Part shown: positions 1 to 64,000 of the stretch, piece by piece
How positions within the stretch are numbered: position 1 is the first letter of the stretch
Layout: each line of letters begins with the position of its first letter
Assembly: GCF_008580665.1 (NCBI RefSeq)
Contig: NZ_BKDJ01000006.1
Span: 49,212 to 113,211 of the forward strand
From: Zafaria cholistanensis
GTDB taxonomy: Bacteria > Actinomycetota > Actinomycetes > Actinomycetales > Micrococcaceae
Length of the DNA: 64,000 nt
Reading direction: 5' to 3'
Notes under the pieces: model-generated
Told to the model about the DNA's origin: nothing
The model's input: the letters and a program-made list of their open reading frames with translations, nothing else
Databases searched by the model: none
Program-made: the position numbers and the translations under genes

Positions 1-384
1 CGGTGCCGAGGGCGGTGCCGTCCAGTTCGATGCGGACGGTGGCGTCCGGGGTGAAGTGGGCACCGGTCACGGTCACCTCGTCACCGGCGGTGACCTCGCC
101 CGAAGACACCGTCACTGCGGGGGCCGCTTTCACAGTGAGGGGCGTGTTGACGGTCCGGTTGGAAGTGGTGTCGACGGCGGCGATGGTGCGGGCGCCGGCG
201 GTGGTGCTGACCGGGATGGTCGCGGTGTAGGTGAACGCGCCGAGGTCATCGACGGTGGCGGTGCCGAGGGCGGTGCCGTCCAGTTCGATGCGGACGGTGG
301 CGTCCGGGGTGAAGTGGGCACCGGTCACGGTCACCTCGTCACCGGCGGTGACCTCGCCCGAAGACACCGTCACTGCGGGGGCCG
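1..384 (-). repeat. 258-bp coding tandem repeat (86-residue unit), about 1.5 copies visible
   Basis: Bases 1-126 and 259-384 are identical, a period of 258 bp, and the array runs off the left edge. The unit keeps the reading frame of the secreted protein and encodes one Ig-like domain. No drift between copies is seen, which points to recent duplication or active homogenisation. Confidence 0.9.
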
Positions 385-1180
385 CAGGCGGGTTAAGCAC
401 CTCATCGACGGTGCGTCCGTCGGTGGGACCTGCGACCGAGAACGCTTCGCCTTGGAAACCGGGCACCGAGTTGCTCATGCGGAACAATTTCGTGGTCTCG
501 CCGGTCGTGATGTCGTAGCGAGTCAGCGTGCCGTCCCAGCTCTGCAGGAGCACAGTGCCGTCGGTGTCGAAGTCGGCGGCGAGGATACTGACGTTGAGGT
601 CTTCGACGTGCGTGAACTCGTTCGTCTCGGGCGAGTAGGTGTAGGCCTTGTTGCTGTAGCCGAAGGCCCAGAGGACGCCGTCCGGAGCGGTGGCGAGGGC
701 GGCGATGCGCTCGGGCCCTGCCGCCAGGCGCGTGACCTGCCCCGTGTTTGAGTCGAGCTTTCCGAAGCCGCGGGAGCCGTCGAGGTTGTCGGCCGCGATC
801 CACAACTCACCGTTGTTGCCGATGTCAAAGGCCGTGGCGTCGGTAAAGTTCGAGTCCGCGACCTTGGTAAAGTCGCCCGTGCCGAGGTCGACCTCCCACA
901 ACTGGCCCTCTCCGTTATACGTCGGGAAAAGGGCCCGCCCGTTCGTGGCATCGACGTCGAATCCCGCGATGCCGAAGGCCTGCGGAGCCGAGCCGACCGC
1001 GGTGAGTGTGCCGTCCTTCGCGACCTTATACAGGGTTGGAGAGTTCGTCCAGGTCAGTGCGTACCACCCTCCGACCAGGTCGTCGCCGTCTGCGGCGTGT
1101 GCCGCTGAGGGTGCGGCGAGCCCGAGAAAACCGGCCAGCAGCACGGCGCTCACGGCCGAAAGGAAGGTGGATCTGCGCAT
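1..1180 (-). CDS. Secreted repeat protein with Ig-like repeats (partial, C-terminus off the left edge)
   Basis: Frame stays open from an ATG at 1180 to the window edge (393 codons seen). A GATAGGAG stretch lies upstream as ribosome site. Residues 1-29 form a Sec signal peptide (MRRSTFLSAV start, cleavage after AHA). Residues about 30-260 contain repeated short strands with readings like LWEVDLGTGDF, ELWIAADN and GVLWAFG, typical of beta-propeller quinoprotein-like folds. From about residue 266 an 86-residue Ig/IPT-like unit starts (AVTVSSGEVTAGDEVTVTGA) and is followed by a second, nucleotide-identical copy cut by the window edge. The likely role is a cell-surface or secreted adhesin; a C-terminal anchor would lie outside the window. 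Ligand and exact family are unknown. It is divergent from the LuxR-type regulator at 1534. Confidence 0.8.
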   Translation of the reverse strand, partial: MRRSTFLSAVSAVLLAGFLGLAAPSAAHAADGDDLVGGWYALTWTNSPTLYKVAKDGTLTAVGSAPQAFGIAGFDVDATNGRALFPTYNGEGQLWEVDLGTGDFTKVADSNFTDATAFDIGNNGELWIAADNLDGSRGFGKLDSNTGQVTRLAAGPERIAALATAPDGVLWAFGYSNKAYTYSPETNEFTHVEDLNVSILAADFDTDGTVLLQSWDGTLTRYDITTGETTKLFRMSNSVPGFQGEAFSVAGPTDGRTVDEVLNPPAAPAVTVSSGEVTAGDEVTVTGAHFTPDATVRIELDGTALGTATVDDLGAFTYTATIPVSTTAGARTIAAVDTTSNRTVNTPLTVKAAPAVTVSSGEVTAGDEVTVTGAHFTPDATVRIELDGTALGT

Positions 1181-1533
1181 GTATGTAGAGCTCCTATCGG
1201 AGGACGAGTCGGGTGAACGCCTGCCGGTCTAGTGGCAATGCGTGTCCCCAAAGTTTGCTGAGCTGGCAAAAATGCACCGTCCAACCCCGCCGTCCGCCGT
1301 GCGGTTCAAAGACCGCGCGGTTCAGGGACACTGCCCGGGCGGCTGCCCGGGCCAACGGCCGGGCGCGCATCTGCCTGCGTCAAACTACAGCAGTGTCATT
1401 CCTTTCTCCCAACAGCGGCAGGGAACATTACAACTCTGTGACAGGGCCGCGGAATCCGTCACGCAGACAGACCGGGAAGAGTGACGGCTGCGGCGTCCGC
1501 GCATCCTAGGATCGACAATGAGGGGGATCGACA
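1181..1533. other. Divergent intergenic region, 353 bp
   Basis: Lies between the divergent starts of the repeat protein (1180) and the LuxR-type regulator (1534), so it should hold both promoters. I see a GC-rich partly palindromic stretch near 1335-1370 and a pair of GTGAC/GTCAC-type half-sites around 1437-1462, but no promoter I would defend. Confidence 0.5.
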
Positions 1534-1540
1534 ATGAGGG
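1509..1540 (+). repeat. 16-bp tandem duplication carrying the start codon
   Basis: The sequence GGATCGACAATGAGGG occurs twice back to back (1509-1524 and 1525-1540). Each copy carries an ATG (1518 and 1534), and the two ATGs are in different frames because the period is 16. Confidence 0.95.
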
Positions 1541-4290
1541 ATCAGGCAGCGGCGGACCAGGCAATGGCGGACCGGGCAATGACGGACTGGACAACGGCAC
1601 TGCCGGTGCTGGCTACAAAGCTCTTCGTCCCGTCCCCGCGCGCCGGAGCGGTCCCCCGCCCCCGCCTCGTCAACCAACTGGCCTCCGGCAGGCAAGCAGG
1701 ACGCCGGCTCACCCTTGTCTCCGCACCCGCCGGGTTTGGCAAGACCGCGCTCCTGAGCGAGTGGATTGCCCAGACGCGCCGGAGGCATCCGGAGGTCCGC
1801 GTCGCCTGGCTGTCTTTGGATGAGAGCGACAACGATCCCGTCCGGTTCCTCACCTACCTGGCTGCGGCCCTCCATCGGGCAGACGCTGCGATCGGCCGCG
1901 AGGACCCCGAGGTGCGGCTGCCCGTCGAAGCGACCCTCACCTCGCTCATCAATGACATGGCCCGCAGCGCCCAGCCGCTCATCCTTTTTCTGGATGACTT
2001 TCAGCGCATCGAGGACCTAACCGTTGTCGAAGCGGTCGTTTCCCTGCTCGACCACCTTCCCTCCACGGCGCATGTGGCCATAGCAAGCCGCTCCGATCCG
2101 CTCCTGCCGCTGGCGCGGCTGCGGGCCGGCGCGGACTTGACCGAGCTGCGCGCCGCCGATCTGCGTTTCACTCCCGATGAGGCCTCCGCCTTCCTCAACG
2201 AAGTGATGGGGCTTTCCCTTTCGCGCCAGGATGAAGCGGTGCTCGGGACGCGCACGGAGGGCTGGATTGCCGGGCTTCAGCTCGCCGGCCTGTCCCTGCG
2301 CGAAAGTCCGGACGTTTCCGCGTTCATCGAAGCCTTCGCCGGAAGCAACCGCTTCGTGATCGACTACCTCGTCGAAGAGGTCCTCAACCGGGCAGCACCG
2401 GACATCCGTGATTTCCTCTACCGCACCGCGATTCTGGACCGGCTCAGTGGCCCGCTCTGCGACGCCGTGGCCGGACGTACGGACAGCACCCGCATGTTGG
2501 AGTCGATTGAGCGGGCCAATCTGTTCATCGTGCCACTGGATGACAGCCGGCAGTGGTACCGGTACCACCACCTCTTCGCCGACGTGCTGCGCTCCCGGGT
2601 ACTCGCGCGCGGCCCGGCCCACGTTGCGGCCCTTCACCGCCTGGCCAGTGAATGGTACGAGCACAACGGCTCACCCGATGAAGCAATCAGGCATGCGTTC
2701 GAGGCCGCCGACTTCCCGCGGGCCGCGCGAATGATCGAGGCCATCATCCCCGGCGTCCGCAAGAGCAGGCAGGATGCGACCCTCCTTGGCTGGCTTGCGG
2801 CGCTGCCCGATGACACCAGGAAACGCCGGCCCGTGCTGCAGGTGTTCTCCGCATGGGCCTCGCTCGTTGCGGGCGACCTCTCCACAGCCAGCCTCCAACT
2901 GGACGAGGCGGAGCATCTGCTGGCGGCAGGAACCGCTGGTGGCCCGCCCGCCCACGATTCCGGGCCCAGCCAGGAACTCCATACGCTGCCCGTGACGATC
3001 GAGCTCTACCGTGCCTCGCTTGCTTTAGCCTCGGGGAACCGGCCCGGAACCGCGCACCATGCACAGCGCGCGCTCCGCCTCGCGGAGCCCGATGACCACT
3101 TGGGCCGGGGCGCGGCGGCCGGTTTGCTGGGCCTGGCGGCATGGGCCACGGGCGAGCTCGACGCCGGGGTGGCCGCTTTCAGGGACTCCGCGAAGAGCCT
3201 CCGCAGTGCCGGCAACCTGACCGACGCGCTGAGCACCACCATGGTCATCGCCGACATGCTGCTGCCGCTGGGCCGGCTGCGCGAGGCCCAAAGGATGTAC
3301 GAGACCGCCCTGCGGCAGTCCCTGGAGTACGGCAACAGCGGCCAGCCGCGGGCGGACCTTCACGCGGGCCTGGCCGCCGTGTTGCGGGAGAGCAACGAGA
3401 TTGCGCTCGCCAGGAACCACTTGTCGGCGAGCGCCGAACTGGGCGAAAGCGCCCTCTCCCACGAGCACCGGTACCGGTGGTTCGTGGCGATGGCGGGGGT
3501 GCACGAGGCCGAGGGCGAAACCGACCTTGCCCTCAAGTTCCTGACCGATGCGGAGCAGCACTACCGCCGCGGTTTTTTCCCCGATGTCTGCCCCATCGGG
3601 GGCCTCAAGGCGCGGATTTACATCAGGCAGGGGCGCCTTCCCGAAGCACGCGCCTGGGTGGACGGGCAGGGACTCACACCCACGGATACGCCCGATTATC
3701 TCCACGAGTTCGGCCACATTACCCTCGCCCGGCTGATGATCGCGGAGCACAACGCAGGCCTCCCGGGCCAACCGCTCGACGACGCGCGGGGACTGCTCGG
3801 CCGGCTGCTCGCTGCCGCGGAAGCCGGTCGCCGGCTGGGAAGCGTCAGTGAAATCCTGATGCTGCAGGCCCTCGCGGACCACGCGCAGGGCAAGACCGCC
3901 CACGCGCTCGTGCCCCTGGAACGCGCCCTCTCTTGGGCCGAATCCGAGGGCTGCTTCCGGCTGTTCATCGACGAGGGCGCTCCGATGCTGGCACTTCTGC
4001 GCACCGCCGCCGGCGCCGGCATCAGCCCGGACTTCGTGCGCCGGCTCAGCCAGGCACTCCGCAACACCAGCGGGCCCCTGGCCCCCAGCCAGCTCCGCGA
4101 GATGCTGAGCGAGCGTGAACTGCACGTGCTCCGGCTCCTGGCCACCGAGCTGTCAGGCCCGGAGATTGCCCGCGAACTCCGCATCTCGCTCAACACCCTG
4201 CGGACCCATACGAAACACATCTTCCGCAAACTTGAAGTGAGCAGCCGCGCTTCCGCCCTCCACCGCGCCGAAACGCTGGGCCTGATCTAG
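1534..4290 (+). CDS. MalT/LAL-type LuxR family transcriptional activator
   Basis: A 918-residue STAND-type regulator. Residues about 62-72 are a Walker A loop (APAGFGKTALL) and about 150-157 a Walker B (LILFLDDF). The middle, about 380-830, is helical TPR-like sequence as in MalT. Residues about 857-917 form a LuxR HTH (LSERELHVLRLLATELSGPE), with NTLRTHTKHIFRKL as recognition region. Such proteins are ATP-dependent activators that respond to a ligand or partner bound by the helical domain. The N-terminus has a low-complexity stretch (repeated ADQAMADRAM) next to the duplicated start, so the true start may be later, near TKLFVPSPR (residue 28). The membrane protein and small peptide downstream are likely linked genes. 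Ligand and regulon unknown. Confidence 0.9.
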   Translation: MRDQAAADQAMADRAMTDWTTALPVLATKLFVPSPRAGAVPRPRLVNQLASGRQAGRRLTLVSAPAGFGKTALLSEWIAQTRRRHPEVRVAWLSLDESDNDPVRFLTYLAAALHRADAAIGREDPEVRLPVEATLTSLINDMARSAQPLILFLDDFQRIEDLTVVEAVVSLLDHLPSTAHVAIASRSDPLLPLARLRAGADLTELRAADLRFTPDEASAFLNEVMGLSLSRQDEAVLGTRTEGWIAGLQLAGLSLRESPDVSAFIEAFAGSNRFVIDYLVEEVLNRAAPDIRDFLYRTAILDRLSGPLCDAVAGRTDSTRMLESIERANLFIVPLDDSRQWYRYHHLFADVLRSRVLARGPAHVAALHRLASEWYEHNGSPDEAIRHAFEAADFPRAARMIEAIIPGVRKSRQDATLLGWLAALPDDTRKRRPVLQVFSAWASLVAGDLSTASLQLDEAEHLLAAGTAGGPPAHDSGPSQELHTLPVTIELYRASLALASGNRPGTAHHAQRALRLAEPDDHLGRGAAAGLLGLAAWATGELDAGVAAFRDSAKSLRSAGNLTDALSTTMVIADMLLPLGRLREAQRMYETALRQSLEYGNSGQPRADLHAGLAAVLRESNEIALARNHLSASAELGESALSHEHRYRWFVAMAGVHEAEGETDLALKFLTDAEQHYRRGFFPDVCPIGGLKARIYIRQGRLPEARAWVDGQGLTPTDTPDYLHEFGHITLARLMIAEHNAGLPGQPLDDARGLLGRLLAAAEAGRRLGSVSEILMLQALADHAQGKTAHALVPLERALSWAESEGCFRLFIDEGAPMLALLRTAAGAGISPDFVRRLSQALRNTSGPLAPSQLREMLSERELHVLRLLATELSGPEIARELRISLNTLRTHTKHIFRKLEVSSRASALHRAETLGLI

Positions 4291-4414
4291 GCCGTCATCC
4301 ACCACAATCACCCTGTGACCCGCGAAGGTGGTGATGTCCACTCACCACATTCCTGCGTAACTTTCGAATGCGCCCGGGCAACCGCCCGTCCCAGCGACAC
4401 CACAGGAGCACACC

Positions 4415-5104
4415 ATGAGCATCACGACGTCCACCCTTACCCGCGGGGCCGCGGTCGCCGCCGCACTCGCGGGCCTGGCCTACATCGTCATCCAATTCAT
4501 CCATCCCGCCGACGTCGCCGCCTCGCTGGCGACACAACAGTGGAAGACTGTCCACGCTTTGAGTTTTCTCGAGGCGGTGCTCGCCCTCATAGGAATTACC
4601 GGCATCTATCTCAGGCAGGTAGGCCCATTCGGGATTCTGGGCCTCGCCGGGTACCTGATGTTCGGCTTCTTCTTCATCCTGCAGTCCTCCTTCACCTTCG
4701 CCGAGGCGTTTATCGCGCCCCTCTTCGTCGCCGAAGCACCCCAGGTTTCCGTTGATATCGTCGGGCTGTTCGGCCGGAATGCGCCCGTGACCGACCTGGG
4801 CCCGCTCTCCGCACTGCCACAGCTTGGAGGTTTGCTCTACGTGGGCGGCGCGCTGCTCTTCGGCATCGCCGTTATCCGTGCCCGGCTGCTCTCACGCGGA
4901 GCCGGCATCCTGCTGGTTGCCGCTGCCGCCCTCACCCCGGTCGCCGGGGCCCTGCTGCCCCACGCACTCGAACGCATGGCCGCCGTCCCCATGGGCCTTG
5001 CCCTGGTCTGGCTCGGCTATTCCCTCTGGTCCGACCAGCGCCGGAACACCGCGGCACTGCAGGTACACGCGGAGCAGGCCCGGGGCGACCGCGCAGTGGC
5101 ATGA
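4415..5104 (+). CDS. Multi-pass membrane protein, unknown function
   Basis: 229 residues with about six hydrophobic segments: about 9-30, 47-65, 70-92, 133-153, 160-182 and 187-205. A clear ribosome site (CAGGAG) sits seven bases before the ATG. The composition resembles DUF4386-type integral membrane proteins, but I cannot confirm the family. No catalytic motif is visible. It follows the LuxR-type regulator by 124 bp and its stop overlaps the next small gene (ATGA), so these probably form a regulator-effector cassette. Confidence 0.8.
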   Translation: MSITTSTLTRGAAVAAALAGLAYIVIQFIHPADVAASLATQQWKTVHALSFLEAVLALIGITGIYLRQVGPFGILGLAGYLMFGFFFILQSSFTFAEAFIAPLFVAEAPQVSVDIVGLFGRNAPVTDLGPLSALPQLGGLLYVGGALLFGIAVIRARLLSRGAGILLVAAAALTPVAGALLPHALERMAAVPMGLALVWLGYSLWSDQRRNTAALQVHAEQARGDRAVA

Positions 5105-5244
5105 GCCGCTACGAAATCCGCCTCCCAGGACGGCTTGATCCAGGGTGTAGCGACTGGTTCGACGGTTTCACGCTCACGAATGATGCGGACGGATCCACCA
5201 CCCTCAGCGGCCCCTCATGCTCTCTGGCTGCCCGGTGCCCTTGA
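5101..5244 (+). CDS. Small protein, possibly truncated
   Basis: 47 codons starting with the ATG that overlaps the stop of the membrane gene (ATGA), which argues for coupled translation. It begins MSRYEIRLPGRLDPGCSDWF and contains FTLTNDADGSTTLSGP. From memory this resembles a family of about 70-residue actinobacterial proteins found beside LuxR regulators, in which the GP is followed by a conserved (V/A)DQAALHG helix. Here the frame instead gives SCSLAARCP and stops, while a neighbouring frame reads GALDRH before its own stop. This suggests a frameshifted or shortened remnant. Function unknown. Confidence 0.5.
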   Translation: MSRYEIRLPGRLDPGCSDWFDGFTLTNDADGSTTLSGPSCSLAARCP

Positions 5245-5277
5245 CCGCCACTGAACCCCGTGGTCCATGCTGGTCCC

Positions 5278-6294
5278 ATGCACCTTTCAACACGAGCCAT
5301 CGCGTCGGTTTCGACGGCGCCTGCCAGCGACCCATCGAGTTTTGCCGACATCGAGATGGAGGTCCCGCCCTTGGGGCCGCGGGACCTGCTCGTGGAAGTG
5401 CGGGCCGTGTCCGTGAACCCGGTCGGCATCAAGGTGCGCGGCAGGGGTGCGGACCAGGCGGAGCCGCAGATTCTCGGTTATGACGCGGCTGGGGTGGTAC
5501 AGGCGGTAGGGGCAGAGGCAAGCCTCTTCGCGGTCGGCGATGAGGTCTACTACGCCGGCGCCATCAACAGGCCCGGTACGAACACGCAACTGCACGTCGT
5601 CGACGAGCGCATTGTGGGACCGAAATCCGCGTCCCTGACCTTCGCCGAGGCTGCTGCGCTTCCCTTGACCGCGATCACCGCCTGGGAAGGTTTGTTCGAC
5701 AAGCTCAAGCTGACCTCCGACAGCGGGGGAACCTTGCTGATGGTGGGTGCCAGCGGAGGAGTCGGGTCCGTGGTCCTGCAGCTGCTGCGGGCCCTCGTTC
5801 CACAGATGCGCGTCATCGCCACTGCGTCGCGGCCCGAAGCCGAGGACTGGGTGCGCTCGCTCGGCGCCCATGAAACCGTCAACCACCGCGGAGACCTGCG
5901 CTCAGAGATCCGCCAGGTTGCACCGGAGGGCATCGACTATATTTTCACGGCGAACTCCGAGGACCAGACGGAGCTCTACATCGATGTGTTGAACCCGTTC
6001 GGGCAAATCGTCGCCATTGACGACCCTGGCTCGGTCGATGTGATTGGGCTGAAACCGAAGGCCCTGTCCTGGCATTGGGAGTTCATGTTCGCCCGGTCCC
6101 TGCATCAGGCCGCTGACCAGATCCGCCAGCATGAACTGCTCGCCGAGGTCGCGCAGTTGGTGGCGTCCGGGGAGGTGCGCAGCACCGTGACAACAACCCT
6201 GCGGCCCATTGCGGCGGAGCAGATCCGGGAAGCCCACCGGTTGGTGGAGTCGGGCCACATGATCGGCAAGGTCGTGATCACCAACGAGGCCTAG
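5278..6294 (+). CDS. Zinc-type alcohol dehydrogenase-like oxidoreductase (MDR superfamily)
   Basis: Medium-chain dehydrogenase/reductase of 338 residues from ATG 5278; a GTG at 5260 would add six residues, and neither has a strong ribosome site. The N-terminal GroES-like domain includes LLVEVRAVSVNPVGIKVR, and the nucleotide-binding motif GASGGVGSVVLQLLRAL lies about residues 159-175. The tail VESGHMIGKVVI is typical of quinone-oxidoreductase or ZADH-like NADPH enzymes. I see no catalytic or structural zinc cysteine cluster, as is usual for this subfamily, so the name is only by family. Substrate unknown. It stands alone on the plus strand, 64 bp before a flavin-dependent oxidoreductase gene with which it could be co-transcribed. 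Confidence 0.85.
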   Translation: MHLSTRAIASVSTAPASDPSSFADIEMEVPPLGPRDLLVEVRAVSVNPVGIKVRGRGADQAEPQILGYDAAGVVQAVGAEASLFAVGDEVYYAGAINRPGTNTQLHVVDERIVGPKSASLTFAEAAALPLTAITAWEGLFDKLKLTSDSGGTLLMVGASGGVGSVVLQLLRALVPQMRVIATASRPEAEDWVRSLGAHETVNHRGDLRSEIRQVAPEGIDYIFTANSEDQTELYIDVLNPFGQIVAIDDPGSVDVIGLKPKALSWHWEFMFARSLHQAADQIRQHELLAEVAQLVASGEVRSTVTTTLRPIAAEQIREAHRLVESGHMIGKVVITNEA

Positions 6295-6358
6295 GGCTTT
6301 ACCCCCACAGGCAGCAGGACCGGGAAGAATTTCCGCCGCCGCGGAGTTGGCTCCTGAT

Positions 6359-7381
6359 GTGAAGAAGATCGGATTCCTGTCCTTCGGCCACTGGACCGAC
6401 CACCCGCAGTCCGCAACGCGCAGTGCGTCGGACGCGCTCCTGCAGGCGATCGACCTGGCGGTCGCGGCCGAGGAGCTCGGCGCGGACGGAGCCTACTTCC
6501 GCGTCCACCACTTCGCGCAGCAATATGCCTCCCCGTTTCCGCTGCTGGCCGCCATCGGGGCACGGACCAGTCGCATCGAGATCGGCACGGGCGTCATCGA
6601 CATGCGCTACGAGAACCCCCTATACATGGCCGAGGACGCCGGCGCGGCCGACCTCATCTCGGGGGGACGCCTGCAGTTGGGCATCAGCCGGGGCTCGCCA
6701 GAGCAGGTCATCGACGGCTGGCGCCACTTCGGCTTTTCCCCGGCCGAGGGCGAGTCCGACGCCGATATGGCCCGCCGGCACACTCTGCGCCTGCTCGAGG
6801 TACTCACGGGTGAGGGCTTCGCGCAGCCGAATCCCCGCCCGATGTTCCCCAACCCTCCGGGCCTGTTGCGCGTGGAGCCGTACTCGGAAGGCCTCCGGGA
6901 GCGCATCTGGTGGGGTTCCGGTTCGAACGCCACGGCGGTATGGGCTGCGCAGCAGGGCATGAACCTGCAGAGCTCCACGCTCAAGGATGACGAGAGCGGC
7001 AAGCCCTTCCATGTCCAGCAGGCCGAGCAGATCCAGCTTTACCGGCAGGCCTGGAAGGAGGCCGGACACGAGCGGGAGCCCCGCGTCTCCGTCAGCCGGA
7101 GCATCTTTGCGCTGACGGAGGAGCGCGACTGGAAGTACTTTGGTCACGACCGCTTCAGCTCCGACCAGGTGGGCCACATCGACGCGAAAACCCGGGCGGT
7201 CTTCGGCCGGTCCTATGCGGGCACCCCCGACGAGCTGGTCGCAAAGCTGGCTGGAGACGAGGCGATCGCGGCAGCCGACACCCTGCTGCTCACGGTCCCC
7301 AATCAGCTCGGCGTGGAGTACAACACCCACGTCATCGATGCCATCCTGACGCACGTGGCGCCGCAGCTCGGTTGGCGCTGA
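6359..7381 (+). CDS. LLM-class flavin-dependent oxidoreductase (luciferase-like)
   Basis: 340 residues from GTG 6359, giving VKKIGFLSFGHW as the usual family N-terminus. An in-frame TTG at 6347 is also possible, but the only GGAG lies at 6343-6346, which suits the GTG. Family signs are the TIM-barrel start, LAVAAEELGADGAYFRVHHF near residues 38-57, ASPFPLLAAIGARTSRIEIG, and the gate region LISGGRLQLGISRGSPEQV. Members use FMNH2 or F420H2 on varied substrates; substrate and cofactor cannot be told here. The gene sits 64 bp behind the MDR gene and ends facing the GGDEF-EAL gene. Confidence 0.88.
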   Translation: MKKIGFLSFGHWTDHPQSATRSASDALLQAIDLAVAAEELGADGAYFRVHHFAQQYASPFPLLAAIGARTSRIEIGTGVIDMRYENPLYMAEDAGAADLISGGRLQLGISRGSPEQVIDGWRHFGFSPAEGESDADMARRHTLRLLEVLTGEGFAQPNPRPMFPNPPGLLRVEPYSEGLRERIWWGSGSNATAVWAAQQGMNLQSSTLKDDESGKPFHVQQAEQIQLYRQAWKEAGHEREPRVSVSRSIFALTEERDWKYFGHDRFSSDQVGHIDAKTRAVFGRSYAGTPDELVAKLAGDEAIAAADTLLLTVPNQLGVEYNTHVIDAILTHVAPQLGWR

Positions 7382-7403
7382 CCCTGGCCGGGCCGGAATG
7401 GAA

Positions 7404-7419
7404 TTTATGGCCCCATAAA
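7404..7419. terminator. Short palindrome between convergent genes
   Basis: TTTATGG and CCATAAA arms with a two-base centre lie between the convergent LLM and GGDEF-EAL genes. The loop is too small for a good hairpin and there is no T-run, so terminator function is weakly supported. Confidence 0.25.
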
Positions 7420-7430
7420 GCAGGGTTGGC

Positions 7431-9734
7431 CTATTTGGGAAAGCCTGCGGAAGTTACTTTGCCATCCGGGCTCTGTTCTGGATTCCGGTTGCTCAACCAC
7501 GTGTCCAATACTTCGGCAGGGACTGGCCGGGAGATGAAATAGCCCTGCACCAAGTCGCAGCCGTACTCGCGGAGGGCGCGGTACGCTCTTTCGTCTTCGA
7601 CCCCTTCCGCTGTCATTTCCAGTCCCACGCTGTGGGCCAAATGAATGGTGGAGGCCACCAAGGCGGTGGCGCGCTCATCGTCCATCATGGCGCTGACAAA
7701 GGAGCGGTCGAGCTTGATCTCGTCGATGGGCAGTTCGCGCAGGTAGGACAAGGAGCTGTAGCCCGTGCCGAAGTCGTCCACCGCTACCCGGACACCCATT
7801 TCCCTCAGGGCGCTCAGCGTGGTGCAGGCGCGGCTGCGGTCAGCGACAAGGACGTCCTCCGTGATTTCCAGGACGAGCATGGAAGGGGACAGGCCGCGGG
7901 CCCGGGTCATTGCTGCCACCTGATCCGGCAGTCGGGCGTCCATCGCGGAACTCGCCGGCACGTTAACGGCCACTGACAGGTGCTGGGGGCCCGAGGCCCA
8001 CACAGCGGCCTGGTCCAGTGCCTTGATGAGAACAACGTTGGTCAGCGCGGGCATCAGCCCTGCTTCCTGGAAGTACTTCAGGAAAGCATCCGGCTGAAGC
8101 AGACCCAAGGCCGGGTGCTCCCAGCGAACCAGCGCTTCAACACCGCGCACGCGTCCTGTTTCGGGTTCAACTTTTGGCTGGAAGTGAAGAACCAGCTGGT
8201 CATTCGACAGCGCGTCGTTCAGGGTTTGCAGACTGCAGAACGGCTGGAGAGCGGCGTTGGCCGGGTCCTCCACGTACAGGGCATGCCCGCTACGCGTGGA
8301 TTTGGCCGAGTACAGCGCCACGTCGGCCTTGCGCAACAGGACGTCCAAGTCGCGCCCATGCTCCGGGTGGCAGGCAATCCCAATGCTTGCATTCACATGA
8401 ACCGTAATGCCTCCCAGGCTGTAGGGCTCTGCCAGGGCGGTGCGTATCTTCACTGCCATGTCCTGCGCTTCACGGGGACCGCAGGAACCGGCGTACATCA
8501 CGAATTCATCGCCTCCCATACGCGCAAGAAGCGTACCGGCCCCCAGCTGTGTGGAAAGCCGGGCAGCCACCTGACGCAGGAGGTCATCCCCGGCCTGATG
8601 CCCCAGCCCGTCATTGATCTCCTTGAATTTGTCGAGATCCAGCAGCAGCACCGCGCTCGGCTGATTTCCGCTCGCCGTAAGTTGTTGAGGCACGGCCGCG
8701 TAGAGGGCGCGTCTGTTGGGGATACCCGTCAGGTCATCGGTCCGCGCTTGGCTGTTGGCCCGGGACAGCTCGAGCCGCTGCCGGAATACAAGCGGCACCA
8801 CGGCCAACGCCAGGGTAAGGCTGGCGAGCACTACCGCGGGAAGCATGAGCGGGCGTTGCGAGGCCAGGACCAGAACACCCAACCCGGCGCTCGTGGCCAG
8901 GGCAGGGACAGCCTGTCCGGATTTGGATATCCGGACACGGACGTCGGGCCCCGCCGAATGCGCTTGGAGCAGCGTCCAGGCGCCGACCATTGCGTTCCCG
9001 AGCGCCCACGGGGCGACCAGTGTCGTGTCCAGGAAATCCACGGCGTTCATTTCCAGCAGAAGATAGGCGACGTCCCCTCCGGCATAAGCCAGGAGCCCCA
9101 GTCCAACAAGCCACCACCCCCTGCTCGTGGAACGCCCGGAAGCGGCGATTCCCACGACAACAGCCACAAGCATGAGATCCATGAGCGGATACGCGGCGTC
9201 TATGGCCGCGCCCAGCGATGGCGGGCCCTGGAGAACCGAAACCAATTTGGGTCCCAATACAGCCAAAAGGGCAGCCGCTGCACCGAGGGCCCCCACGAGG
9301 CTGTCCAACAGGATAATTTTGGCCAGTCCGCGCAGCCGTGTCCGGATAACAACGGACAAAGCCGCCAGCATGAGCACGTAGAACGCAATGTATGCACCCT
9401 CCGCTATTGAATACCGGGGGGCATCCTTTCCGGCCGTCATATGCAACACGTCCCAGGTGTATCCCACGGCTTGGCAGGACAAGGCCGCCGCGAAGAAGAC
9501 CACCTCCCGTCCCCCTGCCCTGCGGTACACCACCGACCAGCCCGCCAGGGCCGGCAGCCACATGGTTAGCAGGCCCAGCATCCGGTCGATGAAGACGTCA
9601 AAGGGTCCTGTGGACGGCAAAATGACGACCGCCGCGTACATGCCCGCTACGGCGATCAGAATCCCAGGCAGTAACCACTGGCTGGAGACCAGCCTTGCAG
9701 GCCGCCGTGGCTCCGTAGCACCCTGATACATCAT
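7431..9734 (-). CDS. Membrane-anchored GGDEF-EAL protein (diguanylate cyclase / c-di-GMP phosphodiesterase)
   Basis: 767 residues from ATG 9734, behind a G-run ribosome site; an in-frame TTG lies one codon earlier. The N-terminal third has about nine membrane helices of MASE-like type. A GGDEF domain follows with intact RMGGDEF near residue 405. An EAL domain has EALVRW near 530, the metal/acid motifs LEITED, DDFGTGYSSL, IKLDRSF and TAEGVED, so both halves look active. No RxxD inhibitory site is seen before GGDEF. It makes or breaks cyclic di-GMP at the membrane. Its start faces, across a 730-bp gap, a TasA-like matrix gene, which fits a biofilm or surface role, though direct control is inference. 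Confidence 0.93.
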   Translation of the reverse strand: MMYQGATEPRRPARLVSSQWLLPGILIAVAGMYAAVVILPSTGPFDVFIDRMLGLLTMWLPALAGWSVVYRRAGGREVVFFAAALSCQAVGYTWDVLHMTAGKDAPRYSIAEGAYIAFYVLMLAALSVVIRTRLRGLAKIILLDSLVGALGAAAALLAVLGPKLVSVLQGPPSLGAAIDAAYPLMDLMLVAVVVGIAASGRSTSRGWWLVGLGLLAYAGGDVAYLLLEMNAVDFLDTTLVAPWALGNAMVGAWTLLQAHSAGPDVRVRISKSGQAVPALATSAGLGVLVLASQRPLMLPAVVLASLTLALAVVPLVFRQRLELSRANSQARTDDLTGIPNRRALYAAVPQQLTASGNQPSAVLLLDLDKFKEINDGLGHQAGDDLLRQVAARLSTQLGAGTLLARMGGDEFVMYAGSCGPREAQDMAVKIRTALAEPYSLGGITVHVNASIGIACHPEHGRDLDVLLRKADVALYSAKSTRSGHALYVEDPANAALQPFCSLQTLNDALSNDQLVLHFQPKVEPETGRVRGVEALVRWEHPALGLLQPDAFLKYFQEAGLMPALTNVVLIKALDQAAVWASGPQHLSVAVNVPASSAMDARLPDQVAAMTRARGLSPSMLVLEITEDVLVADRSRACTTLSALREMGVRVAVDDFGTGYSSLSYLRELPIDEIKLDRSFVSAMMDDERATALVASTIHLAHSVGLEMTAEGVEDERAYRALREYGCDLVQGYFISRPVPAEVLDTWLSNRNPEQSPDGKVTSAGFPK

Positions 9735-10466
9735 CAACCCCCCACAGCCTTGGGCCTTCTACCCTCAAAAGGCGGGATACGTTCGGCCCGAGATTGCCAC
9801 TGTCCGCTGCACGGCGCTCTATGGAACGCCTGCATCCTGCGGTGTAAAGAAACGCGGCACAAAGCAAAACACGGGATGTCCCCAACCTACCCGGCCCCAG
9901 GGGGACTGTAAAAGCGATGGATGAAAGCCTGGCCCCATCCGGGAGGCGGCCGCTTTAGGGAGCACAGCCGCACGCGGGCCGCCTTTGCGAACAACAAGTC
10001 GGTGTATCCGCGTTCGGCGTCGTTCCGTCCCGCCTGCAGTGGCGCCATGGAGGAGAACGAACGCCCGCCTTGGAACGGCTGGAAAGTTTCGCTCCCGCGA
10101 TCCGCGGGCCCCCACCATCCCCTCTTGGCGGGGCGGGTGCCGAAGGATCCGAAAGCGATTCCGCGCCAAACTCCCTCAGGCACCCGTGAGGGTGCACGTC
10201 TTGGGCATAACGGGACCGCGGGGACCAGCCTTTGACTCCCCTTCGGGTAAATACTTTGTAAATCACGCTAAATTCCCTAGACAAGACGGATACATGTCAT
10301 GACATACTTCCGATTAGGTCGCCGGGGGGAACCAGCAATATCTAAGTGTCAACAGGAACTTTGGGGGCCGCCAGCAGCATCGGAATTTTCAATCCCGTGC
10401 TGCTCGTGGGGGCCTGTTGCATCCCGGGAGCAGAGCGGGTCGGCCTAAACCACGAAGGAATAGCTC
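9735..10466. other. Long divergent intergenic region with a structured leader before the TasA-like gene
   Basis: 732 bp without a credible gene. On the plus strand it contains many hairpins: GCACCC-GTGA-GGGTGC at 10180-10195, and AGCAGCA/TGCTGCT arms at 10373-10379 and 10398-10404. It also has the strings CGCTAAATTCC (10266-10276) and GGGGGGAACCA (10324-10334). These recall pieces of c-di-AMP (ydaO) riboswitches, and a GCCGAAGG...AAACTCCCTCAGGCA pattern near 10140-10182 recalls glycine riboswitches. Neither is complete by eye. A cis-regulatory RNA is plausible but unproven. Confidence 0.45.
10294..10305. promoter_or_regulatory. Perfect 12-bp palindrome, possible operator
   Basis: ATGTCATGACAT is self-complementary and lies 162 bp before the TasA-like gene within AT-richer sequence. 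It is a candidate dimeric repressor site; the regulator is unknown. Confidence 0.35.
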
Positions 10467-11114
10467 ATGCGTGCTCCCAGTTCCCGTACCAGTAAGATTG
10501 TCGGCTTCACCGCCGGGCCACTGGCCGTCCTCGCCGCCGGGGCGATGGTCTGGCAGGGCTCCACCGCGGCCTTCACCGCCAACACCAGCACCGCCAACAA
10601 CTGGGCCACCGGTCAGATTACTCTCACTGACAACGACGTGGATGGGGCAACTTTCGCCGTTTCCGGCCTTGCCCCGGGCGATACCGGGGCCAAGTGCATC
10701 ACCGTCACTGCAACATCCACGGTCAATGTGACCGGCAATCTCTACGCCTCCGTAACGGGTCTCACTGGCGGCCACGATGCCAGTAGCGTGGACTTCAGCG
10801 ACCGGCTGATGCTGAAGATGGAAGCTGGCAGCTTCAGCACCCCGGGCGCCACCGCCGCTAACACAGACTGCTCCGACTTCCTAAAGACCGGCGACATCTT
10901 CTCCAGAAACGCACTGTCAACCTTGGCTTCAACGACGGCAACGACGCCTGCGGGAGCTGGGTCAGCTCCTGGAAAACAAACGACTGTGGTTGTGTACAAA
11001 GTCAGCTATGACTTCGACACCCTGGGCCTTACCCGGGAGCAGGAGAACGCACTCATGGGCCAATCCACCGGCGCGACGTTGGTGTGGGAACTGAAGGCCG
11101 GCAGCAGCGCCTAA
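10467..11114 (+). CDS. TasA/camelysin-like secreted protein with SipW-type signal peptide
   Basis: 215 residues, with GAAGGAA seven bases before the ATG. Residues about 9-33 are a signal segment (KIVGFTAGPLAVLAAGAMVW) followed by GSTAAFTANTSTANNWATG and ITLTDND. The pattern of a hydrophobic segment, then AAFT and a TG(N)I-like strand with D-N-D, is that of SipW-dependent signal peptides on TasA, camelysin and related fibre proteins. Two cysteines (SGLAPGDTGAKC and NTDCSDF) may form a disulfide. The mature part looks all-beta, and the family forms extracellular matrix or fibres. The next gene encodes a SipW-type signal peptidase, its probable processing enzyme, 24 bp downstream and likely co-transcribed. 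Confidence 0.8.
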   Translation: MRAPSSRTSKIVGFTAGPLAVLAAGAMVWQGSTAAFTANTSTANNWATGQITLTDNDVDGATFAVSGLAPGDTGAKCITVTATSTVNVTGNLYASVTGLTGGHDASSVDFSDRLMLKMEAGSFSTPGATAANTDCSDFLKTGDIFSRNALSTLASTTATTPAGAGSAPGKQTTVVVYKVSYDFDTLGLTREQENALMGQSTGATLVWELKAGSSA

Positions 11115-11138
11115 ATCGCCGCCACTTTTCGGGCAGTC

Positions 11139-12674
11139 GTGAACGCGGCCCGCAACGACACCCCTGCACCCCCAGCCCGGCGGTCCCCGCCGGGCTGGGG
11201 GTCGTTGTTGCTGGCCGCCGTTTCACAGGCCTACCTGGTGATCCTGTGCACCTTGGCCGGTGCTGCTCTGCTGCCCGGATTGTTCGGCTGGCACGGGACC
11301 GTGGTGCAGACCGGGTCCATGCAACCGCACATCGCTCCGGGCGACGTCGTGGTGCTTTCACCACTTGCCGAGCAGGATCTGATCCCGATGAACGCGGTGG
11401 TGCGGTTCAGCACCACCGCACCGGACGGAACCGGGCAGGAACGAACACCGGTCCTGCACCGGGTCACCGCCGCCCACGATGACGGAACCTACACCACGGC
11501 CGGTGACGCCAACCCCGACCCGGATCTTAAACCGCTGCACCGTGAACAGATCACCGGCATGGGACGGCTGCTGGTGCCCTACATCGGCTTGCCGGGCCTC
11601 TGGTGGAACACCGGCGACTATCTGCCTTTGAGCCTGTGGCTGGCCGGGACACTGTTGGCCCTCATCGCCGTCTCCCGTATCCGCCTCCACGACCCCGAAA
11701 ACCACGACAGTGGACACGATGAAAGCGCCACAGGCCCATTAGGGACAGAGGACACGAAAGAACGTGTCAGTCATGCCCCCCCGCACCGGCCCGCTCCCCC
11801 CCACACCGGTGACAGCGAACCGGAGAATGACCGTGACAAGGTACTGGCCTGGATCAGCGGCCCCGCCTTCCATAACGCTGAATCGGCACCGGCTACAGGA
11901 CGCCGCGTGGCCCGCCGCGCCGTCTTCGGACTGGCAGGGACGGCGGCACTCACGGGCCTGGCGGCCTCCCCTGATACGCGTTCCAACGCCGCGCTCACCG
12001 CCCGCACCAGCACCGGCACCAGCTTTGCCACAGCATCATCCTTCCCGCCCTCCCTCGGTCGGGCAGCAGCCTTCGCACTGCTGGCCCAAGTCAAAGTCGA
12101 AGACAGGCTGACGGGCAAAAACCCGGTGGCATCCTCGGTTTCGGGCCTCATCGGTACAAGTACAAGTGGAAGCACCATTACGGGTTACCCAACCACTCAC
12201 CTAAACAGCAAGGACGCCATCGACGCCATGACGGACGCCCGCGCCTTGTTCAGTGAACTGAAAGCCAAAACAGCCACCACTACTTTGGCCACCCCGTCCC
12301 TGTCAGGAACCATCACGCCCGGCGTTTACAGCTATCCCTCTGGTGATCTCACTTTGGGCAACCTGACCTTGGACGCCAAGGGCGATCCCCACGCGGTGTT
12401 CATCATCCGGGCCAAAAGCCTGGCTACTGCGTCCAGTTCTCCCGGCACCACTATCAGCCTGGTCAACGGCACCAAGCTCGGGAACGTTTTTTGGTGCGCT
12501 GACAACACCGCCAAGATCCTCGCCAACAACAAGGTAGAAGGTACGTGGATAGCCGGCCGCACCGCACAGTCGGACGGCGGGATCACTCTGAAAGGCCGTC
12601 TGATAGCCGTCGGTGACAGTTCAACGACAGGCAATATCAGCACCAGTAGCGACACCATCGCCATCCCCACCTAA
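11139..12674 (+). CDS. Signal peptidase I (SipW/ER type) fused to ice-binding-like DUF3494 domain
   Basis: 511 residues in one frame from GTG 11139. Part 1 (1-190): a membrane helix about 22-44, then catalytic TGSMQPHIAPGD (Ser near 59) and VLHRV (His near 107). The His in place of Lys marks the SipW/ER class. A second helix lies about 161-183. Part 2 (190-258): a polar linker rich in H, P, D and E. Part 3: GRRVARRAVFGLAGTAALTG about 254-278, a twin-arginine-like third membrane segment. Part 4 (about 305-511): a DUF3494 ice-binding-like beta-solenoid with ITPGVYSYPSGDL, LTLDAKGDPHAVFI and KLGNVFWCADN. Predicted topology puts both the peptidase site and the DUF3494 domain outside. I do not know this fusion. 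A truncated transposase starts just after the stop. Confidence 0.85.
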   Translation: MNAARNDTPAPPARRSPPGWGSLLLAAVSQAYLVILCTLAGAALLPGLFGWHGTVVQTGSMQPHIAPGDVVVLSPLAEQDLIPMNAVVRFSTTAPDGTGQERTPVLHRVTAAHDDGTYTTAGDANPDPDLKPLHREQITGMGRLLVPYIGLPGLWWNTGDYLPLSLWLAGTLLALIAVSRIRLHDPENHDSGHDESATGPLGTEDTKERVSHAPPHRPAPPHTGDSEPENDRDKVLAWISGPAFHNAESAPATGRRVARRAVFGLAGTAALTGLAASPDTRSNAALTARTSTGTSFATASSFPPSLGRAAAFALLAQVKVEDRLTGKNPVASSVSGLIGTSTSGSTITGYPTTHLNSKDAIDAMTDARALFSELKAKTATTTLATPSLSGTITPGVYSYPSGDLTLGNLTLDAKGDPHAVFIIRAKSLATASSSPGTTISLVNGTKLGNVFWCADNTAKILANNKVEGTWIAGRTAQSDGGITLKGRLIAVGDSSTTGNISTSSDTIAIPT

Positions 12675-12675
12675 C

Positions 12676-13395
12676 ACCAGCCCCTCCACGCCCAAGACCT
12701 TGGTGAACGCGACCATCGAGTTCCGCCAGACCGGGGACCTGGACCGGTACGAACAGCGCATTACCGAACGCTCCAAGTACCTGCTCACCCCCAAAGACAC
12801 CCGCGATGAGAAGGGCGCCGCGCGCTGGCGCTGCCCGGCCACCGGCCCCTACCCCGACCTTTCCTGCAGCCTCCGGCCCACCAAACCTGCCGCCGGCGGG
12901 AAGAGGACCGGGCTGGGGATGCCCGCGTTCCGGCCCACCACTCCGGTCCTCACCCCGCCTACCATGCCGGATCGGATCTGCACCAACACCTCCGGCACCT
13001 CCTTCCCCGCCACGGCCGGGGCGAAGTACGCCCAGAAACTCCAATACAAGACTGATGGCTGGCAGAAGCTTTACTCCCACGCCCGCAACAGCATCGAAGG
13101 CTTCAACGCCTACGTGAAAGACGCCGGGCGCGAAGACCTGGAAAACCCCGGACGGCGCCGGGTCCGCGGCTACGCCAAGCAGCTGCTGCTCACCACCCTG
13201 TCCGTGGTCTCGGCAAACCTGCTCAAAATCCGCACCTGGCACAGCGAACAAACCCGCATCCCGGCGCCGGAGGCCACCAACCCGTCCAAGCTCCCCGGCA
13301 AGCGCCGGGCCCCGCGCACCCCCGCCCGCGACGACCTGCGCACCTACACCCCCAACCCCGCAGCCCCGCCACCGGACACACCCCAAGCCGCCTGA
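12676..13395 (+). pseudogene. Transposase remnant, 5'-truncated
   Basis: The open frame after the previous stop encodes about 239 residues with KYAQKLQYKTDGWQKLYSHA, RNSIEGFNAYVKDAGREDL, RRRVRGYAKQLLLTTLSVVS and NLLKIRTW. This resembles the C-terminal part of large actinobacterial transposases, where a conserved Glu in an (I/V)E(G/A)FN motif belongs to the catalytic triad. No N-terminal domain or start codon is present; the homologous sequence seems to begin within about 20 bases of the neighbouring stop codon. The tail is Pro/Arg-rich. An inverted repeat follows at 13450-13479. It is inactive as it stands. The exact IS family was not determined. Confidence 0.65.
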
Positions 13396-13678
13396 CCCCC
13401 AGCCCCAACCCCGGGGGCGGGCGCGGCACCGAACTGAATAAACACCAACGGCTCCGAAGGAACACCACACCTCGGAGCCACACCCATGCCCAAAAACACC
13501 CTGGACAGCCCCACCAGGGTAAACCGGGCACCGGAAACCCCCACACGCACGCCCCGAGCCCTGCGAAACGTCCCAAAACACGAAAAAACCGGCTGCCCCT
13601 CTCGGGACAACCGGTTCTTCCTACGCACGTCGGGAGTTTCGCAAACCCAGTACCCTGAGTTTCACAAACATCCCTCTG
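13396..13678. other. Intergenic region between transposase remnant and tRNA-Leu
   Basis: Holds an 8-bp inverted repeat GGCTCCGA/TCGGAGCC (13450-13457 and 13472-13479), the tRNA-Leu terminator (13583-13616), and a pair of near-identical 13-mers, GAGTTTCGCAAAC at 13633 and GAGTTTCACAAAC at 13657. No gene is seen. Confidence 0.5.
13583..13616 (-). terminator. Rho-independent terminator of tRNA-Leu
   Basis: Read leftward: AACCGG ... CCGGTT arms with an inner CCC/GGG pairing, followed directly by six T residues (the A-run at 13583-13588). It lies 63 bp after the tRNA 3' end. Confidence 0.75.
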
Positions 13679-13762
13679 TGCGCGAGGGGGGACTTGAACC
13701 CCCACGCCCTTGCGGGCACTGGCACCTGAAGCCAGCGCGTCTGCCAATTCCGCCACTCGCGC
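13679..13762 (-). tRNA. tRNA-Leu (anticodon CAG)
   Basis: 84-nt class II tRNA. Acceptor arms GCGCGAG/CTCGCGC with discriminator A, D-loop GGCGGAATTGGCAGACGCG, and anticodon loop TTCAGGT inside CTGGC/GCCAG (CAG reads CUG). The variable arm is long and the T-arm is GGTTCAAGTCCC. CCA is not encoded. Such tRNA 3' ends are common integration sites, and a surface-protein and transposase segment ends 0.3 kb downstream of it. Confidence 0.95.
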
Positions 13763-14044
13763 ATTTCACTTGTTCGCGGGTTTCCCCCGAACAACGGAAA
13801 TAATCTAACCACGTCTTGACCGCAGATGCCAAATCGGCCTCCGCCTTTGTGTTTGGCCTCACTTTTTGGCAACCTTTCGGGGCTCGGGCTCGTTGGATCA
13901 GGGGCCGGCTGCGTAGGGGCCTCGGCCCATTCCAAGGCAATCCAAGTAGTATCGGGAAGGCACGGGCCACCCGGCCCGCGCTCCGCAGTGCGATGCTCCG
14001 GGGCGCCAACCGCGGATGTGAAGACCAGGAGAGGAGCAGCGCCG

Positions 14045-14782
14045 ATGGGTCTCGTCGACAATGTTGAGCGCGGCCTGGAGAAGCTGGTGACCAGCGTTTT
14101 CCGGGGATCCGGATCCAGCGACGTCAAGCCGGTGGAGATCGCCAGCCGCCTGCGTAATGAAATGGACGCCAAGACCTTGGGCCTGTCCGAGGGCCGCACC
14201 CTGGCGCCCAACAGTTTTACGGTTCGCCTCAGCGCCGACGACTTCGCGCGGGTGCGCCAGTGGGGGCCCACCTTGGCGGAGGAGCTGTGCACCGTTGCGC
14301 TCAAGCATGCCAAGAGCCAGCAGTACACGCTGCAGGGAGCCGTCCGCGTCTCTTTCCACAAGGATCCCGAGCTCAAGCCCGGGCACTTCACCATCGATGC
14401 GGACATGGCCCGGGACAGCGCCTCGGAGGCCCCCGCCGCTCCCCCCGCCCCGGCCGCTCCCGCCCGCCAGCCCGCGCAGCTGCAGCCTGTCCTGGATATC
14501 AACGGGCAGCGCTACGCACTCAATGCCGATTCGATCATCCTGGGCCGCTCCGGCGACGCCGACATCCTGATCGATGACCCCGGGGTTTCCCGCCGCCATC
14601 TGGAAATCGTCCGCGAAGGCGGTTCCGTGTGGGCGGTCGACCTCGGTTCCACCAACGGCAGCTACGTCAACGGCCAAAGGGTGGCCGGACGCGAGGAACT
14701 GTTCGACGGCTCCATCATTGCGATGGGCCGGACCCGGATCACGTTCCGCCTGCTGCCCCAACGCTCCGGAGGCCGCCCATGA
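14045..14782 (+). CDS. fhaA: FhaA: DUF3662 and FHA domain protein
   Basis: 245 residues; ATG 14045 is chosen because AGGAGAGGAG lies nine bases upstream and MGLVDNVERGLEKLV is the family N-terminus. Residues 1-115 are the DUF3662/FhaA N-terminal domain. A Pro/Ala linker about 120-145 follows, then a C-terminal FHA domain about 150-240 with LGRSGDADILI, VSRRHLEI and DLGSTNGSYVNG, the phosphothreonine-binding loops. In mycobacteria FhaA binds PknB-phosphorylated MviN and the PBP/RodA machinery. First gene of the operon; the stop overlaps fhaB (ATGA). Confidence 0.95.
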   Translation: MGLVDNVERGLEKLVTSVFRGSGSSDVKPVEIASRLRNEMDAKTLGLSEGRTLAPNSFTVRLSADDFARVRQWGPTLAEELCTVALKHAKSQQYTLQGAVRVSFHKDPELKPGHFTIDADMARDSASEAPAAPPAPAAPARQPAQLQPVLDINGQRYALNADSIILGRSGDADILIDDPGVSRRHLEIVREGGSVWAVDLGSTNGSYVNGQRVAGREELFDGSIIAMGRTRITFRLLPQRSGGRP

Positions 14783-15261
14783 GCGAACTCGTCCTCACCG
14801 CCCTGCGACTTGGCTTCCTGATCCTGCTCTGGGTCCTCATCCTCAGCGTCGTCGCCGCCCTGCGCCGCGACCTCAGCGTCGGCAAGAAGGTCCGCGCCGG
14901 CGCGCCCAGTGCCCGCGAGGTGCGCAAGAACCCGGACCTCGCCCCGGAACCGGCTCCCCCGGCCAAGCAATCCGCCCGGACCCTGGCCGTCGTGGGCGGC
15001 GCGCAGGCGGGAACCACCCTGGAGCTGGCCGCCAGCCCGATCCTGCTGGGACGCGCGCAGGAGGCCACCCTGGTGCTTGAGGACGACTACGCCTCGGGCC
15101 GCCACGCCCGGCTGTTCCCGCAGGGCAGCCGCTGGTTCATCGAGGATCTGGGCTCAACCAACGGCACCTTCCTGGGCGAGGTGCAGTTGACCCGCGCGCA
15201 GCCGGTCGAGCTGGGGCAGAAGATCCGGATCGGCAAGACGATTATGGAGCTGAGGCCCTAG
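14779..15261 (+). CDS. fhaB: FhaB/FipA-like FHA domain protein
   Basis: 160 residues; the start ATG overlaps the fhaA stop. A membrane helix spans about 5-27 (TALRLGFLILLWVLILSVVA). A charged linker and a C-terminal FHA domain follow (about 70-158), with LLGRAQEATLVL, ASGRHARLFP and DLGSTNGTFLGE. It acts as a membrane-tethered phosphothreonine reader for PknA/PknB in septal growth. Three bases separate it from pstP. Confidence 0.95.
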   Translation: MSELVLTALRLGFLILLWVLILSVVAALRRDLSVGKKVRAGAPSAREVRKNPDLAPEPAPPAKQSARTLAVVGGAQAGTTLELAASPILLGRAQEATLVLEDDYASGRHARLFPQGSRWFIEDLGSTNGTFLGEVQLTRAQPVELGQKIRIGKTIMELRP

Positions 15262-15263
15262 TC

Positions 15264-16664
15264 ATGGCCCTGATCCTGCGTTTCGCGGCGCGGTCCGACG
15301 TCGGGAAGGTCCGCTCCAAGAACGACGACTCCGCCTATGCCGGCAACTACCTTGCCGTCGTGGCGGACGGCATGGGCGGACATGTCGGCGGCGACGTGGC
15401 CTCCGCCTCCACCGTCCTGGACCTGGTCCACCTGGACCGCCCCGTGGAGGGCGATGCCGAAACCGTCCTTCCCGACGAGATCCAGACCGCCAACTCCATC
15501 CTGAACGAGCTGGTCAGCGCCAACCCCAAGCTCTCCGGAATGGGCACCACGGTGACCGCAGTCCTGCTCACCGGCAACGTGTTCCAATATGCCCACATTG
15601 GGGATTCGCGGGCGTACCGGCTCAAGAACGGCGTGTTCGAGCAGGTCAGCAAGGACCACACCTTCGTCCAACACCTGATCGACGAAGGACGCCTGCGCCC
15701 CGAGGAAGCCGAGACCCACCCGCACAAGAACGTGCTGATGCGCGTGCTCGGCGACTCCGACGCCAGTCCGGAACTGGACATTGCGCAGTACCCGGTGGAG
15801 CCGGGCGAACGCTGGCTGCTGTGCTCCGACGGGCTGAACGCGGTGGTTCCCGAAGCCGTCACCGAACAGATCATGCGCGGCACCGAATCCCTGCAGCAGA
15901 CCGTCGACGACCTCATCGAAACGACCCTCGCGAACGGCTCCCCGGACAACGTCACCATCGTGGTGGTGGAGGTCGCGGAAGACGACGGCGCCGCCTTGCC
16001 GCCTCCCGCCGAGGTCGAGGCTCCGGACACCGGCCAGCTTGAGGTTGCCCGTGAAGGAGACCTCCAGGCCAGCGCCGCCGTCCTGCGCCATGAGATGTCC
16101 AACCGCCCGCACGTCCTCGTGGGCGCCGCGGCCCTGGCCACCGAAACCGGGCAGATCCCCATCGTGACGCAGCGTTCGGCCCAGCGGCGCGCCGCCGCCA
16201 TCCTGACGCACAAGGCGCCGCCGCCGGTGGCCGCCGAGTCCGAATCCCCCGAGGAACCTCCTGCCCGCCGGCGCATCCGCCGCTGGCTGGTGCCGGCCTT
16301 CCTGGGCATGATGGCCCTGATCCTGGCCTCGGTGCTCACCCTGGGCTACATGTGGACGCAGACCCAGTACTTCGTCGGCAACTACAACGGCCGGGTGGCG
16401 ATCTTCAACGGCGTCTCCCAGGACCTGGGCCCGATCAAGCTCTCCCACGTGGACACGGTCACTGACATCCCGCTCAGCGTGCTGCCCGCCTACACCCAGC
16501 AGCGCCTGACCGGTTCGCTGGCCGCCAGGGACCTTGAGCACGCCCAGCGGATCGTGGGGGAACTGCTGATCACCGCCAAGCAATCCTGCCCCGTGGTGGT
16601 TCCCGCCGACGGCGAGGCCCCACCCGCGGACCTTCCGTCCTACTGCAAGGAGGAGGCCCCGTGA
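15264..16664 (+). CDS. pstP: PP2C-family Ser/Thr phosphatase PstP
   Basis: 466 residues. The catalytic domain (1-240) has the metal-binding motifs RSKNDDSAY, VADGMGGHVGGD, GMGTTVTAVLL, HIGDSRAYRL, LLCSDGLN and SPDNVTIVVVEV, all with their Asp/Gly residues. A linker rich in Ala, Pro and Glu follows. A single membrane helix lies about 340-362 (WLVPAFLGMMALILASVLTL) and then a small extracytoplasmic domain of about 100 residues ending CPVVV and SYCKEE. It removes phosphate from PknA, PknB and their targets. Translation is coupled to rodA by a GTGA overlap. Confidence 0.95.
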   Translation: MALILRFAARSDVGKVRSKNDDSAYAGNYLAVVADGMGGHVGGDVASASTVLDLVHLDRPVEGDAETVLPDEIQTANSILNELVSANPKLSGMGTTVTAVLLTGNVFQYAHIGDSRAYRLKNGVFEQVSKDHTFVQHLIDEGRLRPEEAETHPHKNVLMRVLGDSDASPELDIAQYPVEPGERWLLCSDGLNAVVPEAVTEQIMRGTESLQQTVDDLIETTLANGSPDNVTIVVVEVAEDDGAALPPPAEVEAPDTGQLEVAREGDLQASAAVLRHEMSNRPHVLVGAAALATETGQIPIVTQRSAQRRAAAILTHKAPPPVAAESESPEEPPARRRIRRWLVPAFLGMMALILASVLTLGYMWTQTQYFVGNYNGRVAIFNGVSQDLGPIKLSHVDTVTDIPLSVLPAYTQQRLTGSLAARDLEHAQRIVGELLITAKQSCPVVVPADGEAPPADLPSYCKEEAP

Positions 16665-18067
16665 GCGACGTCACGACAGCCCCCGTCCCCCGCCGGAACC
16701 TCGAACTGGGCCTGCTGGCGCTGGCCCTCGCCGTCGTAACGGGCGCAAACTATCTTGTCAGCCTCAGCAACGAGTCCGGCATTGAGCAGAAGTGGTTCAC
16801 CCAAAGCGTGGCTTTGGCCTGCATGGCGCTGGCCGTCCATGCCGTCCTGCGCATCTGGGCAAAGTATGCCGACCCGATCATCCTTCCCGTGGTCGTTGCC
16901 CTGAACGGCCTCGGCCTGGCGATGATCCACCGGATCGACAACGCAACCGGGGACAACGCGGCCTCGCGCCAGCTGCTCTGGACCGGCATCGCCGTGGCGG
17001 CTGCGATCATCACGCTGTGGGCCGTGCGGGACCACCGCATCCTGCGCCGGGCCACCTACATCTTCCTGGCGCTGAGCGCATTCCTGCTGGTCCTTCCCCT
17101 GATCCCGGGCCTGGGGCGGGAGATCAACGGGGCGCGCATCTGGGTGGGCCTGGGACCGTTTTCCTTCCAGCCCGGGGAAATCGCGAAGATCACCCTGGCG
17201 ATCTTCTTCGCCGGCTACCTCTCCAGCAACCGCGACCTGATCCTGCTGGCCGGACGCAAGCTCGGACCCCTGCAGCTGCCGCGCTACCGCGACCTGGGCC
17301 CGATGATCGTCGCCTGGCTGGTCAGCATCGGCGTGCTGGTCTTCCAGCGCGACCTCGGATCCTCGATCCTGTTCTTCGGCCTCTTCATGGTGATGATCTA
17401 CGTCGCCACCGGCCGGATCAGCTGGATCGTGATCGGCCTGGCCTTCGTGGCGGTCGGCGGCCTGCTGGCCTCCCAGTTCATGTCCCACGTCACCCGCCGC
17501 ATCGACGCCTGGCTCAACGCCTTCGACCCCGAGGTGTACAACCGCGCCGGCGGCAGCTTCCAGATCGTCCAGGGCCTGTTCGGCCTCGGCAACGGCGGCC
17601 TGTTCGGCACCGGCCTCGGCAACGGGCGCCCGGACCTGATCACCTATGCCAACAGCGACATGATCGTGGCCGCACTGGGCGAGGAACTGGGCCTGTTCGG
17701 CATCACCGCCGTCGTGCTGCTGTACGTGGTGCTGGTCAGCCGCGGCATCCGCGCCGCGCTCGGCACCCGGGACGCCTTCGGCAAGCTGCTGGCGGCCGGA
17801 CTGTCCTTCACGATCGGCCTGCAGTGCTTCGTGGTGATGGGCGGGGTCACCCGGCTCATCCCGCTCACCGGCCTGACCACCCCGTTCCTGGCGGCCGGCG
17901 GCTCCTCGCTGCTGTCCAACTGGATCATCGTGGCCCTGCTGCTGCTGGTCTCCCACGGCGCCCGCCGCCCGGCCGCCGTCGGACCCCTCACCGAACCCGA
18001 AAAGGCGGGCACCGCGCCCGGACGCCGGCCGCAGGCCGCCCCGGCCACCCAGGAGGACGCCCGATGA
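16661..18067 (+). CDS. rodA: FtsW/RodA/SpoVE-family peptidoglycan polymerase
   Basis: 468 residues, GTG start overlapping the pstP stop. About ten to twelve membrane helices. SEDS hallmarks are NGARIWVGLGPFSFQPGEIA, KITLAIFFAGYL, IVQGLFGLGNGGLFGTGLG and LIPLTGLTTPFLAAGGSSLL. As RodA-type glycosyltransferase it polymerises lipid II with the PBP encoded next; placement beside pbpA favours RodA over FtsW. The cytoplasmic tail is Pro/Ala-rich. The stop overlaps pbpA (ATGA). Confidence 0.95.
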   Translation: MSDVTTAPVPRRNLELGLLALALAVVTGANYLVSLSNESGIEQKWFTQSVALACMALAVHAVLRIWAKYADPIILPVVVALNGLGLAMIHRIDNATGDNAASRQLLWTGIAVAAAIITLWAVRDHRILRRATYIFLALSAFLLVLPLIPGLGREINGARIWVGLGPFSFQPGEIAKITLAIFFAGYLSSNRDLILLAGRKLGPLQLPRYRDLGPMIVAWLVSIGVLVFQRDLGSSILFFGLFMVMIYVATGRISWIVIGLAFVAVGGLLASQFMSHVTRRIDAWLNAFDPEVYNRAGGSFQIVQGLFGLGNGGLFGTGLGNGRPDLITYANSDMIVAALGEELGLFGITAVVLLYVVLVSRGIRAALGTRDAFGKLLAAGLSFTIGLQCFVVMGGVTRLIPLTGLTTPFLAAGGSSLLSNWIIVALLLLVSHGARRPAAVGPLTEPEKAGTAPGRRPQAAPATQEDAR

Positions 18068-19509
18068 ACCAGGCCATCCGCAACGTCTGGATCGCCATCC
18101 TGGTGTTCTTCACCGCGATCATGGGGTCCCTGACCTACATCCAGTTCTTCGCTTCCGAGGACCTGAACGCCAACGCGCTGAACAACCGCCAGCTGTACCG
18201 TGACTTCGACCTCCCGCGCGGGGCCATCCTGGTGGACGGCAAGCCGGTGGCCGAGTCGGTGGAGTCCGACGGCGACTTCAAGTTCCAGCGCGTCTACCAC
18301 GACCCGGAACTGTATTCGCACCTGACCGGCTTCTACTCGCTGACCTTCGGGTCCAAGCACCTCGAATCCGTGATGAACGCCGAACTGACCGGGCAGAGCG
18401 ACAGCCAGTTCTACGACCGGCTGGTGAACATGCTCTCCGGAGGCACCAACGACGGCGCCTCGGTGGAACTGACCATCGACCCGAAGCTGCAGGAGACCGC
18501 CTACAACGTGCTGCCGGACGGGGTCCAGGGCACCGTCATCGTGTCCAACCCCAAGACCGGCGACATCCTGGCCATGGCCTCCAAGCCCAGCTACGACACG
18601 AACAAGCTCGCCGTGGTCTCCGGCGCCCAGGCCACCACCAACATGGACAAGATCCTGGAGACGACGGGCCTGAGCCCGAACATCAACCCCGCGATCGGAC
18701 ACCTGATTCCCCCGGGCTCGACGTTCAAGATCCTCGATGTGGTGGCCGCCCTCGAATCCGGCAAGTACGACCTGGACACGGTGATCGACAACCCCAACTC
18801 CGTGATCCTGCCGGGCACCAGGACCCCGCTGGGCAACTTCGAGCAGGGCATCTGCTCCGGCCAGTCGCGGGCGAAGCTGTCCTTCATCGTCGCGCAGAGC
18901 TGCAACACCCCGTTCGTGGAGATCAGCCAGGCGGTGGGCCAGGACGCGCTGCGCGATGTCACGGAGCGCTTCGGCTTCGGCCAGCAGCTGCAGGTCCCGC
19001 TGCGGGTGACGCCCAGCGTGTTCCCGGCCGACATGTCCGCCGCCCAGCTGGCGCAGTCCGCGATCGGCCAGTTCGACGTCAAGGCGACCCCGCTGCAGAT
19101 GAACATGGTGGCCATGGGCATCGCCAATGACGGCGTCATCATGAAGCCGAACCTCATCAAGCAGGTCGTAGCCTCGGACCTGCGCGTCCTCGAGGATCCG
19201 CAGCCGGAGCAGTTCAGCACCGCGACCTCCAAGGAGGTCGCGGACCAGGTCACCGAGCTGATGCTCGGACCCGTCCAGAGCGGCACCGCGATGAGCGCCC
19301 AAATCCCGGGCCTGGAGATCGCGGCCAAGACCGGCACCGCGCAGATCGGCAACACCGGCAAGGTCAACTCATGGATCACGGGGTTCGCCCCGGCCAACGA
19401 CCCACAGGTCGCGGTCACCGTGGTCATTGAGAAAGTCGATTACAACACCGGTCACAACCTGACCGGCCCGAGCATGAAGAAGATCCTAGAGGCGGTGTTC
19501 AACAAGTGA
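18064..19509 (+). CDS. pbpA: Penicillin-binding protein (class B transpeptidase PbpA)
   Basis: 481 residues from the ATG overlapping rodA. A signal anchor lies about 8-28 ([20 protein letters not shown]). The transpeptidase domain (about 155-478) has the serine motif PGSTFKI, SCN in VAQSCNTPF, and KTGTAQ. Shorter than typical division PBPs, as is PbpA of mycobacteria. It cross-links side-wall peptidoglycan with RodA. Coupled to pknA by a GTGA overlap. Confidence 0.95.
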
Positions 19510-21368
19510 GGCCAACATCCGGAATCACCCTGGGCGGACGGTTCCAACTGACCGACCGTATTGCCATTGGCGGCATGGGTGAGGTGTGGAAGGCACGCGA
19601 TGAGATCCTGGGCCGCACCGTCGCCATCAAGATCCTCAAGGAGGAGTACACCGGCGATCCGGGCTTCCTCCAGCGGTTCCGGGCGGAGGCACGCCACACC
19701 GCGCTGCTGAACCACAATGGCATCGCCAACGTGTTCGACTACGGCGAGGAGGAGGGTTCGGCCTACCTGGTCATGGAACTGGTGCCCGGCCCGCCGCTGT
19801 CCGCCATCATCGAGCGCGAGCGCGTGCTCTCCCCCGACCGGACGCTGTCCATCATCAGCCAGACCGCCAAGGCTTTGGCCGTGGCCCACGCGCAGGGCCT
19901 GGTGCACCGCGACGTGAAGCCGGGCAACCTGCTGATCCTGCCGGACGGCAAGGTGAAGATCACCGACTTCGGCATCGCCCGCCTGGCCGACCAGGTTCCG
20001 CTGACCGCAACCGGGCAGGTCATGGGCACCGCCCAGTACCTGGCCCCGGAGCAGGCCACCGGCCAGCAGGCCACCGGCGTCAGCGACATCTACTCGCTCG
20101 GCGTGATCGGTTACGAGTGCCTGGCCGGCCGCCGGCCCTTCACGGGCGAGTCGCAGATCGCGATCGCGCTGGCCCAGGTCAATGACACCCCTCCCCCGCT
20201 GCCCGAGTCCATCCCGGCCCCGGTGCGCGCCCTGATCATGTCGATGCTGGCCAAGAACCCGGCCGAGCGCCCGGCCGATGCCACCAAGCTGGCCGAGGCC
20301 GCGGACGCCCTCCGCGCCGGCAACATCGAGGCCGCCCAGGCCGCGGTGCCGGGCATGCTGCTGGTCGGCACTGGCGCCCCGGACACCGCAGCCACGGAGG
20401 CAGTCCCGTACACCGACGCCGCCACGCGTGCGCAGCCGTCCGCCACCGGCGCGGCCGCCCCGCCCACCAGCGCGCTGCCTACCGTCGCCACCCCGATGGC
20501 CGCCCCGCCCACCACCGCGACCCCTTCCGCCGGGGCAGGCGGGGACGGTTTCGATTCGCTGCTGGGCGCAAGCCGCGCCTGGACGCCGGATGACGACGAG
20601 GACGAGTACGACGGCGGAGCCCCGGCCCCGGCCGAACGCGGCGGCCGGGGGGACCGCGGCGTCCGCAAGCGCAGTCCGTGGACGTGGCCGCTGCTGGCGC
20701 TCGTCGCGCTGGTGCTGCTGGCAGCCCTGGGTGTGTGGCTGGCGCCGCTGCTGACCGGGGGCCGCGAGGAGCCGGTGCAGACCCCGGTCCCCACGACGGC
20801 GTCCCCGACCCCGACCGCCACCAGCTCCTCGGCGTCCCCGACCCCCTCCAGCTCCTCCGCCCGTCCAACGACCTCCTCCGCCCCCGCGGCGATCGTGATT
20901 TCCGCGAACGAGTACCGTGGCCGACCGCTGGGCACCGTGCGCCAGGAGCTGGAGGCTTTGGGGCTGCGGGTCAACGCGGTTCCGGATGAAAGCACCCAGG
21001 CGGAAAACACCGTGCTTGACGTCTCCCCTGCCGGCACGCTGGCCCGCGGCGACACTGTCACCGTCACCTACGCGGTCCCCAGCACCAGCGTGTCCGTGCC
21101 TTCCGGCCTGGTGGGCGCGACCGAGGCCAGCGTCCGCTCCAAGCTGGAGAACGCGGGCCTGCGCCCGGTGCGGGCGGGATTCGTGCCCAGCGAGACCGTC
21201 CCTGAGGGCCGCGTCGTCTCGGTGAGGCCGGAGGAGGGCGACGGCGTTGCCCGCGGCTTCCCGGTCGAGTACACCGTCTCCACCGGCCCGGAGGAGACCG
21301 AGGCTCCGCCGTCCAGTGAGCCCGCCACGCCGAGCCCGGCCACGTCCTCCCCGGCCGGGAACCGGTGA
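19506..21368 (+). CDS. pknA: Ser/Thr protein kinase PknA with two PASTA domains
   Basis: 620 residues, GTG start overlapping the pbpA stop. The kinase domain spans about 10-270: glycine loop [18 protein letters not shown] lysine, [10 protein letters not shown] catalytic loop, DFGIA, and APEQATG. A Thr/Pro/Ala-rich linker runs to about 390. A membrane helix lies about 393-417 ([18 protein letters not shown]). The Ser/Thr/Pro-rich extracellular stalk carries two PASTA repeats, about 460-525 and 527-598. Mycobacterial PknA lacks PASTA, so this architecture differs. It phosphorylates cell-shape and division proteins. Confidence 0.93.
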
Positions 21369-23584
21369 GCCTGGAAGGGCGTCCCTCCGTGGCCGGTCCC
21401 CGGATCCTCGACGGCCGCTACGAGGTCGGTGCGCTGATCGGCCGCGGCGGCATGGCCGATGTCCACCGCGGACGCGACCTTCGCCTGGGGCGCGAGGTCG
21501 CCATCAAGCTGCTGCGCCCCGACCTGGCCCGGGATCCCATGTTCCAGGCCCGGTTCCGCCGCGAGGCCCAGGCCGTGGCCGGGCTGAACCATCCCTCGAT
21601 CGTCGCGGTCTACGACACCGGCGAGGAACCGCTCCCGGAGGTTTCCGGGGAGGGCCTGGCCGCGCCGTTCATCGTGATGGAGTACGTCGAGGGCCGCACC
21701 CTGCGGGAGCTGCTCCGGGCCGGGGAAATTACCGTCGAGTCGGCCTGCCGCCACACCCTGGACGTGCTGGACGCGCTGGCCTACAGCCACCGTAAGGGGA
21801 TCGTCCACCGGGACATCAAGCCGGCGAACGTCATGGTCACCCCGGACGGGCGCGTCAAGGTGATGGACTTCGGCATTGCGCGGGCGCTGGCCGACGCCGG
21901 AGCCACCATGACGCAGACCCAAACCGTGGTGGGCACCGCCCAGTACTTCTCCCCCGAGCAGGCCCGCGGCGAGTCCGCGGACGCCCGCAGCGACCTTTAC
22001 TCCGCCGGATGCCTGCTCTTCGAGCTGCTCACCGGCCGGCCGCCGTTCATCGGCGACAGTCCCCTGTCCGTTGCCTACCAGCACGTGAGCGAGCAGGCCC
22101 CGTTGCCCGGCGAACTGAACCCGGACGTTCCCGCCGCGCTGGACGCCGTCGTCGAGCGGGCCCTGCGGAAGGACCGGGAGGACCGCTACCAGGGCGCCGC
22201 CGATTTCGCCGCGGCCCTTGCGGCCGCCCGGGCCGCCCACGGCCCGGAGGCCGCCACCCAGGCGCTGGCCATGACGCCTCCGCCGGCCTCGGGCACGGAG
22301 GATGACGACGCCACCGCCGCCTTCGCGGTGCAGGACGGGCCGCCCACGCGCGCCCATGGGCCCCAGCAGCACCGGGACGCCGGGGAGCACGGGGAGCACG
22401 GGGACCTCCTGTCCGCCACGATGCCCGTTGCGGCCCTGTCCTCAGATGGCCTGTCCTCAGATGGCCTGCCCCCAAATGCCCTGTCCGTAGATGACCTGTC
22501 CGCAGATGACTTCTCCGGGAATGCCCTCTCCGCGGATCTCCTGTCCGACGGGTTCTACGGGGACCAATACGCGGTGGAACACGCCGAACCAGCCCTCCCG
22601 TCGCGGCGCGGCGGCCAGGACCGCGACGGCCAGGACCGCGACGGCCAGGACCGCGACGGCCAGGACCGCGACGGCCAGGACCACGGCGACGGCGCCCGCA
22701 AGCGGGCCTGGATCACGGTCCTGGCATTGGCCGTGGTGGTGGTGCTGGGCACCGGTGGCTGGCTGCTGTGGAACTGGAGCCAGGAGGAACGGGCGCGCAA
22801 CGCGACCGTCGCAGTACCGGAGGTCGCCAACATGACCCTCACGCAGGCGCAGAACGCCCTGATCGCGGTCGACCTGCGCCCGCTCACCGAGCAGGTGTTC
22901 GACGATACCGTCCCGAAGGACCTTGCCGTGGGCACCAAGCCCCTGGCGGGCGAGCAACTGCGGGTGGATTCCGAGGTGCGGCTGCTGATCTCCATGGGGC
23001 CCGAGCAGGTGCGGCTGCCCAAGGACCTGGCCGGCCAGAGCGAAGCCTCGGTGGAGCGCGTGCTCACCGACCTGGGGCTGCTGGTGGGGGAGGTGTCCCA
23101 CGACAACTCCGCGACCGTTCCGCGGGACCGGCTGGTGGGCACGAACCCTGGACTTGGCGAGGAGGTCAAGGCCGGCAGCACGGTGGACCTGACGTTCTCC
23201 ACGGGGAAGGTCACCGTCCCGCGGCTGATCGACATGACCGAGGAGAGCGCCCGTGCAGCCCTCGCCGACGACGCCGTGCAGCTGAACCTGGAGGTCCGCC
23301 GGGAAGAGAACTCGCTGGTGGAACCGGGCACGATCATCCGCCAGGAACAGGCCCCCGGCAGCGACGTGGAGCCGGGCAGCACGGTCGTGGCCACCGTCGC
23401 CGCTGCCCCGGCCGCGCAGGAGCCGGACCCGTCCGGCCCGGAAGGCTCCGGCAGCTCCGATAATTCAGGCTCCGGCAATTCGGGCAACGGCAATTCGGGC
23501 AACGGTAACGGCAACGGCAATTCAGGCAACGGCTCCGGCAATTCGGGCAACGGCCAAGGAAATGGCAACGGTCGGCGGGACTAG
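21365..23584 (+). CDS. pknB: Ser/Thr protein kinase PknB with three PASTA domains
   Basis: 739 residues, GTG start overlapping the pknA stop. Kinase about 15-280: [37 protein letters not shown] and SPEQARGE. The cytoplasmic linker has a five-residue repeat LSSDG/LSVDD-like (about 358-393) and a GQDRD repeat (about 417-440). A membrane helix lies about 450-471 ([20 protein letters not shown]). Three PASTA units span about 480-680, where other actinobacteria often have four. The tail is almost only Gly, Asn and Ser. PASTA domains sense muropeptide or lipid II. Last gene of the seven-gene overlapping operon. Confidence 0.94.
22436..22540 (+). repeat. 15-bp coding repeat in the PknB linker
   Basis: Seven degenerate 15-bp units begin with CTGTCCTCAGATGGC (two exact copies at 22436 and 22451) and encode Leu/Phe-Ser/Pro-x-Asp/Asn-x pentapeptides in the juxtamembrane linker. 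Confidence 0.85.
22613..22684 (+). repeat. 15-bp perfect tandem repeat encoding GQDRD
   Basis: GGCCAGGACCGCGAC is repeated four times exactly plus a partial fifth copy. Slippage would change length by whole pentapeptides without a frameshift. Confidence 0.95.
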
Positions 23585-23598
23585 CCGCCCGGAGGGGA

Positions 23599-24243
23599 CT
23601 ACTGCTTGATGAGCGGGCTTAGGGTGGCTGCGGCCCGGGCCGCGCCGGCCAGGCCCAGGGACTCCAGCCAGTTGCCGAGCATCCGGTAGCCGCCTTCGGT
23701 GAGCACGGATTCGGGGTGGAACTGCACGCCCCACAGCGGAGCCTCGTGGTGCGCCAGGCCCATGACGACGCCGCCCTCGGTCTCCGCAGTAATCTCCAGC
23801 TCTTCGGGGATGGATCCGCGCACGGCGGCCAGGGAGTGGTAGCGCGTGGCCGTAAACGGGTTCGCCACGTCGCGGAAGATCGGGTGGGAGCCGTGGTGCA
23901 CCAGCGAGGTCTTGCCGTGCATGAGTTCCTCGGCGTGGGTGACGACTCCGCCGTAGGCCTCGGCAATGGCCTGGTGGCCCAGGCACACTCCCAGCAGGGG
24001 CTTGGCGTGCGTTCCGCACCACTTGATCAGGTCGATGCATACGCCGGCCTCGGACGGGTTGCCCGGGCCGGGGGAGATCAGGACGCCGTCGCGGGCGGCG
24101 GCCAGCTCGATCGCCTCGGCCAGCGTGACGTCGTCGTTGCGGACCACGGTGGTTTCGGCGCCGAGTTCCTGCAGGTAGCCGACCAGCGTGTAGACGAAGC
24201 TGTCGTAGTTGTCGATCACCAGGATCCGGGTGGGGGCGGTCAT
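23599..24243 (-). CDS. pabA: Glutamine amidotransferase, anthranilate/aminodeoxychorismate synthase component II
   Basis: 214 residues from ATG 24243. Class I amidotransferase: LVIDNYDSFVYTL N-terminus, ISPGPGNPSEAG, nucleophile Cys87 in LGVCLGHQAIAEAYGG, and the His/Glu pair in GVQFHPESVLTEGG. It supplies ammonia from glutamine to chorismate for folate (pABA) or tryptophan synthesis; the usual name at this locus is pabA/trpG. Convergent with pknB, 14 bp away. Its ATG overlaps the stop of the small membrane gene upstream (ATGA). Confidence 0.95.
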   Translation of the reverse strand: MTAPTRILVIDNYDSFVYTLVGYLQELGAETTVVRNDDVTLAEAIELAAARDGVLISPGPGNPSEAGVCIDLIKWCGTHAKPLLGVCLGHQAIAEAYGGVVTHAEELMHGKTSLVHHGSHPIFRDVANPFTATRYHSLAAVRGSIPEELEITAETEGGVVMGLAHHEAPLWGVQFHPESVLTEGGYRMLGNWLESLGLAGAARAAATLSPLIKQ

Positions 24244-24410
24244 CGCGGGAGCACCATGCCAATCGTCGAGTCGGTCCAGGGAACGAACTGGTTCGCCCAC
24301 GGGAACACGTATTCCATCAGAACCAGTATGACCAACCCAACGAGCAGGACGGAAATGAGCAGGCGGAGCCACAGCGGTCCGGGCAGGTGGCGGAAAATCC
24401 AGGCGTACAT
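24240..24410 (-). CDS. Small single-pass membrane protein (56 residues)
   Basis: Reads MYAWIFRHLPGPLWLRLLIS then a hydrophobic run VLLVGLVILVLMEYVF and PWANQFVPWTDSTIGMVLPR. Starts 11 bp after the sortase stop and overlaps the pabA start, so it sits inside the sortase-pabA transcript. Small membrane proteins of this type occur at the same place in related genomes as I recall them. Function unknown. The overlap and clean topology make it a real gene. Confidence 0.8.
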   Translation of the reverse strand: MYAWIFRHLPGPLWLRLLISVLLVGLVILVLMEYVFPWANQFVPWTDSTIGMVLPR

Positions 24411-24421
24411 TTAGTGCTCCC

Positions 24422-25168
24422 TTACTTCCGCGCCTGGGCTACGGTGTCGGCGATGGCCACCGGCGGGCCATCCGCGGCAGGAGTGAACGATTCCAGCACG
24501 GAGACGGCGATGATCCGCATCTTGGTGGTGAAGGGCGGGTCGCAGCTGGTCATGGTCAGCACGGCCTCCGAGGGTTCCTTCCCCGGCCTGCCGGGCACCG
24601 GAGCCAGGACCTCTGAGCTGGAGGGGTGGACGATCTGCGTGCTCCGGTAGGCATAGGTATAGAAGCCCTTGGCGGTCTGGACGTAGACCAGGTCGCCCTC
24701 CCGAAGCTTGTGGATGTCCCGGAACGCTTCCCCGTACGTCTGCCGGTGGGCGGCGACCGCAAAGTTGCCCTTCTCCCCCGGCATCTGCGTTTCCGGGTAG
24801 TGGCCAATACCCAGCGTGTTGAGCACGTCCAGTCCGACGCCGGCAGCGACCGGCCGCGCGAAGTCCTCGCCGAAGCGGGGAACGTACAGCACCGCAAACG
24901 TGTCTCCCTCCAAGGCCGGGCCCTCGGCGGGCTCGGCCGGCGGGCCTGCGGAGAATCCTTCCAGGGCGTGTTCCACGGCCGCTTCCTGGGTGCGCCCGGC
25001 GTCAAGGTTCGTCCACCAGAGCTGCCAGGCGACAAAGAGCAGCAGCACGACGCCGGCGGTCAGGAACAGTTCGCCAAACACCCCGACGGCGGCGGACAGG
25101 GGTCCACGCCGCGAACCGCGGGGCGGGGCACCCGCCGGCATGCCGGTGCCTTGGGCCACTTTGGGCAT
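24422..25168 (-). CDS. Class E sortase
   Basis: 248 residues from ATG 25168, preceded by GGAAGGAACC; an upstream in-frame start exists but has no better ribosome site. A membrane anchor lies about 32-50 (ELFLTAGVVLLLFVAWQLWW). The catalytic triad is His141 (AAHRQTY), Cys209 (LTMTSCDPP) and Arg218 (TTKMR). Class E enzymes in high-GC bacteria recognise LAxTG-type signals and play the housekeeping role of anchoring surface proteins to the peptidoglycan. It leads the leftward sortase, small membrane protein, pabA operon. The repeat protein at the left edge could be a client, but its C-terminus is not visible. Confidence 0.93.
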   Translation of the reverse strand: MPKVAQGTGMPAGAPPRGSRRGPLSAAVGVFGELFLTAGVVLLLFVAWQLWWTNLDAGRTQEAAVEHALEGFSAGPPAEPAEGPALEGDTFAVLYVPRFGEDFARPVAAGVGLDVLNTLGIGHYPETQMPGEKGNFAVAAHRQTYGEAFRDIHKLREGDLVYVQTAKGFYTYAYRSTQIVHPSSSEVLAPVPGRPGKEPSEAVLTMTSCDPPFTTKMRIIAVSVLESFTPAADGPPVAIADTVAQARK

Positions 25169-25334
25169 TCCAGGTTCCTTCCGCGCCGCCGCCCGGGGCA
25201 TAGGGGACCCAGCGGCTACTATTGAGATGTTGACAGGGAGCGTGCCGGTACGATCCGGGCCGGCCCCACCAGCCACAATATCGCCCGACCCGCATTTCAG
25301 CGGATGTCGCCGGCGCCCGAGCGCAGGAGAAGCC

Positions 25335-25583
25335 GTGCCAGAGTCCAAGACCCGCCGCAAGAACCGCCGGCCCGAGGAGGGCTCCGGCCAGGCCGACTAC
25401 AGGCCGCTGCCGGTTTGGTACAAGCCGGTGATGTTCGGCCTGATGCTCCTGGGCCTGCTCTGGATCATGGTCTACTACATTTCCCAGGGTGTACTGCCGC
25501 TGGTCACGGCCGGCGGCTGGAATATTGTGATCGGCTTTGGCCTGGCGATGGTGGGCTTCTTCATGACCACCCGCTGGCGCTAG
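25335..25583 (+). CDS. crgA: Cell division protein CrgA
   Basis: 82 residues from GTG 25335, with AGGAGA six bases upstream. A basic N-terminus (SKTRRKNRRPEE), then two membrane helices (PVMFGLMLLGLLWIMVYYIS and WNIVIGFGLAMVGFFM) and the end TTRWR, all as in CrgA. It binds FtsZ, FtsQ, FtsI and PBPs at the septum. Divergent from the sortase gene, as usual in actinobacteria. Confidence 0.95.
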   Translation: MPESKTRRKNRRPEEGSGQADYRPLPVWYKPVMFGLMLLGLLWIMVYYISQGVLPLVTAGGWNIVIGFGLAMVGFFMTTRWR

Positions 25584-25649
25584 CCCGCCACCTGTCCCCC
25601 ACCGGCCCCAGGAGCCGCCCGGACGGGGCCCAGCGGCCGCGCGGGAAGG

Positions 25650-25964
25650 TCACTCGACGAATTTCAGGCCCACCACGCACCCGATCAGGACCGTGATCAG
25701 GACAATCTTGGGCCAACTGACGGCATCACCGCCGAAAGCCATTCCGTAGGCCACCGTCAAGGACGCCCCGATGCCCACCCACACGGCGTAGGCGGTGCCC
25801 GTGGATATGCTTCGCATGGCATATGCCAGCCCGGCCATGCTCAGGACCACGCACACTCCGAACACGGCGGTGGGCACCCAGCGGGTGAACCCCTCCGACT
25901 TGCCCAAGGCCACCGCCCATACGGCCTCCAGCAGCCCCGATACCACCAACACGGCCCACGCCAT
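25650..25964 (-). CDS. gdx: SMR-family guanidinium exporter (Gdx/SugE-type)
   Basis: 104 residues and four membrane helices: MAWAVLVVSGLLEAVWAVAL with the conserved Glu13, KSEGFTRWVPTAVFG, AMRSISTGTAYAVWVGIGA, and the last helix ending GLKFVE. The W-A-V-A-L-G-K-S-x-G-F sequence marks the SugE/Gdx subtype rather than the polyaromatic-cation EmrE type. A guanidine-III riboswitch-like element ends directly at its ribosome site (GGAAGGGACGG), which supports guanidinium as substrate. It stands alone, convergent to crgA. Confidence 0.92.
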   Translation of the reverse strand: MAWAVLVVSGLLEAVWAVALGKSEGFTRWVPTAVFGVCVVLSMAGLAYAMRSISTGTAYAVWVGIGASLTVAYGMAFGGDAVSWPKIVLITVLIGCVVGLKFVE

Positions 25965-25981
25965 GGCACACCCGTCCCTTC

Positions 25982-26024
25982 CGCGGCCGTCTTGTCGTGG
26001 TCCGGGTACGGCTCCCTCGTCCGG
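25982..26024 (-). promoter_or_regulatory. Guanidine-III (mini-ykkC/ykkC-III) riboswitch
   Basis: Read on the minus strand from 26024: CCGGACGAGG, then AGCCGTACCCGG, then CGACAAGACGGC. These blocks match the guanidine-III class in order and spacing as I remember its consensus: P1 strand, CCGUACCCGG, and ACAAGACGGC that forms the pseudoknot. The 3' block runs into the GGAAGGGA ribosome site of the exporter gene, consistent with translational control that opens on guanidinium binding. Confidence 0.85.
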
Positions 26025-26184
26025 GGAAAGGTGGATTCCTGCCGGTTAGGCTATCACCGGAGTCCCCCGCCTCCCTGACCGCCTGTCCGCTGCTTGCCGG
26101 CCTACTCCTGCCTGCCTACTCCTTGCCCGCCTGTCTACTGCCCCCTCGTCCAATACCCGTTGCGCCACCGACCGAAGGACCGCC

Positions 26185-26682
26185 ATGACCGAGGCCCGCC
26201 CCTCCCCGCCCCCCAGCCCTTCCGGGGTTACTCCCAAAAAGCTCTACGGCGCCCTGGCGCTGGCGGAAATGGTCACGTGGGCCCTGCTGATCCTGGGCAT
26301 GGTGCTGAAGTACTCGGGCACTACCGAGGCCCTGGTGCCGGTCTTCGGGCTGGCGCATGGCGTGGTCTTCCTGGCCTACTGCGTGGTGACGGTGTTCGTA
26401 TGGGTCAACCAGCGCTGGGGTTTTGCGCGCGGCCTGCTGGGCCTGGCCTCGGCCGTCATCCCCTTCGCCACGCTCCCGTTCGAGCGGGCTACCGCGCGGC
26501 GGGGACTGCTGGAGGGCGGATGGCGGCTGGCGCCCGGGGGCGAGCAGCCCGCCGGACCGGTGGAGAAGCTCCAGGCCCTCTGCCTGCGCCGGCCCGTGGC
26601 CGCCTCCGTGGCCGGCGCCGTGCTGGTCGCCGCGGCCACCGCCGTCCTGCTGGCCGTTGGCCCGCCGGTCCCCAAGGGCTAA
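26185..26682 (+). CDS. DUF3817-type membrane protein
   Basis: 165 residues with about four membrane helices: about 20-42 (YGALALAEMVTWALLILGMV), 50-70, 78-100 and 136-158. The pattern AEMVTWALLILGM, HGVVFLAYCV and GLASAVIPFATLPFERA is that of the DUF3817 family. An insert after LPFERATARRG leads to a fourth helix that the shortest family members lack. Function unknown; some members sit beside multidrug exporters. Independent gene downstream of the riboswitch-exporter unit. Confidence 0.8.
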   Translation: MTEARPSPPPSPSGVTPKKLYGALALAEMVTWALLILGMVLKYSGTTEALVPVFGLAHGVVFLAYCVVTVFVWVNQRWGFARGLLGLASAVIPFATLPFERATARRGLLEGGWRLAPGGEQPAGPVEKLQALCLRRPVAASVAGAVLVAAATAVLLAVGPPVPKG

Positions 26683-26813
26683 TGCGCGGGGGCAGGCCCG
26701 CTCAAATCGGCTTCGCCGCCGCGCAGCATACCCGGCTTCCCCGCGCCGGGTGGAACGACGGATCCGCCGTCCCAGCAGGTGACCGGACGCCGCTTCCGGC
26801 GTAGCGTGGAGGC

Positions 26814-28286
26814 GTGGACTGGATCCTCTGGTTCGACGCGAACTGGTTCAACGCCACGGACCGTGAGTTCGCCCGGCAGGTGCTGCAGCGCGGCATCGCA
26901 GCGCTGTACTTTGTCGCGTTCCTGTCCACGCTGAACCAGTTCCCCGCACTGCTCGGCGAGCACGGCCTGCTGCCGGTACCCCGCTACCTCGAGCGGGCAG
27001 CCCAAAGCGGACAGCGTCCCCGTCCCACCCTGTTCACCCGCTGGCGATACACCGACCGGCGGCTGCGCGCGATGTGCTGGACGGGCCTGGCCGTCTCCGC
27101 ACTGCTGGTGGCGGGCCTGCCCCAAACGGGTCCCCCCTGGGTGCCCATGGCCGCGTTCCTGCTGCTGTGGGGGCTCTACATGTCCATCGTCAATGTCGGG
27201 CACACCTTCTATGGCTTCGGCTGGGAGATGCTGCTGCTGGAGGCCGGGTTCCTCGCAGCCTTCCTCGGTTCCAACCGCGTGCCCCCGCCGGCCCCCATAA
27301 TGCTGCTGGCCATCTGGCTGGTGTTCCGGCTGGAATTCGGGGCCGGGATGATCAAGATCCGCGGCGGCAGGGAATGGCGGGACTTCACGGCCCTCTACTA
27401 CCATCACGAGACCCAGCCCATGCCGGGCCCGCTCAGCCGGCAGGCCCACCTGCTGCCGAAACCGCTGCACCGGGTGGAGGTGGCCGGCAACCACTTCGCG
27501 CAGCTGGTGGTGCCCTTCCTGCTTTTCGCGCCGCAACCGGTGGCGAGCATCGCCGCGGGCGTCATCGTGGTGACCCAGCTGTGGCTGATAGCCACGGGGA
27601 ACTTCGCCTGGCTGAACTGGATGGCGATCGTGCTTGCCTTCAGCGCGGTCAGCGACAGAGTGGCGCACTCCGTGTTCCCGGTGATCCCGTTAGGGCAGGA
27701 AGCGGGCGCGGAGTCCCCGCTGTGGTGGGTTGTCCTGGTTTCCGCGGTAACGGTGCTGCTGCTGGTGCTCAGCTACCGGCCGCTGCTGAACCTCTTCTCG
27801 CGTCACCAGCTCATGAATGCCGCCTTCAACCGCTGGCAGCTGGTCAACGCCTATGGCGCCTTCGGGACCGTGACCAAGGAGCGGATCGAGATCATCGTTG
27901 AGGGCACCCTGGACGCGGACCCTGATAACACTGCCGAGTGGCGCGAATACGGGTTCAAGGGCAAGCCGGGGGACGTGCGGCGGATACCCCGCCAGTGGGC
28001 CCCGTACCACCTGCGGCTGGACTGGCTCATGTGGTTCCTGCCCCTGCGTTCGGTGCACGAGCGCTGGTTCCACGTGTTCCTGAGCCGCCTGCTGGCCGCC
28101 GACCCGGCGGTCCTGCGGCTGCTGCGGGAGGACCCGTTCGCCGGCGAGCGCCCGGCCTGGGTGCGGGCGCGGGCGTTCCTGTACCGGTTTGCGACGCGGG
28201 CGGAGTTCCGCGAAACAGGGCAGCGCTGGATCCGCACCCCGCTGGGAGAAGTGGTCCCGCCGGTATCCCGGGGGTGGGACCGGTAG
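26814..28286 (+). CDS. Lipase maturation factor (LMF1)-family membrane protein
   Basis: 490 residues from GTG 26814 (GGAGG nearby). N-terminus WILWFDANWFNATDREFARQ, then about eight membrane helices. Family blocks are STLNQFPALLGEHGLLPV, FYGFGWEMLLLEAGFLAAFL, FRLEFGAGMIKIRGG, WRDFTALYYHHETQPMPGPL and, near the C-terminus, YRFATRAEFRETGQRW. Animal LMF1 helps fold lipases in the ER. Bacterial members occur in actinobacteria with unknown role, perhaps folding or secretion of an exported protein. No lipase gene is adjacent. Confidence 0.88.
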   Translation: MDWILWFDANWFNATDREFARQVLQRGIAALYFVAFLSTLNQFPALLGEHGLLPVPRYLERAAQSGQRPRPTLFTRWRYTDRRLRAMCWTGLAVSALLVAGLPQTGPPWVPMAAFLLLWGLYMSIVNVGHTFYGFGWEMLLLEAGFLAAFLGSNRVPPPAPIMLLAIWLVFRLEFGAGMIKIRGGREWRDFTALYYHHETQPMPGPLSRQAHLLPKPLHRVEVAGNHFAQLVVPFLLFAPQPVASIAAGVIVVTQLWLIATGNFAWLNWMAIVLAFSAVSDRVAHSVFPVIPLGQEAGAESPLWWVVLVSAVTVLLLVLSYRPLLNLFSRHQLMNAAFNRWQLVNAYGAFGTVTKERIEIIVEGTLDADPDNTAEWREYGFKGKPGDVRRIPRQWAPYHLRLDWLMWFLPLRSVHERWFHVFLSRLLAADPAVLRLLREDPFAGERPAWVRARAFLYRFATRAEFRETGQRWIRTPLGEVVPPVSRGWDR

Positions 28287-28358
28287 GTCCCGGCCTCCAC
28301 CGGGCGCCGGGCCGGAAATCCGGCCGGGAGGGATGCGTCCGGCCGGGGACCCCTCGGT

Positions 28359-29156
28359 TTACCTCCGGTAGGCGGGACCGGTCCCTGCGGCAAACCGTTC
28401 GCGGGCCCAGTCCCCAAACGCGGTGCCCGGCTGCATCGAGGCCGGCATCAGGTTATGCCCGGCCCGGAAGGCGCGCATCAAGCGGCCCGGAAGGGGGAGT
28501 TCGACCACGGATCCGCCGCGGCCTCCGGCAGCGCGCCGGGCGGCCAGCCACTGCTCGGCGGCGTCCTTGGCCGTGAGGATCTGCGGGCCGCCGGCTCCCA
28601 GGATGCGCTGCCGGGGACCGGCGTCGAGCGCGGCCACGACGACCCTGGCGGCGTCCGCGGCGGCCAGCGGCTGCACGGCGAGCCCGCGCGGCACAAAGAC
28701 GACAGGCACCGCCGCCACCACGCGCAGGAACGTGTCCAGCAGTTCGTGGAACTGTCCCAGCCGCAGTACCGTCCATGGCACTCCGGCCCGGAGGACTTCC
28801 TGTTCGCCCTCCGCCTTGGCCCGGTAGTAGGCGTACGGGATGCGGTCCACTCCAAGGATGGAGATGTACAGGAAATGGCCCACGTGTTGCCGGGTGGCTG
28901 CCTCGGCCAGCCGGCGGGTGCCTTCAACGTCCACCTCCTGCCAGCCCGCGGGGGTGGAGCCCGTGGCGAGGTGGATGACGGCGTCGGCACCCACGCACGC
29001 GGCATCCAGCCCCGCTCCCGTGGCCAGGTCCCCGGCTACGCCACCGGGGATCCCCTCACGGCGGGTCAGCACCGACACCTCGTCCCCGCGGCTGCGCAAC
29101 AGTTCGACCACCCGGGTGCCGAGCACTCCCGTTCCTCCGGCCACCAGAATCCGCAT
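28359..29156 (-). CDS. NAD(P)-binding SDR/NmrA-like protein
   Basis: 265 residues from ATG 29156 behind a G-run. Rossmann motif MRILVAGGTGVLGTRVVELL, then VIHLATGSTPAGWQEVDVEG and YISILGVDRIPYAYYRAKAE, where Tyr and Lys match the atypical SDR YxxxK. The C-terminal part (QPLAAADAARVVVAAL) fits atypical SDR a5/NmrA-type proteins rather than classical dehydrogenases. Substrate unknown. Convergent with the LMF gene, divergent from lysE. Confidence 0.85.
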   Translation of the reverse strand: MRILVAGGTGVLGTRVVELLRSRGDEVSVLTRREGIPGGVAGDLATGAGLDAACVGADAVIHLATGSTPAGWQEVDVEGTRRLAEAATRQHVGHFLYISILGVDRIPYAYYRAKAEGEQEVLRAGVPWTVLRLGQFHELLDTFLRVVAAVPVVFVPRGLAVQPLAAADAARVVVAALDAGPRQRILGAGGPQILTAKDAAEQWLAARRAAGGRGGSVVELPLPGRLMRAFRAGHNLMPASMQPGTAFGDWARERFAAGTGPAYRR

Positions 29157-29541
29157 GCCCCCAGCCTATGCCCGGGTCCGGTCCGGTCAATGCCGGCCCC
29201 ATTAAGGCCCGTCGCATCCCGGCCAGTTCGGTCACGGCCGGTACCTCTGCCGGAGGTTCGGCCAATCCTTCGGGCCTCCCCGCCGTTGGCCGGACCGGAG
29301 GCGGCCGGGCGCAGGCGCTGTACGGCGACGGTACCCGCCTGCCGTTCGGGCGTCTTGATCCTCCGGCTGAGGGTGGAGGGGGATGACGTGCAGGCGCCGA
29401 ACCGCCTCCTCGCAGCCGCCGTCATCCACCACGGCGGCAAAGGCCCGCGGCTGGTCCAGGGACAGTCCATATTCAGGAATCCCAAGGGCAACCGAGGATC
29501 CTTCGCTGGACCCGGAGAAAGGGGGTTCCTACCGTGGAGGG
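29157..29541. other. Divergent intergenic region, 385 bp
   Basis: Between the SDR start and the lysE start. Contains an inverted repeat with arms GCAGGCG (29311-29317) and CGCCTGC (29336-29342), itself enclosing GTAC/GTAC. No gene with sensible composition is seen. Confidence 0.45.
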
Positions 29542-30168
29542 GTGTCTTCCTTCCCCGTCCTTGCCGGTTTCGGTTCCGGCCTGTCCCTGATTGCTGCGAT
29601 CGGTGCCCAGAACGCCTTTGTGCTCCGCCAGGGCATCCGGCGCGAACACATCCTGCCCGTGGTGGTGGTGTGTATCGCCTCCGATGCCCTGCTGATCCTG
29701 GCCGGCGTGGCCGGATTTGGCGTACTGACCTCACAGGTGCCCGGACTGCTGATGGCCGCGCGGCTGGGCGGGGCCGCATTCCTGCTGGTCTATGCCGCGT
29801 TCGCGGCCCGGCGCGCGCTGCGGCCTGCGGCCCTGACCGTAGAGGCGGACACCGGGCCTCACGGGGGGAACCGGAGCAGCGGGCCGCAGGCGGCGGTGCT
29901 CACTGTTGCTGCGCTGACGTGGCTGAATCCCCATGTGTACCTGGACACCGTGGTGCTGCTCGGTTCCCTGGCCTCCGCACAGGGGGATCCGGGGCGCTGG
30001 CTGTTCGCCGCCGGGGCGGCCCTGGCCAGCCTGGTGTGGTTCTCCGCCCTGGGCTTCGGGGCGCGGGGGCTGCGCCGGTTCTTCGCCCGCCCGGCGTCCT
30101 GGCGGGTACTGGACGGGCTGGTTGCCGTGTTCATGGCCGCCTTGGCCGTCTCCCTGCTGATGCATTGA
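29542..30168 (+). CDS. lysE: LysE/ArgO-type amino-acid exporter
   Basis: 208 residues from GTG 29542, chosen because the family begins within FPVLAGFGSGLSLIAAIGAQ and NAFVLRQGIRREHI. GGAGG lies only one base upstream, an awkward spacing. About six helices, with the second conserved half TWLNPHVYLDTVVLLGSLA. It exports lysine or arginine. The usual divergent LysG/ArgP regulator is absent here; the divergent neighbour is an SDR. A GC-rich repeat tract follows the stop. Confidence 0.88.
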   Translation: MSSFPVLAGFGSGLSLIAAIGAQNAFVLRQGIRREHILPVVVVCIASDALLILAGVAGFGVLTSQVPGLLMAARLGGAAFLLVYAAFAARRALRPAALTVEADTGPHGGNRSSGPQAAVLTVAALTWLNPHVYLDTVVLLGSLASAQGDPGRWLFAAGAALASLVWFSALGFGARGLRRFFARPASWRVLDGLVAVFMAALAVSLLMH

Positions 30169-30176
30169 GCTCCGGT

Positions 30177-30256
30177 TGCGGGACCGGGCGTGCGGGACCG
30201 GGCGTGCGGGTTCCTGCGGCTGCGGGCTCCTGCGGCTGCGGGCTCTCCTGCGGCTG
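30177..30256 (+). repeat. GC-rich short tandem repeats after lysE
   Basis: TGCGGGACCGGGCG occurs twice (30177 and 30191) and is followed by three variants of TGCGGGCTCCTGCGGC. The tract fills the gap between lysE and the convergent sugar dehydrogenase gene. Confidence 0.8.
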
Positions 30257-30260
30257 CGCC

Positions 30261-31559
30261 TCAGGCCTCCACCCGCAGCACGCGCGAGGTGGAGCCCTCG
30301 TTGGTCGCCAGCCACAGGGTCCCGTCCGGGGCCGCGACGATGTCCCGCAGCCGGCCGAACCCGCCCGCTGCGGCGTTCCCGCGCAGGAAGTGCGCCGCCC
30401 CCGGAAGCCGCCCGCCGGCGTCGTACTCCGTGCCCGGTCCGGGCAGCGGAAGCCGCCACAGGCGTTGCCCGCGCAGGCAGGCGACGTAAGCCGTCCCCCC
30501 CAGGATCGCCACGCCACTGGGGGAGGCGTCCGCCGGGGAGGGCCACACATGCACCGCCGGGACCGTCCCCGCGGCCGATTGCGTGCCGGTGACCAGCGGC
30601 CAGCCATGGTTTTGGCCGGCTCGGACCAGGTTCAGTTCATCGTCGCGGTCCGGCCCGAACTCGCTCGCCCACAGGCGCCCGTGCCCGTCCCACGCCAGGC
30701 CCTGCACGTTGCGGTGGCCGAAGCTGTGGACCGCGTTGCCGAAAGGGTTCCCCGGGGCGGGGGTCCCGTCCCGGGCCAGCCGCAGGATCTTCCCGGCGAG
30801 CGAGGAGGTGTCCTGCGCGGAATCCGCGTGGGCGGCATCGCCGGTGCCGACGTACAGGAAACCATCGGGGCCGAAGGCGATCCGGCCTCCGTTATGGATG
30901 CGGCTGCTGGGAATCTCCCCCAGCAGGACGGTTTCGCGGCCGAGCCCGTCCCCGTAGCGGAAAGAGCTCACGCGGTTTCCATCCGCTGCGGTGCGGTAGA
31001 CGTAGAGCAGCCCGTCGCGCGGAAAATCGGGGGAGAGGGCCAGTCCCAGCAGGCCTCCCTCGCCGCCGCGGACCGTGCCGGGGACCTCGGCAACCGTTTC
31101 CTTCAGGCCCCGCCCCGCTGCACCCGATCCGCCACCGCCCGCTTCAGCCCCACCCGCTCCATCCCCGCCCGAACCACCGGAGGCCGGGCCGATGCGCCTG
31201 AGCAGGGCGGTGTCGCGCTCGGAAACCAGGGCGGTGCCGTCGGGCAGGAAGGCGAGCGACCAGGGGGTGTCCAGTCCTTCGGCGATGGTTGCGGTGACGG
31301 AAGGGTCCGCCCCGCCCTCCGCGGCGGGGGTGGATGGCGCCGGTGCGGCGCTTCCGGGCGTGCTGCTTCCCGGCGTGGCACCCGCGGTGGCCTGGGGCGG
31401 CGACGGCTGTCCTGCACGGTCCCCGCGCCCGCACCCGGCCATGAGCCCGGCCGCCGCGGCGGCCAGGACGGCCCTGCGGGACAGGACCGTCCTGCCGGCC
31501 GGAACCGCAAGGCGGGGAAGGGATTCCTCCACCGGGCTGCCCGAGCGTTCCACACCCAT
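30261..31559 (-). CDS. PQQ-dependent sugar dehydrogenase-like lipoprotein
   Basis: 432 residues from ATG 31559. A Tat-like lipoprotein signal: SRRAVLAAAAAGLMAGC with lipid Cys43. Then the soluble glucose/sorbosone dehydrogenase beta-propeller: LDTPWSLAFLPDGTALVSER, GGEGGLLGLALSPDF, SSRIHNGGRIAFGPDGFLYV, GHRNVQGLAWD, ASEFGPDRDDELNLV, QNHGWPLVTG and GRLRDIVAAPDGTLWLATN. The His in IHNGG and Asp/Arg in GPDRDDE match cofactor and metal positions. A Gly/Ala-rich insert (GASG-like) lies after LRRIGPA. It probably oxidises sugars outside the cell; PQQ synthesis genes are not in this window. Confidence 0.88.
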   Translation of the reverse strand: MGVERSGSPVEESLPRLAVPAGRTVLSRRAVLAAAAAGLMAGCGRGDRAGQPSPPQATAGATPGSSTPGSAAPAPSTPAAEGGADPSVTATIAEGLDTPWSLAFLPDGTALVSERDTALLRRIGPASGGSGGDGAGGAEAGGGGSGAAGRGLKETVAEVPGTVRGGEGGLLGLALSPDFPRDGLLYVYRTAADGNRVSSFRYGDGLGRETVLLGEIPSSRIHNGGRIAFGPDGFLYVGTGDAAHADSAQDTSSLAGKILRLARDGTPAPGNPFGNAVHSFGHRNVQGLAWDGHGRLWASEFGPDRDDELNLVRAGQNHGWPLVTGTQSAAGTVPAVHVWPSPADASPSGVAILGGTAYVACLRGQRLWRLPLPGPGTEYDAGGRLPGAAHFLRGNAAAGGFGRLRDIVAAPDGTLWLATNEGSTSRVLRVEA

Positions 31560-31576
31560 GGGGCCAGCGTAGGGTC

Positions 31577-32683
31577 CTAGAGCAGCCGCGAATAGACCGC
31601 GTTGGTGCGGACCTTGGTGAAACCCACGCGCTCGTACAGGCCCACCGCACCGGTGGGGCTCTCCGAGTCCACGCCGAGTTCCACGTACCGGTACCCGGCC
31701 TCCCTCGCCGCCCGGATGGCGTCCGTCAGCAGCAGGGCGGCCAGGCCCCGGCCCCGTGCCCGCCGCCGGGTCCCGACCAGGTTGACGTGGAGCGTTCCGG
31801 GCACCCATTCGGCGCAGAGGACGTAGGAGTCGACGGCGCCGGCGGGGGAGCCCGCGGTGGGGAAGTGCGCGGTGGGGGAGTCCGTGGCCGGGGCGCCGGG
31901 CCCGGCCGGATCAAGGGATGCTCCGGCCGGCGGTTCGGCGAGCGCGACGCGGGAGAGCTCCGGGCGCGCGCTGCGCGATGCGAGCATGTCTGCCCACGCT
32001 TCGGGAGTCCGCGGCGTGGAGCCCCAGTGGTCGGCGAAGGCCTCGTTATGGGCCAGTCGGACCGCCTCGGCATGGCGTGGTTCGAAAGGGACTGCACGTG
32101 GCGACGGTCCTCCGGGGTCCGGATCCTGCCAGTGGTACAGGTCCAGGCGCATGTCCTGGAAGTAGCGCACCGGCACATAGCCGCGGGCGGCCGCAAGACG
32201 GGCGGTTCCCGAGTCCGGGACGGGGGCCCACACGTTGAGCCGCACCGGAGCTCCGGGATGGCGCTGGGCGGAGAGGCCGCTGGCGCGTGCCTCCATGCGG
32301 TCCATGATGGCCCGCCCTACGCCGCGCCCCCGGTAGGCCGGGTGCACACCCCCGTGGATACTGGCCATCGCCTGCCCCTCGAGCAGGACGGCTTTCACGC
32401 GCAGCTGCCCGTAGCCGACCATCCGGTCCCCGTCCCAGACCCCCGTGCTGTCGAAGGCCGGAGTGAAGCCGGGTTCCAGCAGTTCCTCCGCCAGGTCCCC
32501 GGGGGCGTAGCGCTCGCCGGTGCCGTCCGCCGCGGCGAGCGCGTTCGTCAGGACGCTCCACGCCCCGGTGTCGGCGGGCGTGATCGGCCGGTGTTCCAGC
32601 GGCACGGCGGCTCTCCTCCGGGCTTCTGTGCGGGTGTCTTCCACAGACTCCACCACGCTAGCTGCGGGGGCGGGGCCTGTCAC
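31577..32683 (-). CDS. Tandem GNAT acetyltransferase
   Basis: 368 residues from GTG 32683, which overlaps the stop of the MFS gene (GTGA). Two GNAT domains: the first with HPAYRGRGVGRAIMDRM near 125-140, the second with RARGRGLAALLLTDAIRAAR and GAVGLYERVGF near the end. A 45-residue Ala/Gly/Pro-rich insert (ASLDPAGPGAPATDSPTAHF) splits the second domain. The layout is like mycothiol synthase and other double-GNAT proteins, but substrate residues are not recognisable. Coupling to an exporter suggests acetylation of a small molecule, possibly a drug. Inference only. Confidence 0.82.
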   Translation of the reverse strand: MTGPAPAASVVESVEDTRTEARRRAAVPLEHRPITPADTGAWSVLTNALAAADGTGERYAPGDLAEELLEPGFTPAFDSTGVWDGDRMVGYGQLRVKAVLLEGQAMASIHGGVHPAYRGRGVGRAIMDRMEARASGLSAQRHPGAPVRLNVWAPVPDSGTARLAAARGYVPVRYFQDMRLDLYHWQDPDPGGPSPRAVPFEPRHAEAVRLAHNEAFADHWGSTPRTPEAWADMLASRSARPELSRVALAEPPAGASLDPAGPGAPATDSPTAHFPTAGSPAGAVDSYVLCAEWVPGTLHVNLVGTRRRARGRGLAALLLTDAIRAAREAGYRYVELGVDSESPTGAVGLYERVGFTKVRTNAVYSRLL

Positions 32684-34098
32684 GTACCCGCCGCGTCCCC
32701 GGGCGGCCTTCCAGGGGGCAGGCGCCTCCCGGGAGACCGGATGACGCACAGGGACAGTGCTGCCACCCCGCACAGGACGGCGGCGGACATCCACGCCAGC
32801 GCATAGCTGCCGGTGCTTTCACGGATCCACCCGGCCGCGGTGGAAGCAATGCCGGCGCCGACCATGTGCGCGGCGAACACCCAGCCGAACACAATGCCCG
32901 CACGCTGGATGCCGAAGTGCTCCCGGCACAGCGCCACCGTCGGGGGCACGGTTGCTACCCAGTCAAGGCCGTAGAAGACGATGAAGATCCACAGCGGGGG
33001 CTCGATGGCCGGGGCCAGCATGGTGTTGATAAAGAGGAGCGAGAGCCCGCGCAGGCCGTAGTAGGCGACCAGGAGGAGGGCAGGGTCGAAGCGGTCCGTC
33101 AGCCAGCCGGAGAGGACCGTCCCGGCGATATCGAACACCCCGATGATCGCCAGCAGCCCGGCGGCCGTGGTGGCGGGCATGCCGTGGTCGTGCGCGGCGG
33201 GAATGAAATGGGTTTGGACCAGCCCGTTGGTGGACCAGCCGCAGACGAAAAAGGTGAAGGCCAGGATCCAGAACACCCGCCTGCACGCCGCTTCACGGAG
33301 CACCACCACCGCCAGCTTCCAGGCCGGCACGGGGGACGGAACGGGGTCCGGCTGGGGATCGTCCGGGTTTTCCCCGTAGGGACGCAGGCCCAGGTCCTGT
33401 GGCCGGTCGGCGAACCCCAGCAGCCACAACGGAACGGCCAAGGCCGCCACGAAGGCCACGGCCAGGGCGGCCGCCCGCCAGCCGGGGGAGTGCGCCAGGT
33501 GGACGATCAACGGCAGGAAGATCAGTTGTCCGCAGGCATTGGCGCCGGAGAAGAGGCCCATCACCAGCCCGCGCCGGGCGGCGAACCAGCGGTTGGCCAC
33601 GATGGACCCGAAGACCAGGGCCATAACCCCGGTGCCGGCGCCGATGAACGCCCCCCAGAGGATCCACAGCTGCCACAGCTCGGACATGACCGTGGTCAGG
33701 GCGCTGCCGGCGGCGGTGAGCAGCAGGCCGCCAGCCACCACCCTCTTCACCCCAAACCGTTCCATGGCGGCGGCTGCGAAGGGCGCGGTCAGGCCGTAAA
33801 CCACCAGGTTCGCGGCGACCGCGCCGCTGGTTGCGGAGCGGGTCCAGCCGAATTCGGACTCCAGCGGCTCCAGCAGGGCCCCGGTGGTCGAGCGGAAGGC
33901 AGCCCCGGCTACCAGCGCCAGCAGCGTGAGTGCGGCAACGGTCCAGGCCCGGCGGGCGGCTTGTGCCCCTTCAAGCGAAGATGCCCGGCCTGCGGAAGGT
34001 ACGGAGTTTAGGGTAGGTGCGGAATCCACGGCAGGTGTGGAACCCGGAGAAACCGCTTGGGGGAGCGCGGTGGGACCGGAGGACTCGGGGGATTTCAC
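32680..34098 (-). CDS. MFS transporter, MCT/OFA-like
   Basis: 472 residues from GTG 34098, with AGGGG just upstream. A cytoplasmic N-terminus of about 50 residues is rich in Ser/Pro. Twelve helices follow. FRSTTGALLEPLESEFGWTR and LTAPFAAAAMERFGVKRVV resemble the oxalate-formate/monocarboxylate branch, and LSGWLTDRFDP is the second-half signature. Substrate unknown. It lies directly downstream of the extra DnaA-box cluster and upstream of the coupled GNAT gene. Confidence 0.85.
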   Translation of the reverse strand: MKSPESSGPTALPQAVSPGSTPAVDSAPTLNSVPSAGRASSLEGAQAARRAWTVAALTLLALVAGAAFRSTTGALLEPLESEFGWTRSATSGAVAANLVVYGLTAPFAAAAMERFGVKRVVAGGLLLTAAGSALTTVMSELWQLWILWGAFIGAGTGVMALVFGSIVANRWFAARRGLVMGLFSGANACGQLIFLPLIVHLAHSPGWRAAALAVAFVAALAVPLWLLGFADRPQDLGLRPYGENPDDPQPDPVPSPVPAWKLAVVVLREAACRRVFWILAFTFFVCGWSTNGLVQTHFIPAAHDHGMPATTAAGLLAIIGVFDIAGTVLSGWLTDRFDPALLLVAYYGLRGLSLLFINTMLAPAIEPPLWIFIVFYGLDWVATVPPTVALCREHFGIQRAGIVFGWVFAAHMVGAGIASTAAGWIRESTGSYALAWMSAAVLCGVAALSLCVIRSPGRRLPPGRPPGDAAGT

Positions 34099-34598
34099 CC
34101 CCTGATCCTAGTGGCCCTGAATGGCTTCCCCGGGCCGGGAAACCACAGTCTGTGCACAGAGTTATCCACAGATGGGGACAATTGTGTTGGTAACTGTATT
34201 CGAGGGCCCGGAATGGCGCGGATGCAGGCGGTCCGGCCCCGGGAATCGCGGGGGGTTGAGTTATTAACACTGTGGAGAAGTTCTGTGGAGAATTTAGCGC
34301 ACCTCTGGATATCCCCCGTAAAACCGCGGAAGATGGGGGCATTGGCCCCCGGAAGGCCACGCAATGGGATAGCCCTCAGTCCGCCTATCCACACCCCACA
34401 ATCTGTGCACAGCGTTATCCACAGATGTGGATTTGCGTGTGCATATTGAGGCCGGAAGGGTTTTCTGTGCTGGTCGGTCCCGGGTTTCCGGCTGGAACGA
34501 ATGCTTCCGCGCAGGGAATTACATGGGTGTCAGTTATTAACACTGTGGATAAGGGGTGTGGAAACCCCTCCCGGGCTGGGCCCACGGCAATCTCTTGG
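34099..34598. other. Intergenic DnaA-box cluster, oriC-like, away from the origin
   Basis: 500 bp without a gene between the rhomboid 3' end and the MFS start. Exact DnaA boxes TTATCCACA lie at 34162-34170 and 34415-34423 (plus) and 34544-34552 (minus). Single-mismatch boxes lie at 34271, 34284 and 34385; looser ones at 34426 and 34557. GTTATTAACACT occurs at 34260-34271 and 34533-34544, and its complement is also in the dnaA-dnaN gap at 48805-48816. The region is AT-richer than its surroundings. It could be an auxiliary origin part or a DnaA-titration site. Confidence 0.8.
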
Positions 34599-35474
34599 CT
34601 AGGCGGCGCCGTACCGCTGGGCCACATCCTGAAGCACGTTCTGCCAGCCGACCCAGGTCAGCGCCAGCAGCACTGCTGCCACCACCAACACGCCCGTCCA
34701 CTGGAGGAGCGCCCGGCGCGGTCCCCGCGGTGCGTAGGCGAACACCGCGGCCAGGGCGGCTCCCGCCGCAAGTCCTCCCAGGTGGGCCTGCCAGGCGATG
34801 TTGGTGCCGGGAATGAATCCAATCGCCAGGTTGATGCCCAGCAGCACCAGGACCGGCTTGTAGTTGCCCCCGCGGGCGCGGGTGACCACCAGCAGGGCCC
34901 CGAACAGCCCGAACACCGCTCCGGAGGCGCCCACGACCCACGAATAGGGATTGATCAGCAGAACGGCCACGGAACCACCCAAGCCGGCCAGCAGGTACAG
35001 GGCCAGGAACCGTGCCCGGCCCAGCATAGGCTCAAGGATCCGCCCGGTGATGAACAGCGCGTACATGTTGAATGCAATGTGCATCAGGAAGCCCTGCGAA
35101 TGCAGGAACGTTGAGGTGAGCATCCGCCACGGCTCCGACCCGGTGTACACCCCGTTGTAGGCCAGTGCCTCCTGCACCCCGGGGGACAGCAGTTGCAGCG
35201 CGTAGACCGCCACGCACAGTCCGATCAGCGTATAGGTGGCTGCCGGCTTGCCGTCGCGCACCCTGCCGCCCAGCAAGGTCCGGGGTGCGCGCAGGGTGCG
35301 GTTGGCCTCGGCGACACAGTCGATGCACTGGACGCCGACCGCTGCGGAGCGCTGGCACTCCGGGCAGGCCGGCCTGCCGCAGCGCTGGCACCGCACGTAG
35401 GAGGGGCGGTCGGGGTGGCGGGGGCAGACCGGCACTTCCATCTCGGGCTGGTGCGCGGGTTGGCCGAAGGCCAT
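34599..35474 (-). CDS. Rhomboid-family intramembrane serine protease
   Basis: 291 residues from ATG 35474 with AGGAG nine bases upstream. The N-terminal 55 residues hold a cysteine/histidine cluster (CPRHPDRPSYVRCQRCGRPA, CPEC, CIDC), a B-box-like zinc-binding site common on actinobacterial rhomboids. Six to seven helices follow, with HIAFNMYAL (His132, Asn136), the nucleophile GASG (Ser184) and WQAHLGG (His231). It cleaves membrane-protein helices; targets unknown. It lies near ppiA and the DUF5324-like gene, the usual neighbourhood. Confidence 0.93.
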   Translation of the reverse strand: MAFGQPAHQPEMEVPVCPRHPDRPSYVRCQRCGRPACPECQRSAAVGVQCIDCVAEANRTLRAPRTLLGGRVRDGKPAATYTLIGLCVAVYALQLLSPGVQEALAYNGVYTGSEPWRMLTSTFLHSQGFLMHIAFNMYALFITGRILEPMLGRARFLALYLLAGLGGSVAVLLINPYSWVVGASGAVFGLFGALLVVTRARGGNYKPVLVLLGINLAIGFIPGTNIAWQAHLGGLAAGAALAAVFAYAPRGPRRALLQWTGVLVVAAVLLALTWVGWQNVLQDVAQRYGAA

Positions 35475-35586
35475 GGGTGGACTCCTGGTGCTTGGTCGTG
35501 ATGATGGGTGGGAGGGCGGCCGACCCGGCACGGTATGGATCGCCCAAGTCTTCACGTCTCCTGAACGGCCTCGTGAACGGCACGCT

Positions 35587-35616
35587 CTTAAACGGCAAGG
35601 TCTTAAACGGCAAGGT
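35587..35616 (+). repeat. 15-bp direct repeat in the rhomboid-ppiA gap
   Basis: CTTAAACGGCAAGGT occurs twice in tandem; a related AACGG string precedes it. It lies in the 208-bp gap before the rhomboid gene (leftward), where its promoter should be. Confidence 0.8.
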
Positions 35617-35682
35617 CCCGCCGTGGCTTCCTTGCGGGGACCGGGCGGGACCAGGTGCGCCGGTGCGGCGCCGGGAAGCTGC

Positions 35683-36228
35683 CTAGAGCTCCTCGATGTC
35701 GATGCTGGAGATCACGACGTCCTCGAGCGGCTTGTCGCGGCCGTCCGTGGGAACGGAGTTCAGCGAGTCGACGACGGCGCGGGAAGCCTCATCGGTCACG
35801 TCGCCGAAGATGGTGTGCTTGCCCTGCAGCCACGTGGTGGGAACCGAGGTAATGAAGAACTGGGAGCCGTTGGTGCCGCGGCCACCCTGGATGCCGGCGT
35901 TGGCCATGGCCAGCTTGTACGGCTGGGTGAAGTCCAGGTCCGGGTTGATCTCGTCATCGAAGCGGTAGCCCGGGCCGCCGATGCCCTGGCCCAGCGGATC
36001 CCCGCCCTGGATCATGAAGTCGGAGATGATGCGGTGGAAGATGGTGCCGTTGTACAGCGGAGTTCCGGTCTTCTCCTCGCCGCTCTGGGGGTCAACCCAG
36101 GTCTGCTCGCCGGTGGAGAGGCCAATGAAGTTCTTGACGGTCTTCGGCGCGTGGTTGCCGAAGAGGTTCACAACAATGTCGCCAAGAGTGGTGTGGATGG
36201 TCGCCTTGTGCGTGGGGATAGCAGTCAT
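35683..36228 (-). CDS. ppiA: Peptidyl-prolyl cis-trans isomerase, cyclophilin type
   Basis: 181 residues from ATG 36228 (MTAIPTHKATIHTTLGDIVV); an ATG three codons earlier is also possible. Cyclophilin motifs: NHAPKTVKNFIGL, FHRIISDFMIQGGDP with the catalytic Arg, MANAGIQGGRGTNGSQFFIT, and KHTIFGDV. No signal peptide, so cytosolic. It assists proline isomerisation during folding. Divergent from the DUF5324-like gene. Confidence 0.95.
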   Translation of the reverse strand: MTAIPTHKATIHTTLGDIVVNLFGNHAPKTVKNFIGLSTGEQTWVDPQSGEEKTGTPLYNGTIFHRIISDFMIQGGDPLGQGIGGPGYRFDDEINPDLDFTQPYKLAMANAGIQGGRGTNGSQFFITSVPTTWLQGKHTIFGDVTDEASRAVVDSLNSVPTDGRDKPLEDVVISSIDIEEL

Positions 36229-36390
36229 GACCTCCATTCTTCCACGGAGCACCCGGACCCCTGCCCGGCTTGGGTACGCGGACAGTGAACATGGGAGGAC
36301 GCGCCCGCCGCCTGCTGCCGGGCGATGGCCCGCGGGGTTGACATGCGCGTAGGCTGGGCCGCAAAGCCCCTTAGCATCCGGGAGGAACGT

Positions 36391-37296
36391 GTGAAGAAGA
36401 CCGAACGCAGTGCCCGAGACCTCGGCAGTTCCGCCGACAGCGCCAGGGATTGGGTTGCCCCGAGGGTGGAGGCTGCCGTGTACTGGGCCGAGAAAGGCAT
36501 CGAAACGGCCTCTCCGAAGATCCAGGAAGGCCTGTCCCGCGCCGCCCAGGAACTCGCGGAAGGTGTCTACCGGGTAACTCCACGAATCCAGGAAAGCCTT
36601 GAAAGGGTTGCCCCGAGGATTTCGGCCGTGGTCGATGAGGCCACCCCGAGGATCCAGGGCGCTGCGGAAAAGGCCGCCCCGGCGCTGCAGCACGCCCGCG
36701 ACGTGGTGGTCCGCGAATACCTTCCGGCCGCCAGCGTGAAGCTGGGCGAGGCCGCCGATTACACGATCCGCAAGCTGGACGAGGTCTCCGCCGCCCCGGT
36801 GGTGCAGAAGGCGGCCGCGGCCGTCAAGATGGACAAAAAGGCCTTGAAGAAGGCTGCCGCCGGGCACTCCGCCAAGGCCCCGAAGGGACAGGCCCGCGGG
36901 GGCGGCAAAAAGGGCCTCCTGGTCTTCGCGGTCTTCGCGGCCGCGGCCGCGGCGGGCATCGCCGCGTGGAAGGCCTCCAAGCCGGTTGAGGATCCCTGGA
37001 AGTCCCCGGCCCCGGTCGACCCGGCACCGATCCCGGTCGTGGCTGGTGCCCCGGAGTCCGCGGAGCCGGCCGCCGGGCCCGCTGTGCCGGCACCGGGGTC
37101 CGCCATGGCGGACACCGAGCCGGAAACCGCGCCGATCGGGGAAACCCTCCCGGCCGGGGAAGTGGAGGAGACCCCCGTAGGGGAAGCCGGCGCGGGCTCC
37201 GAGCCCGAGGCTCCCGAAGAGGGCAGCTCCGAGGTCCCCAAGCCGGGCCCCCGCGGTGGTGCCCGCCGTCGCACCCCGGACGGAGCGGCCGAGTAG
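36391..37296 (+). CDS. DUF5324-like helical protein with one membrane segment
   Basis: 301 residues from GTG 36391, with GGAGGAAC correctly spaced. The first half is helical with repeated APR(I/V) and TPRIQE units (WVAPRVEAAVYWAEKGIE, VTPRIQESLERVAPRISAVV). Then a Lys/Ala-rich stretch (KKALKKAAAG), a membrane helix about 176-195 (GLLVFAVFAAAAAAGIAAWK) and a long Pro/Glu/Ala tail. The position beside ppiA and rhomboid matches DUF5324 genes in actinobacteria as I recall them. Function unknown. Confidence 0.75.
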   Translation: MKKTERSARDLGSSADSARDWVAPRVEAAVYWAEKGIETASPKIQEGLSRAAQELAEGVYRVTPRIQESLERVAPRISAVVDEATPRIQGAAEKAAPALQHARDVVVREYLPAASVKLGEAADYTIRKLDEVSAAPVVQKAAAAVKMDKKALKKAAAGHSAKAPKGQARGGGKKGLLVFAVFAAAAAAGIAAWKASKPVEDPWKSPAPVDPAPIPVVAGAPESAEPAAGPAVPAPGSAMADTEPETAPIGETLPAGEVEETPVGEAGAGSEPEAPEEGSSEVPKPGPRGGARRRTPDGAAE

Positions 37297-37316
37297 CGAG
37301 CACGCACGCCACATAC

Positions 37317-37364
37317 GCTCAAAGGCACAGGGCCCCGCACACGCGGGGCCCTGTGCCTTTGAGC
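37317..37364. terminator. Perfect 22-bp hairpin without T-run
   Basis: Arms GCTCAAAGGCACAGGG-CCCCGC and its exact complement flank an ACAC loop. It sits between the DUF5324-like stop and the glycosyltransferase start and leaves only about 20 bp before the latter. Probably the terminator of the upstream gene. Confidence 0.7.
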
Positions 37365-37388
37365 GGGCGGGGTTGGTACATTGTGGGC

Positions 37389-38327
37389 GTGCACCCCCGG
37401 CAACCGAGCGTTTCCCTGGTCATCCCGGCGTATAACGAGGAAGCCGTAATCGGGCAGTGCGTGGCGGCGGCGCTGCGCCAGAGCGTGCCCGCTCGGGAAA
37501 TCATCGTGGTCGACAACCGGTCCACGGACCGCACAGCCGAGATCGTGCGCCGGCTCCAGCGCGAGCACCCCCAAGCCCCGCTCCGCCTGGCGCGCCAGGA
37601 CGCCGAACAGGGGCTGGTTCCCACCCGGAACGCCGGGCTGGGATTGGCCACCGGGGATGTGCTGGGACGCATCGACGCCGATTCGGTGCTGGAGCCGGAC
37701 TGGGTGGAGCAGGTGGCGGGCGCGTTCCTGGACCCGGAGGTCATGGGTGCCACGGGACCGGTGCACTACTACGACATGCCGCTGCGCCGGTGGGGCCTCA
37801 AGGCTGACGACCGCCTGCGCCAGCTGGTCCTGAATCTTGCCTGCCGGCAGCACCAGTTCCTCTTCGGCTCCAACATGGCCCTGCGCCGTACCGCATGGGA
37901 GGCAATTTCCGGGGAGGTGTGCCGCGACGAGGCGGACCAGATGCACGAGGACATCGATATTTCCCTGCACCTTGCCGAGCACCATCTAAAGATCCGCTAC
38001 GTCCCCACTATGGTGGCCGGAATGTCCGCACGCCGGCTCGAGGACTCCCCCGGGGACTACCGCCGCTACGTCGCGCGCTTCGGCCGCACCTACAGGGCGC
38101 ACCGGATCGAAAGGAAGGCCCTGCGGATCCCGGAATTGCTCTTCCTGTCCATCTACTACCCGGCCCGGACCCTGCGGTACCTCCATGGCCGCACGGATGC
38201 GGGACGGCGGGGGATCAGTCCGTTCCCCGCGACAACTCCGCCGTCTTCGCAGGCTTTGCAGGCTTCGGAGGCATCGCAGGCAGCGCGGCGCGCTGTCCGC
38301 GAACGACGGCGGCCAACCCGGCCATGA
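37389..38327 (+). CDS. Family 2 glycosyltransferase
   Basis: 312 residues from GTG 37389; GTG 37383 would add two residues. GT-A fold: VSLVIPAYNEEAVIGQCVAA, EIIVVDNRSTDRTAEIV, GLVPTRNAGLGLATGDVLGR and IDADS as the metal-binding DxD. Then FLFGSNMALRRTAW and MHEDIDISLHLAE with ED as acceptor-side motif. One weak hydrophobic segment lies near the C-terminus. It moves an activated sugar to an unknown acceptor, probably in the cell envelope. The 3' end overlaps the convergent DMT gene by 113 bp; the overlapped part encodes a low-complexity tail. Confidence 0.88.
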   Translation: MHPRQPSVSLVIPAYNEEAVIGQCVAAALRQSVPAREIIVVDNRSTDRTAEIVRRLQREHPQAPLRLARQDAEQGLVPTRNAGLGLATGDVLGRIDADSVLEPDWVEQVAGAFLDPEVMGATGPVHYYDMPLRRWGLKADDRLRQLVLNLACRQHQFLFGSNMALRRTAWEAISGEVCRDEADQMHEDIDISLHLAEHHLKIRYVPTMVAGMSARRLEDSPGDYRRYVARFGRTYRAHRIERKALRIPELLFLSIYYPARTLRYLHGRTDAGRRGISPFPATTPPSSQALQASEASQAARRAVRERRRPTRP

Positions 38328-39138
38328 TCAGTGCCATGCCCGCATAGGTGCCGGCCGGCAGGGACTCCCCCAGCAGGAGGGCGGCGAGGAGGGCCGCCCC
38401 CGGAATCTCCAGCAGGGTCAGGGTGGAGACCGTCAGGGCACCCAGGCGCTTGACCACGTGGTTCAGGATCGTATGGCCCATTATCTGGGCAAAAGCCGTC
38501 AGGGCAAGGATCCCCGCCCATCCGGCCGGCCCGAACCCCCACAGGGGCACGTTGAAGGCCAGGCACAGGACCAGCAGGACCGCCGCCGCCATCCCGTAGC
38601 AGAGGGTGGTGTAGGAGCCCGTGGCAAGGGACTGCCGGGCCTTGGCTCCGGCCAGGGTATACACGGCGGAGAGCATGCCGCCGGCGATGGCCAGCACATC
38701 GCCCAGGAGGGCCCGCCGATCCCCGCCGAGGTCGAAGCCGGTGATGGTGACGGCTCCGGTGAACGCCAGCGCGATCCCGGCGGCCACGGCCCAGGGAAGC
38801 CCTGTCCCGCCCAGCCGCCGGTAGAGGGCGATCCACACCGACTGCAGGCACACCAGGGCGGTGGCCGTGGCCACGGAGGTCATGCGGACGGAGAACATGA
38901 AGCAGGCAAAGTGCAGGGCCAGCGCCAGGGCCGCCACGGCGCTCCAGCCCCACCCGTGGCGGCCGGCCCGGACCAGGGATCCCGGGTCGCGCACCACTGT
39001 GGGGGCCGCCATGACGGCGGCACCGAGCGCATTGCGCCAGAACGCCATGGACAGGACGGGGACCCCGGGGGTGGAGGCAATGATGGGTCCGGAGGCGGAC
39101 GCGCCCAGAATACCGAGCGCCGCGAGGAGGAAGATCAC
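38215..39138 (-). CDS. EamA/DMT-family transporter
   Basis: 307 residues from GTG 39138 (GGTGGGAC upstream). Ten membrane helices in two EamA halves: GPIIASTPGVPVLSMAFWRN in the first, GHTILNHVVKRLGALTVSTL and LLEIPGAALLAALLLGESLP in the second. The C-terminal tail PAMPPKPAKPAKTAELSRG lies in the region shared with the convergent glycosyltransferase gene. It is a drug/metabolite permease of unknown substrate. Confidence 0.88.
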   Translation of the reverse strand: MIFLLAALGILGASASGPIIASTPGVPVLSMAFWRNALGAAVMAAPTVVRDPGSLVRAGRHGWGWSAVAALALALHFACFMFSVRMTSVATATALVCLQSVWIALYRRLGGTGLPWAVAAGIALAFTGAVTITGFDLGGDRRALLGDVLAIAGGMLSAVYTLAGAKARQSLATGSYTTLCYGMAAAVLLVLCLAFNVPLWGFGPAGWAGILALTAFAQIMGHTILNHVVKRLGALTVSTLTLLEIPGAALLAALLLGESLPAGTYAGMALIMAGLAAVVRGQRAALPAMPPKPAKPAKTAELSRGTD

Positions 39139-39212
39139 CGTCCCACCCTAGCGAGGCGCGCCGGGGCGACGGGAGCCGCCGGCGGGGCAGGAAGCGTCCC
39201 CGCAGAAAAATC

Positions 39213-39287
39213 ACCACAAAGAAAGCCACCGCAAAGAAGGTCGCTGCAAAGAAAGTCACCGCAAAGAAAGTCACCGCAAAGAAAAAT
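39213..39287 (+). repeat. 15-bp tandem repeat, five units
   Basis: Units such as ACCGCAAAGAAAGTC repeat five times with few changes. Read on the plus strand one frame encodes a TAKKV-type lysine repeat like histone H1/HU tails, but no start or domain precedes it. It lies just past the tRNA-Ala terminator. Confidence 0.85.
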
Positions 39288-39314
39288 GTCCCGGACCTAG
39301 CGGTCCGGGACATT
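39281..39314 (-). terminator. Terminator after tRNA-Ala
   Basis: Read leftward: a perfect 13-bp stem AATGTCCCGGACC with a four-base loop, followed by a short T-run (TTTTTC). It lies 9 bp after the tRNA-Ala 3' end. Confidence 0.85.
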
Positions 39315-39322
39315 CCATCCGG

Positions 39323-39395
39323 TGGAGGCAAGGGGACTCGAACCCCTAACCCCCTGCTTGCAAAGCAGGTGCGCTACCAATTGCGCCATGCCCCC
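39323..39395 (-). tRNA. tRNA-Ala (anticodon TGC)
   Basis: 73 nt. Acceptor GGGGGCA/TGCCTCC with discriminator A, D-arm TGGCGCAATTGGTAGCGCA, anticodon stem CCTGC-TTTGCAA-GCAGG giving TGC, and T-arm GGGGTTCGAGTCCCC. CCA is not encoded. Confidence 0.97.
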
Positions 39396-39406
39396 GGAAG
39401 GGGTGG

Positions 39407-39523
39407 CTAGTCCACCTTGTCGGTCGACCGGCTCCAGGCGGATTTCTCCGCCTCGGATTCCTTCCACTTCCGGTAAGTGAAGACTCCCGCAATCGCGGCT
39501 GCCAGAACCAACAGCTTGCGCAT
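39407..39523 (-). CDS. DLW-39-family small protein
   Basis: 38 residues: MRKLLVLAAAIAGVFTYRKW then KESEAEKSAWSRSTDKVD, with GGAGGACC before the ATG. A hydrophobic N-terminal helix then a charged tail with a W near the end matches the DLW-39 family found between the Ala/Ile tRNAs and gyrA in actinobacteria. The DLW itself is replaced by SAW. Function unknown. Confidence 0.8.
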   Translation of the reverse strand: MRKLLVLAAAIAGVFTYRKWKESEAEKSAWSRSTDKVD

Positions 39524-39557
39524 GCGGTCCTCCTTGACTCAACCGTGGAGGGATCCG

Positions 39558-39631
39558 TGGGCGTACCAGGACTTGAACCTGGGACCTCTTCGTTATCAGC
39601 GAAGCGCTCTAACCGCCTGAGCTATACGCCC
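39558..39631 (-). tRNA. tRNA-Ile (anticodon GAT)
   Basis: 74 nt. Acceptor GGGCGTA/TACGCCC with discriminator A, D-arm TAGCTCAGGCGGTTAGAGCG, anticodon stem CTTCG-CTGATAA-CGAAG giving GAT, and T-arm CCAGGTTCAAGTCCTGG. CCA is not encoded. Followed leftward by DLW-39 and tRNA-Ala in the same direction. Confidence 0.97.
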
Positions 39632-39771
39632 TCAGTGTCCCTTAGGACGAGATAAGACTTTACCGAAGAACAGCAGATAAACCAAATCGGCCCCAAATGG
39701 GCGTATTTCCGCGGTTTTTCGGGGCCCAAACCGGAAGACCCCCTCAAAACCACCCCGGCACGGGTACGCAC

Positions 39772-39811
39772 AACGGCTCCCGGCACGGAGGATTCCGCGC
39801 CGGGAGCCGTT
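39772..39811 (-). terminator. Hairpin after DUF3566 gene
   Basis: Perfect 13-bp arms AACGGCTCCCGGC/GCCGGGAGCCGTT with a 14-base loop, 108 bp downstream of the DUF3566 stop. No T-run follows. The rest of the gap 39632-39919 shows nothing clear apart from the expected tRNA-Ile promoter. Confidence 0.65.
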
Positions 39812-39919
39812 GCTTCGGCCCTGCGGCAGGTTCTTTGGGGCCCGCGGCACGTCTTCGGCCTGCGGGCCAGGCGGCGGGCCCCCCGCCGGGCCGGGCGGGG
39901 GCCGGGAGCCGGCCGGGCC

Positions 39920-40509
39920 CTAGTCGTCGGTGAGCGTGACGCCGATACCGCCGACCAGGGTCGAAGAGATGTTGTACAGGACCGCGGAGAGCATCGACAG
40001 GGCGGTCAGCAGGACCACATTGACGACGGCGACGATGGTCGCGAAGGAGGCCACCTGGCCCAGCGAGGCGAGTTCCTGGAGGTCGAAGGAACTCTCCGTG
40101 CCGGCAACGTCGCGGAGCAGTTCGTTGATGCGGTCAAAAATGCCGGTCAGGTCCAGCACCGTCCACAGCACCACGGAGGCGACCACGGTGACAATGCCCA
40201 GCGCCACGGACAGCAGGAACGCCATCTTCAGCACGGACCACGGGTCGACCTTGCTGACCAGGAGACGGGCCTTGCGGACCTTGGCCTTGGGCACCGGGCG
40301 GACCAGCTGCTGCTGGCCCGGGCGCGGAGCCGGACGCTGCTGCCCCTGGGCGGGACGGGACGCGCCGGCTGCGGGGCGCTGGGCCTGGGCGGGACGCGGG
40401 GACGCGGCGGGGCGGGCGGCACTTGCCGGTGCCTGCCGCGGCGCTGCCGGACGTGCCCCGGCGGCCGCGGCCGGGCGGGATGCCCCCGGGCGGGGAGTGT
40501 TCGGGGTGC

Positions 40510-40513
<4 letters not shown>
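39920..40513 (-). CDS. DUF3566 membrane protein
   Basis: 197 residues; the start overlaps the gyrA stop (ATGA-type, 40510-40513). Residues 1-75 are a disordered Pro/Ala/Gln/Arg tail. The C-terminal half is the DUF3566 domain: [20 protein letters not shown], helix about 95-117, [15 protein letters not shown], then a second helix about 155-180. It always lies just after gyrA in actinobacteria. The Corynebacterium and Mycobacterium relatives are tied to cell-envelope and growth control, but the role is unsettled. Confidence 0.92.
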
Positions 40514-43149
<2,636 letters not shown>

Positions 43150-43198
43150 CGGGTTCTTCCTCTAGTCAAAGTCTGCATGCGTCGAAGGGGCGCCCGGA

Positions 43199-45256
43199 TC
43201 AGATGTCCAGGAAGCGCACGTCCTTCGCGTTCTGCTGGATGAACGAGCGCCGGGACTCGACGTCCTCGCCCATCAGCACGGAGAAGATCTGGTCCGCGGC
43301 GGCGGCGTCCTCCATGGTGACCTGCAGCAGGGTGCGGCGTTCCGGATCCATGGTGGTGTCCCACAGCTCGGTGTAGTCCATCTCGCCCAGGCCCTTGTAG
43401 CGCTGGATGCCGTTGTCCTTGGGCAGGCGCTTGTTCGCCGCCTGGCCCTTCTTCAGTGCCTCGTCCCGCTCGCGGTCGCTGAACACGTAGTCGTGCGCGG
43501 CGTTGGACCACTTGATGCGGTACAGCGGCGGCTGCGCCAGGTAGACGAACCCGTTTTCGATCAGCGGGCGCATGTAGCGGAACAGCAGCGTCAGCAGCAG
43601 GGTGGTGATGTGCTGTCCGTCGACGTCGGCGTCGGCCATCAGGACGATCTTGTGGTAGCGCAGCTTGGCGAGGTCGAATTCCTCGCCGATGCCGGTCCCG
43701 AAGGCCGTAATCATGGACTGGACCTCGGTATTTCCGAGCGCCTTGTCCAGGCGGGCGCGTTCGACGTTCAGGATCTTGCCGCGCAGCGGCAGGATCGCCT
43801 GGGTCTCGGGGTTGCGGCCGCGCTTGGCCGAACCGCCGGCCGAGTCGCCCTCCACCATGTAGACCTCGCACTCCACCGGGTTCTTCGAGGAGCAGTCGGA
43901 GAGCTTGCCGGGCATGCCGAAGGATTCCAGCGGCGACTTGCGGCGGGCGTTTTCGCGGGCCTTCCGGGCAGCCATGCGCGCGGTCGCGGCCAGCTGCGCC
44001 TTGCGGATGATGTCCCTGGCCGTGGTCGGGTTGCGCTCCAGCCAGTCGCCGAGCTCCTCGTTGACGACGCCCTGGACAAAGCCCTTGGCGATCGAGTTGC
44101 CCAGCTTGGTCTTGGTCTGGCCCTCGAACTGCGGCTCGCCGAGCTTGACCGAGATGACGGCGGTCAGGCCCTCGCGGATGTCGTCGCCGGTGAGGTTGTC
44201 GTCCTTGTCCTTGAGGATCTGCTTCTCGCGCGCATAGCGGTTGATCAGCGCCGTCATCGCGGCGCGGAAACCCTCCTCGTGCGTTCCGCCCTCGTGGGTG
44301 TTGATGGTGTTCGCGTAGGTGTGCACGGACTCGGAGTAGGCGGTGGTCCACTGCATCGCGACCTCCACGGAGATCTTCTTCTCCGTGTCCTCGGACTCAA
44401 AGGAGATGACGTCCTCGTGGACCAGGTCGACCTTCTTGGAGGCGTTGAGGTACTTGACGTAGTCCAGCAGGCCGGCCTCGTAGCGGTAGTCGACGACGCG
44501 GTGCTTGGGCGCCTGTTCTTCCTCGCCGCTCTCGGCGATCTCGTCCTCGTCCATTTCGGCGCGGCGCTCGTCCGTCAGCGTGATGCGCAGGCCCTTGTTC
44601 AGGAAGGCCATCTGCTGGAAGCGGGCGCGCAGGGTCTCGAAGTCGTATTCCGTCGACTCGAAGATCTCCGGGTCCGCGTAGAACGTCTGGGTGGTGCCGG
44701 TTTCCGTGGTGGCTTCGCCCTTGACCAGCGGGCCCTGCGGCTTGCCGCCGTCACCGAAGGACATCCGCCAGGCGTGGCCCTGGCGCTTGACGACCGTGTC
44801 CACCCGGCGCGAGAGCGCGTTCACCACGGAGATGCCCACGCCGTGCAGGCCTCCGGACACGGCGTAACCGCCACCGCCGAACTTGCCGCCGGCGTGCAGG
44901 ATGGTCATCACGACCTCGACGGTCGGCTTGCCCTCGGTGGGGTGGATGTCCACGGGGATGCCGCGGCCGTTGTCCTCGACGCGCACGCCGCCGTCTTCCT
45001 GGAGGGTGACCTTGATGTGGTCGCAGTAGCCGGCCAGGGCCTCGTCCACCGAGTTGTCCACGACCTCGTACACCAGGTGGTGCAGGCCGCGGGGACCGGT
45101 GGAGCCGATGTACATGCCGGGGCGCTTGCGCACGGCCTCGAGGCCCTCGAGCACCGTGATGGCGGACGCGCCGTAGTCGCGTTCCGCCTTTCCGGTGGCC
45201 AATTCCCCGGCCTCCACGGAGGGATCTTCCTGGGGTGCGGTGTTCTCAGTAGCCAC
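43199..45256 (-). CDS. gyrB: DNA gyrase subunit B
   Basis: 685 residues from GTG 45256 ([13 protein letters not shown]), preceded by AAGGAG at a rather long 12-base spacing. ATG 45280 would add eight residues but has no ribosome site. The GHKL ATPase has [40 protein letters not shown] and [15 protein letters not shown]. The Toprim domain has [14 protein letters not shown] and [11 protein letters not shown], then [11 protein letters not shown] and [17 protein letters not shown] as C-terminus. ATP-driven partner of GyrA; transcribed leftward away from dciA. Confidence 0.96.
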
Positions 45257-45544
45257 AGGCGCTGCAGACTCCTTGTGCATCGGGCGGGCAGGCCCCCGTA
45301 TGAGTTGGGCCCACTCATGAACCGGCGCCCCTCCGGACTGGAGGGACACCATACAATCAATTCTACCGTGTTTGGGCTGGGAAAAGCGCGGAACGCGCCC
45401 GCCACTTGCCCTCCACAGGCCCATGAATGCCCGTAGGAGGGCTTTAGGGGTCCACATCAAGGGGCCATGCCGCCCCACACCCCCCAGCGCGCCTGCAGGC
45501 GTCCCGCCGGGCCGGCCCCCAATCCGCCGCCGGGCCCTTCGGGC

Positions 45545-46090
45545 TCAGCCGTAGGTGTCCCGCGGCCCCCGTCCGGCAACCCGCCGCATGCCCTTGCGCC
45601 AGCTCGGGGCGGCCGGGCCGATCACCTGGATCGCGGTCACCACCCCCGGTCCCAGTTTTTCGTCGAAGTGCTTGAGCAGGCTGTGGCTCAGGAGGCGCAG
45701 CTGGGTGGCCCATGCGGTCGAATCGCAGCGCACCACCACGGTGGTCGCCTCAAAGCTCTCCGGCCGGCAGTGCGCGGAAATCTGCGGCCCCACCAGCTCC
45801 TCCCAGCGGGAAATCACGGATCCGACGGCCACCGGGGAGGTCCAGCCGCGGTCGCGCACCATGCGGCCGAAGACGTTGCCGATGCCCTGCGGGTCGCGTC
45901 CGTCGTCGTACTGGACCGGGGCCGGCCCCTTCCGCCGCTGGGCGCGGTCGGCGGCCTTGCGTTCGCCGGCCCGCTTGGCCTGCGCGGCGTCGATGCGGAT
46001 TTCGCCGCGGGCCAGGGCCGATTGCCGCATCCGGTTCAGCATCGCCCGGGCGGCGTCGAATTCTTGGGGCTGCGGCTCTTCGGCGCTCAC
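45545..46090 (-). CDS. dciA: DciA-family (DUF721) helicase-loader-like protein
   Basis: 181 residues, GTG 46090 overlapping the recF stop. A basic N-terminal part ([17 protein letters not shown]), then the DUF721 domain about 75-165: [58 protein letters not shown], and [18 protein letters not shown]. DciA recruits or loads the replicative helicase DnaB where DnaC is missing. Position after recF is conserved. The C-terminus ends GRGPRDTYG. Confidence 0.93.
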
Positions 46091-47352
46091 GGCGACACGT
46101 GCCCCGGCGTTACCCTAAGCACCCGCCCTCCCAGTTCGGAGGGCACATCCGCGGCCACGGCCGCGGTGACGATCACCTGCTCGGCACCGGCCACGACGGC
46201 GGCCAGGCGGCTGCGGCGGTCGGCGTCCAGTTCGGCGAACACATCGTCCAGGATCAGGATCGGTCCGGCCCCCTCGCGCGGATCGTCCTCCCCGAGCACG
46301 CGGTACGACGCCAGCCGCAGGGCCAGCGCCAGCGACCAGGTCTCTCCGTGGGAGGCGTAGCCCTTGGCCGGTGCGGGCCCCAGGAACAGGTCGAGCTCAT
46401 CCCGGTGCGGCCCCACCAGGGTGATTCCGCGTTCGGTCTCCTTTTTCCGGTGCGCGGCCAGGGCCTCCAGGAACATCCGCTCCAGGTCCCCGATCCCGGC
46501 CCCCTCCAACCCGGGGGCACGCACGGCACCGGCCTCCCGTGTCCCGCCCGCCGGGTCCTGCCGGTCCCGGTCCTGGGACGCGGAGGGGATCGCGGAAGGG
46601 GGCAGCGCCGTGGCGGGCAGCGCGGCGGTGCCGCCGTCGTCGTCCAGTTCCTCCACCACGGTGCAACGGTACCGCGCGGTGGCGGCCTTGGACCCGTCCG
46701 TCAGGCCCGCATATTCCGTTCCCAGGTGGGCCGAAAGCAGTTCCAGCACGTCCAGCCGTCCGCGCAGCAGGCGGGCGCCGGCCTGGGCAAGGTGCTGGTC
46801 CCAGACTTCAAGGGTGGATTCGTGCGCCGCGGTGTACCGGCCCGAGCGGGCGGACTTCAGCAGCGCGTTGCGCTGCTTGAGGACCCGTTCGTAGTCGCCC
46901 CGGGTCGCCGCGTGATGCGGACGCAGCGCCACCATGAGGTCATCAAGGAATCGCCGGCGGTTGGCCGGATCCCCCTTCACCAGGGCCAGGTCTTCCGGCG
47001 CGAACAGCACCGTGCGCACGATCCCGAGGATGTCCCGGGCCCGCACCGGGTTGGCGCGGTTAATGCGTGCCCGGTTGGCCTTTCCGGCGGTGATCTCCAG
47101 TTCGACGGCGGTGGCCTGGCCCCCGCGCGCCACCCGCGCCCGCACCAGCGCCCGTTCCGCGCCAAAGCGGATCAGCGGGGCATCGGTGGAGACCCGGTGC
47201 GAGGACAGGGAAGCCAGGTAGCCGATCGCTTCGGCGATGTTGGTCTTGCCGACGCCGTTCGAACCCACGAACACCGTGGTGCCCGGGCCCAGCTCGAAGT
47301 CCGCCTGCGCGTAGCTGCGGAAATCGGTCAGGGAAAGGTGGGAGATGTACAC
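46087..47352 (-). CDS. recF: DNA replication and repair protein RecF
   Basis: 421 residues from GTG 47352 ([20 protein letters not shown]). Walker [10 protein letters not shown] near 30-38; the C-terminal signature is [34 protein letters not shown] and [18 protein letters not shown]. An insert of about 50 Ala/Pro/Asp/Arg residues (near 228-275) makes it longer than many RecF proteins. It loads RecA at gaps with RecO/RecR. 18 bp downstream of dnaN. Confidence 0.95.
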
Positions 47353-47370
47353 GCGTCCCGCCCGGCCCGG

Positions 47371-48492
47371 CTAGTTGGGCAGGCGAACGGGCATCACCAG
47401 GTAGCGGTAGTCGTCGCGGTCCCCGCCGTCGAGCGAATCCTGCGCCGTCATCATGGCCGGCTTGGGGGCGCTGGTGAAGGAAAAGCGCACGAACTCGCTG
47501 GCGAAGGCGTTCAGGCCTTCCCCCAGGTAGGCGGGGTTGAAGGCGACCGTGATGTCCTCGCCGTCCAACTGCGCCTCGATGGCCTCCTCGGCCTGGGCAT
47601 CTTCGCCGGTGCCGGCGTCCAGGGCAAGCTGTCCCTGGGTGAACGCGAGCCGGACGGGGGTGTTCCGTTCCGCAACGACCGCGACGCGGCGCACGGCCTC
47701 GATCAGGTCCGTGGTGCGCACCGTGGCGTGGATGGGCGTGTTTTCGGGAAAGAGCGAGCGGATCTTGGGGTAGTCGCCGTCCACGAGCAGCGAGGTGGTC
47801 CGGCGGCTTCCGGATTCGAAACCGATCAGTTCGCTGCTCTCGCCGAGGGCGATCTTCAGTTCGCCGGAGCTGCCGAGGGTCTTGGCGACTTCGTTCAGGG
47901 TTTTCGCTTTGACCAGGGCGGAGGTGGAAATTCCTGGAACCGAGGGCTTCCACGAGACCTCGCGCATGGCCAGGCGGTAGCGGTCGGTGGCGAGGAAGGT
48001 GATCAGGTCGTCCTCGATCTCCATCTTCACGCCGGTAAGGATCGGAAGGGTGTCGTCCTTGGAAGCGGCAACGATCACCTGGCTGACGGCCTGGGCGAAG
48101 GCCTCGCCGTCGACCACGCCCGCGATGTCCGGAAGCACCGGCAGTTCGGGGTAGTCGGCCACCGGCATGGTGGCCAGGTGAAAGCGACTGCGGCCGCAGG
48201 TGACGTTGACCTTGGTGCCGTCGGTTTCGATGGTCACCATGGCTTGGGGCAGCGAACGGCAAATCTCCGCCAGGAGCTTGCCGGACACGAGGATGGTGCC
48301 TTCCTCGGTGGTTTCGGCCGGGATCTCCAGGTGCGCGGAAATCTCGTAGTCGAAGCCGGCCAGCGCCACGGTTCCGGAAGCCGCCGTGATCAGGATGCCG
48401 GAGAGGACAGGAGACGGCGGACGCTGGGAGAGCGATCGGGCGGTCCACGATACGGCCTCGGCGAGCACGTCCCTCTCGACACTGAACTTCAC
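47371..48492 (-). CDS. dnaN: DNA polymerase III beta subunit (sliding clamp)
   Basis: 373 residues from ATG 48492 (MKFSVERDVLAEAVSWTARS). Three clamp domains: SPVLSGILITAASGTVALAG, TDRYRLAMREVSW, RSLFPENTPIHATVRTTDLI, VAFNPAYLGEGLNAFASEFV, and a C-terminus ending YRYLVMPVRLPN. The ring holds DNA polymerase III on DNA. oriC lies immediately upstream. Confidence 0.97.
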   Translation of the reverse strand: MKFSVERDVLAEAVSWTARSLSQRPPSPVLSGILITAASGTVALAGFDYEISAHLEIPAETTEEGTILVSGKLLAEICRSLPQAMVTIETDGTKVNVTCGRSRFHLATMPVADYPELPVLPDIAGVVDGEAFAQAVSQVIVAASKDDTLPILTGVKMEIEDDLITFLATDRYRLAMREVSWKPSVPGISTSALVKAKTLNEVAKTLGSSGELKIALGESSELIGFESGSRRTTSLLVDGDYPKIRSLFPENTPIHATVRTTDLIEAVRRVAVVAERNTPVRLAFTQGQLALDAGTGEDAQAEEAIEAQLDGEDITVAFNPAYLGEGLNAFASEFVRFSFTSAPKPAMMTAQDSLDGGDRDDYRYLVMPVRLPN

Positions 48493-49047
48493 GAAGTGGT
48501 CCGCCTTCCGCAGCGACTGGAATTACACGTTTGTCGGAGCAAGCTTAGCCCGCTCCGCCTGCCCGGTCCGCCGCCTCCTCCGGTCCATCTGCCGGGACTG
48601 AGCATCTTCCCGTTTTAGGGCGGGGCTGCTGCGGATCTGAGTTCTTGGAGGGGGTTCCCGGCCGGGTGTTCCAGAGGGGATGGCTTCCGGTTTCAAGGGG
48701 GTCGGGCTCAAAGGGGCCGGTTCCAGGGGTCCGGCTCGAGGTGGTTGGGCCGCAGGAAGCCCGGAGGGTTTTGTTATCTGGAATTCCCAAAAGATGTAGT
48801 TCGTAGTGTTAATAACTGCTGTGGATACTGTGGATAACTTGATGGGGCCGGGATTTTCCGCGGATTATGCATGTGCACAATCTGTGTCTTGTAAACCGTT
48901 AACCCCCTGCGAGCGGTGGACAGAAATCCGCGCCATTTAAGGGATCCACAGGCATCGGGGGAGTTATGCGCAGGATTTCGGCCATGATCCACTTAACCAT
49001 CCACAGCCTTATCCACAACTGTGGCTTTTTCCGAATGGAACTGAGTT
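48493..49047. other. oriC: Replication origin oriC (dnaA-dnaN gap)
   Basis: 555 bp without a gene. Exact DnaA boxes: TGTGGATAA (minus) at 48829-48837 and TTATCCACA (plus) at 49009-49017. One- or two-mismatch boxes lie at 48820-48828, 48942-48950 and 48997-49005. An AT-richer stretch (48768-48815) includes TTTTGTTATCTGG and AGTGTTAATAAC and may be the unwinding element. Placement between dnaA and dnaN is the standard actinobacterial origin site. Confidence 0.9.
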
Positions 49048-50460
49048 TCAGCCCTCGCGCTGGTGCTGCTTGATCCGGTTGGTCAGCTCCGTGACCTGGT
49101 TGAAAATGGCGCGCCGTTCGGCCATCAGCTCACGGATCTTGCGGTCCGCGTGGATGACCGTGGTGTGGTCGCGTCCGCCCAATTCCTGGCCGATCTTCGG
49201 CAGCGACATGTCCGTGAGCTCGCGCAGCAGGTACATCGCGATCTGCCGCGCTGTCACCAGGGTCCGGGTGCGGGATTTGCTGTTCAACTCGTCGATGCTG
49301 AGGTTGAAATAGTCCGCGGTCTGCGCCACGATCGTGGCCGCCGTGATCTCCTGGGCCCCCTCGTCCGTAATCAGGTCCTTGAGGACCGTCTCCGCCAGGG
49401 CCATGTCCACGGACTGGCTGTTCAGCGAGGCGAAGGCCGTCACGCGGATCAGCGCACCCTCCAGCTCGCGGATGTTGGTGGAGATCTTCGAGGCGATGTA
49501 CTCCATGACATCGTCCGGCGCCGAGAGGCCCTCCGCGGTCGCCTTTTTGCGCAGGATCGCGATGCGGGTCTCCAGCTCGGGCGGCTGGATGTCCGTGAGC
49601 AGTCCCCACTCGAAGCGCGAACGCATGCGGTCCTCGAAGCCGGACAGCTGCTTGGGAGGCAGGTCGGAGGTGATCACGACCTGCTTGTTGTGGTTGTGCA
49701 GCGCGTTGAAGGTGTGGAAGAACTCCTCCTGCGTGGCGTCCTTGTTCGCCAGGAACTGGATGTCGTCGATGAGCAGGATGTCCACGTTGCGGTACGTCTG
49801 CTTGAAGCTGGTTCCCTCATCGTCGCGAATGGAGTTGATGAAGTCGTTGGTGAACTCCTCAGAGTTCACATAGCGCACGCGGATGCCGTTGTAGAGGTGG
49901 CGTGCATAGTGGCCGATCGCGTGCAGCAGGTGGGTCTTGCCCAACCCTGAATCGCCGTAGATAAACAGCGGGTTGTAGGCCTTGGCGGGAGCTTCGGCGA
50001 CCGCCACGGCCGCGGCGTGCGCAAAGCGGTTCGAGGAACCGATCACGAACGTGTCGAAGATGTACTTCGGGTTCAGCCGGCCAAACTCCTGGGAGGTCGA
50101 CGGCGGCGAAGGCTGCGGATGCGCGGCGGCCTCGCGCTCCTTGGGCTGCGGCTGCGGTTCCGGCTCGGCCGGCTCGGCCGGCACCGGAATCAGGTCGGCG
50201 TCGATGCTGAAGGCACAAAGGATGTCGTCGCGGAACACTGTACGCAGCGCGTCGTCCAGGGGGGCCTTGAGCTGGGTCTGCAGGACTTCGCGGGTGAGTT
50301 CGTTCGGGACGGCGAGCAGCAGGGTCGAACCGATCAGGCCCAGTGGCTGGGCCAGCACGACGAAGGCCCGCTGGCGCGGCGTGACGCGGTCATCCTGTTC
50401 CAGGTTGCGGACAACCTGGCGCCAGGCGCTTCCGACGCTGTTCGACTCGTCAGTGCTCAC
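49048..50460 (-). CDS. dnaA: Chromosomal replication initiator DnaA
   Basis: 470 residues from GTG 50460, with GAAGGGA upstream. Domain I about 1-90, a short linker II (Pro/Glu/Gln-rich), AAA+ domain from about 130 with GDSGLGKTHLLHAIG, LLIDDIQFLANKDATQEEFF and SDLPPKQLSGFEDRM. Domain IV has LPKIGQELGGRDHTTVIHAD and RKI as the box-binding signature. It melts oriC at the DnaA boxes. Its promoter must lie in the 50.46-50.6 kb region, which itself has DnaA boxes and so is likely autoregulated. Confidence 0.97.
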   Translation of the reverse strand: MSTDESNSVGSAWRQVVRNLEQDDRVTPRQRAFVVLAQPLGLIGSTLLLAVPNELTREVLQTQLKAPLDDALRTVFRDDILCAFSIDADLIPVPAEPAEPEPQPQPKEREAAAHPQPSPPSTSQEFGRLNPKYIFDTFVIGSSNRFAHAAAVAVAEAPAKAYNPLFIYGDSGLGKTHLLHAIGHYARHLYNGIRVRYVNSEEFTNDFINSIRDDEGTSFKQTYRNVDILLIDDIQFLANKDATQEEFFHTFNALHNHNKQVVITSDLPPKQLSGFEDRMRSRFEWGLLTDIQPPELETRIAILRKKATAEGLSAPDDVMEYIASKISTNIRELEGALIRVTAFASLNSQSVDMALAETVLKDLITDEGAQEITAATIVAQTADYFNLSIDELNSKSRTRTLVTARQIAMYLLRELTDMSLPKIGQELGGRDHTTVIHADRKIRELMAERRAIFNQVTELTNRIKQHQREG

Positions 50461-51082
50461 TAATCTGCAGTCCCTTCAAGAATCCTCCGCCGACCAGCGG
50501 CTATGGCTCGGCGCCGCATGTGGAGGCGGTGGCCCGAACCCCCATCCTACCGTCTATCCACAGCGTTATTCACAGCCCGTGGATAACTTGTGTCCCCTGC
50601 CACGCGCGCCGCGATTCCGTCTTATGCCGCGTCAAATCAGGCCCCGCGCCCCCGCGCACGTCCGGGCCGCACCCGGCCCTCCCGGCGCTGGCCGGTGTTG
50701 TCCACAGCAGGGAATTCGCTACTCACAGCCTGTGGGCAAGTCCAGGGGAGCAAAAAGCGTCGCCGCCACCGCTGACCCCTGTCCATGACCCCTGCCCGTG
50801 AACCCGGTCCGCGAAACCTGCAGGGGCGCCCGGGCGCCACCCTGACCCCATGGGCGCGGCCCTGGCCGGAGTGGGACCTGCGGCCGCGCGCCGGTTTGAC
50901 GGACCTTCGCCCCAGCGCCTATCGTGGTTTAGTCCTATGTGTACGTTTTTGGCAATACTCCACGTCCTTGTCCGGTTTCCGGGCCAGCGCGGAGCAGCGC
51001 CGGGACGGGCACCCTAATACGACGCGTCGGCCTGTACTTCCACGGGTAAGGCGCATCAATTGATCGTCTTGGAGTTACTACC
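50461..51082. other. Divergent dnaA-rpmH intergenic region with DnaA boxes
   Basis: 622 bp. DnaA box TTGTCCACA at 50699-50707 (exact for high-GC species); near matches at 50554-50562, 50566-50574 and 50578-50586, the latter three clustered before dnaA. CACAGCGTTAT-CACAG is shared with the 34.4 kb cluster. No gene is seen. It holds the dnaA promoter on the left and the rpmH promoter on the right, and is probably part of the origin region. Confidence 0.75.
50896..50925 (+). promoter_or_regulatory. Candidate rpmH promoter
   Basis: TTGACG (50896-50901) and TATCGT (50920-50925) with an 18-base spacer, a good housekeeping-sigma match, 157 bp before rpmH. Confidence 0.5.
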
Positions 51083-51220
51083 GTGAGCAAGCGGACTTTT
51101 CAGCCGAATAACCGCCGTCGTGCCAAGAAGCACGGCTTCCGCCTTCGTATGCGCACCCGCGCCGGCCGCGCCATCCTGGCTGCTCGCCGTTCCAAGGGCC
51201 GTACCGAACTTTCTGCATAG
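51083..51220 (+). CDS. rpmH: 50S ribosomal protein L34
   Basis: 45 residues from GTG 51083 (GGAG 10 bases upstream): [40 protein letters not shown] and TELSA. Basic, as for L34 of all bacteria, and in its standard place before rnpA and divergent from dnaA. Confidence 0.98.
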
Positions 51221-51288
51221 CATCAGCGTGCAGGTCCAGCCGGCACTGCGCATGGGTGATTCCCGCATCAGCACAGGCGTTTGACGCC

Positions 51289-51684
51289 ATGCTGCCCAAG
51301 GAACACCGGATGCGGTCCGCGCTGGACTTCTCCGCCACCGTACGTTCCGGCGCCCGTTCTGGGCGCCGGAACGTCGTGCTATATGCGCGCGCCCGCGGTG
51401 CCGGGCAGGCCGGGGAACCGACGCGCTTCGGCTTCATTGTCTCCAAGGCCGTCGGCAACGCCGTCGCCCGCAACCTGGTCAAGCGCCGCCTGCGCGAGGT
51501 GGCTGCCCAGTCCCTGGCCGAGCGCGGCACCGGGTTCGACGTCGTCGTGCGCGCGCTCCCGCCCGCCGCAGCCGCCGGCTGGGACGAGCTCTCCACCGAG
51601 GCCCGCGCCGCGCTGGAGGCCGCCTGCCGCAAGGCCGCAGGCACCCCAGCGGCCGGGAAGGGGGCGGGGGAGCGTGGCAGGTGA
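51289..51684 (+). CDS. rnpA: Ribonuclease P protein component
   Basis: 131 residues from ATG 51289 (MLPKEHRMRSALDFSATVRS). The RNR motif region is FGFIVSKAVGNAVARNLVKR followed by RLREVAAQ. It binds RNase P RNA to mature tRNA 5' ends. The C-terminal tail is Ala/Gly-rich. Its 3' end overlaps yidD by 11 bp. Confidence 0.95.
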   Translation: MLPKEHRMRSALDFSATVRSGARSGRRNVVLYARARGAGQAGEPTRFGFIVSKAVGNAVARNLVKRRLREVAAQSLAERGTGFDVVVRALPPAAAAGWDELSTEARAALEAACRKAAGTPAAGKGAGERGR

Positions 51685-52045
51685 ACCGCGCCAGCCGCTG
51701 CCCGCCCTCCTGCGCAGGGCGCTGGATGTGCCGCGCCAACTGCTGATCCTGCTCCTCAAGGCCTACCGCAAGGTCTTCTCGCCGCTCTATGGCGACGTCT
51801 GCCGGTACTTTCCCAGCTGCTCGGCGTATGCGCTCGAGGCCGTCACCGTCCATGGCGCGCTCAAGGGCGCGGGACTGGCGGCGTGGCGGGTCTGCCGCTG
51901 CCATCCCTGGAGTCATGGAGGGATAGATCACGTGCCCCCCGGGCGCAGGATTTGGCCCGAGGGCAAGACGCCAAAGATCATGGTGATGAACCATCCCCCG
52001 ATTCCCCCCGACGACGACGCCGCTGACGCGGCCCGAGGAGCATGA
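51674..52045 (+). CDS. yidD: Membrane protein insertion efficiency factor YidD
   Basis: 123 residues from GTG 51674, overlapping rnpA. Conserved core: LILLLKAYRKVFSPLYGD, CRYFPSCSAYALEAVTVHGA and CRCHPWSHGGIDHVP, with four Cys residues. The N-terminal amphipathic helix binds the membrane and helps YidC-dependent insertion. The C-terminus is extended with Asp/Pro (PPIPPDDDAADAARGA). Seven bases before yidC. Confidence 0.93.
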   Translation: MAGEPRQPLPALLRRALDVPRQLLILLLKAYRKVFSPLYGDVCRYFPSCSAYALEAVTVHGALKGAGLAAWRVCRCHPWSHGGIDHVPPGRRIWPEGKTPKIMVMNHPPIPPDDDAADAARGA

Positions 52046-52052
52046 CCGACTA

Positions 52053-53018
52053 ATGGGTTTCTTTGACACGCTGCTGTGGCCTTTCCGCCAGGTGGTCTCC
52101 TGGATCCTCTGGGCCTTCCACGAGCTCTTCTCCCGGCTGGGGATGGATCCGCACTCCGGCTGGACCTGGACGCTGTCCATCATCTTCCTGGTGCTGGTGA
52201 TCCGCACCGCCCTGATTCCGGTCTTCGTCAAGCAGATCAAGGCCCAGCGCGCCATGCAGGCCCTGCAGCCGGACCTGCGCAAGCTGCAGGCCAAGTACAA
52301 GGGCAAACGGGACCAGCTCTCGCAGCAGGCCATGGTGGCCGAGCAGCGCGAGCTGTTCAAGAAGCACAAGACGAACCCGCTCTCGTCCTGCCTGCCGATC
52401 CTGATCCAGATGCCGTTCTTCTTCGCGCTGTTCACGGTGCTGAACAACACGGCCATCGCCAAGGCAGCCGGCGAGGGCATCGGGGCGCTTTCCCCCGAGC
52501 ACGTGCGCAGCTTCGACGATTCCTCGATTTTCGGCGCCCGCCTGTCCGACACCTTCCTGGCCACCATCGGGTCCGGTTCCCCCAGCGTCTCGGTCATCAT
52601 CGTGGCGCTGATCATGATCGTGGCGATGACCGCCTCCCAGTTCATCACCCAGAAGCAGATCATGTCGAAGAACATGACCAAGGAGGCCCTCGAGGGTCCC
52701 TTCATGCAGCAGCAGAAGATGATGCTCTACATCCTTCCGCTGGTCTTCGGCATCGGTGGCATCAACTTCCCCATCGGTGTGCTCATCTACTGGACGGCCA
52801 CCAACTTGTGGACCCTGGGCCAGCAGTTCTACGTCATCCGCAACAACCCGACCCCCGGCTCCCAGGCGGAGAAGGAGCTCAATGAGCGTCGCGCCGCCAA
52901 GGGCCTGCCTCCCGTCGGGCAGAAGAAGGCGGAGGCTCCGGTGGAGGGCGCACCGGTGATCGCTGAACCGAAGACGCAGCGCCAGCAGCCGCAGCGCAAG
53001 AACCGAAGGAAGAAGTAG
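52053..53018 (+). CDS. yidC: Membrane protein insertase YidC
   Basis: 321 residues. Five helices of the actinobacterial type: LWPFRQVVSWILWAFHELFS, WTWTLSIIFLVLVIRTALIP with the conserved Arg of the groove, PLSSCLPILIQMPFFFALFT, and VSVIIVALIMIVAMTASQFI. Ends with a basic tail (QRQQPQRKNRRKK) that may bind ribosomes. It inserts membrane proteins alone or with Sec. Three bases before khpB. Confidence 0.95.
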   Translation: MGFFDTLLWPFRQVVSWILWAFHELFSRLGMDPHSGWTWTLSIIFLVLVIRTALIPVFVKQIKAQRAMQALQPDLRKLQAKYKGKRDQLSQQAMVAEQRELFKKHKTNPLSSCLPILIQMPFFFALFTVLNNTAIAKAAGEGIGALSPEHVRSFDDSSIFGARLSDTFLATIGSGSPSVSVIIVALIMIVAMTASQFITQKQIMSKNMTKEALEGPFMQQQKMMLYILPLVFGIGGINFPIGVLIYWTATNLWTLGQQFYVIRNNPTPGSQAEKELNERRAAKGLPPVGQKKAEAPVEGAPVIAEPKTQRQQPQRKNRRKK

Positions 53019-53021
53019 GCC

Positions 53022-53552
53022 ATGAGCAATGTGGAGGAAAGCGCCGTGACCGACGAAATCGTCGAGGAGACCGCCCCCAGCCGCCTCGAGGAGGAGGGCG
53101 ACGTTGCCGCCGACTACCTGGAGGAACTCCTGGACATCGCCGACATCGACGGCGACATCGACATCGAGGTGCGCGGCGGGCGCACCTACATCTCCATCCT
53201 CAGCGAGGAGGAGGACAACGAGCCGTTGCGCGCACTGATCGGGCAGGACGGCGAAACGCTGGAAGCCCTCCAGGAGCTGACCCGGCTGGCCGTCCTGACC
53301 TCCACGGGCAACCGCTCCCGCCTGGTCCTGGACATCACCGGGTACCGCGCCGGCCGCGCCGGGGAGCTCCAGCGCATTGCCGAGGACGCCGTGGCCCAGG
53401 CCCGCGAAACCGGCGAGGACGTGGCGCTGGAGCCGATGAGCGCCTACGAGCGCAAGCTGGTCCACGACGCCGTCGCCGCCCTGGGGCTCCACAGCGAGTC
53501 CGAGGGTGAGGGCAGCCGCCGTCACATCGTCGTTTCCCTGACAGAAGCCTAG
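53022..53552 (+). CDS. khpB: KhpB/Jag RNA-binding protein
   Basis: 176 residues. An acidic N-terminal part, then a KH domain (about 65-110: IGQDGETLEALQELTRLAVL), then an R3H domain (about 130-172) with MSAYERKLVHDAVAALG and the R3H-like SRRHIVVSL. Jag pairs with KhpA and binds many RNAs, affecting cell elongation and division. In the yidC-rsmG operon, as usual. Confidence 0.93.
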   Translation: MSNVEESAVTDEIVEETAPSRLEEEGDVAADYLEELLDIADIDGDIDIEVRGGRTYISILSEEEDNEPLRALIGQDGETLEALQELTRLAVLTSTGNRSRLVLDITGYRAGRAGELQRIAEDAVAQARETGEDVALEPMSAYERKLVHDAVAALGLHSESEGEGSRRHIVVSLTEA

Positions 53553-53574
53553 GCCGGTGGAAGGGCATCCGAAC

Positions 53575-54216
53575 GTGAGCAGCGAAGTGGAACTCACCGC
53601 GGAGGAACGCCGCGCGGCAGAGGCCGTATTTGGCGACCGCCTGCCGCTGGCGGAGCGGTACGTGCACCACCTGGCCACCTCCGGCATGGAACGCGGCCTG
53701 CTGGGCCCGCGGGAGGTCCCGCGGCTGTGGAGCCGCCACGTGCTGAACTGCGCCGTCGTGGCGGACCTGATCGCCCCGCACGCCAGGGTGGCCGACGTCG
53801 GCAGCGGTGCCGGGCTCCCGGGCCTGGCCCTGGCCATCGCCCGCCCGGACCTGGACCTGACCCTGGTGGAGCCGCTGGAGCGCCGCTGCGTGTGGCTCTC
53901 GGAGGTCGTGGAAGACCTGGGCCTGGACAATGTGACAGTGATGCGCGGGCGCGCCGAGCAGGTCGTGGACCTCATCGACGCCGATGTGGCGACGGCCCGT
54001 GCGGTATCCGCCCTGACCAACCTGGCCGGCCTGACCATTCCGCTGCTGCACGGCAGCGGCCAGGTCCTGGCCATTAAGGGCCGCAGTGCCGCCGAGGAGA
54101 TCGAGAAGGCCGCCAAGGTCATCCGACGCCTGGGAGGAAAGGAAACCGAGGTGGTCACCGTTGGTGACGCGGTCCTTGCCGAGCCGACCACCGTGGTGCG
54201 AATCCACGTCGGTTGA
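53575..54216 (+). CDS. rsmG: 16S rRNA (guanine527-N7)-methyltransferase RsmG
   Basis: 213 residues from GTG 53575, chosen because GGAAGGG sits nine bases upstream; GTG 53557 would add six residues. SAM motif VADVGSGAGLPGLALAIARP, followed by LVEPLERRCVWLSEVV and a later RAVSALTNLAGLTIPLL. It methylates G527 of 16S rRNA; loss gives low-level streptomycin resistance. It lies 22 bp after khpB. Confidence 0.94.
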   Translation: MSSEVELTAEERRAAEAVFGDRLPLAERYVHHLATSGMERGLLGPREVPRLWSRHVLNCAVVADLIAPHARVADVGSGAGLPGLALAIARPDLDLTLVEPLERRCVWLSEVVEDLGLDNVTVMRGRAEQVVDLIDADVATARAVSALTNLAGLTIPLLHGSGQVLAIKGRSAAEEIEKAAKVIRRLGGKETEVVTVGDAVLAEPTTVVRIHVG

Positions 54217-54287
54217 TCTTTAGCCGATAGCGATAGTCTGTACTGGTGGCCGTGGGGCCCCAGGAGTTTTACAAGGAGTAGCAGCGC

Positions 54288-55415
54288 GTGAAAAAGCCGG
54301 GCAGCAGGATTCCCCCGTTCGCCGCACTGTTTTCCTCCACAAACCGGGGAACGACGGATGTGCAGCCCAACGAGGTTGAGGAGCTAGTCGACATCGATCG
54401 TGTTTCACGTGAAACATCCGGTGGTGCGGAAGCGGACCTCGCATTCCTCAGCATCCTGAGCGGGGAGGAGAACCCGGTGGTTGAAAAGGCGGTTCAAACA
54501 GCAACTGAAGCACCGGTTCGGAGCGTAATGGACACGATGGATGAGAGCACGCCGCTGGCCAGCCAGCTGGCGAACGAGACCAGGCGCCGCGAACGCCTGA
54601 GCCATCGGCAGCTGCCGAAGCCCCCGCACACGCGCTACCTCACCATCAGCAACCAGAAGGGCGGTGTGGGCAAGACGACGACCACCGTCAACGTGGCCGC
54701 CGCCCTTGCCGCCGCCGGGCTGAACGTCCTGGTGGTGGACATCGATCCGCAGGGCAATGCCTCCACCGCCCTGGGCGTCGAACACCACGCCGACGTGGAC
54801 AGCATCTATGACGTGCTCATCAACGACATGCCGCTGGCGGACGTCGTTGCGCCGTGTCCGGACCTGGACCATCTGGTGGTGGCTCCCGCCACCATCCACC
54901 TGGCCGGTGCCGAGATTGAGCTGGTTTCGATGGTGGCCCGCGAGCAGCGCCTGCGCCGGGCGTTGGACCAGTACGCCAAGCACCGGGAAGCTTCCGGCCT
55001 TCCCCGCCTGGACTACGTGTTCATCGACTGCCCGCCCAGCTTGGGTCTGCTCACCGTCAACGCGTTCGTGGCCGCCCGCGAGGTGCTGATCCCGATCCAG
55101 TGCGAGTACTACGCGCTGGAAGGGCTGAGCCAGCTGCTCAAGAACATCGAGATGATCCAGAAGCACCTCAACGCGGACCTGGTGGTGTCCACGATCCTGC
55201 TCACGATGTATGACGGCCGCACCAACCTGGCCGCCCAGGTGGCCGCGGAGGTGCGCGAGCACTTCCCGAACCAGGTACTGCAGGCGATCATTCCGCGCAG
55301 TGTGCGCATCTCCGAGGCGCCCAGCTACCAGCAGACGGTCATTACGTATGATCCGAACTCGACCGGCGCGCTGTCCTACCTGGAGGCAGCCGCGGAGCTC
55401 GCCGAGCGGGGCTGA
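54288..55415 (+). CDS. parA: Chromosome partitioning ATPase ParA
   Basis: 375 residues from GTG 54288, with AAGGAG 10 bases upstream. A disordered N-terminal extension of about 115 residues contains DRVSRETSGG, encoded by a parS site. Deviant Walker A NQKGGVGKTTTTVNVAAALA about 120-139, DIDPQGNAST, DYVFIDCPPSLGLLTVNAFV and later PNQVLQAIIPRSVRISEAPS. It binds DNA nonspecifically and moves ParB-parS complexes. Followed by a strong hairpin. Confidence 0.95.
   Translation: MKKPGSRIPPFAALFSSTNRGTTDVQPNEVEELVDIDRVSRETSGGAEADLAFLSILSGEENPVVEKAVQTATEAPVRSVMDTMDESTPLASQLANETRRRERLSHRQLPKPPHTRYLTISNQKGGVGKTTTTVNVAAALAAAGLNVLVVDIDPQGNASTALGVEHHADVDSIYDVLINDMPLADVVAPCPDLDHLVVAPATIHLAGAEIELVSMVAREQRLRRALDQYAKHREASGLPRLDYVFIDCPPSLGLLTVNAFVAAREVLIPIQCEYYALEGLSQLLKNIEMIQKHLNADLVVSTILLTMYDGRTNLAAQVAAEVREHFPNQVLQAIIPRSVRISEAPSYQQTVITYDPNSTGALSYLEAAAELAERG
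54402..54415. promoter_or_regulatory. parS: parS site 1 (inside parA)
   Basis: GTTTCACGTGAAAC, exact 14-bp parS and extended by one base on both sides to a 16-bp palindrome. It is in the parA coding frame and encodes Val-Ser-Arg-Glu-Thr. Confidence 0.95.
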
Positions 55416-55466
55416 TCCACCTGCGCCTTCCCCGGCAGGGACGGGCACGAAACATTGAGGCCTGCC

Positions 55467-55504
55467 GCACTGTGGCCCTCCCCGACCGGGGAGGGCCACA
55501 GTGC
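55467..55504 (+). terminator. Strong hairpin after parA
   Basis: 17-bp perfect arms GCACTGTGGCCCTCCCC and its complement around GACC. It lies 52 bp after the parA stop. No long T-run follows. Confidence 0.75.
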
Positions 55505-55606
55505 ATTTGGGGCTGGAACTGGGGCTGGGGGAGGGGAACCAACGACCTTGTAGTGCCACCTTGGAGTCCGCGACCAGATCCTTACAGGGCGGGGCAGCCA
55601 CGAATC

Positions 55607-55620
55607 GTTTCACGTGAAAC
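55607..55620. promoter_or_regulatory. parS: parS site 2 (parA-parB gap)
   Basis: GTTTCACGTGAAAC, exact, with matching C/G flanks. The gap 55416-55856 also holds an inverted repeat GTCTCCT/AGGAGAC (55762-55784) just before parB. Confidence 0.95.
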
Positions 55621-55761
55621 GAAGCCCGCAGCCTCCGTGAAGGGACGGGCCGCCCGGCACCAGCGCATCCCTGCCAGGTCCGCTGGAATCCATCACCACA
55701 ACGACTGACCTGGGACCGGCCGGGAGGCGCTCCGGCTGGGCAGAGGAGCCAGCACAACCCT

Positions 55762-55784
55762 GTCTCCTGCCAGCACTAGGAGAC
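55762..55784. promoter_or_regulatory. Inverted repeat upstream of parB, possible operator
   Basis: Seven-base arms GTCTCCT and AGGAGAC with nine bases between, 73 bp before parB and close to a TAGACT -10-like string. Possible repressor site in the parB promoter. Confidence 0.3.
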
Positions 55785-55856
55785 TTTTCCAAGTAGACTC
55801 AAACCCGAACATCCGGCCCACTTAAAGTGGGAATGCATGCGCCGAGAGGAAATTAG

Positions 55857-57305
55857 ATGGCGGAGAAACGCCGCGGGTTGGGACGGGGACTGGGCGCGCT
55901 GATCTCCAGCAGCCCCGCACAGCAGGCCGGCAGCCAGGGCGCGGAGCAGGCGGCCGACCAGGAATCCACCCCCCGCAAGCGTCCCGCCGGGGCCTCCGGA
56001 AAATTGGGCACGGTGGCCGAAACACTGGTCCAGACCTCGGGTGGAACACGCGCTGCCGGACGGGAACTGCCGAACCTCCCGTCGCCGCAGGCAAGCGGAG
56101 CGAACGCGCAACCGGGCCCACGTCCAGTGCGCAAGGCACGCCCCGTAGACATGTTTTTCACCCCGGGCAAGACCGAGGAGGAAGCCGCCCTCGAGGCCGC
56201 GGATGAAACCTTCCCCGTTGAGGGGCCCGCGGACGGTTCCGTCGATTCCAGCGGAGAGTCCCGCCATCTGGACGCTGGCCGGACTGCCGGCAAGCGGGCA
56301 AAGATGCCTGATGTCATGCGGATGGACCGGAACCTTCTGCCGCGGGATGCGCAGCCCCAGTCCGAAGCAGGGGAGGCGGCCCTCCCGGAAACGGAACCCC
56401 TGAATGCGGGGGACGGACAGGCAGCCGCTGCGGCTGGGCCTGCCGAGGCGCAGGATGACGAGGTTTCACGTGAAACTCTGGTTGAGGTCCCCGGGGCGTT
56501 CTTTGCCGAACTGCCGGTGGGTGCAATTCACCCCAACCGAAAGCAGCCGCGCCATGTCTTCGATGAAGACCACATGGCTGAACTGGTCCACTCCATCAAG
56601 GAAGTCGGCCTCCTGCAGCCGATCGTCGTGCGCCCGTCCTCTGAGGGCGGGGAACAAACCTATGAACTGGTCATGGGTGAGCGGCGCTGGCGTGCGACCC
56701 AGGCGGCGGGGCTGGACACCATCCCGGCCATCATCCGCGATACGCAGGACGTGGACCTTCTCCGCGACGCGCTGCTGGAGAACCTCCACCGGTCCCAGCT
56801 GAACCCCCTCGAAGAGGCGGCGGCGTACCAGCAGCTGCTGGAGGAGTTTGGCTGCACTCAGGAGGAGTTGTCCGCGCGCATTGGACGTTCGCGGCCGCAG
56901 ATTTCCAACACCATCCGCCTCATGAAGCTGCCTGCCCTGGTCCAGCGGCGGGTGGCGGCGGGCGTGCTCTCCGCGGGCCATGCGCGCGCCCTGCTGGGGT
57001 TGGCGGAACCGGGGGAGATGGAAAAGCTGGCCCAGCGGATCGTGAACGAGGGCCTCTCGGTCCGGGCGACCGAGGAGGTGGTCGCGCTGAGTGACGGCGT
57101 CCGCCGCCCCGCGCGCGAGCAAAAGCCGAAGGCCTCCGCCCGCCACGAGCGCCTGGACTTCCTGGCTAGCTCGCTCTCCGACCACCTCGATACCAACGTG
57201 AAGATCACCTTGGGAGCCAAGAAGGGGCGGGTGAGCATCGAGTTCGCCAGCGTGGACGACCTCAACCGCATCATGGCGGTCATCTCACCCAACACCAAGG
57301 CCTAG
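55857..57305 (+). CDS. parB: Chromosome partitioning CTPase ParB
   Basis: 482 residues from ATG 55857 (GAGAGGA upstream). Basic start [20 protein letters not shown], which contacts ParA. An unusually long low-complexity region runs to about residue 218, with VSRET near 202 (parS-encoded). The CTP-binding domain has [20 protein letters not shown] and [20 protein letters not shown]. The HTH is [20 protein letters not shown] with [14 protein letters not shown]. The C-terminal dimer domain ends [17 protein letters not shown]. It spreads from parS sites. Confidence 0.95.
56463..56476. promoter_or_regulatory. parS: parS site 3 (inside parB)
   Basis: GTTTCACGTGAAAC, exact, inside parB and again encoding Val-Ser-Arg-Glu-Thr, the same reading frame use as in parA. 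Confidence 0.95.
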
Positions 57306-57324
57306 CGGTTTCAGTTCCATCGAA

Positions 57325-57360
57325 GGGCCGGGGACGTTTCACGTGAAACGTCCCCGGCCC
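57325..57360. terminator. 36-bp perfect palindrome containing parS site 4
   Basis: GGGCCGGGGACGTTTCAC is followed by its exact reverse complement; the parS 14-mer is the centre (57336-57349). It starts 20 bp after the parB stop, and in RNA would form a very stable hairpin, so it may also end parB transcription. Confidence 0.85.
57336..57349. promoter_or_regulatory. parS: parS site 4 (after parB)
   Basis: GTTTCACGTGAAAC, exact, at the centre of the 36-bp palindrome. Confidence 0.95.
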
Positions 57361-57513
57361 TCGTGGTGTCCGGCGGCCAAGCCCGAGCCCAAGCCCAAGT
57401 CCATGAGCGGGGCGGGGGACCCCCGCCCGTTGCCCCCCCTGGTGGGGGCCCGCCACCATTGATCCTGCCATTACCAGGCACGTCCTCCGCCAAGGCTGAC
57501 TGCCGCTGTTTCT

Positions 57514-57527
57514 GTTTCACGTGAAAC
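57514..57527. promoter_or_regulatory. parS: parS site 5
   Basis: GTTTCACGTGAAAC, exact, extended by T/A to 16 bp. CCGCTGTTTC (57503-57512) and GAAACAGCGG form a wider hairpin around it. It lies between the convergent parB and permease genes. Confidence 0.95.
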
Positions 57528-57636
57528 AGCGGTGCTTTGAAGCCGTGCACCCTGGTGGGGCAACGGGCGGTGGCCACGCCGGCACCCTTCCGGGCAGGGT
57601 CTATACCCCGGTGCGCCGGGACGTGGAACGGCCTCC

Positions 57637-59409
57637 TCAGCGGGGGGCCGTTGGGGCGGGGCAGTTCGTGCCGCGGGCTCCCAGCGGCAGGGTCATCCGT
57701 GATCCCTGCAGGGATGCAGCCGCCACGGCAATGACCGAGATGAGGACCAGTGCTGCGGCCGGGGCCGCCGTCGCCCACGGGCTGCGCTCCACGTAGTCAA
57801 TGCCCTCCGCCAGGAGCCTTCCCCATTCGGGGGCGGGGGGCTGCGCGCCGAGGCCCAGGAAGCCGAGCGACGCCAGCGCCAACGCCACCCCGGGCAGGCG
57901 CAGCATGCCGTGCCGGACCAGCGCCGGCGCCACGACGGGAACAACGTGACGGACCATTACCTCAAAGGGGCGCACGCCGGCCAGGGGCAGCCATTTTACG
58001 TGCGACATCGCCCTCGCTTCCTGCACCAGGGCCGCGGCATGGGAGGCCAGCGGTGGCCAGCTGACCCAGAGTACCGCCGCGGCGGCGCCGCCGATACTCG
58101 GACCGGACAGTGCCGCGATGACCACCCCGGCGATGACCGGAGGGGTGGCGTTGGCAACCTCGATGGGCCCGCGTACCGCGTGCGGGGCGATCGCGAGGAC
58201 CAGGCCGAGGAGGATCGCGGCCGCCACGATTGCCACTGCCGGAACCAGCGTTCCGAGCGCTCCATGGGCCACGCGGGCCAGCAGGTCGCGCCCGCTCGCG
58301 TCCGCGCCAAACGGAAGCTCCCAGGAGGGGGCTTCCAAACGGGCGTGGGCGATCCCGAACGGATCCCGCGGCAGGCCGATGACCAGCAGCAGTACCAGCA
58401 ACACGCACCCGATTCCAAACGTCCACTGCGCCCACCGGTCCCCGTGCGTCCGTTCCGGCGGCGCAGATACCGCGCCCGCCGGCAGTGCGCCGCCCAACAG
58501 CCACAGCCGCACCCCTCCGGCAATCACGCCGATGGCGATGGCGACGGCCGCCATGGCCAGCACGCCGGCCTGCAGTGCCGGCAGGTCCTGGGCGTTGGCG
58601 GCTCCGAGCAGGTAGCGGCCAAGCCCCGGGATCGCGAAGACCTGCTCGACGGCCACCGCGCCCCCCAGCAGCCCGATCGCGATCAGCCCCAGCTGATCCA
58701 GCACCGACGCCGCCGCCCGGCGCAGCACCGCGGGCAGGAGCGTCCGCCCGGGGACCCCAGCAAGCCGCCACACCTGCACCCAGGTCTCGCGGGAGGAGCC
58801 GGCGAGTGCGTCCCCGAGCAGGCGGCCGAAGAGGCCTCCGGCCGGGATGCCCAGGGCCAGGGCCGGCAGGATCGCCGCGTCCAGGCCGGTCCAGCCGTAG
58901 GGGGGCAGCCAGCGCAGGTGCACGGCAACAACCACCAGGAACCCGCTGGCCAGCAGGAACTCGGGCAGGGCGGTCAGGGCCACCCCCACCGGACCGGAAC
59001 CCCGTACCGGCTGGTCGCGGGCGATTGACGCGAGCACGGGCGCAACCAGTGCGCCGGCAACCAGGAGGGTGACGGCCAGGGCCAGCAGCGCCAGTGTCGC
59101 GGAGACCCCGATGGCCTGCGCGAGGCCGGGGCCAATTGGCCCGCCGGAGACCCAGGAGGAGCCCAGATCTCCCCGAAGGACCCCGGCCCACCAGCGTGCA
59201 CTGGTCGCCAGCGGACCGCCGTCGAGCCCGAGCTCGGCGCGGATCGAGGCCAGGGCCGCGGGCGTGGGCTCGAGCTCCGCATAGCGGGCCCGCAGCACCG
59301 ACAGCGCCGGGTCCCGCTGCGAAAGCCATGGCAGCGCCCCGACGACGGCCAGCAGCGCCAGGCCCGCGACGGCCCGGGAGACGAGCCCGGTGCCGCTAGC
59401 GTTGCGCAT
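57637..59409 (-). CDS. ABC transporter permease, two subunits fused (DppB-DppC/NikB-NikC type)
   Basis: 590 residues from ATG 59409, overlapping the binding-protein gene by 14 bp. The N-half (1-300) has the DppB/NikB elements ALSVLRARYAELEPTPAALA, GDLGSSWVSGGPIG, a permease EAA-like loop QVWRLAGVPGRTLLPAVLRR and VEQVFAIPGLGRYLL. The C-half (about 330-575) has the DppC/NikC elements FGADASGRDLLARVAHGALG, ARAMSHVKWLPLAGVRPFEV with RHVVPVVAPAL, and SLGFLGLGAQPPAPEWGRLL. The two usual separate subunits are in one chain. It should form the channel for the lipoprotein and two ATPases encoded upstream. Confidence 0.9.
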   Translation of the reverse strand: MRNASGTGLVSRAVAGLALLAVVGALPWLSQRDPALSVLRARYAELEPTPAALASIRAELGLDGGPLATSARWWAGVLRGDLGSSWVSGGPIGPGLAQAIGVSATLALLALAVTLLVAGALVAPVLASIARDQPVRGSGPVGVALTALPEFLLASGFLVVVAVHLRWLPPYGWTGLDAAILPALALGIPAGGLFGRLLGDALAGSSRETWVQVWRLAGVPGRTLLPAVLRRAAASVLDQLGLIAIGLLGGAVAVEQVFAIPGLGRYLLGAANAQDLPALQAGVLAMAAVAIAIGVIAGGVRLWLLGGALPAGAVSAPPERTHGDRWAQWTFGIGCVLLVLLLVIGLPRDPFGIAHARLEAPSWELPFGADASGRDLLARVAHGALGTLVPAVAIVAAAILLGLVLAIAPHAVRGPIEVANATPPVIAGVVIAALSGPSIGGAAAAVLWVSWPPLASHAAALVQEARAMSHVKWLPLAGVRPFEVMVRHVVPVVAPALVRHGMLRLPGVALALASLGFLGLGAQPPAPEWGRLLAEGIDYVERSPWATAAPAAALVLISVIAVAAASLQGSRMTLPLGARGTNCPAPTAPR

Positions 59410-60919
59410 CGACCCGGGTCTTCCCGGTCACCAGGAGCCGTTCGCGCGGGTCCCGCGCGGCATCGGTTACGTTCAACGCTTCGCCCTGGATGACGCGTTC
59501 GTGCAGCAGCGGGATGGCTGCGTCGGTGGTCAGGATCTTCGCCTCGGCCGCCATGATCGCTTCGCGGCGCTGATCCCCGGCGTCCGTCCGGGAGGCCGCG
59601 GCGACCGCCTCGTCCACCGTGTCCTGGCAGAGCTGGGAGATGTTGAAGCCGCCCTCGCAGGTGAAGTCGGCGGCGAAATAGGCCACCGGGTCTCCGGAGT
59701 CCAGCACCGTGGCACGGGAGAGGATGAACGCATCGAAGGCGCCTTCGAGGGCGTCGGTCTCGATGAACTGGTACTCGCGCACGTCCTGCTCGACGACGAA
59801 CCCGGCCTCCTCCAGTTGCTGTTCGACCAGCACGGCGACCTCCGGCAACTCGGCCCGGTCGGTGAACGTGCCCAGGGAAATCCGGACGCCGTCGACCCGG
59901 GCCGGCTCCGCGCGGCCGGCCAGGATCTCCCGGTACCCGGCGCCGTCGCGCATCCCGGCAGTCCACGGCAGGGCCGGGCCCAAGAGGCCGGCGGCTTCGT
60001 CGGCGCGGCCCTCGTAGGCGGAGGCGATGATCGCCGCCCGGTCAATGGCCTCCCGTGCCGCGGCCCGCACGGCCGGGTCGGCGAACGGCCCGGACTCAGT
60101 ATTCAGGTAAAGCGTGTTGGTGCGCGGCATGGGAACCTCGTTGATCAGGTTCCCGTCAATGGAGGCAGCCTGCCCGGCGGGGACGGCCTCGACGATGTCC
60201 GCGGTACCGGTGCGCAGCGCCGCTGCACGGGCGGTGCCGTCCGGGACGAAGTCCACGTCGATCCCGGTCGCGGCAGCCGGTTCACCCCAGTAGCCGTCAT
60301 AGCGTTCCAGCGTGGCGCTTGAGGTGCCGTCCACGGCGGTGAGTTTGAACGGTCCGGTGCCCGTGCCGACCGGGTTCACCGTGCCCGAGGCGTACGCGGC
60401 CTCGGAGAGGATGGACAGCTGCGGGCTGGAGAGGCGGTTGGGCAGCAGCGGGTCGGGGGCGGCCGTCGTCAGGACCACGTCGCCGCCGTCGACCTCGACC
60501 CGCAGGTCCACGCCGTCGAGGATGCGCGGCACGGGGCTGGCCCCGGTCGCTGCGCGCAGCGAGTTGGCGGCGGCCTCGGCGGTCAGCCTGCTGCCGTCGT
60601 GGAAGGTTACTCCTTCGCGGATCGAGAAGCGCCAGGTCAGTTTGCTGGTCTGTTCCCAGTCGGTGGCCAGCGCCGGCAGCGGGTCGCCGGCGTCGTCGAG
60701 GACCACCAGGGTCTCGGCGGTGCTCCAGCGGGAGAGCTTAAAGGCGTCATCGCTCAGCGGGCTCAGTCCCGACCGCGGCGGCTGGAGCATGGCGAGCGAG
60801 ACGCGCCCGCTGCCGGCGGTTCCGGCATCTGCCCCGGGGGAGGCGAAGCACCCGGACAGGGCCAGGGTGAGCGTGAGAGTTCCGGCGACGAGTGCGCCGG
60901 AACGAATGCGGTGGTTCAT
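59396..60919 (-). CDS. ABC transporter substrate-binding lipoprotein (SBP_bac_5 family)
   Basis: 507 residues from ATG 60919, overlapping the MFS stop. Lipobox LALSGC with Cys24. Then the family-5 fold: VLDDAGDPLPALATDWEQ, WRFSIREGVTFHDGSRLTAE, GTGPFKLTAVDGTSSATLER, LRTGTADIVEAVPAGQAA, PFADPAVRAAAREAIDRAAI, and the tail RREAIMAAEAKILTTDAAIP. The family binds oligopeptides, nickel-histidine or opine-metal complexes. The operon layout favours the metal type. Ligand unproven. Confidence 0.9.
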   Translation of the reverse strand: MNHRIRSGALVAGTLTLTLALSGCFASPGADAGTAGSGRVSLAMLQPPRSGLSPLSDDAFKLSRWSTAETLVVLDDAGDPLPALATDWEQTSKLTWRFSIREGVTFHDGSRLTAEAAANSLRAATGASPVPRILDGVDLRVEVDGGDVVLTTAAPDPLLPNRLSSPQLSILSEAAYASGTVNPVGTGTGPFKLTAVDGTSSATLERYDGYWGEPAAATGIDVDFVPDGTARAAALRTGTADIVEAVPAGQAASIDGNLINEVPMPRTNTLYLNTESGPFADPAVRAAAREAIDRAAIIASAYEGRADEAAGLLGPALPWTAGMRDGAGYREILAGRAEPARVDGVRISLGTFTDRAELPEVAVLVEQQLEEAGFVVEQDVREYQFIETDALEGAFDAFILSRATVLDSGDPVAYFAADFTCEGGFNISQLCQDTVDEAVAAASRTDAGDQRREAIMAAEAKILTTDAAIPLLHERVIQGEALNVTDAARDPRERLLVTGKTRVDAQR

Positions 60920-62241
60920 GGGATCAGTTCCTTTTCCAGGCCGGTGCCGGCGGCAGTCGGCGTACATTTCGAGTGGTGACGGAGTTCGTGGGCCGGGCGC
61001 AGCGCGTACCAGGCCAGTGGCAGCAGGACCGCCGGCAGCGCCCCGACGAGCGGCCAGGCCGCCAGCGTGGAGAAGTTCCCGGCGACGGTGCCGGTCGCAA
61101 GGCTCGCCAGCAGCGCCGACAGGCCGCCCATGCTCGGCAGGAGCGCCAGGCGGGTGGCCCGCCGGCGTCCGGATCGGCCGGCAATCAGTGATTGCGCGGC
61201 GGGGATGGACAGCATCATCGCGACCCCGGCGAGTGCGGCGACCGTGCAGAACAGCCCGACCAACGCGCCGGGGCCCAGGAGCAGTTGGCCGGCGAAGGCC
61301 GTCAGGCACGCCGCCGAGGCCGTGTAGAGCCCCAGCATCACGGCGGTGCAGCGGCCCAGCCGTTCGGCCAGGCGGGAGATCGGCCATTGCAGCGCCAGGG
61401 TGGCGGCGGACAGGGTGGCGGCCACCGCGCCCATGTGCGCGGCGGGCAGGCCGTGCTCGGCCAGGGCCAGCGGAACCGTGGAGAACAGTTGGGTGTAGAC
61501 CGCGAGCAGTGCCGAGCAGGCGATTGCCAGCGGCACCACGCGCACCGGTTCTGCCGGCAGGATCGGGCGCTCCGGCGTCGGGCCGGCCGGGGAAGTGCCC
61601 GCGTCCGCCCCGAAGGACGGGGCCGGCGCGGGCGGCCGGATCCCCTCCGCGGCTTGGCCGTGGCGCGGCACGAGCCGGCGCACATACAGGGCCGCGGCGA
61701 GAAAGAGCGCCGCCGAGATCAGCGAGACGGCTCCGGCATGCTCGGGCATGAACCGGGCGGCCGCCAGCGAGGCGGCGAGGCCGCCGGTCTCCCCGGCCAG
61801 GGCGAGGGCGGCGAAGGGGGACGGACCGCGGCCGGGCAGGGTGGCGCCGTCGCACCCGCCACGGCGTTGCGCATCGACGGCACCCACCAGGGCGTCCACG
61901 GCGGGGGAGAAGAGCGCGCCGGCCAGCCCGACGAGGACGACGCCCGCAACGAAGGCCGGCGCACTTGGCGACCACGCGATGACCGCGAAGGCCGCGGCGC
62001 GCAGCAGGCAGCCGGCGGTCAGCAGGGCGCGCGGGCCCCACCGGTCCGCCAGGGCACCGCCAACGACGAACATGCCCTGCTGTGCAGCCACTCGGGCCCC
62101 GACTATTGCACCGATGGCCGCGGCGTCGAGCCCGTACCGGGACTGCCCGATGGCCGCGAAGAACGGCACCACCGAGGAGAACCCGAGCATGAAGACCAGC
62201 TGGAGCCCCAGCAGGGCGCGCAGGGGCGTTGCGCCCCTCAC
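60916..62241 (-). CDS. MFS transporter, possible metallophore exporter (CntE-like position)
   Basis: 441 residues; GTG 62241 overlaps the ATPase stop (GTGA) and its own stop overlaps the binding-protein gene. Twelve helices: PLRALLGLQLVFMLGFSSVV, GGALADRWGPRALLTAGCLL, and in the second half ISRLAERLGRCTAVMLGLYT. A Pro/Ala-rich loop lies near 200-225. An exporter inside an ABC importer operon is typical for opine-metallophore systems (export of the free ligand, import of the loaded one). The link is inference from context; no biosynthesis genes are visible in the window. Confidence 0.82.
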   Translation of the reverse strand: MRGATPLRALLGLQLVFMLGFSSVVPFFAAIGQSRYGLDAAAIGAIVGARVAAQQGMFVVGGALADRWGPRALLTAGCLLRAAAFAVIAWSPSAPAFVAGVVLVGLAGALFSPAVDALVGAVDAQRRGGCDGATLPGRGPSPFAALALAGETGGLAASLAAARFMPEHAGAVSLISAALFLAAALYVRRLVPRHGQAAEGIRPPAPAPSFGADAGTSPAGPTPERPILPAEPVRVVPLAIACSALLAVYTQLFSTVPLALAEHGLPAAHMGAVAATLSAATLALQWPISRLAERLGRCTAVMLGLYTASAACLTAFAGQLLLGPGALVGLFCTVAALAGVAMMLSIPAAQSLIAGRSGRRRATRLALLPSMGGLSALLASLATGTVAGNFSTLAAWPLVGALPAVLLPLAWYALRPAHELRHHSKCTPTAAGTGLEKELIP

Positions 62242-62924
62242 CGGCTCTGCTCCACTTTTCCCTCCCGCAGGGTGAGGATGCGGTCGCAGCGTTCAGCCAG
62301 GGCGTCGTCATGGGTGATCAGCAGCAGGGCGCCGCCTGTCCGGGCGGGCAAGGCCAGCAGGGCGTCGGCAAGGCCAGCGGCGGTGCGGGCATCCAGGGCG
62401 CTGGTGGGCTCGTCGGCGATGACCACGTCCGGGGCCACGGCGACGGCGCGGGCGATCGCCGCACGCTGCGCCTGCCCGCCGGAGAGCTGGCGCGGGGTGC
62501 GCTCCAACAGCCCCGGATCGATGTGGGCGATGCGGGCTGCCTCCGCGAGGTGCACGCGGCGGTCCCCGCCGACACCCAGCCGCCGCAGCGCCCGTTCAAT
62601 GGAGAGGCGCACGGGGACCCCCGGCGGCAGCGAGGCGCCCGCATCCTGCGGGATGCCCTGGACCCGGTGGCGCAGGTGAGCGCGGGGGCCGCGGTCGAAA
62701 CCGCAGAAGCGCTCGCCGCGCACCATGACGTATCCGCTTCCCGGGCGCCGCAGGCCAAGGAGGACCTCCGCGAGCGTCGACTTGCCGGCGCCGGAACGGC
62801 CGACCACCGCCATCGATTCACCAGCATGCAGCGTGAGGTCGGTGGGGTGCAGGGCGGTCACGGGCTGCCGCCGCGTGCCGTACGCGACGCCGATGCCGCA
62901 GGCCTGCAGGACCGGATCGCTCAC
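62238..62924 (-). CDS. ABC transporter ATPase 2 (NikE/DppF type)
   Basis: 228 residues, GTG 62924 overlapping the previous ATPase stop. Walker A GRSGAGKST, Q-loop PQDAGASLPPG, signature LSGGQAQRAAIARAVA, Walker B VVIADEPTSALD, and H-loop LLLITHDDAL. Second of two ATPases that power the permease. It lacks the C-terminal oligopeptide-binding extension of DppF, as in nickel and metallophore systems. Confidence 0.92.
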   Translation of the reverse strand: MSDPVLQACGIGVAYGTRRQPVTALHPTDLTLHAGESMAVVGRSGAGKSTLAEVLLGLRRPGSGYVMVRGERFCGFDRGPRAHLRHRVQGIPQDAGASLPPGVPVRLSIERALRRLGVGGDRRVHLAEAARIAHIDPGLLERTPRQLSGGQAQRAAIARAVAVAPDVVIADEPTSALDARTAAGLADALLALPARTGGALLLITHDDALAERCDRILTLREGKVEQSR

Positions 62925-63580
62925 GCGGCAACCTCCAAGGAATCGTTGAAAGACACGCGTCCGGCCCCGACCTGAATGAGCTCCGCGCCAAGCCTCAACC
63001 CCACCAGGGGATCGTGCGTGGCGATGACCAGGGCGCTGCGGGTAGTTTCGGAGAGAGTGCGGAACATACGCAGGGTCTCGTCGCGGGAGGCGTTGTCCAG
63101 GGCGCTGGTGGGCTCGTCGGCGATGACCAGCGCGGGGGACCCGAGGAACGCCAGCGAAATGGCCACACGCTGCAGCTGGCCCCCGGACAACTCGGCGGGT
63201 CGCCGCGATGCGAGTGCCCCGGCGTCGAGCCCGACGGCGGCCAGCACCTCGCCCACGCGTACCGTGCCCGCTCCCGTCACCATGCGCAACTGGCGGCCGA
63301 CCGGGAGCAGCGGGTGCAGCGCCTCGGCGCCGCGCTGGGGAACGAATCCGATACGCAGGCCAGGCGCCGCGGTCCGGGTACCGCTCAGGGTGACCCCGCC
63401 CGGCAACCGGCCTGTCAGTGCGGAAAGCAGCAGGGACTTGCCCGCACCCGAGGGGCCCATCACCACGGTACGGGAACCCGGGCGGACGGCCAGGGCGGGG
63501 ACTGCCAGCAAGGGCTCTCCGGTACGGCGGGTGCTGACTGTAACCCCGTCGAGGGACACGAGGAGGGACGAGGGGGCCAT
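62921..63580 (-). CDS. ABC transporter ATPase 1 (NikD/DppD type)
   Basis: 219 residues from ATG 63580 (AAGGACC upstream). The frame is open further upstream to 63706, but that stretch contains the metal-box operator and has no ribosome site. Walker A GPSGAGKSL, PQRGAEALHPLLPVG Q-loop, LSGGQLQRVAISLAFL signature, LVIADEPTSALDN Walker B and VIATHDPLVG H-loop. First gene of the five-gene overlapping operon. Confidence 0.92.
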   Translation of the reverse strand: MAPSSLLVSLDGVTVSTRRTGEPLLAVPALAVRPGSRTVVMGPSGAGKSLLLSALTGRLPGGVTLSGTRTAAPGLRIGFVPQRGAEALHPLLPVGRQLRMVTGAGTVRVGEVLAAVGLDAGALASRRPAELSGGQLQRVAISLAFLGSPALVIADEPTSALDNASRDETLRMFRTLSETTRSALVIATHDPLVGLRLGAELIQVGAGRVSFNDSLEVAA

Positions 63581-63642
63581 GGGGGTCCTTGGTGACAGCG
63601 CGAATGGATGGTGCCGACCGGCGAAAGCGGGAAGGCTTTTAC

Positions 63643-63657
63643 TAATGATTCTCATTA
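63643..63657. promoter_or_regulatory. Fur/Zur-like operator upstream of the ABC operon
   Basis: TAATGATTCTCATTA: six-base arms TAATGA and TCATTA with a three-base centre, in an AT-rich island 63 bp before the first ATPase gene. The pattern resembles metalloregulator boxes (Fur-family TAATGATNNTCATTA-like). Confidence 0.55.
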
Positions 63658-63838
63658 AAGCAGATTGTGACACACAAGGGGGCCGGTACCGGCCCCGGCA
63701 GTTCACGGACCTGCTTGTGCTCCGGTGGCGCAGGCCTGCCGCTCCACGGCATCCCCGCCGGAGTGGGAAGACGCCTGGACCGGGGGAGCGGGGTGCGGAA
63801 GAGAGGGTGGGCTGGGCTCAACGGCCCAGGATGGGTTC

Positions 63839-63852
63839 GTTTCACGTGAAAC
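63839..63852. promoter_or_regulatory. parS: parS site 6
   Basis: GTTTCACGTGAAAC, exact. About 6.3 kb beyond site 5 and outside the par operon, near the window end. Confidence 0.95.
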
Positions 63853-64000
63853 AAACACGGAAGCGGAGCCTTCCCATGGTGCCGGGGATGGCAGGATTTC
63901 CCTCCGCGGGATCTGCAGGACCCCCATTTCACCCCCAGGCAGTTTCCGCACTCCGCCAGCGCGGGAACAGTGTGCGGGGGTGCCGGGAAGGGGCAGGTTT

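What the first reader, a model, noticed from the sequence alone, without database searches (positions are those of the whole stretch)
11139..12674. Signal peptidase I of SipW type fused to an ice-binding-like (DUF3494) domain
One uninterrupted frame joins a SipW/ER-type signal peptidase (TGSMQP, VLHRV) to a polar linker, a twin-arginine-like third membrane segment and a DUF3494 beta-solenoid. The predicted topology places the protease site and the DUF3494 domain on the same outer face. The gene before it encodes a TasA-like protein with a SipW-type signal. A protease that itself carries an adhesive or ice-binding domain could process and organise matrix proteins at the cell surface. I know of no description of this fusion.
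Basis: partly seen in the sequence, partly recalled or inferred. Interest (0 to 1): 0.85.

Follow-up and report, generated by a model that had tools for sequence, protein, structure and literature searches.

The report
Signal peptidase fused to its substrate
This gene joins an enzyme that trims secreted proteins to a surface protein that carries what looks like the enzyme's own cutting site, next to a gene for a biofilm-fibre-like protein; the same two-gene unit, with exchangeable surface domains, recurs in many actinobacteria and may be a one-chain device for releasing a filament's first or decorating subunit.

Summary
The fusion is real: one open 511-codon frame (11139-12674) joins an ER/SipW-type signal peptidase to a DUF3494 domain. 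It is not a one-off. In a scan of public genomes, 44 of the 80 loci returned carry such a fusion, with DUF3494, LamG, Ig-like (Big_7) or unclassified parts behind the peptidase. Twenty-one stand-alone DUF3494 proteins of the same family lack it. The upstream protein is predicted to have the TasA filament-subunit fold. Over 395 family genomes, 30 hold this peptidase and 31 the TasA-like gene; the 30 are among the 31. Best reading: a signal peptidase that covalently carries its own substrate. Once cut, the cargo would have a TasA-like N-terminus on a foreign folded head, the anatomy of Bacillus TapA, which starts TasA filaments. Cleavage, release and filament initiation are inferred, not shown. 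I found no description in the papers searched; two plasmid records call such proteins 'Ig-like domain-containing protein'.

The parts
10467..11114 (+). TasA-like gene (215 aa), SipW-type signal STA|AFTANTSTANNW; proposed filament subunit
   Evidence: sequence; AF2 model mean pLDDT 72.5, TasA 5of2 Z 9.8 and fibre form 8aur Z 8.3 as best solved folds; Pfam camelysin 17.1 bits, below cut-off 22.5
11139..12674 (+). Fusion gene: signal peptidase, linker, internal signal sequence, DUF3494 (511 aa)
   Evidence: open frame; single full-length copy in the genome
11168..11202 (+). 16-bp GC-rich hairpin with T-containing tail inside the first codons of the fusion; possible attenuator
   Evidence: recurrence in relatives; function untested
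11196..11282 (+). Membrane helix 1, residues 20-48
   Evidence: AF2 helix
11292..11579 (+). Signal peptidase core, residues 52-147; S60 (11316-11318), H107 (11457-11459), D123 (11505-11507), D129 (11523-11525)
   Evidence: fold match range 52-147; four residues invariant in 31 of 31 aligned proteins; their catalytic role is from general knowledge of ER-type peptidases
11619..11690 (+). Membrane helix 2, residues 161-184
   Evidence: AF2 helix
11691..11894 (+). Polar linker, residues 185-252, predicted cytoplasmic
   Evidence: mostly pLDDT under 50; side of membrane inferred from the helix count
11895..11966 (+). Membrane helix 3, residues 253-276, proposed internal signal sequence
   Evidence: AF2 helix; hydrophobic segment before the cargo in 45 of 45 fusions
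11982..11993 (+). Predicted SipW-type cleavage site SNA|A (residues 282-285), cut between 11990 and 11991
   Evidence: alignment with 44 other fusions and 41 TasA-like proteins
11991..12026 (+). TasA-like (donor-strand-like) segment ALTARTSTGTSF, residues 285-296
12042..12671 (+). DUF3494 (ice-binding-like) head, residues 302-511
   Evidence: Pfam 340-492; fold range 302-511

Best explanation
The locus encodes a two-gene surface-filament unit. Gene 1 makes a TasA-like filament subunit. Gene 2 makes an ER/SipW-type signal peptidase covalently joined to its own substrate: helix 3 is an internal signal sequence ending in a SipW-type site, followed by a TasA-like N-terminal segment and a folded head, here DUF3494. 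The peptidase cuts the TasA-like protein in trans and its own cargo in cis or in trans, the enzyme staying in the membrane. The freed cargo has a donor-strand-like N-terminus on a head of another fold, so it can start, cap or anchor a TasA-like filament and give it a binding function, as TapA starts TasA filaments in Bacillus from a separate gene. Shown by computation: the fusion, its recurrence with exchanged cargos, the shared site, the linkage to the TasA-like gene, the folds. Inferred: cleavage, cis or trans, filament role, ligand of the head. My odds: peptidase plus own substrate 0.8; TapA-like initiator or cap 0.5.
For: Site pattern at the junction in 39 of 45 fusions against 4 of 307 windows elsewhere in the cargo. 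P-1 Ala in 42 of 45 and P-3 Ser/Ala in 37 of 45, columns not used for positioning. Stand-alone DUF3494 proteins lack the element: scores 5.5-8.0 in 21 against 9.5 or more in 43 of 45 fusions. S60, H107, D123, D129 invariant in 31 of 31. TasA-like gene next to 40 of 44 database fusions by motif, broken copies beside two more. Peptidase half (E<=1e-15) in 30 of 395 family genomes, TasA-like gene in 31 of 395, the 30 all among the 31. Only full-length ER-type match and only TasA-like gene of the genome. TasA fold of gene 1. Published: Phe at P2' of TasA hinders LepB and is handled by SipW; N-terminal donor strand of TasA; TapA starts filaments with a TasA-like N-terminus on a complete Ig fold.
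Against: No proteolysis, RNA or filament data. Family profiles stay below cut-off for the peptidase and for gene 1. The window's site has Leu, not Phe, at P2' and its branch is long (0.82). Within-locus likeness of TasA-like and cargo N-termini is weak (117 of 10,000 shuffles as high) and phylogeny was not removed. L081 and L136 have no TasA-like gene found. G177 has a weak TasA-like match without this peptidase, G023 a weaker fusion-like ORF without it. The mini-tail peptidases lack the T..N..W part of the segment.
Confidence: 0.6

Rival explanations
1. One reading: the chain stays in one piece and the DUF3494 or other head is a permanent adhesive or substrate-holding arm of a membrane signal peptidase.
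For: One chain with peptidase core and head on the same predicted face; the TasA-like substrate is encoded beside it.
Against: A SipW-type site between helix 3 and head is kept in relatives with unrelated heads, is absent from stand-alone DUF3494 proteins, and some peptidases keep the site with no head.
Confidence: 0.17
2. The fused tail is a pseudo-substrate: helix 3 and the site occupy the active site and hold the peptidase inactive until the TasA-like protein arrives; the head is incidental.
For: Mini-tail peptidases with helix 3, site and only 17-20 further residues; low-confidence, flexible junction.
Against: Does not explain the conserved TasA-like segment behind the site or the repeated presence of binding-type heads.
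Confidence: 0.1
3. The third segment is a twin-arginine (Tat) signal that exports the DUF3494 head folded, as in dual-targeted three-helix proteins.
For: RRx[hydrophobic] start of helix 3 in 6 of 16 DUF3494 fusions, window included. The dual-targeting comparison is recalled, from no call.
Against: Only 1 of 29 other fusions has it and most DUF3494 fusions do not. It would not exclude later cleavage.
Confidence: 0.06
4. The gene in this genome is a decaying relic: long branch, altered P2' residue, transposase remnant behind it.
For: End branch 0.82, the longest among its neighbours in the tree; Leu at P2'; third-position GC in the linker not above the other positions.
Against: Open frame, intact S60/H107/D123/D129, TasA-like gene intact beside it; confident DUF3494 model.
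Confidence: 0.07

Closest known systems
Bacillus subtilis tapA-sipW-tasA operon (SipW peptidase, TasA fibre subunit, TapA initiator)
   Same: ER-type peptidase next to a TasA-fold subunit; substrates with A|AF sites; a minor partner whose TasA-like N-terminus sits on a complete foreign fold (passages of PMC10151520, PMC9674648, part of PMC10269814)
   Different: Here peptidase and the TapA-like partner are one chain; the heads are DUF3494, LamG, Ig repeats or others; gene order is TasA-like first, fusion second; hosts are mainly actinobacteria
Bacillus cereus sipW-tasA/calY with CapP
   Same: SipW-processed filament proteins with a separate regulator of assembly (passages of PMC13082335)
   Different: CapP is a separate gene and works by another mechanism; no fusion with SipW seen in the passages
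DUF3494 ice-binding proteins (PF11999)
   Same: Fold and profile of the head
   Different: Stand-alone members of the same family have ordinary signal peptides and no SipW-type element; ice binding of this head untested
Streptococcus pyogenes SipA (4n31), a signal peptidase homologue needed for pilus polymerisation
   Same: Signal-peptidase fold tied to surface filament assembly (PDB title)
   Different: A separate protein of another pilus system; nothing but the title and fold was seen

Membership tests
ER/SipW-type signal peptidase I | Ser and His (not Ser and Lys) active-site pattern with following Asp residues | tested here: met
   S60, H107, D123, D129 invariant in 31 of 31 rows
ER/SipW-type signal peptidase I | Curated NCBIfam cut-offs TIGR02228 (51.85) and NF046067 SipW (190) | tested here: not met
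   44.5 and 38.7 bits for the whole protein; so it is called SipW-like, not SipW
ER/SipW-type signal peptidase I | Signal peptidase core fold | tested here: met
   4n31 Z 8.9 over 86 residues; 7p2q SEC11C Foldseek E 9.5e-4
ER/SipW-type signal peptidase I | Cleaves signal peptides | not testable with these tools
   needs an assay
DUF3494 / Ice_binding (PF11999) | Pfam gathering score | tested here: met
   70.2 bits against 28.7
DUF3494 / Ice_binding (PF11999) | Fold of solved ice-binding proteins | tested here: met
   7bwx Z 30.1, 1.4 A, 192 residues
DUF3494 / Ice_binding (PF11999) | Binds ice | not testable with these tools
   no assay
TasA/camelysin (gene 10467-11114) | Family profile (PF12389 or NF046066) above cut-off | tested here: not met
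   PF12389 17.1 bits against 22.5; NF046066 matched 1 of 24 relatives at E 0.033, not the window
TasA/camelysin (gene 10467-11114) | TasA fold | tested here: met
   model mean pLDDT 72.5; 5of2 Z 9.8, 5of1 9.4, 8aur 8.3, next row 6.8
TasA/camelysin (gene 10467-11114) | Signal with A|AF site next to a SipW-type peptidase gene | tested here: met
   STA|AFTANT, 24 bases before the fusion
TapA (filament initiator) | TasA-like mature N-terminus on a domain of complete fold | tested here: met
   segment comparison and DUF3494 model; works-like argument only
TapA (filament initiator) | Separate protein with sequence likeness to TapA | tested here: not met
   fused to the peptidase; head is DUF3494, not TapA's Ig fold; TapA itself was not aligned
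Tat-exported protein | Conserved twin-arginine motif before helix 3 | tested here: inconclusive
   6 of 16 DUF3494 fusions, 1 of 29 others

The most novel reading that the evidence does not exclude
A self-processing signal peptidase that is also the precursor of a filament initiator: the enzyme presents a head with a donor-strand-like N-terminus at the membrane exit, cuts it free and so couples signal cleavage to the start of a TasA-like filament. Heads (ice-binding-like, lectin-like, Ig repeats) are swapped in evolution, and some members release only a 17-20 residue donor peptide.
Probability: 0.4. Interest if true: 0.87.

Novelty: new variant of a known kind. Interest (0 to 1): 0.76.

Why it matters
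It would be a bacterial signal peptidase that carries its own substrate, would extend TasA-type filaments to actinobacteria with exchangeable functional heads, and gives a system in which peptidase, substrate and filament subunit come from two adjacent genes, so that cleavage in cis and filament initiation become directly testable. It also corrects annotation: in two Arthrobacter plasmid records the fusion is 'Ig-like domain-containing protein', its peptidase half unnamed, and the gene before it a 'hypothetical protein'.

Tried and rejected
Chance or artefactual fusion: rejected, since the architecture recurs in other genomes and genera. Scanning genome contigs with the single protein gave no relative; the alignment did. 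NCBIfam on junction fragments found no signal-peptide model. Locus-specific matching of TasA-like and cargo N-termini is weak (117 of 10,000 shuffles as high); an earlier version mis-picked several segments and is not used. A sigma-70 promoter scan of 9740-13000 found none. Model coordinates are not given by the tool, so docking of the site in the active site could not be looked at. Two further plasmid hits (Halorientalis, Pseudarthrobacter) were not followed.

Tree (quick method, 107 rows, SH-aLRT only): the 16 DUF3494 and 15 Big_7 fusions lie in one set of 34 rows (97); LamG fusions lie beside it and elsewhere; 8 labels need 17 changes (shuffled mean 55.0). I use it only to say that cargo changes behind related peptidases. 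Labels of 14 order-level rows (3 LamG?, 4 fused_other, 2 long_tail_noTM, 5 mini_tail) were set by hand.

Limits of counts: one search returned 80 of 129 relatives. 'Fusion' meant a tail of 90 residues or more behind the match (44 of 80); L097 (35-residue tail) and 35 others were counted as not fused; L108 is cut off by its contig end and is counted. L031-L070 overlap in part with L071-L150 and were not counted again. The scorer uses mature-side residues, so Phe at P2' is partly chosen by it; P-1 and P-3 are not. One stand-alone candidate (L199) was dropped for want of a hydrophobic segment and one kept (L192) is a long multi-domain ORF. Adjacent TasA-like genes were found by motif, not by profile.

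Full report
OBSERVATION. The ORF at 11139-12674 is open over 511 codons and has one full-length match in the 3.29-Mb genome. Its C-terminal part is a DUF3494 domain by Pfam (70.2 bits, cut-off 28.7) and by fold (7bwx Z 30.1, 1.4 A over 192 residues). Its N-terminal part is an ER/SipW-type signal peptidase by profile (TIGR02228 E 1.5e-11, below cut-off), by S60, H107, D123 and D129, invariant in 31 of 31 aligned proteins, and by fold (4n31 Z 8.9; human SEC11C 7p2q Foldseek E 9.5e-4). AlphaFold2 gives three long helices (20-48, 161-184, 253-276), a low-confidence junction at 276-300 and a confident domain from about 305. Third-position GC is the highest of the three in the peptidase and DUF3494 parts (0.82, 0.71), but not in the linker (0.61 against 0.72 and 0.60) or around helix 3 (0.77 against 0.79).

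IT IS A FAMILY. No other genome of the genus is held. In the family, 194 of 395 genomes match one half or other somewhere; SPase and DUF3494 in one ORF were read in G258, G160, G005, G025 and G075, and a shortened frame in G028. Of 10 relatives scanned with Pfam, 2 carry DUF3494, 4 Laminin_G_3 and 4 Big_7 behind the peptidase. A scan of named genomes with a 13-row peptidase alignment (A1) returned 80 of 129 relatives. Of these 80, 44 have a tail of 90 residues or more: Arthrobacter, Pseudarthrobacter, Kocuria, Paenarthrobacter, Cellulomonas, Labedella, Curtobacterium, Nocardioides, Glycomyces and others, several MAGs, and one Patescibacteria MAG (L136). With the window, local profiles class 16 as DUF3494, 15 Big_7, 9 LamG and 5 unclassified. 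The other 36 have tails of 70 residues or fewer. At order level 39 of 396 genomes have such a peptidase at E<=1e-20; tails of the loci held were read.

THE KEY FEATURE. In all 45 the most hydrophobic stretch behind the peptidase (mean hydropathy 1.63-3.35) stands before the cargo and is followed by a SipW-like site. The tight pattern A-x?-[FL]-[TS]-x-x-T is at the junction in 39 of 45, against 4 of 307 40-residue windows of the remaining cargo. When sites are placed by mature-side residues, P-1 is Ala in 42 of 45 (Gly in 3) and P-3 Ser or Ala in 37 of 45, the usual signal-peptidase rule, although neither column was scored; P2' is Phe in 43 and Leu in 2, the window being one of the two (P2' was scored). 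TasA of B. subtilis is cut at TWA|AFND; aromatic P2' residues hinder LepB, and TasA is handled by SipW (PMC10269814: abstract, introduction and first results seen; that paper also blames the P2 Trp, which is not present here). As a control, 21 stand-alone DUF3494 ORFs of the same family were scored the same way: 5.5-8.0, against 7.5-12 for the fusions (43 of 45 at 9.5 or more). By eye most of them end their signal in an ordinary A-x-A site a few residues before the domain. So the element goes with the peptidase fusion, not with DUF3494.

THE PARTNER. The gene 24 bases upstream (10467-11114) has the same site, STA|AFTANT. Its model (24 rows, mean pLDDT 72.5) has TasA as best solved fold: 5of2 Z 9.8 (3.2 A, 140 residues), 5of1 9.4, the fibre form 8aur 8.3, next row 6.8. 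Such a gene, found by motif, ends within 345 bases of the peptidase match in 40 of 44 database fusions; L087 and L088 have broken copies; none was found for L081 and L136. Over 395 family genomes, 30 have the peptidase half at E<=1e-15 and 31 the TasA-like gene at E<=1e-10; the 30 are all among the 31, G177 being the extra with a weak match that holds a stop. The peptidase of G157 is short-tailed, and some TasA-like copies hold a stop or are split. A weaker fusion-like ORF in G023 (L069:3208-4335) has no TasA-like match. The window's genome has one full-length ER-type peptidase match (three other TIGR02228 matches stay within model positions 10-73) and one TasA-like gene, so the fused enzyme is the likely processor of both proteins.

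MECHANISM. Shown by computation: architecture, recurrence with changed cargos, shared site, gene linkage, folds. Inferred: helix 3 acts as internal signal; the peptidase cuts after A284; the cargo leaves with the N-terminus ALTARTSTGTSF. In TasA fibres residues 28-38 are the donor strand that completes the next subunit (PMC9674648, passages). TapA, encoded beside sipW, is proposed to start filaments with a nearly identical N-terminus (AFHDI against AFNDI) and not to sit inside a filament because its Ig fold is complete; [quoted passage not shown] The freed cargos would have this anatomy. Four peptidases of one order-level genus (L160, L165, L167, L169) and L156 end 17-20 residues behind the site, as if only the donor peptide mattered; TasA-like genes were read beside L165, L167, L169 and L156. 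Their short tails lack the T..N..W part, which counts against a simple donor role. TasA-like and cargo N-termini share 5.7 of 11 residues on average, against 4.4 for the best match anywhere else in the cargo (junction better in 28 of 40 loci, equal in 7, worse in 5), but within-locus specificity is weak (117 of 10,000 shuffles as high). I favour a covalent SipW-TapA-like arrangement.

A SECOND SIGNAL. A 16-bp GC-rich hairpin with a T-containing tail lies at 11168-11202, in the first codons of the fusion. Hairpins with stem score 9 or more are present in 18 of 41 loci when the stretch from the TasA-like stop to the first helix (up to 200 bases) is taken, and in 11 of 41 with a fixed 117-base window, against 44 of 1638 control windows of the same loci. 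It could lower expression of the fusion relative to the TasA-like gene. This is a lead, not a result.

LITERATURE. 'signal peptidase' with 'DUF3494': 0 papers; 'SipW' with 'ice-binding': 0; 'signal peptidase' with 'ice-binding protein': 2 listings, on a competence pilin and on microalgal secretion; 'SipW' with 'Actinobacteria' and 'signal peptidase': 10 listings, none naming such a fusion in title or the part of the abstract shown; 'camelysin' with 'Arthrobacter': 1 listing. Broader searches gave capped lists, of which I saw titles and abstract starts: 3 of 3; 2 of 2; 10 of 11; 15 of 380; 10 of 89. Only open-access texts are held. The fusion lies on two Arthrobacter plasmids, annotated 'Ig-like domain-containing protein', behind a 'hypothetical protein'; in the TMP15 record that neighbour lies where one search finds the TasA-like gene of a contig of the same length (G127:C2); in the A. 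alpinus record it was not tested.

VERDICT. Real, recurrent and, as far as I could search, undescribed: a new variant of the SipW/TasA/TapA kind in which peptidase and substrate are one chain.

Noticed in passing
window 11168-11202: Strong GC-rich hairpin in the first codons of the fusion gene; similar hairpins recur at this place in relatives (18 of 41 or 11 of 41 loci by two measures), so it may set the ratio of TasA-like protein to fusion.
   Followed up: partly
window 7431-9737 (-): GGDEF-EAL protein (Pfam EAL 240.6 bits, GGDEF 139.8 bits) on the opposite strand just before the TasA-like gene; a possible cyclic-di-GMP link to surface filaments.
   Followed up: no
window 12613-13395 (+): ORF overlapping the end of the fusion with a weak transposase match (DDE_Tnp_1_6 E 0.086, below cut-off); looks like a transposase remnant.
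   Followed up: no
L160, L165, L167, L169, L156: ER-type peptidases that keep helix 3 and a cleavage-like site but end 17-20 residues behind it.
   Followed up: partly
L136:160-1290: A Patescibacteria MAG encodes a SipW-like peptidase with a third hydrophobic segment and a TasA/camelysin-like start (AYFSSQATISGNTFSAG), apart from the actinobacterial fusions in the tree.
   Followed up: partly
L081, L084, L087, L088: Fusion frames (L081, L084, L088) or the TasA-like gene (L087, L088) appear broken or cut short, as if the pair is at times lost, or by sequencing error.
   Followed up: no
L206, L207: The pair lies on two Arthrobacter plasmids; on pAsp15-1 an ice-binding family protein and a class F sortase follow downstream.
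   Followed up: no
window 13678-13762 (-): tRNA-Leu (cag) between the fusion locus and the FHA/phosphatase/FtsW-like genes downstream (the latter names are read from the ORFs).
   Followed up: no
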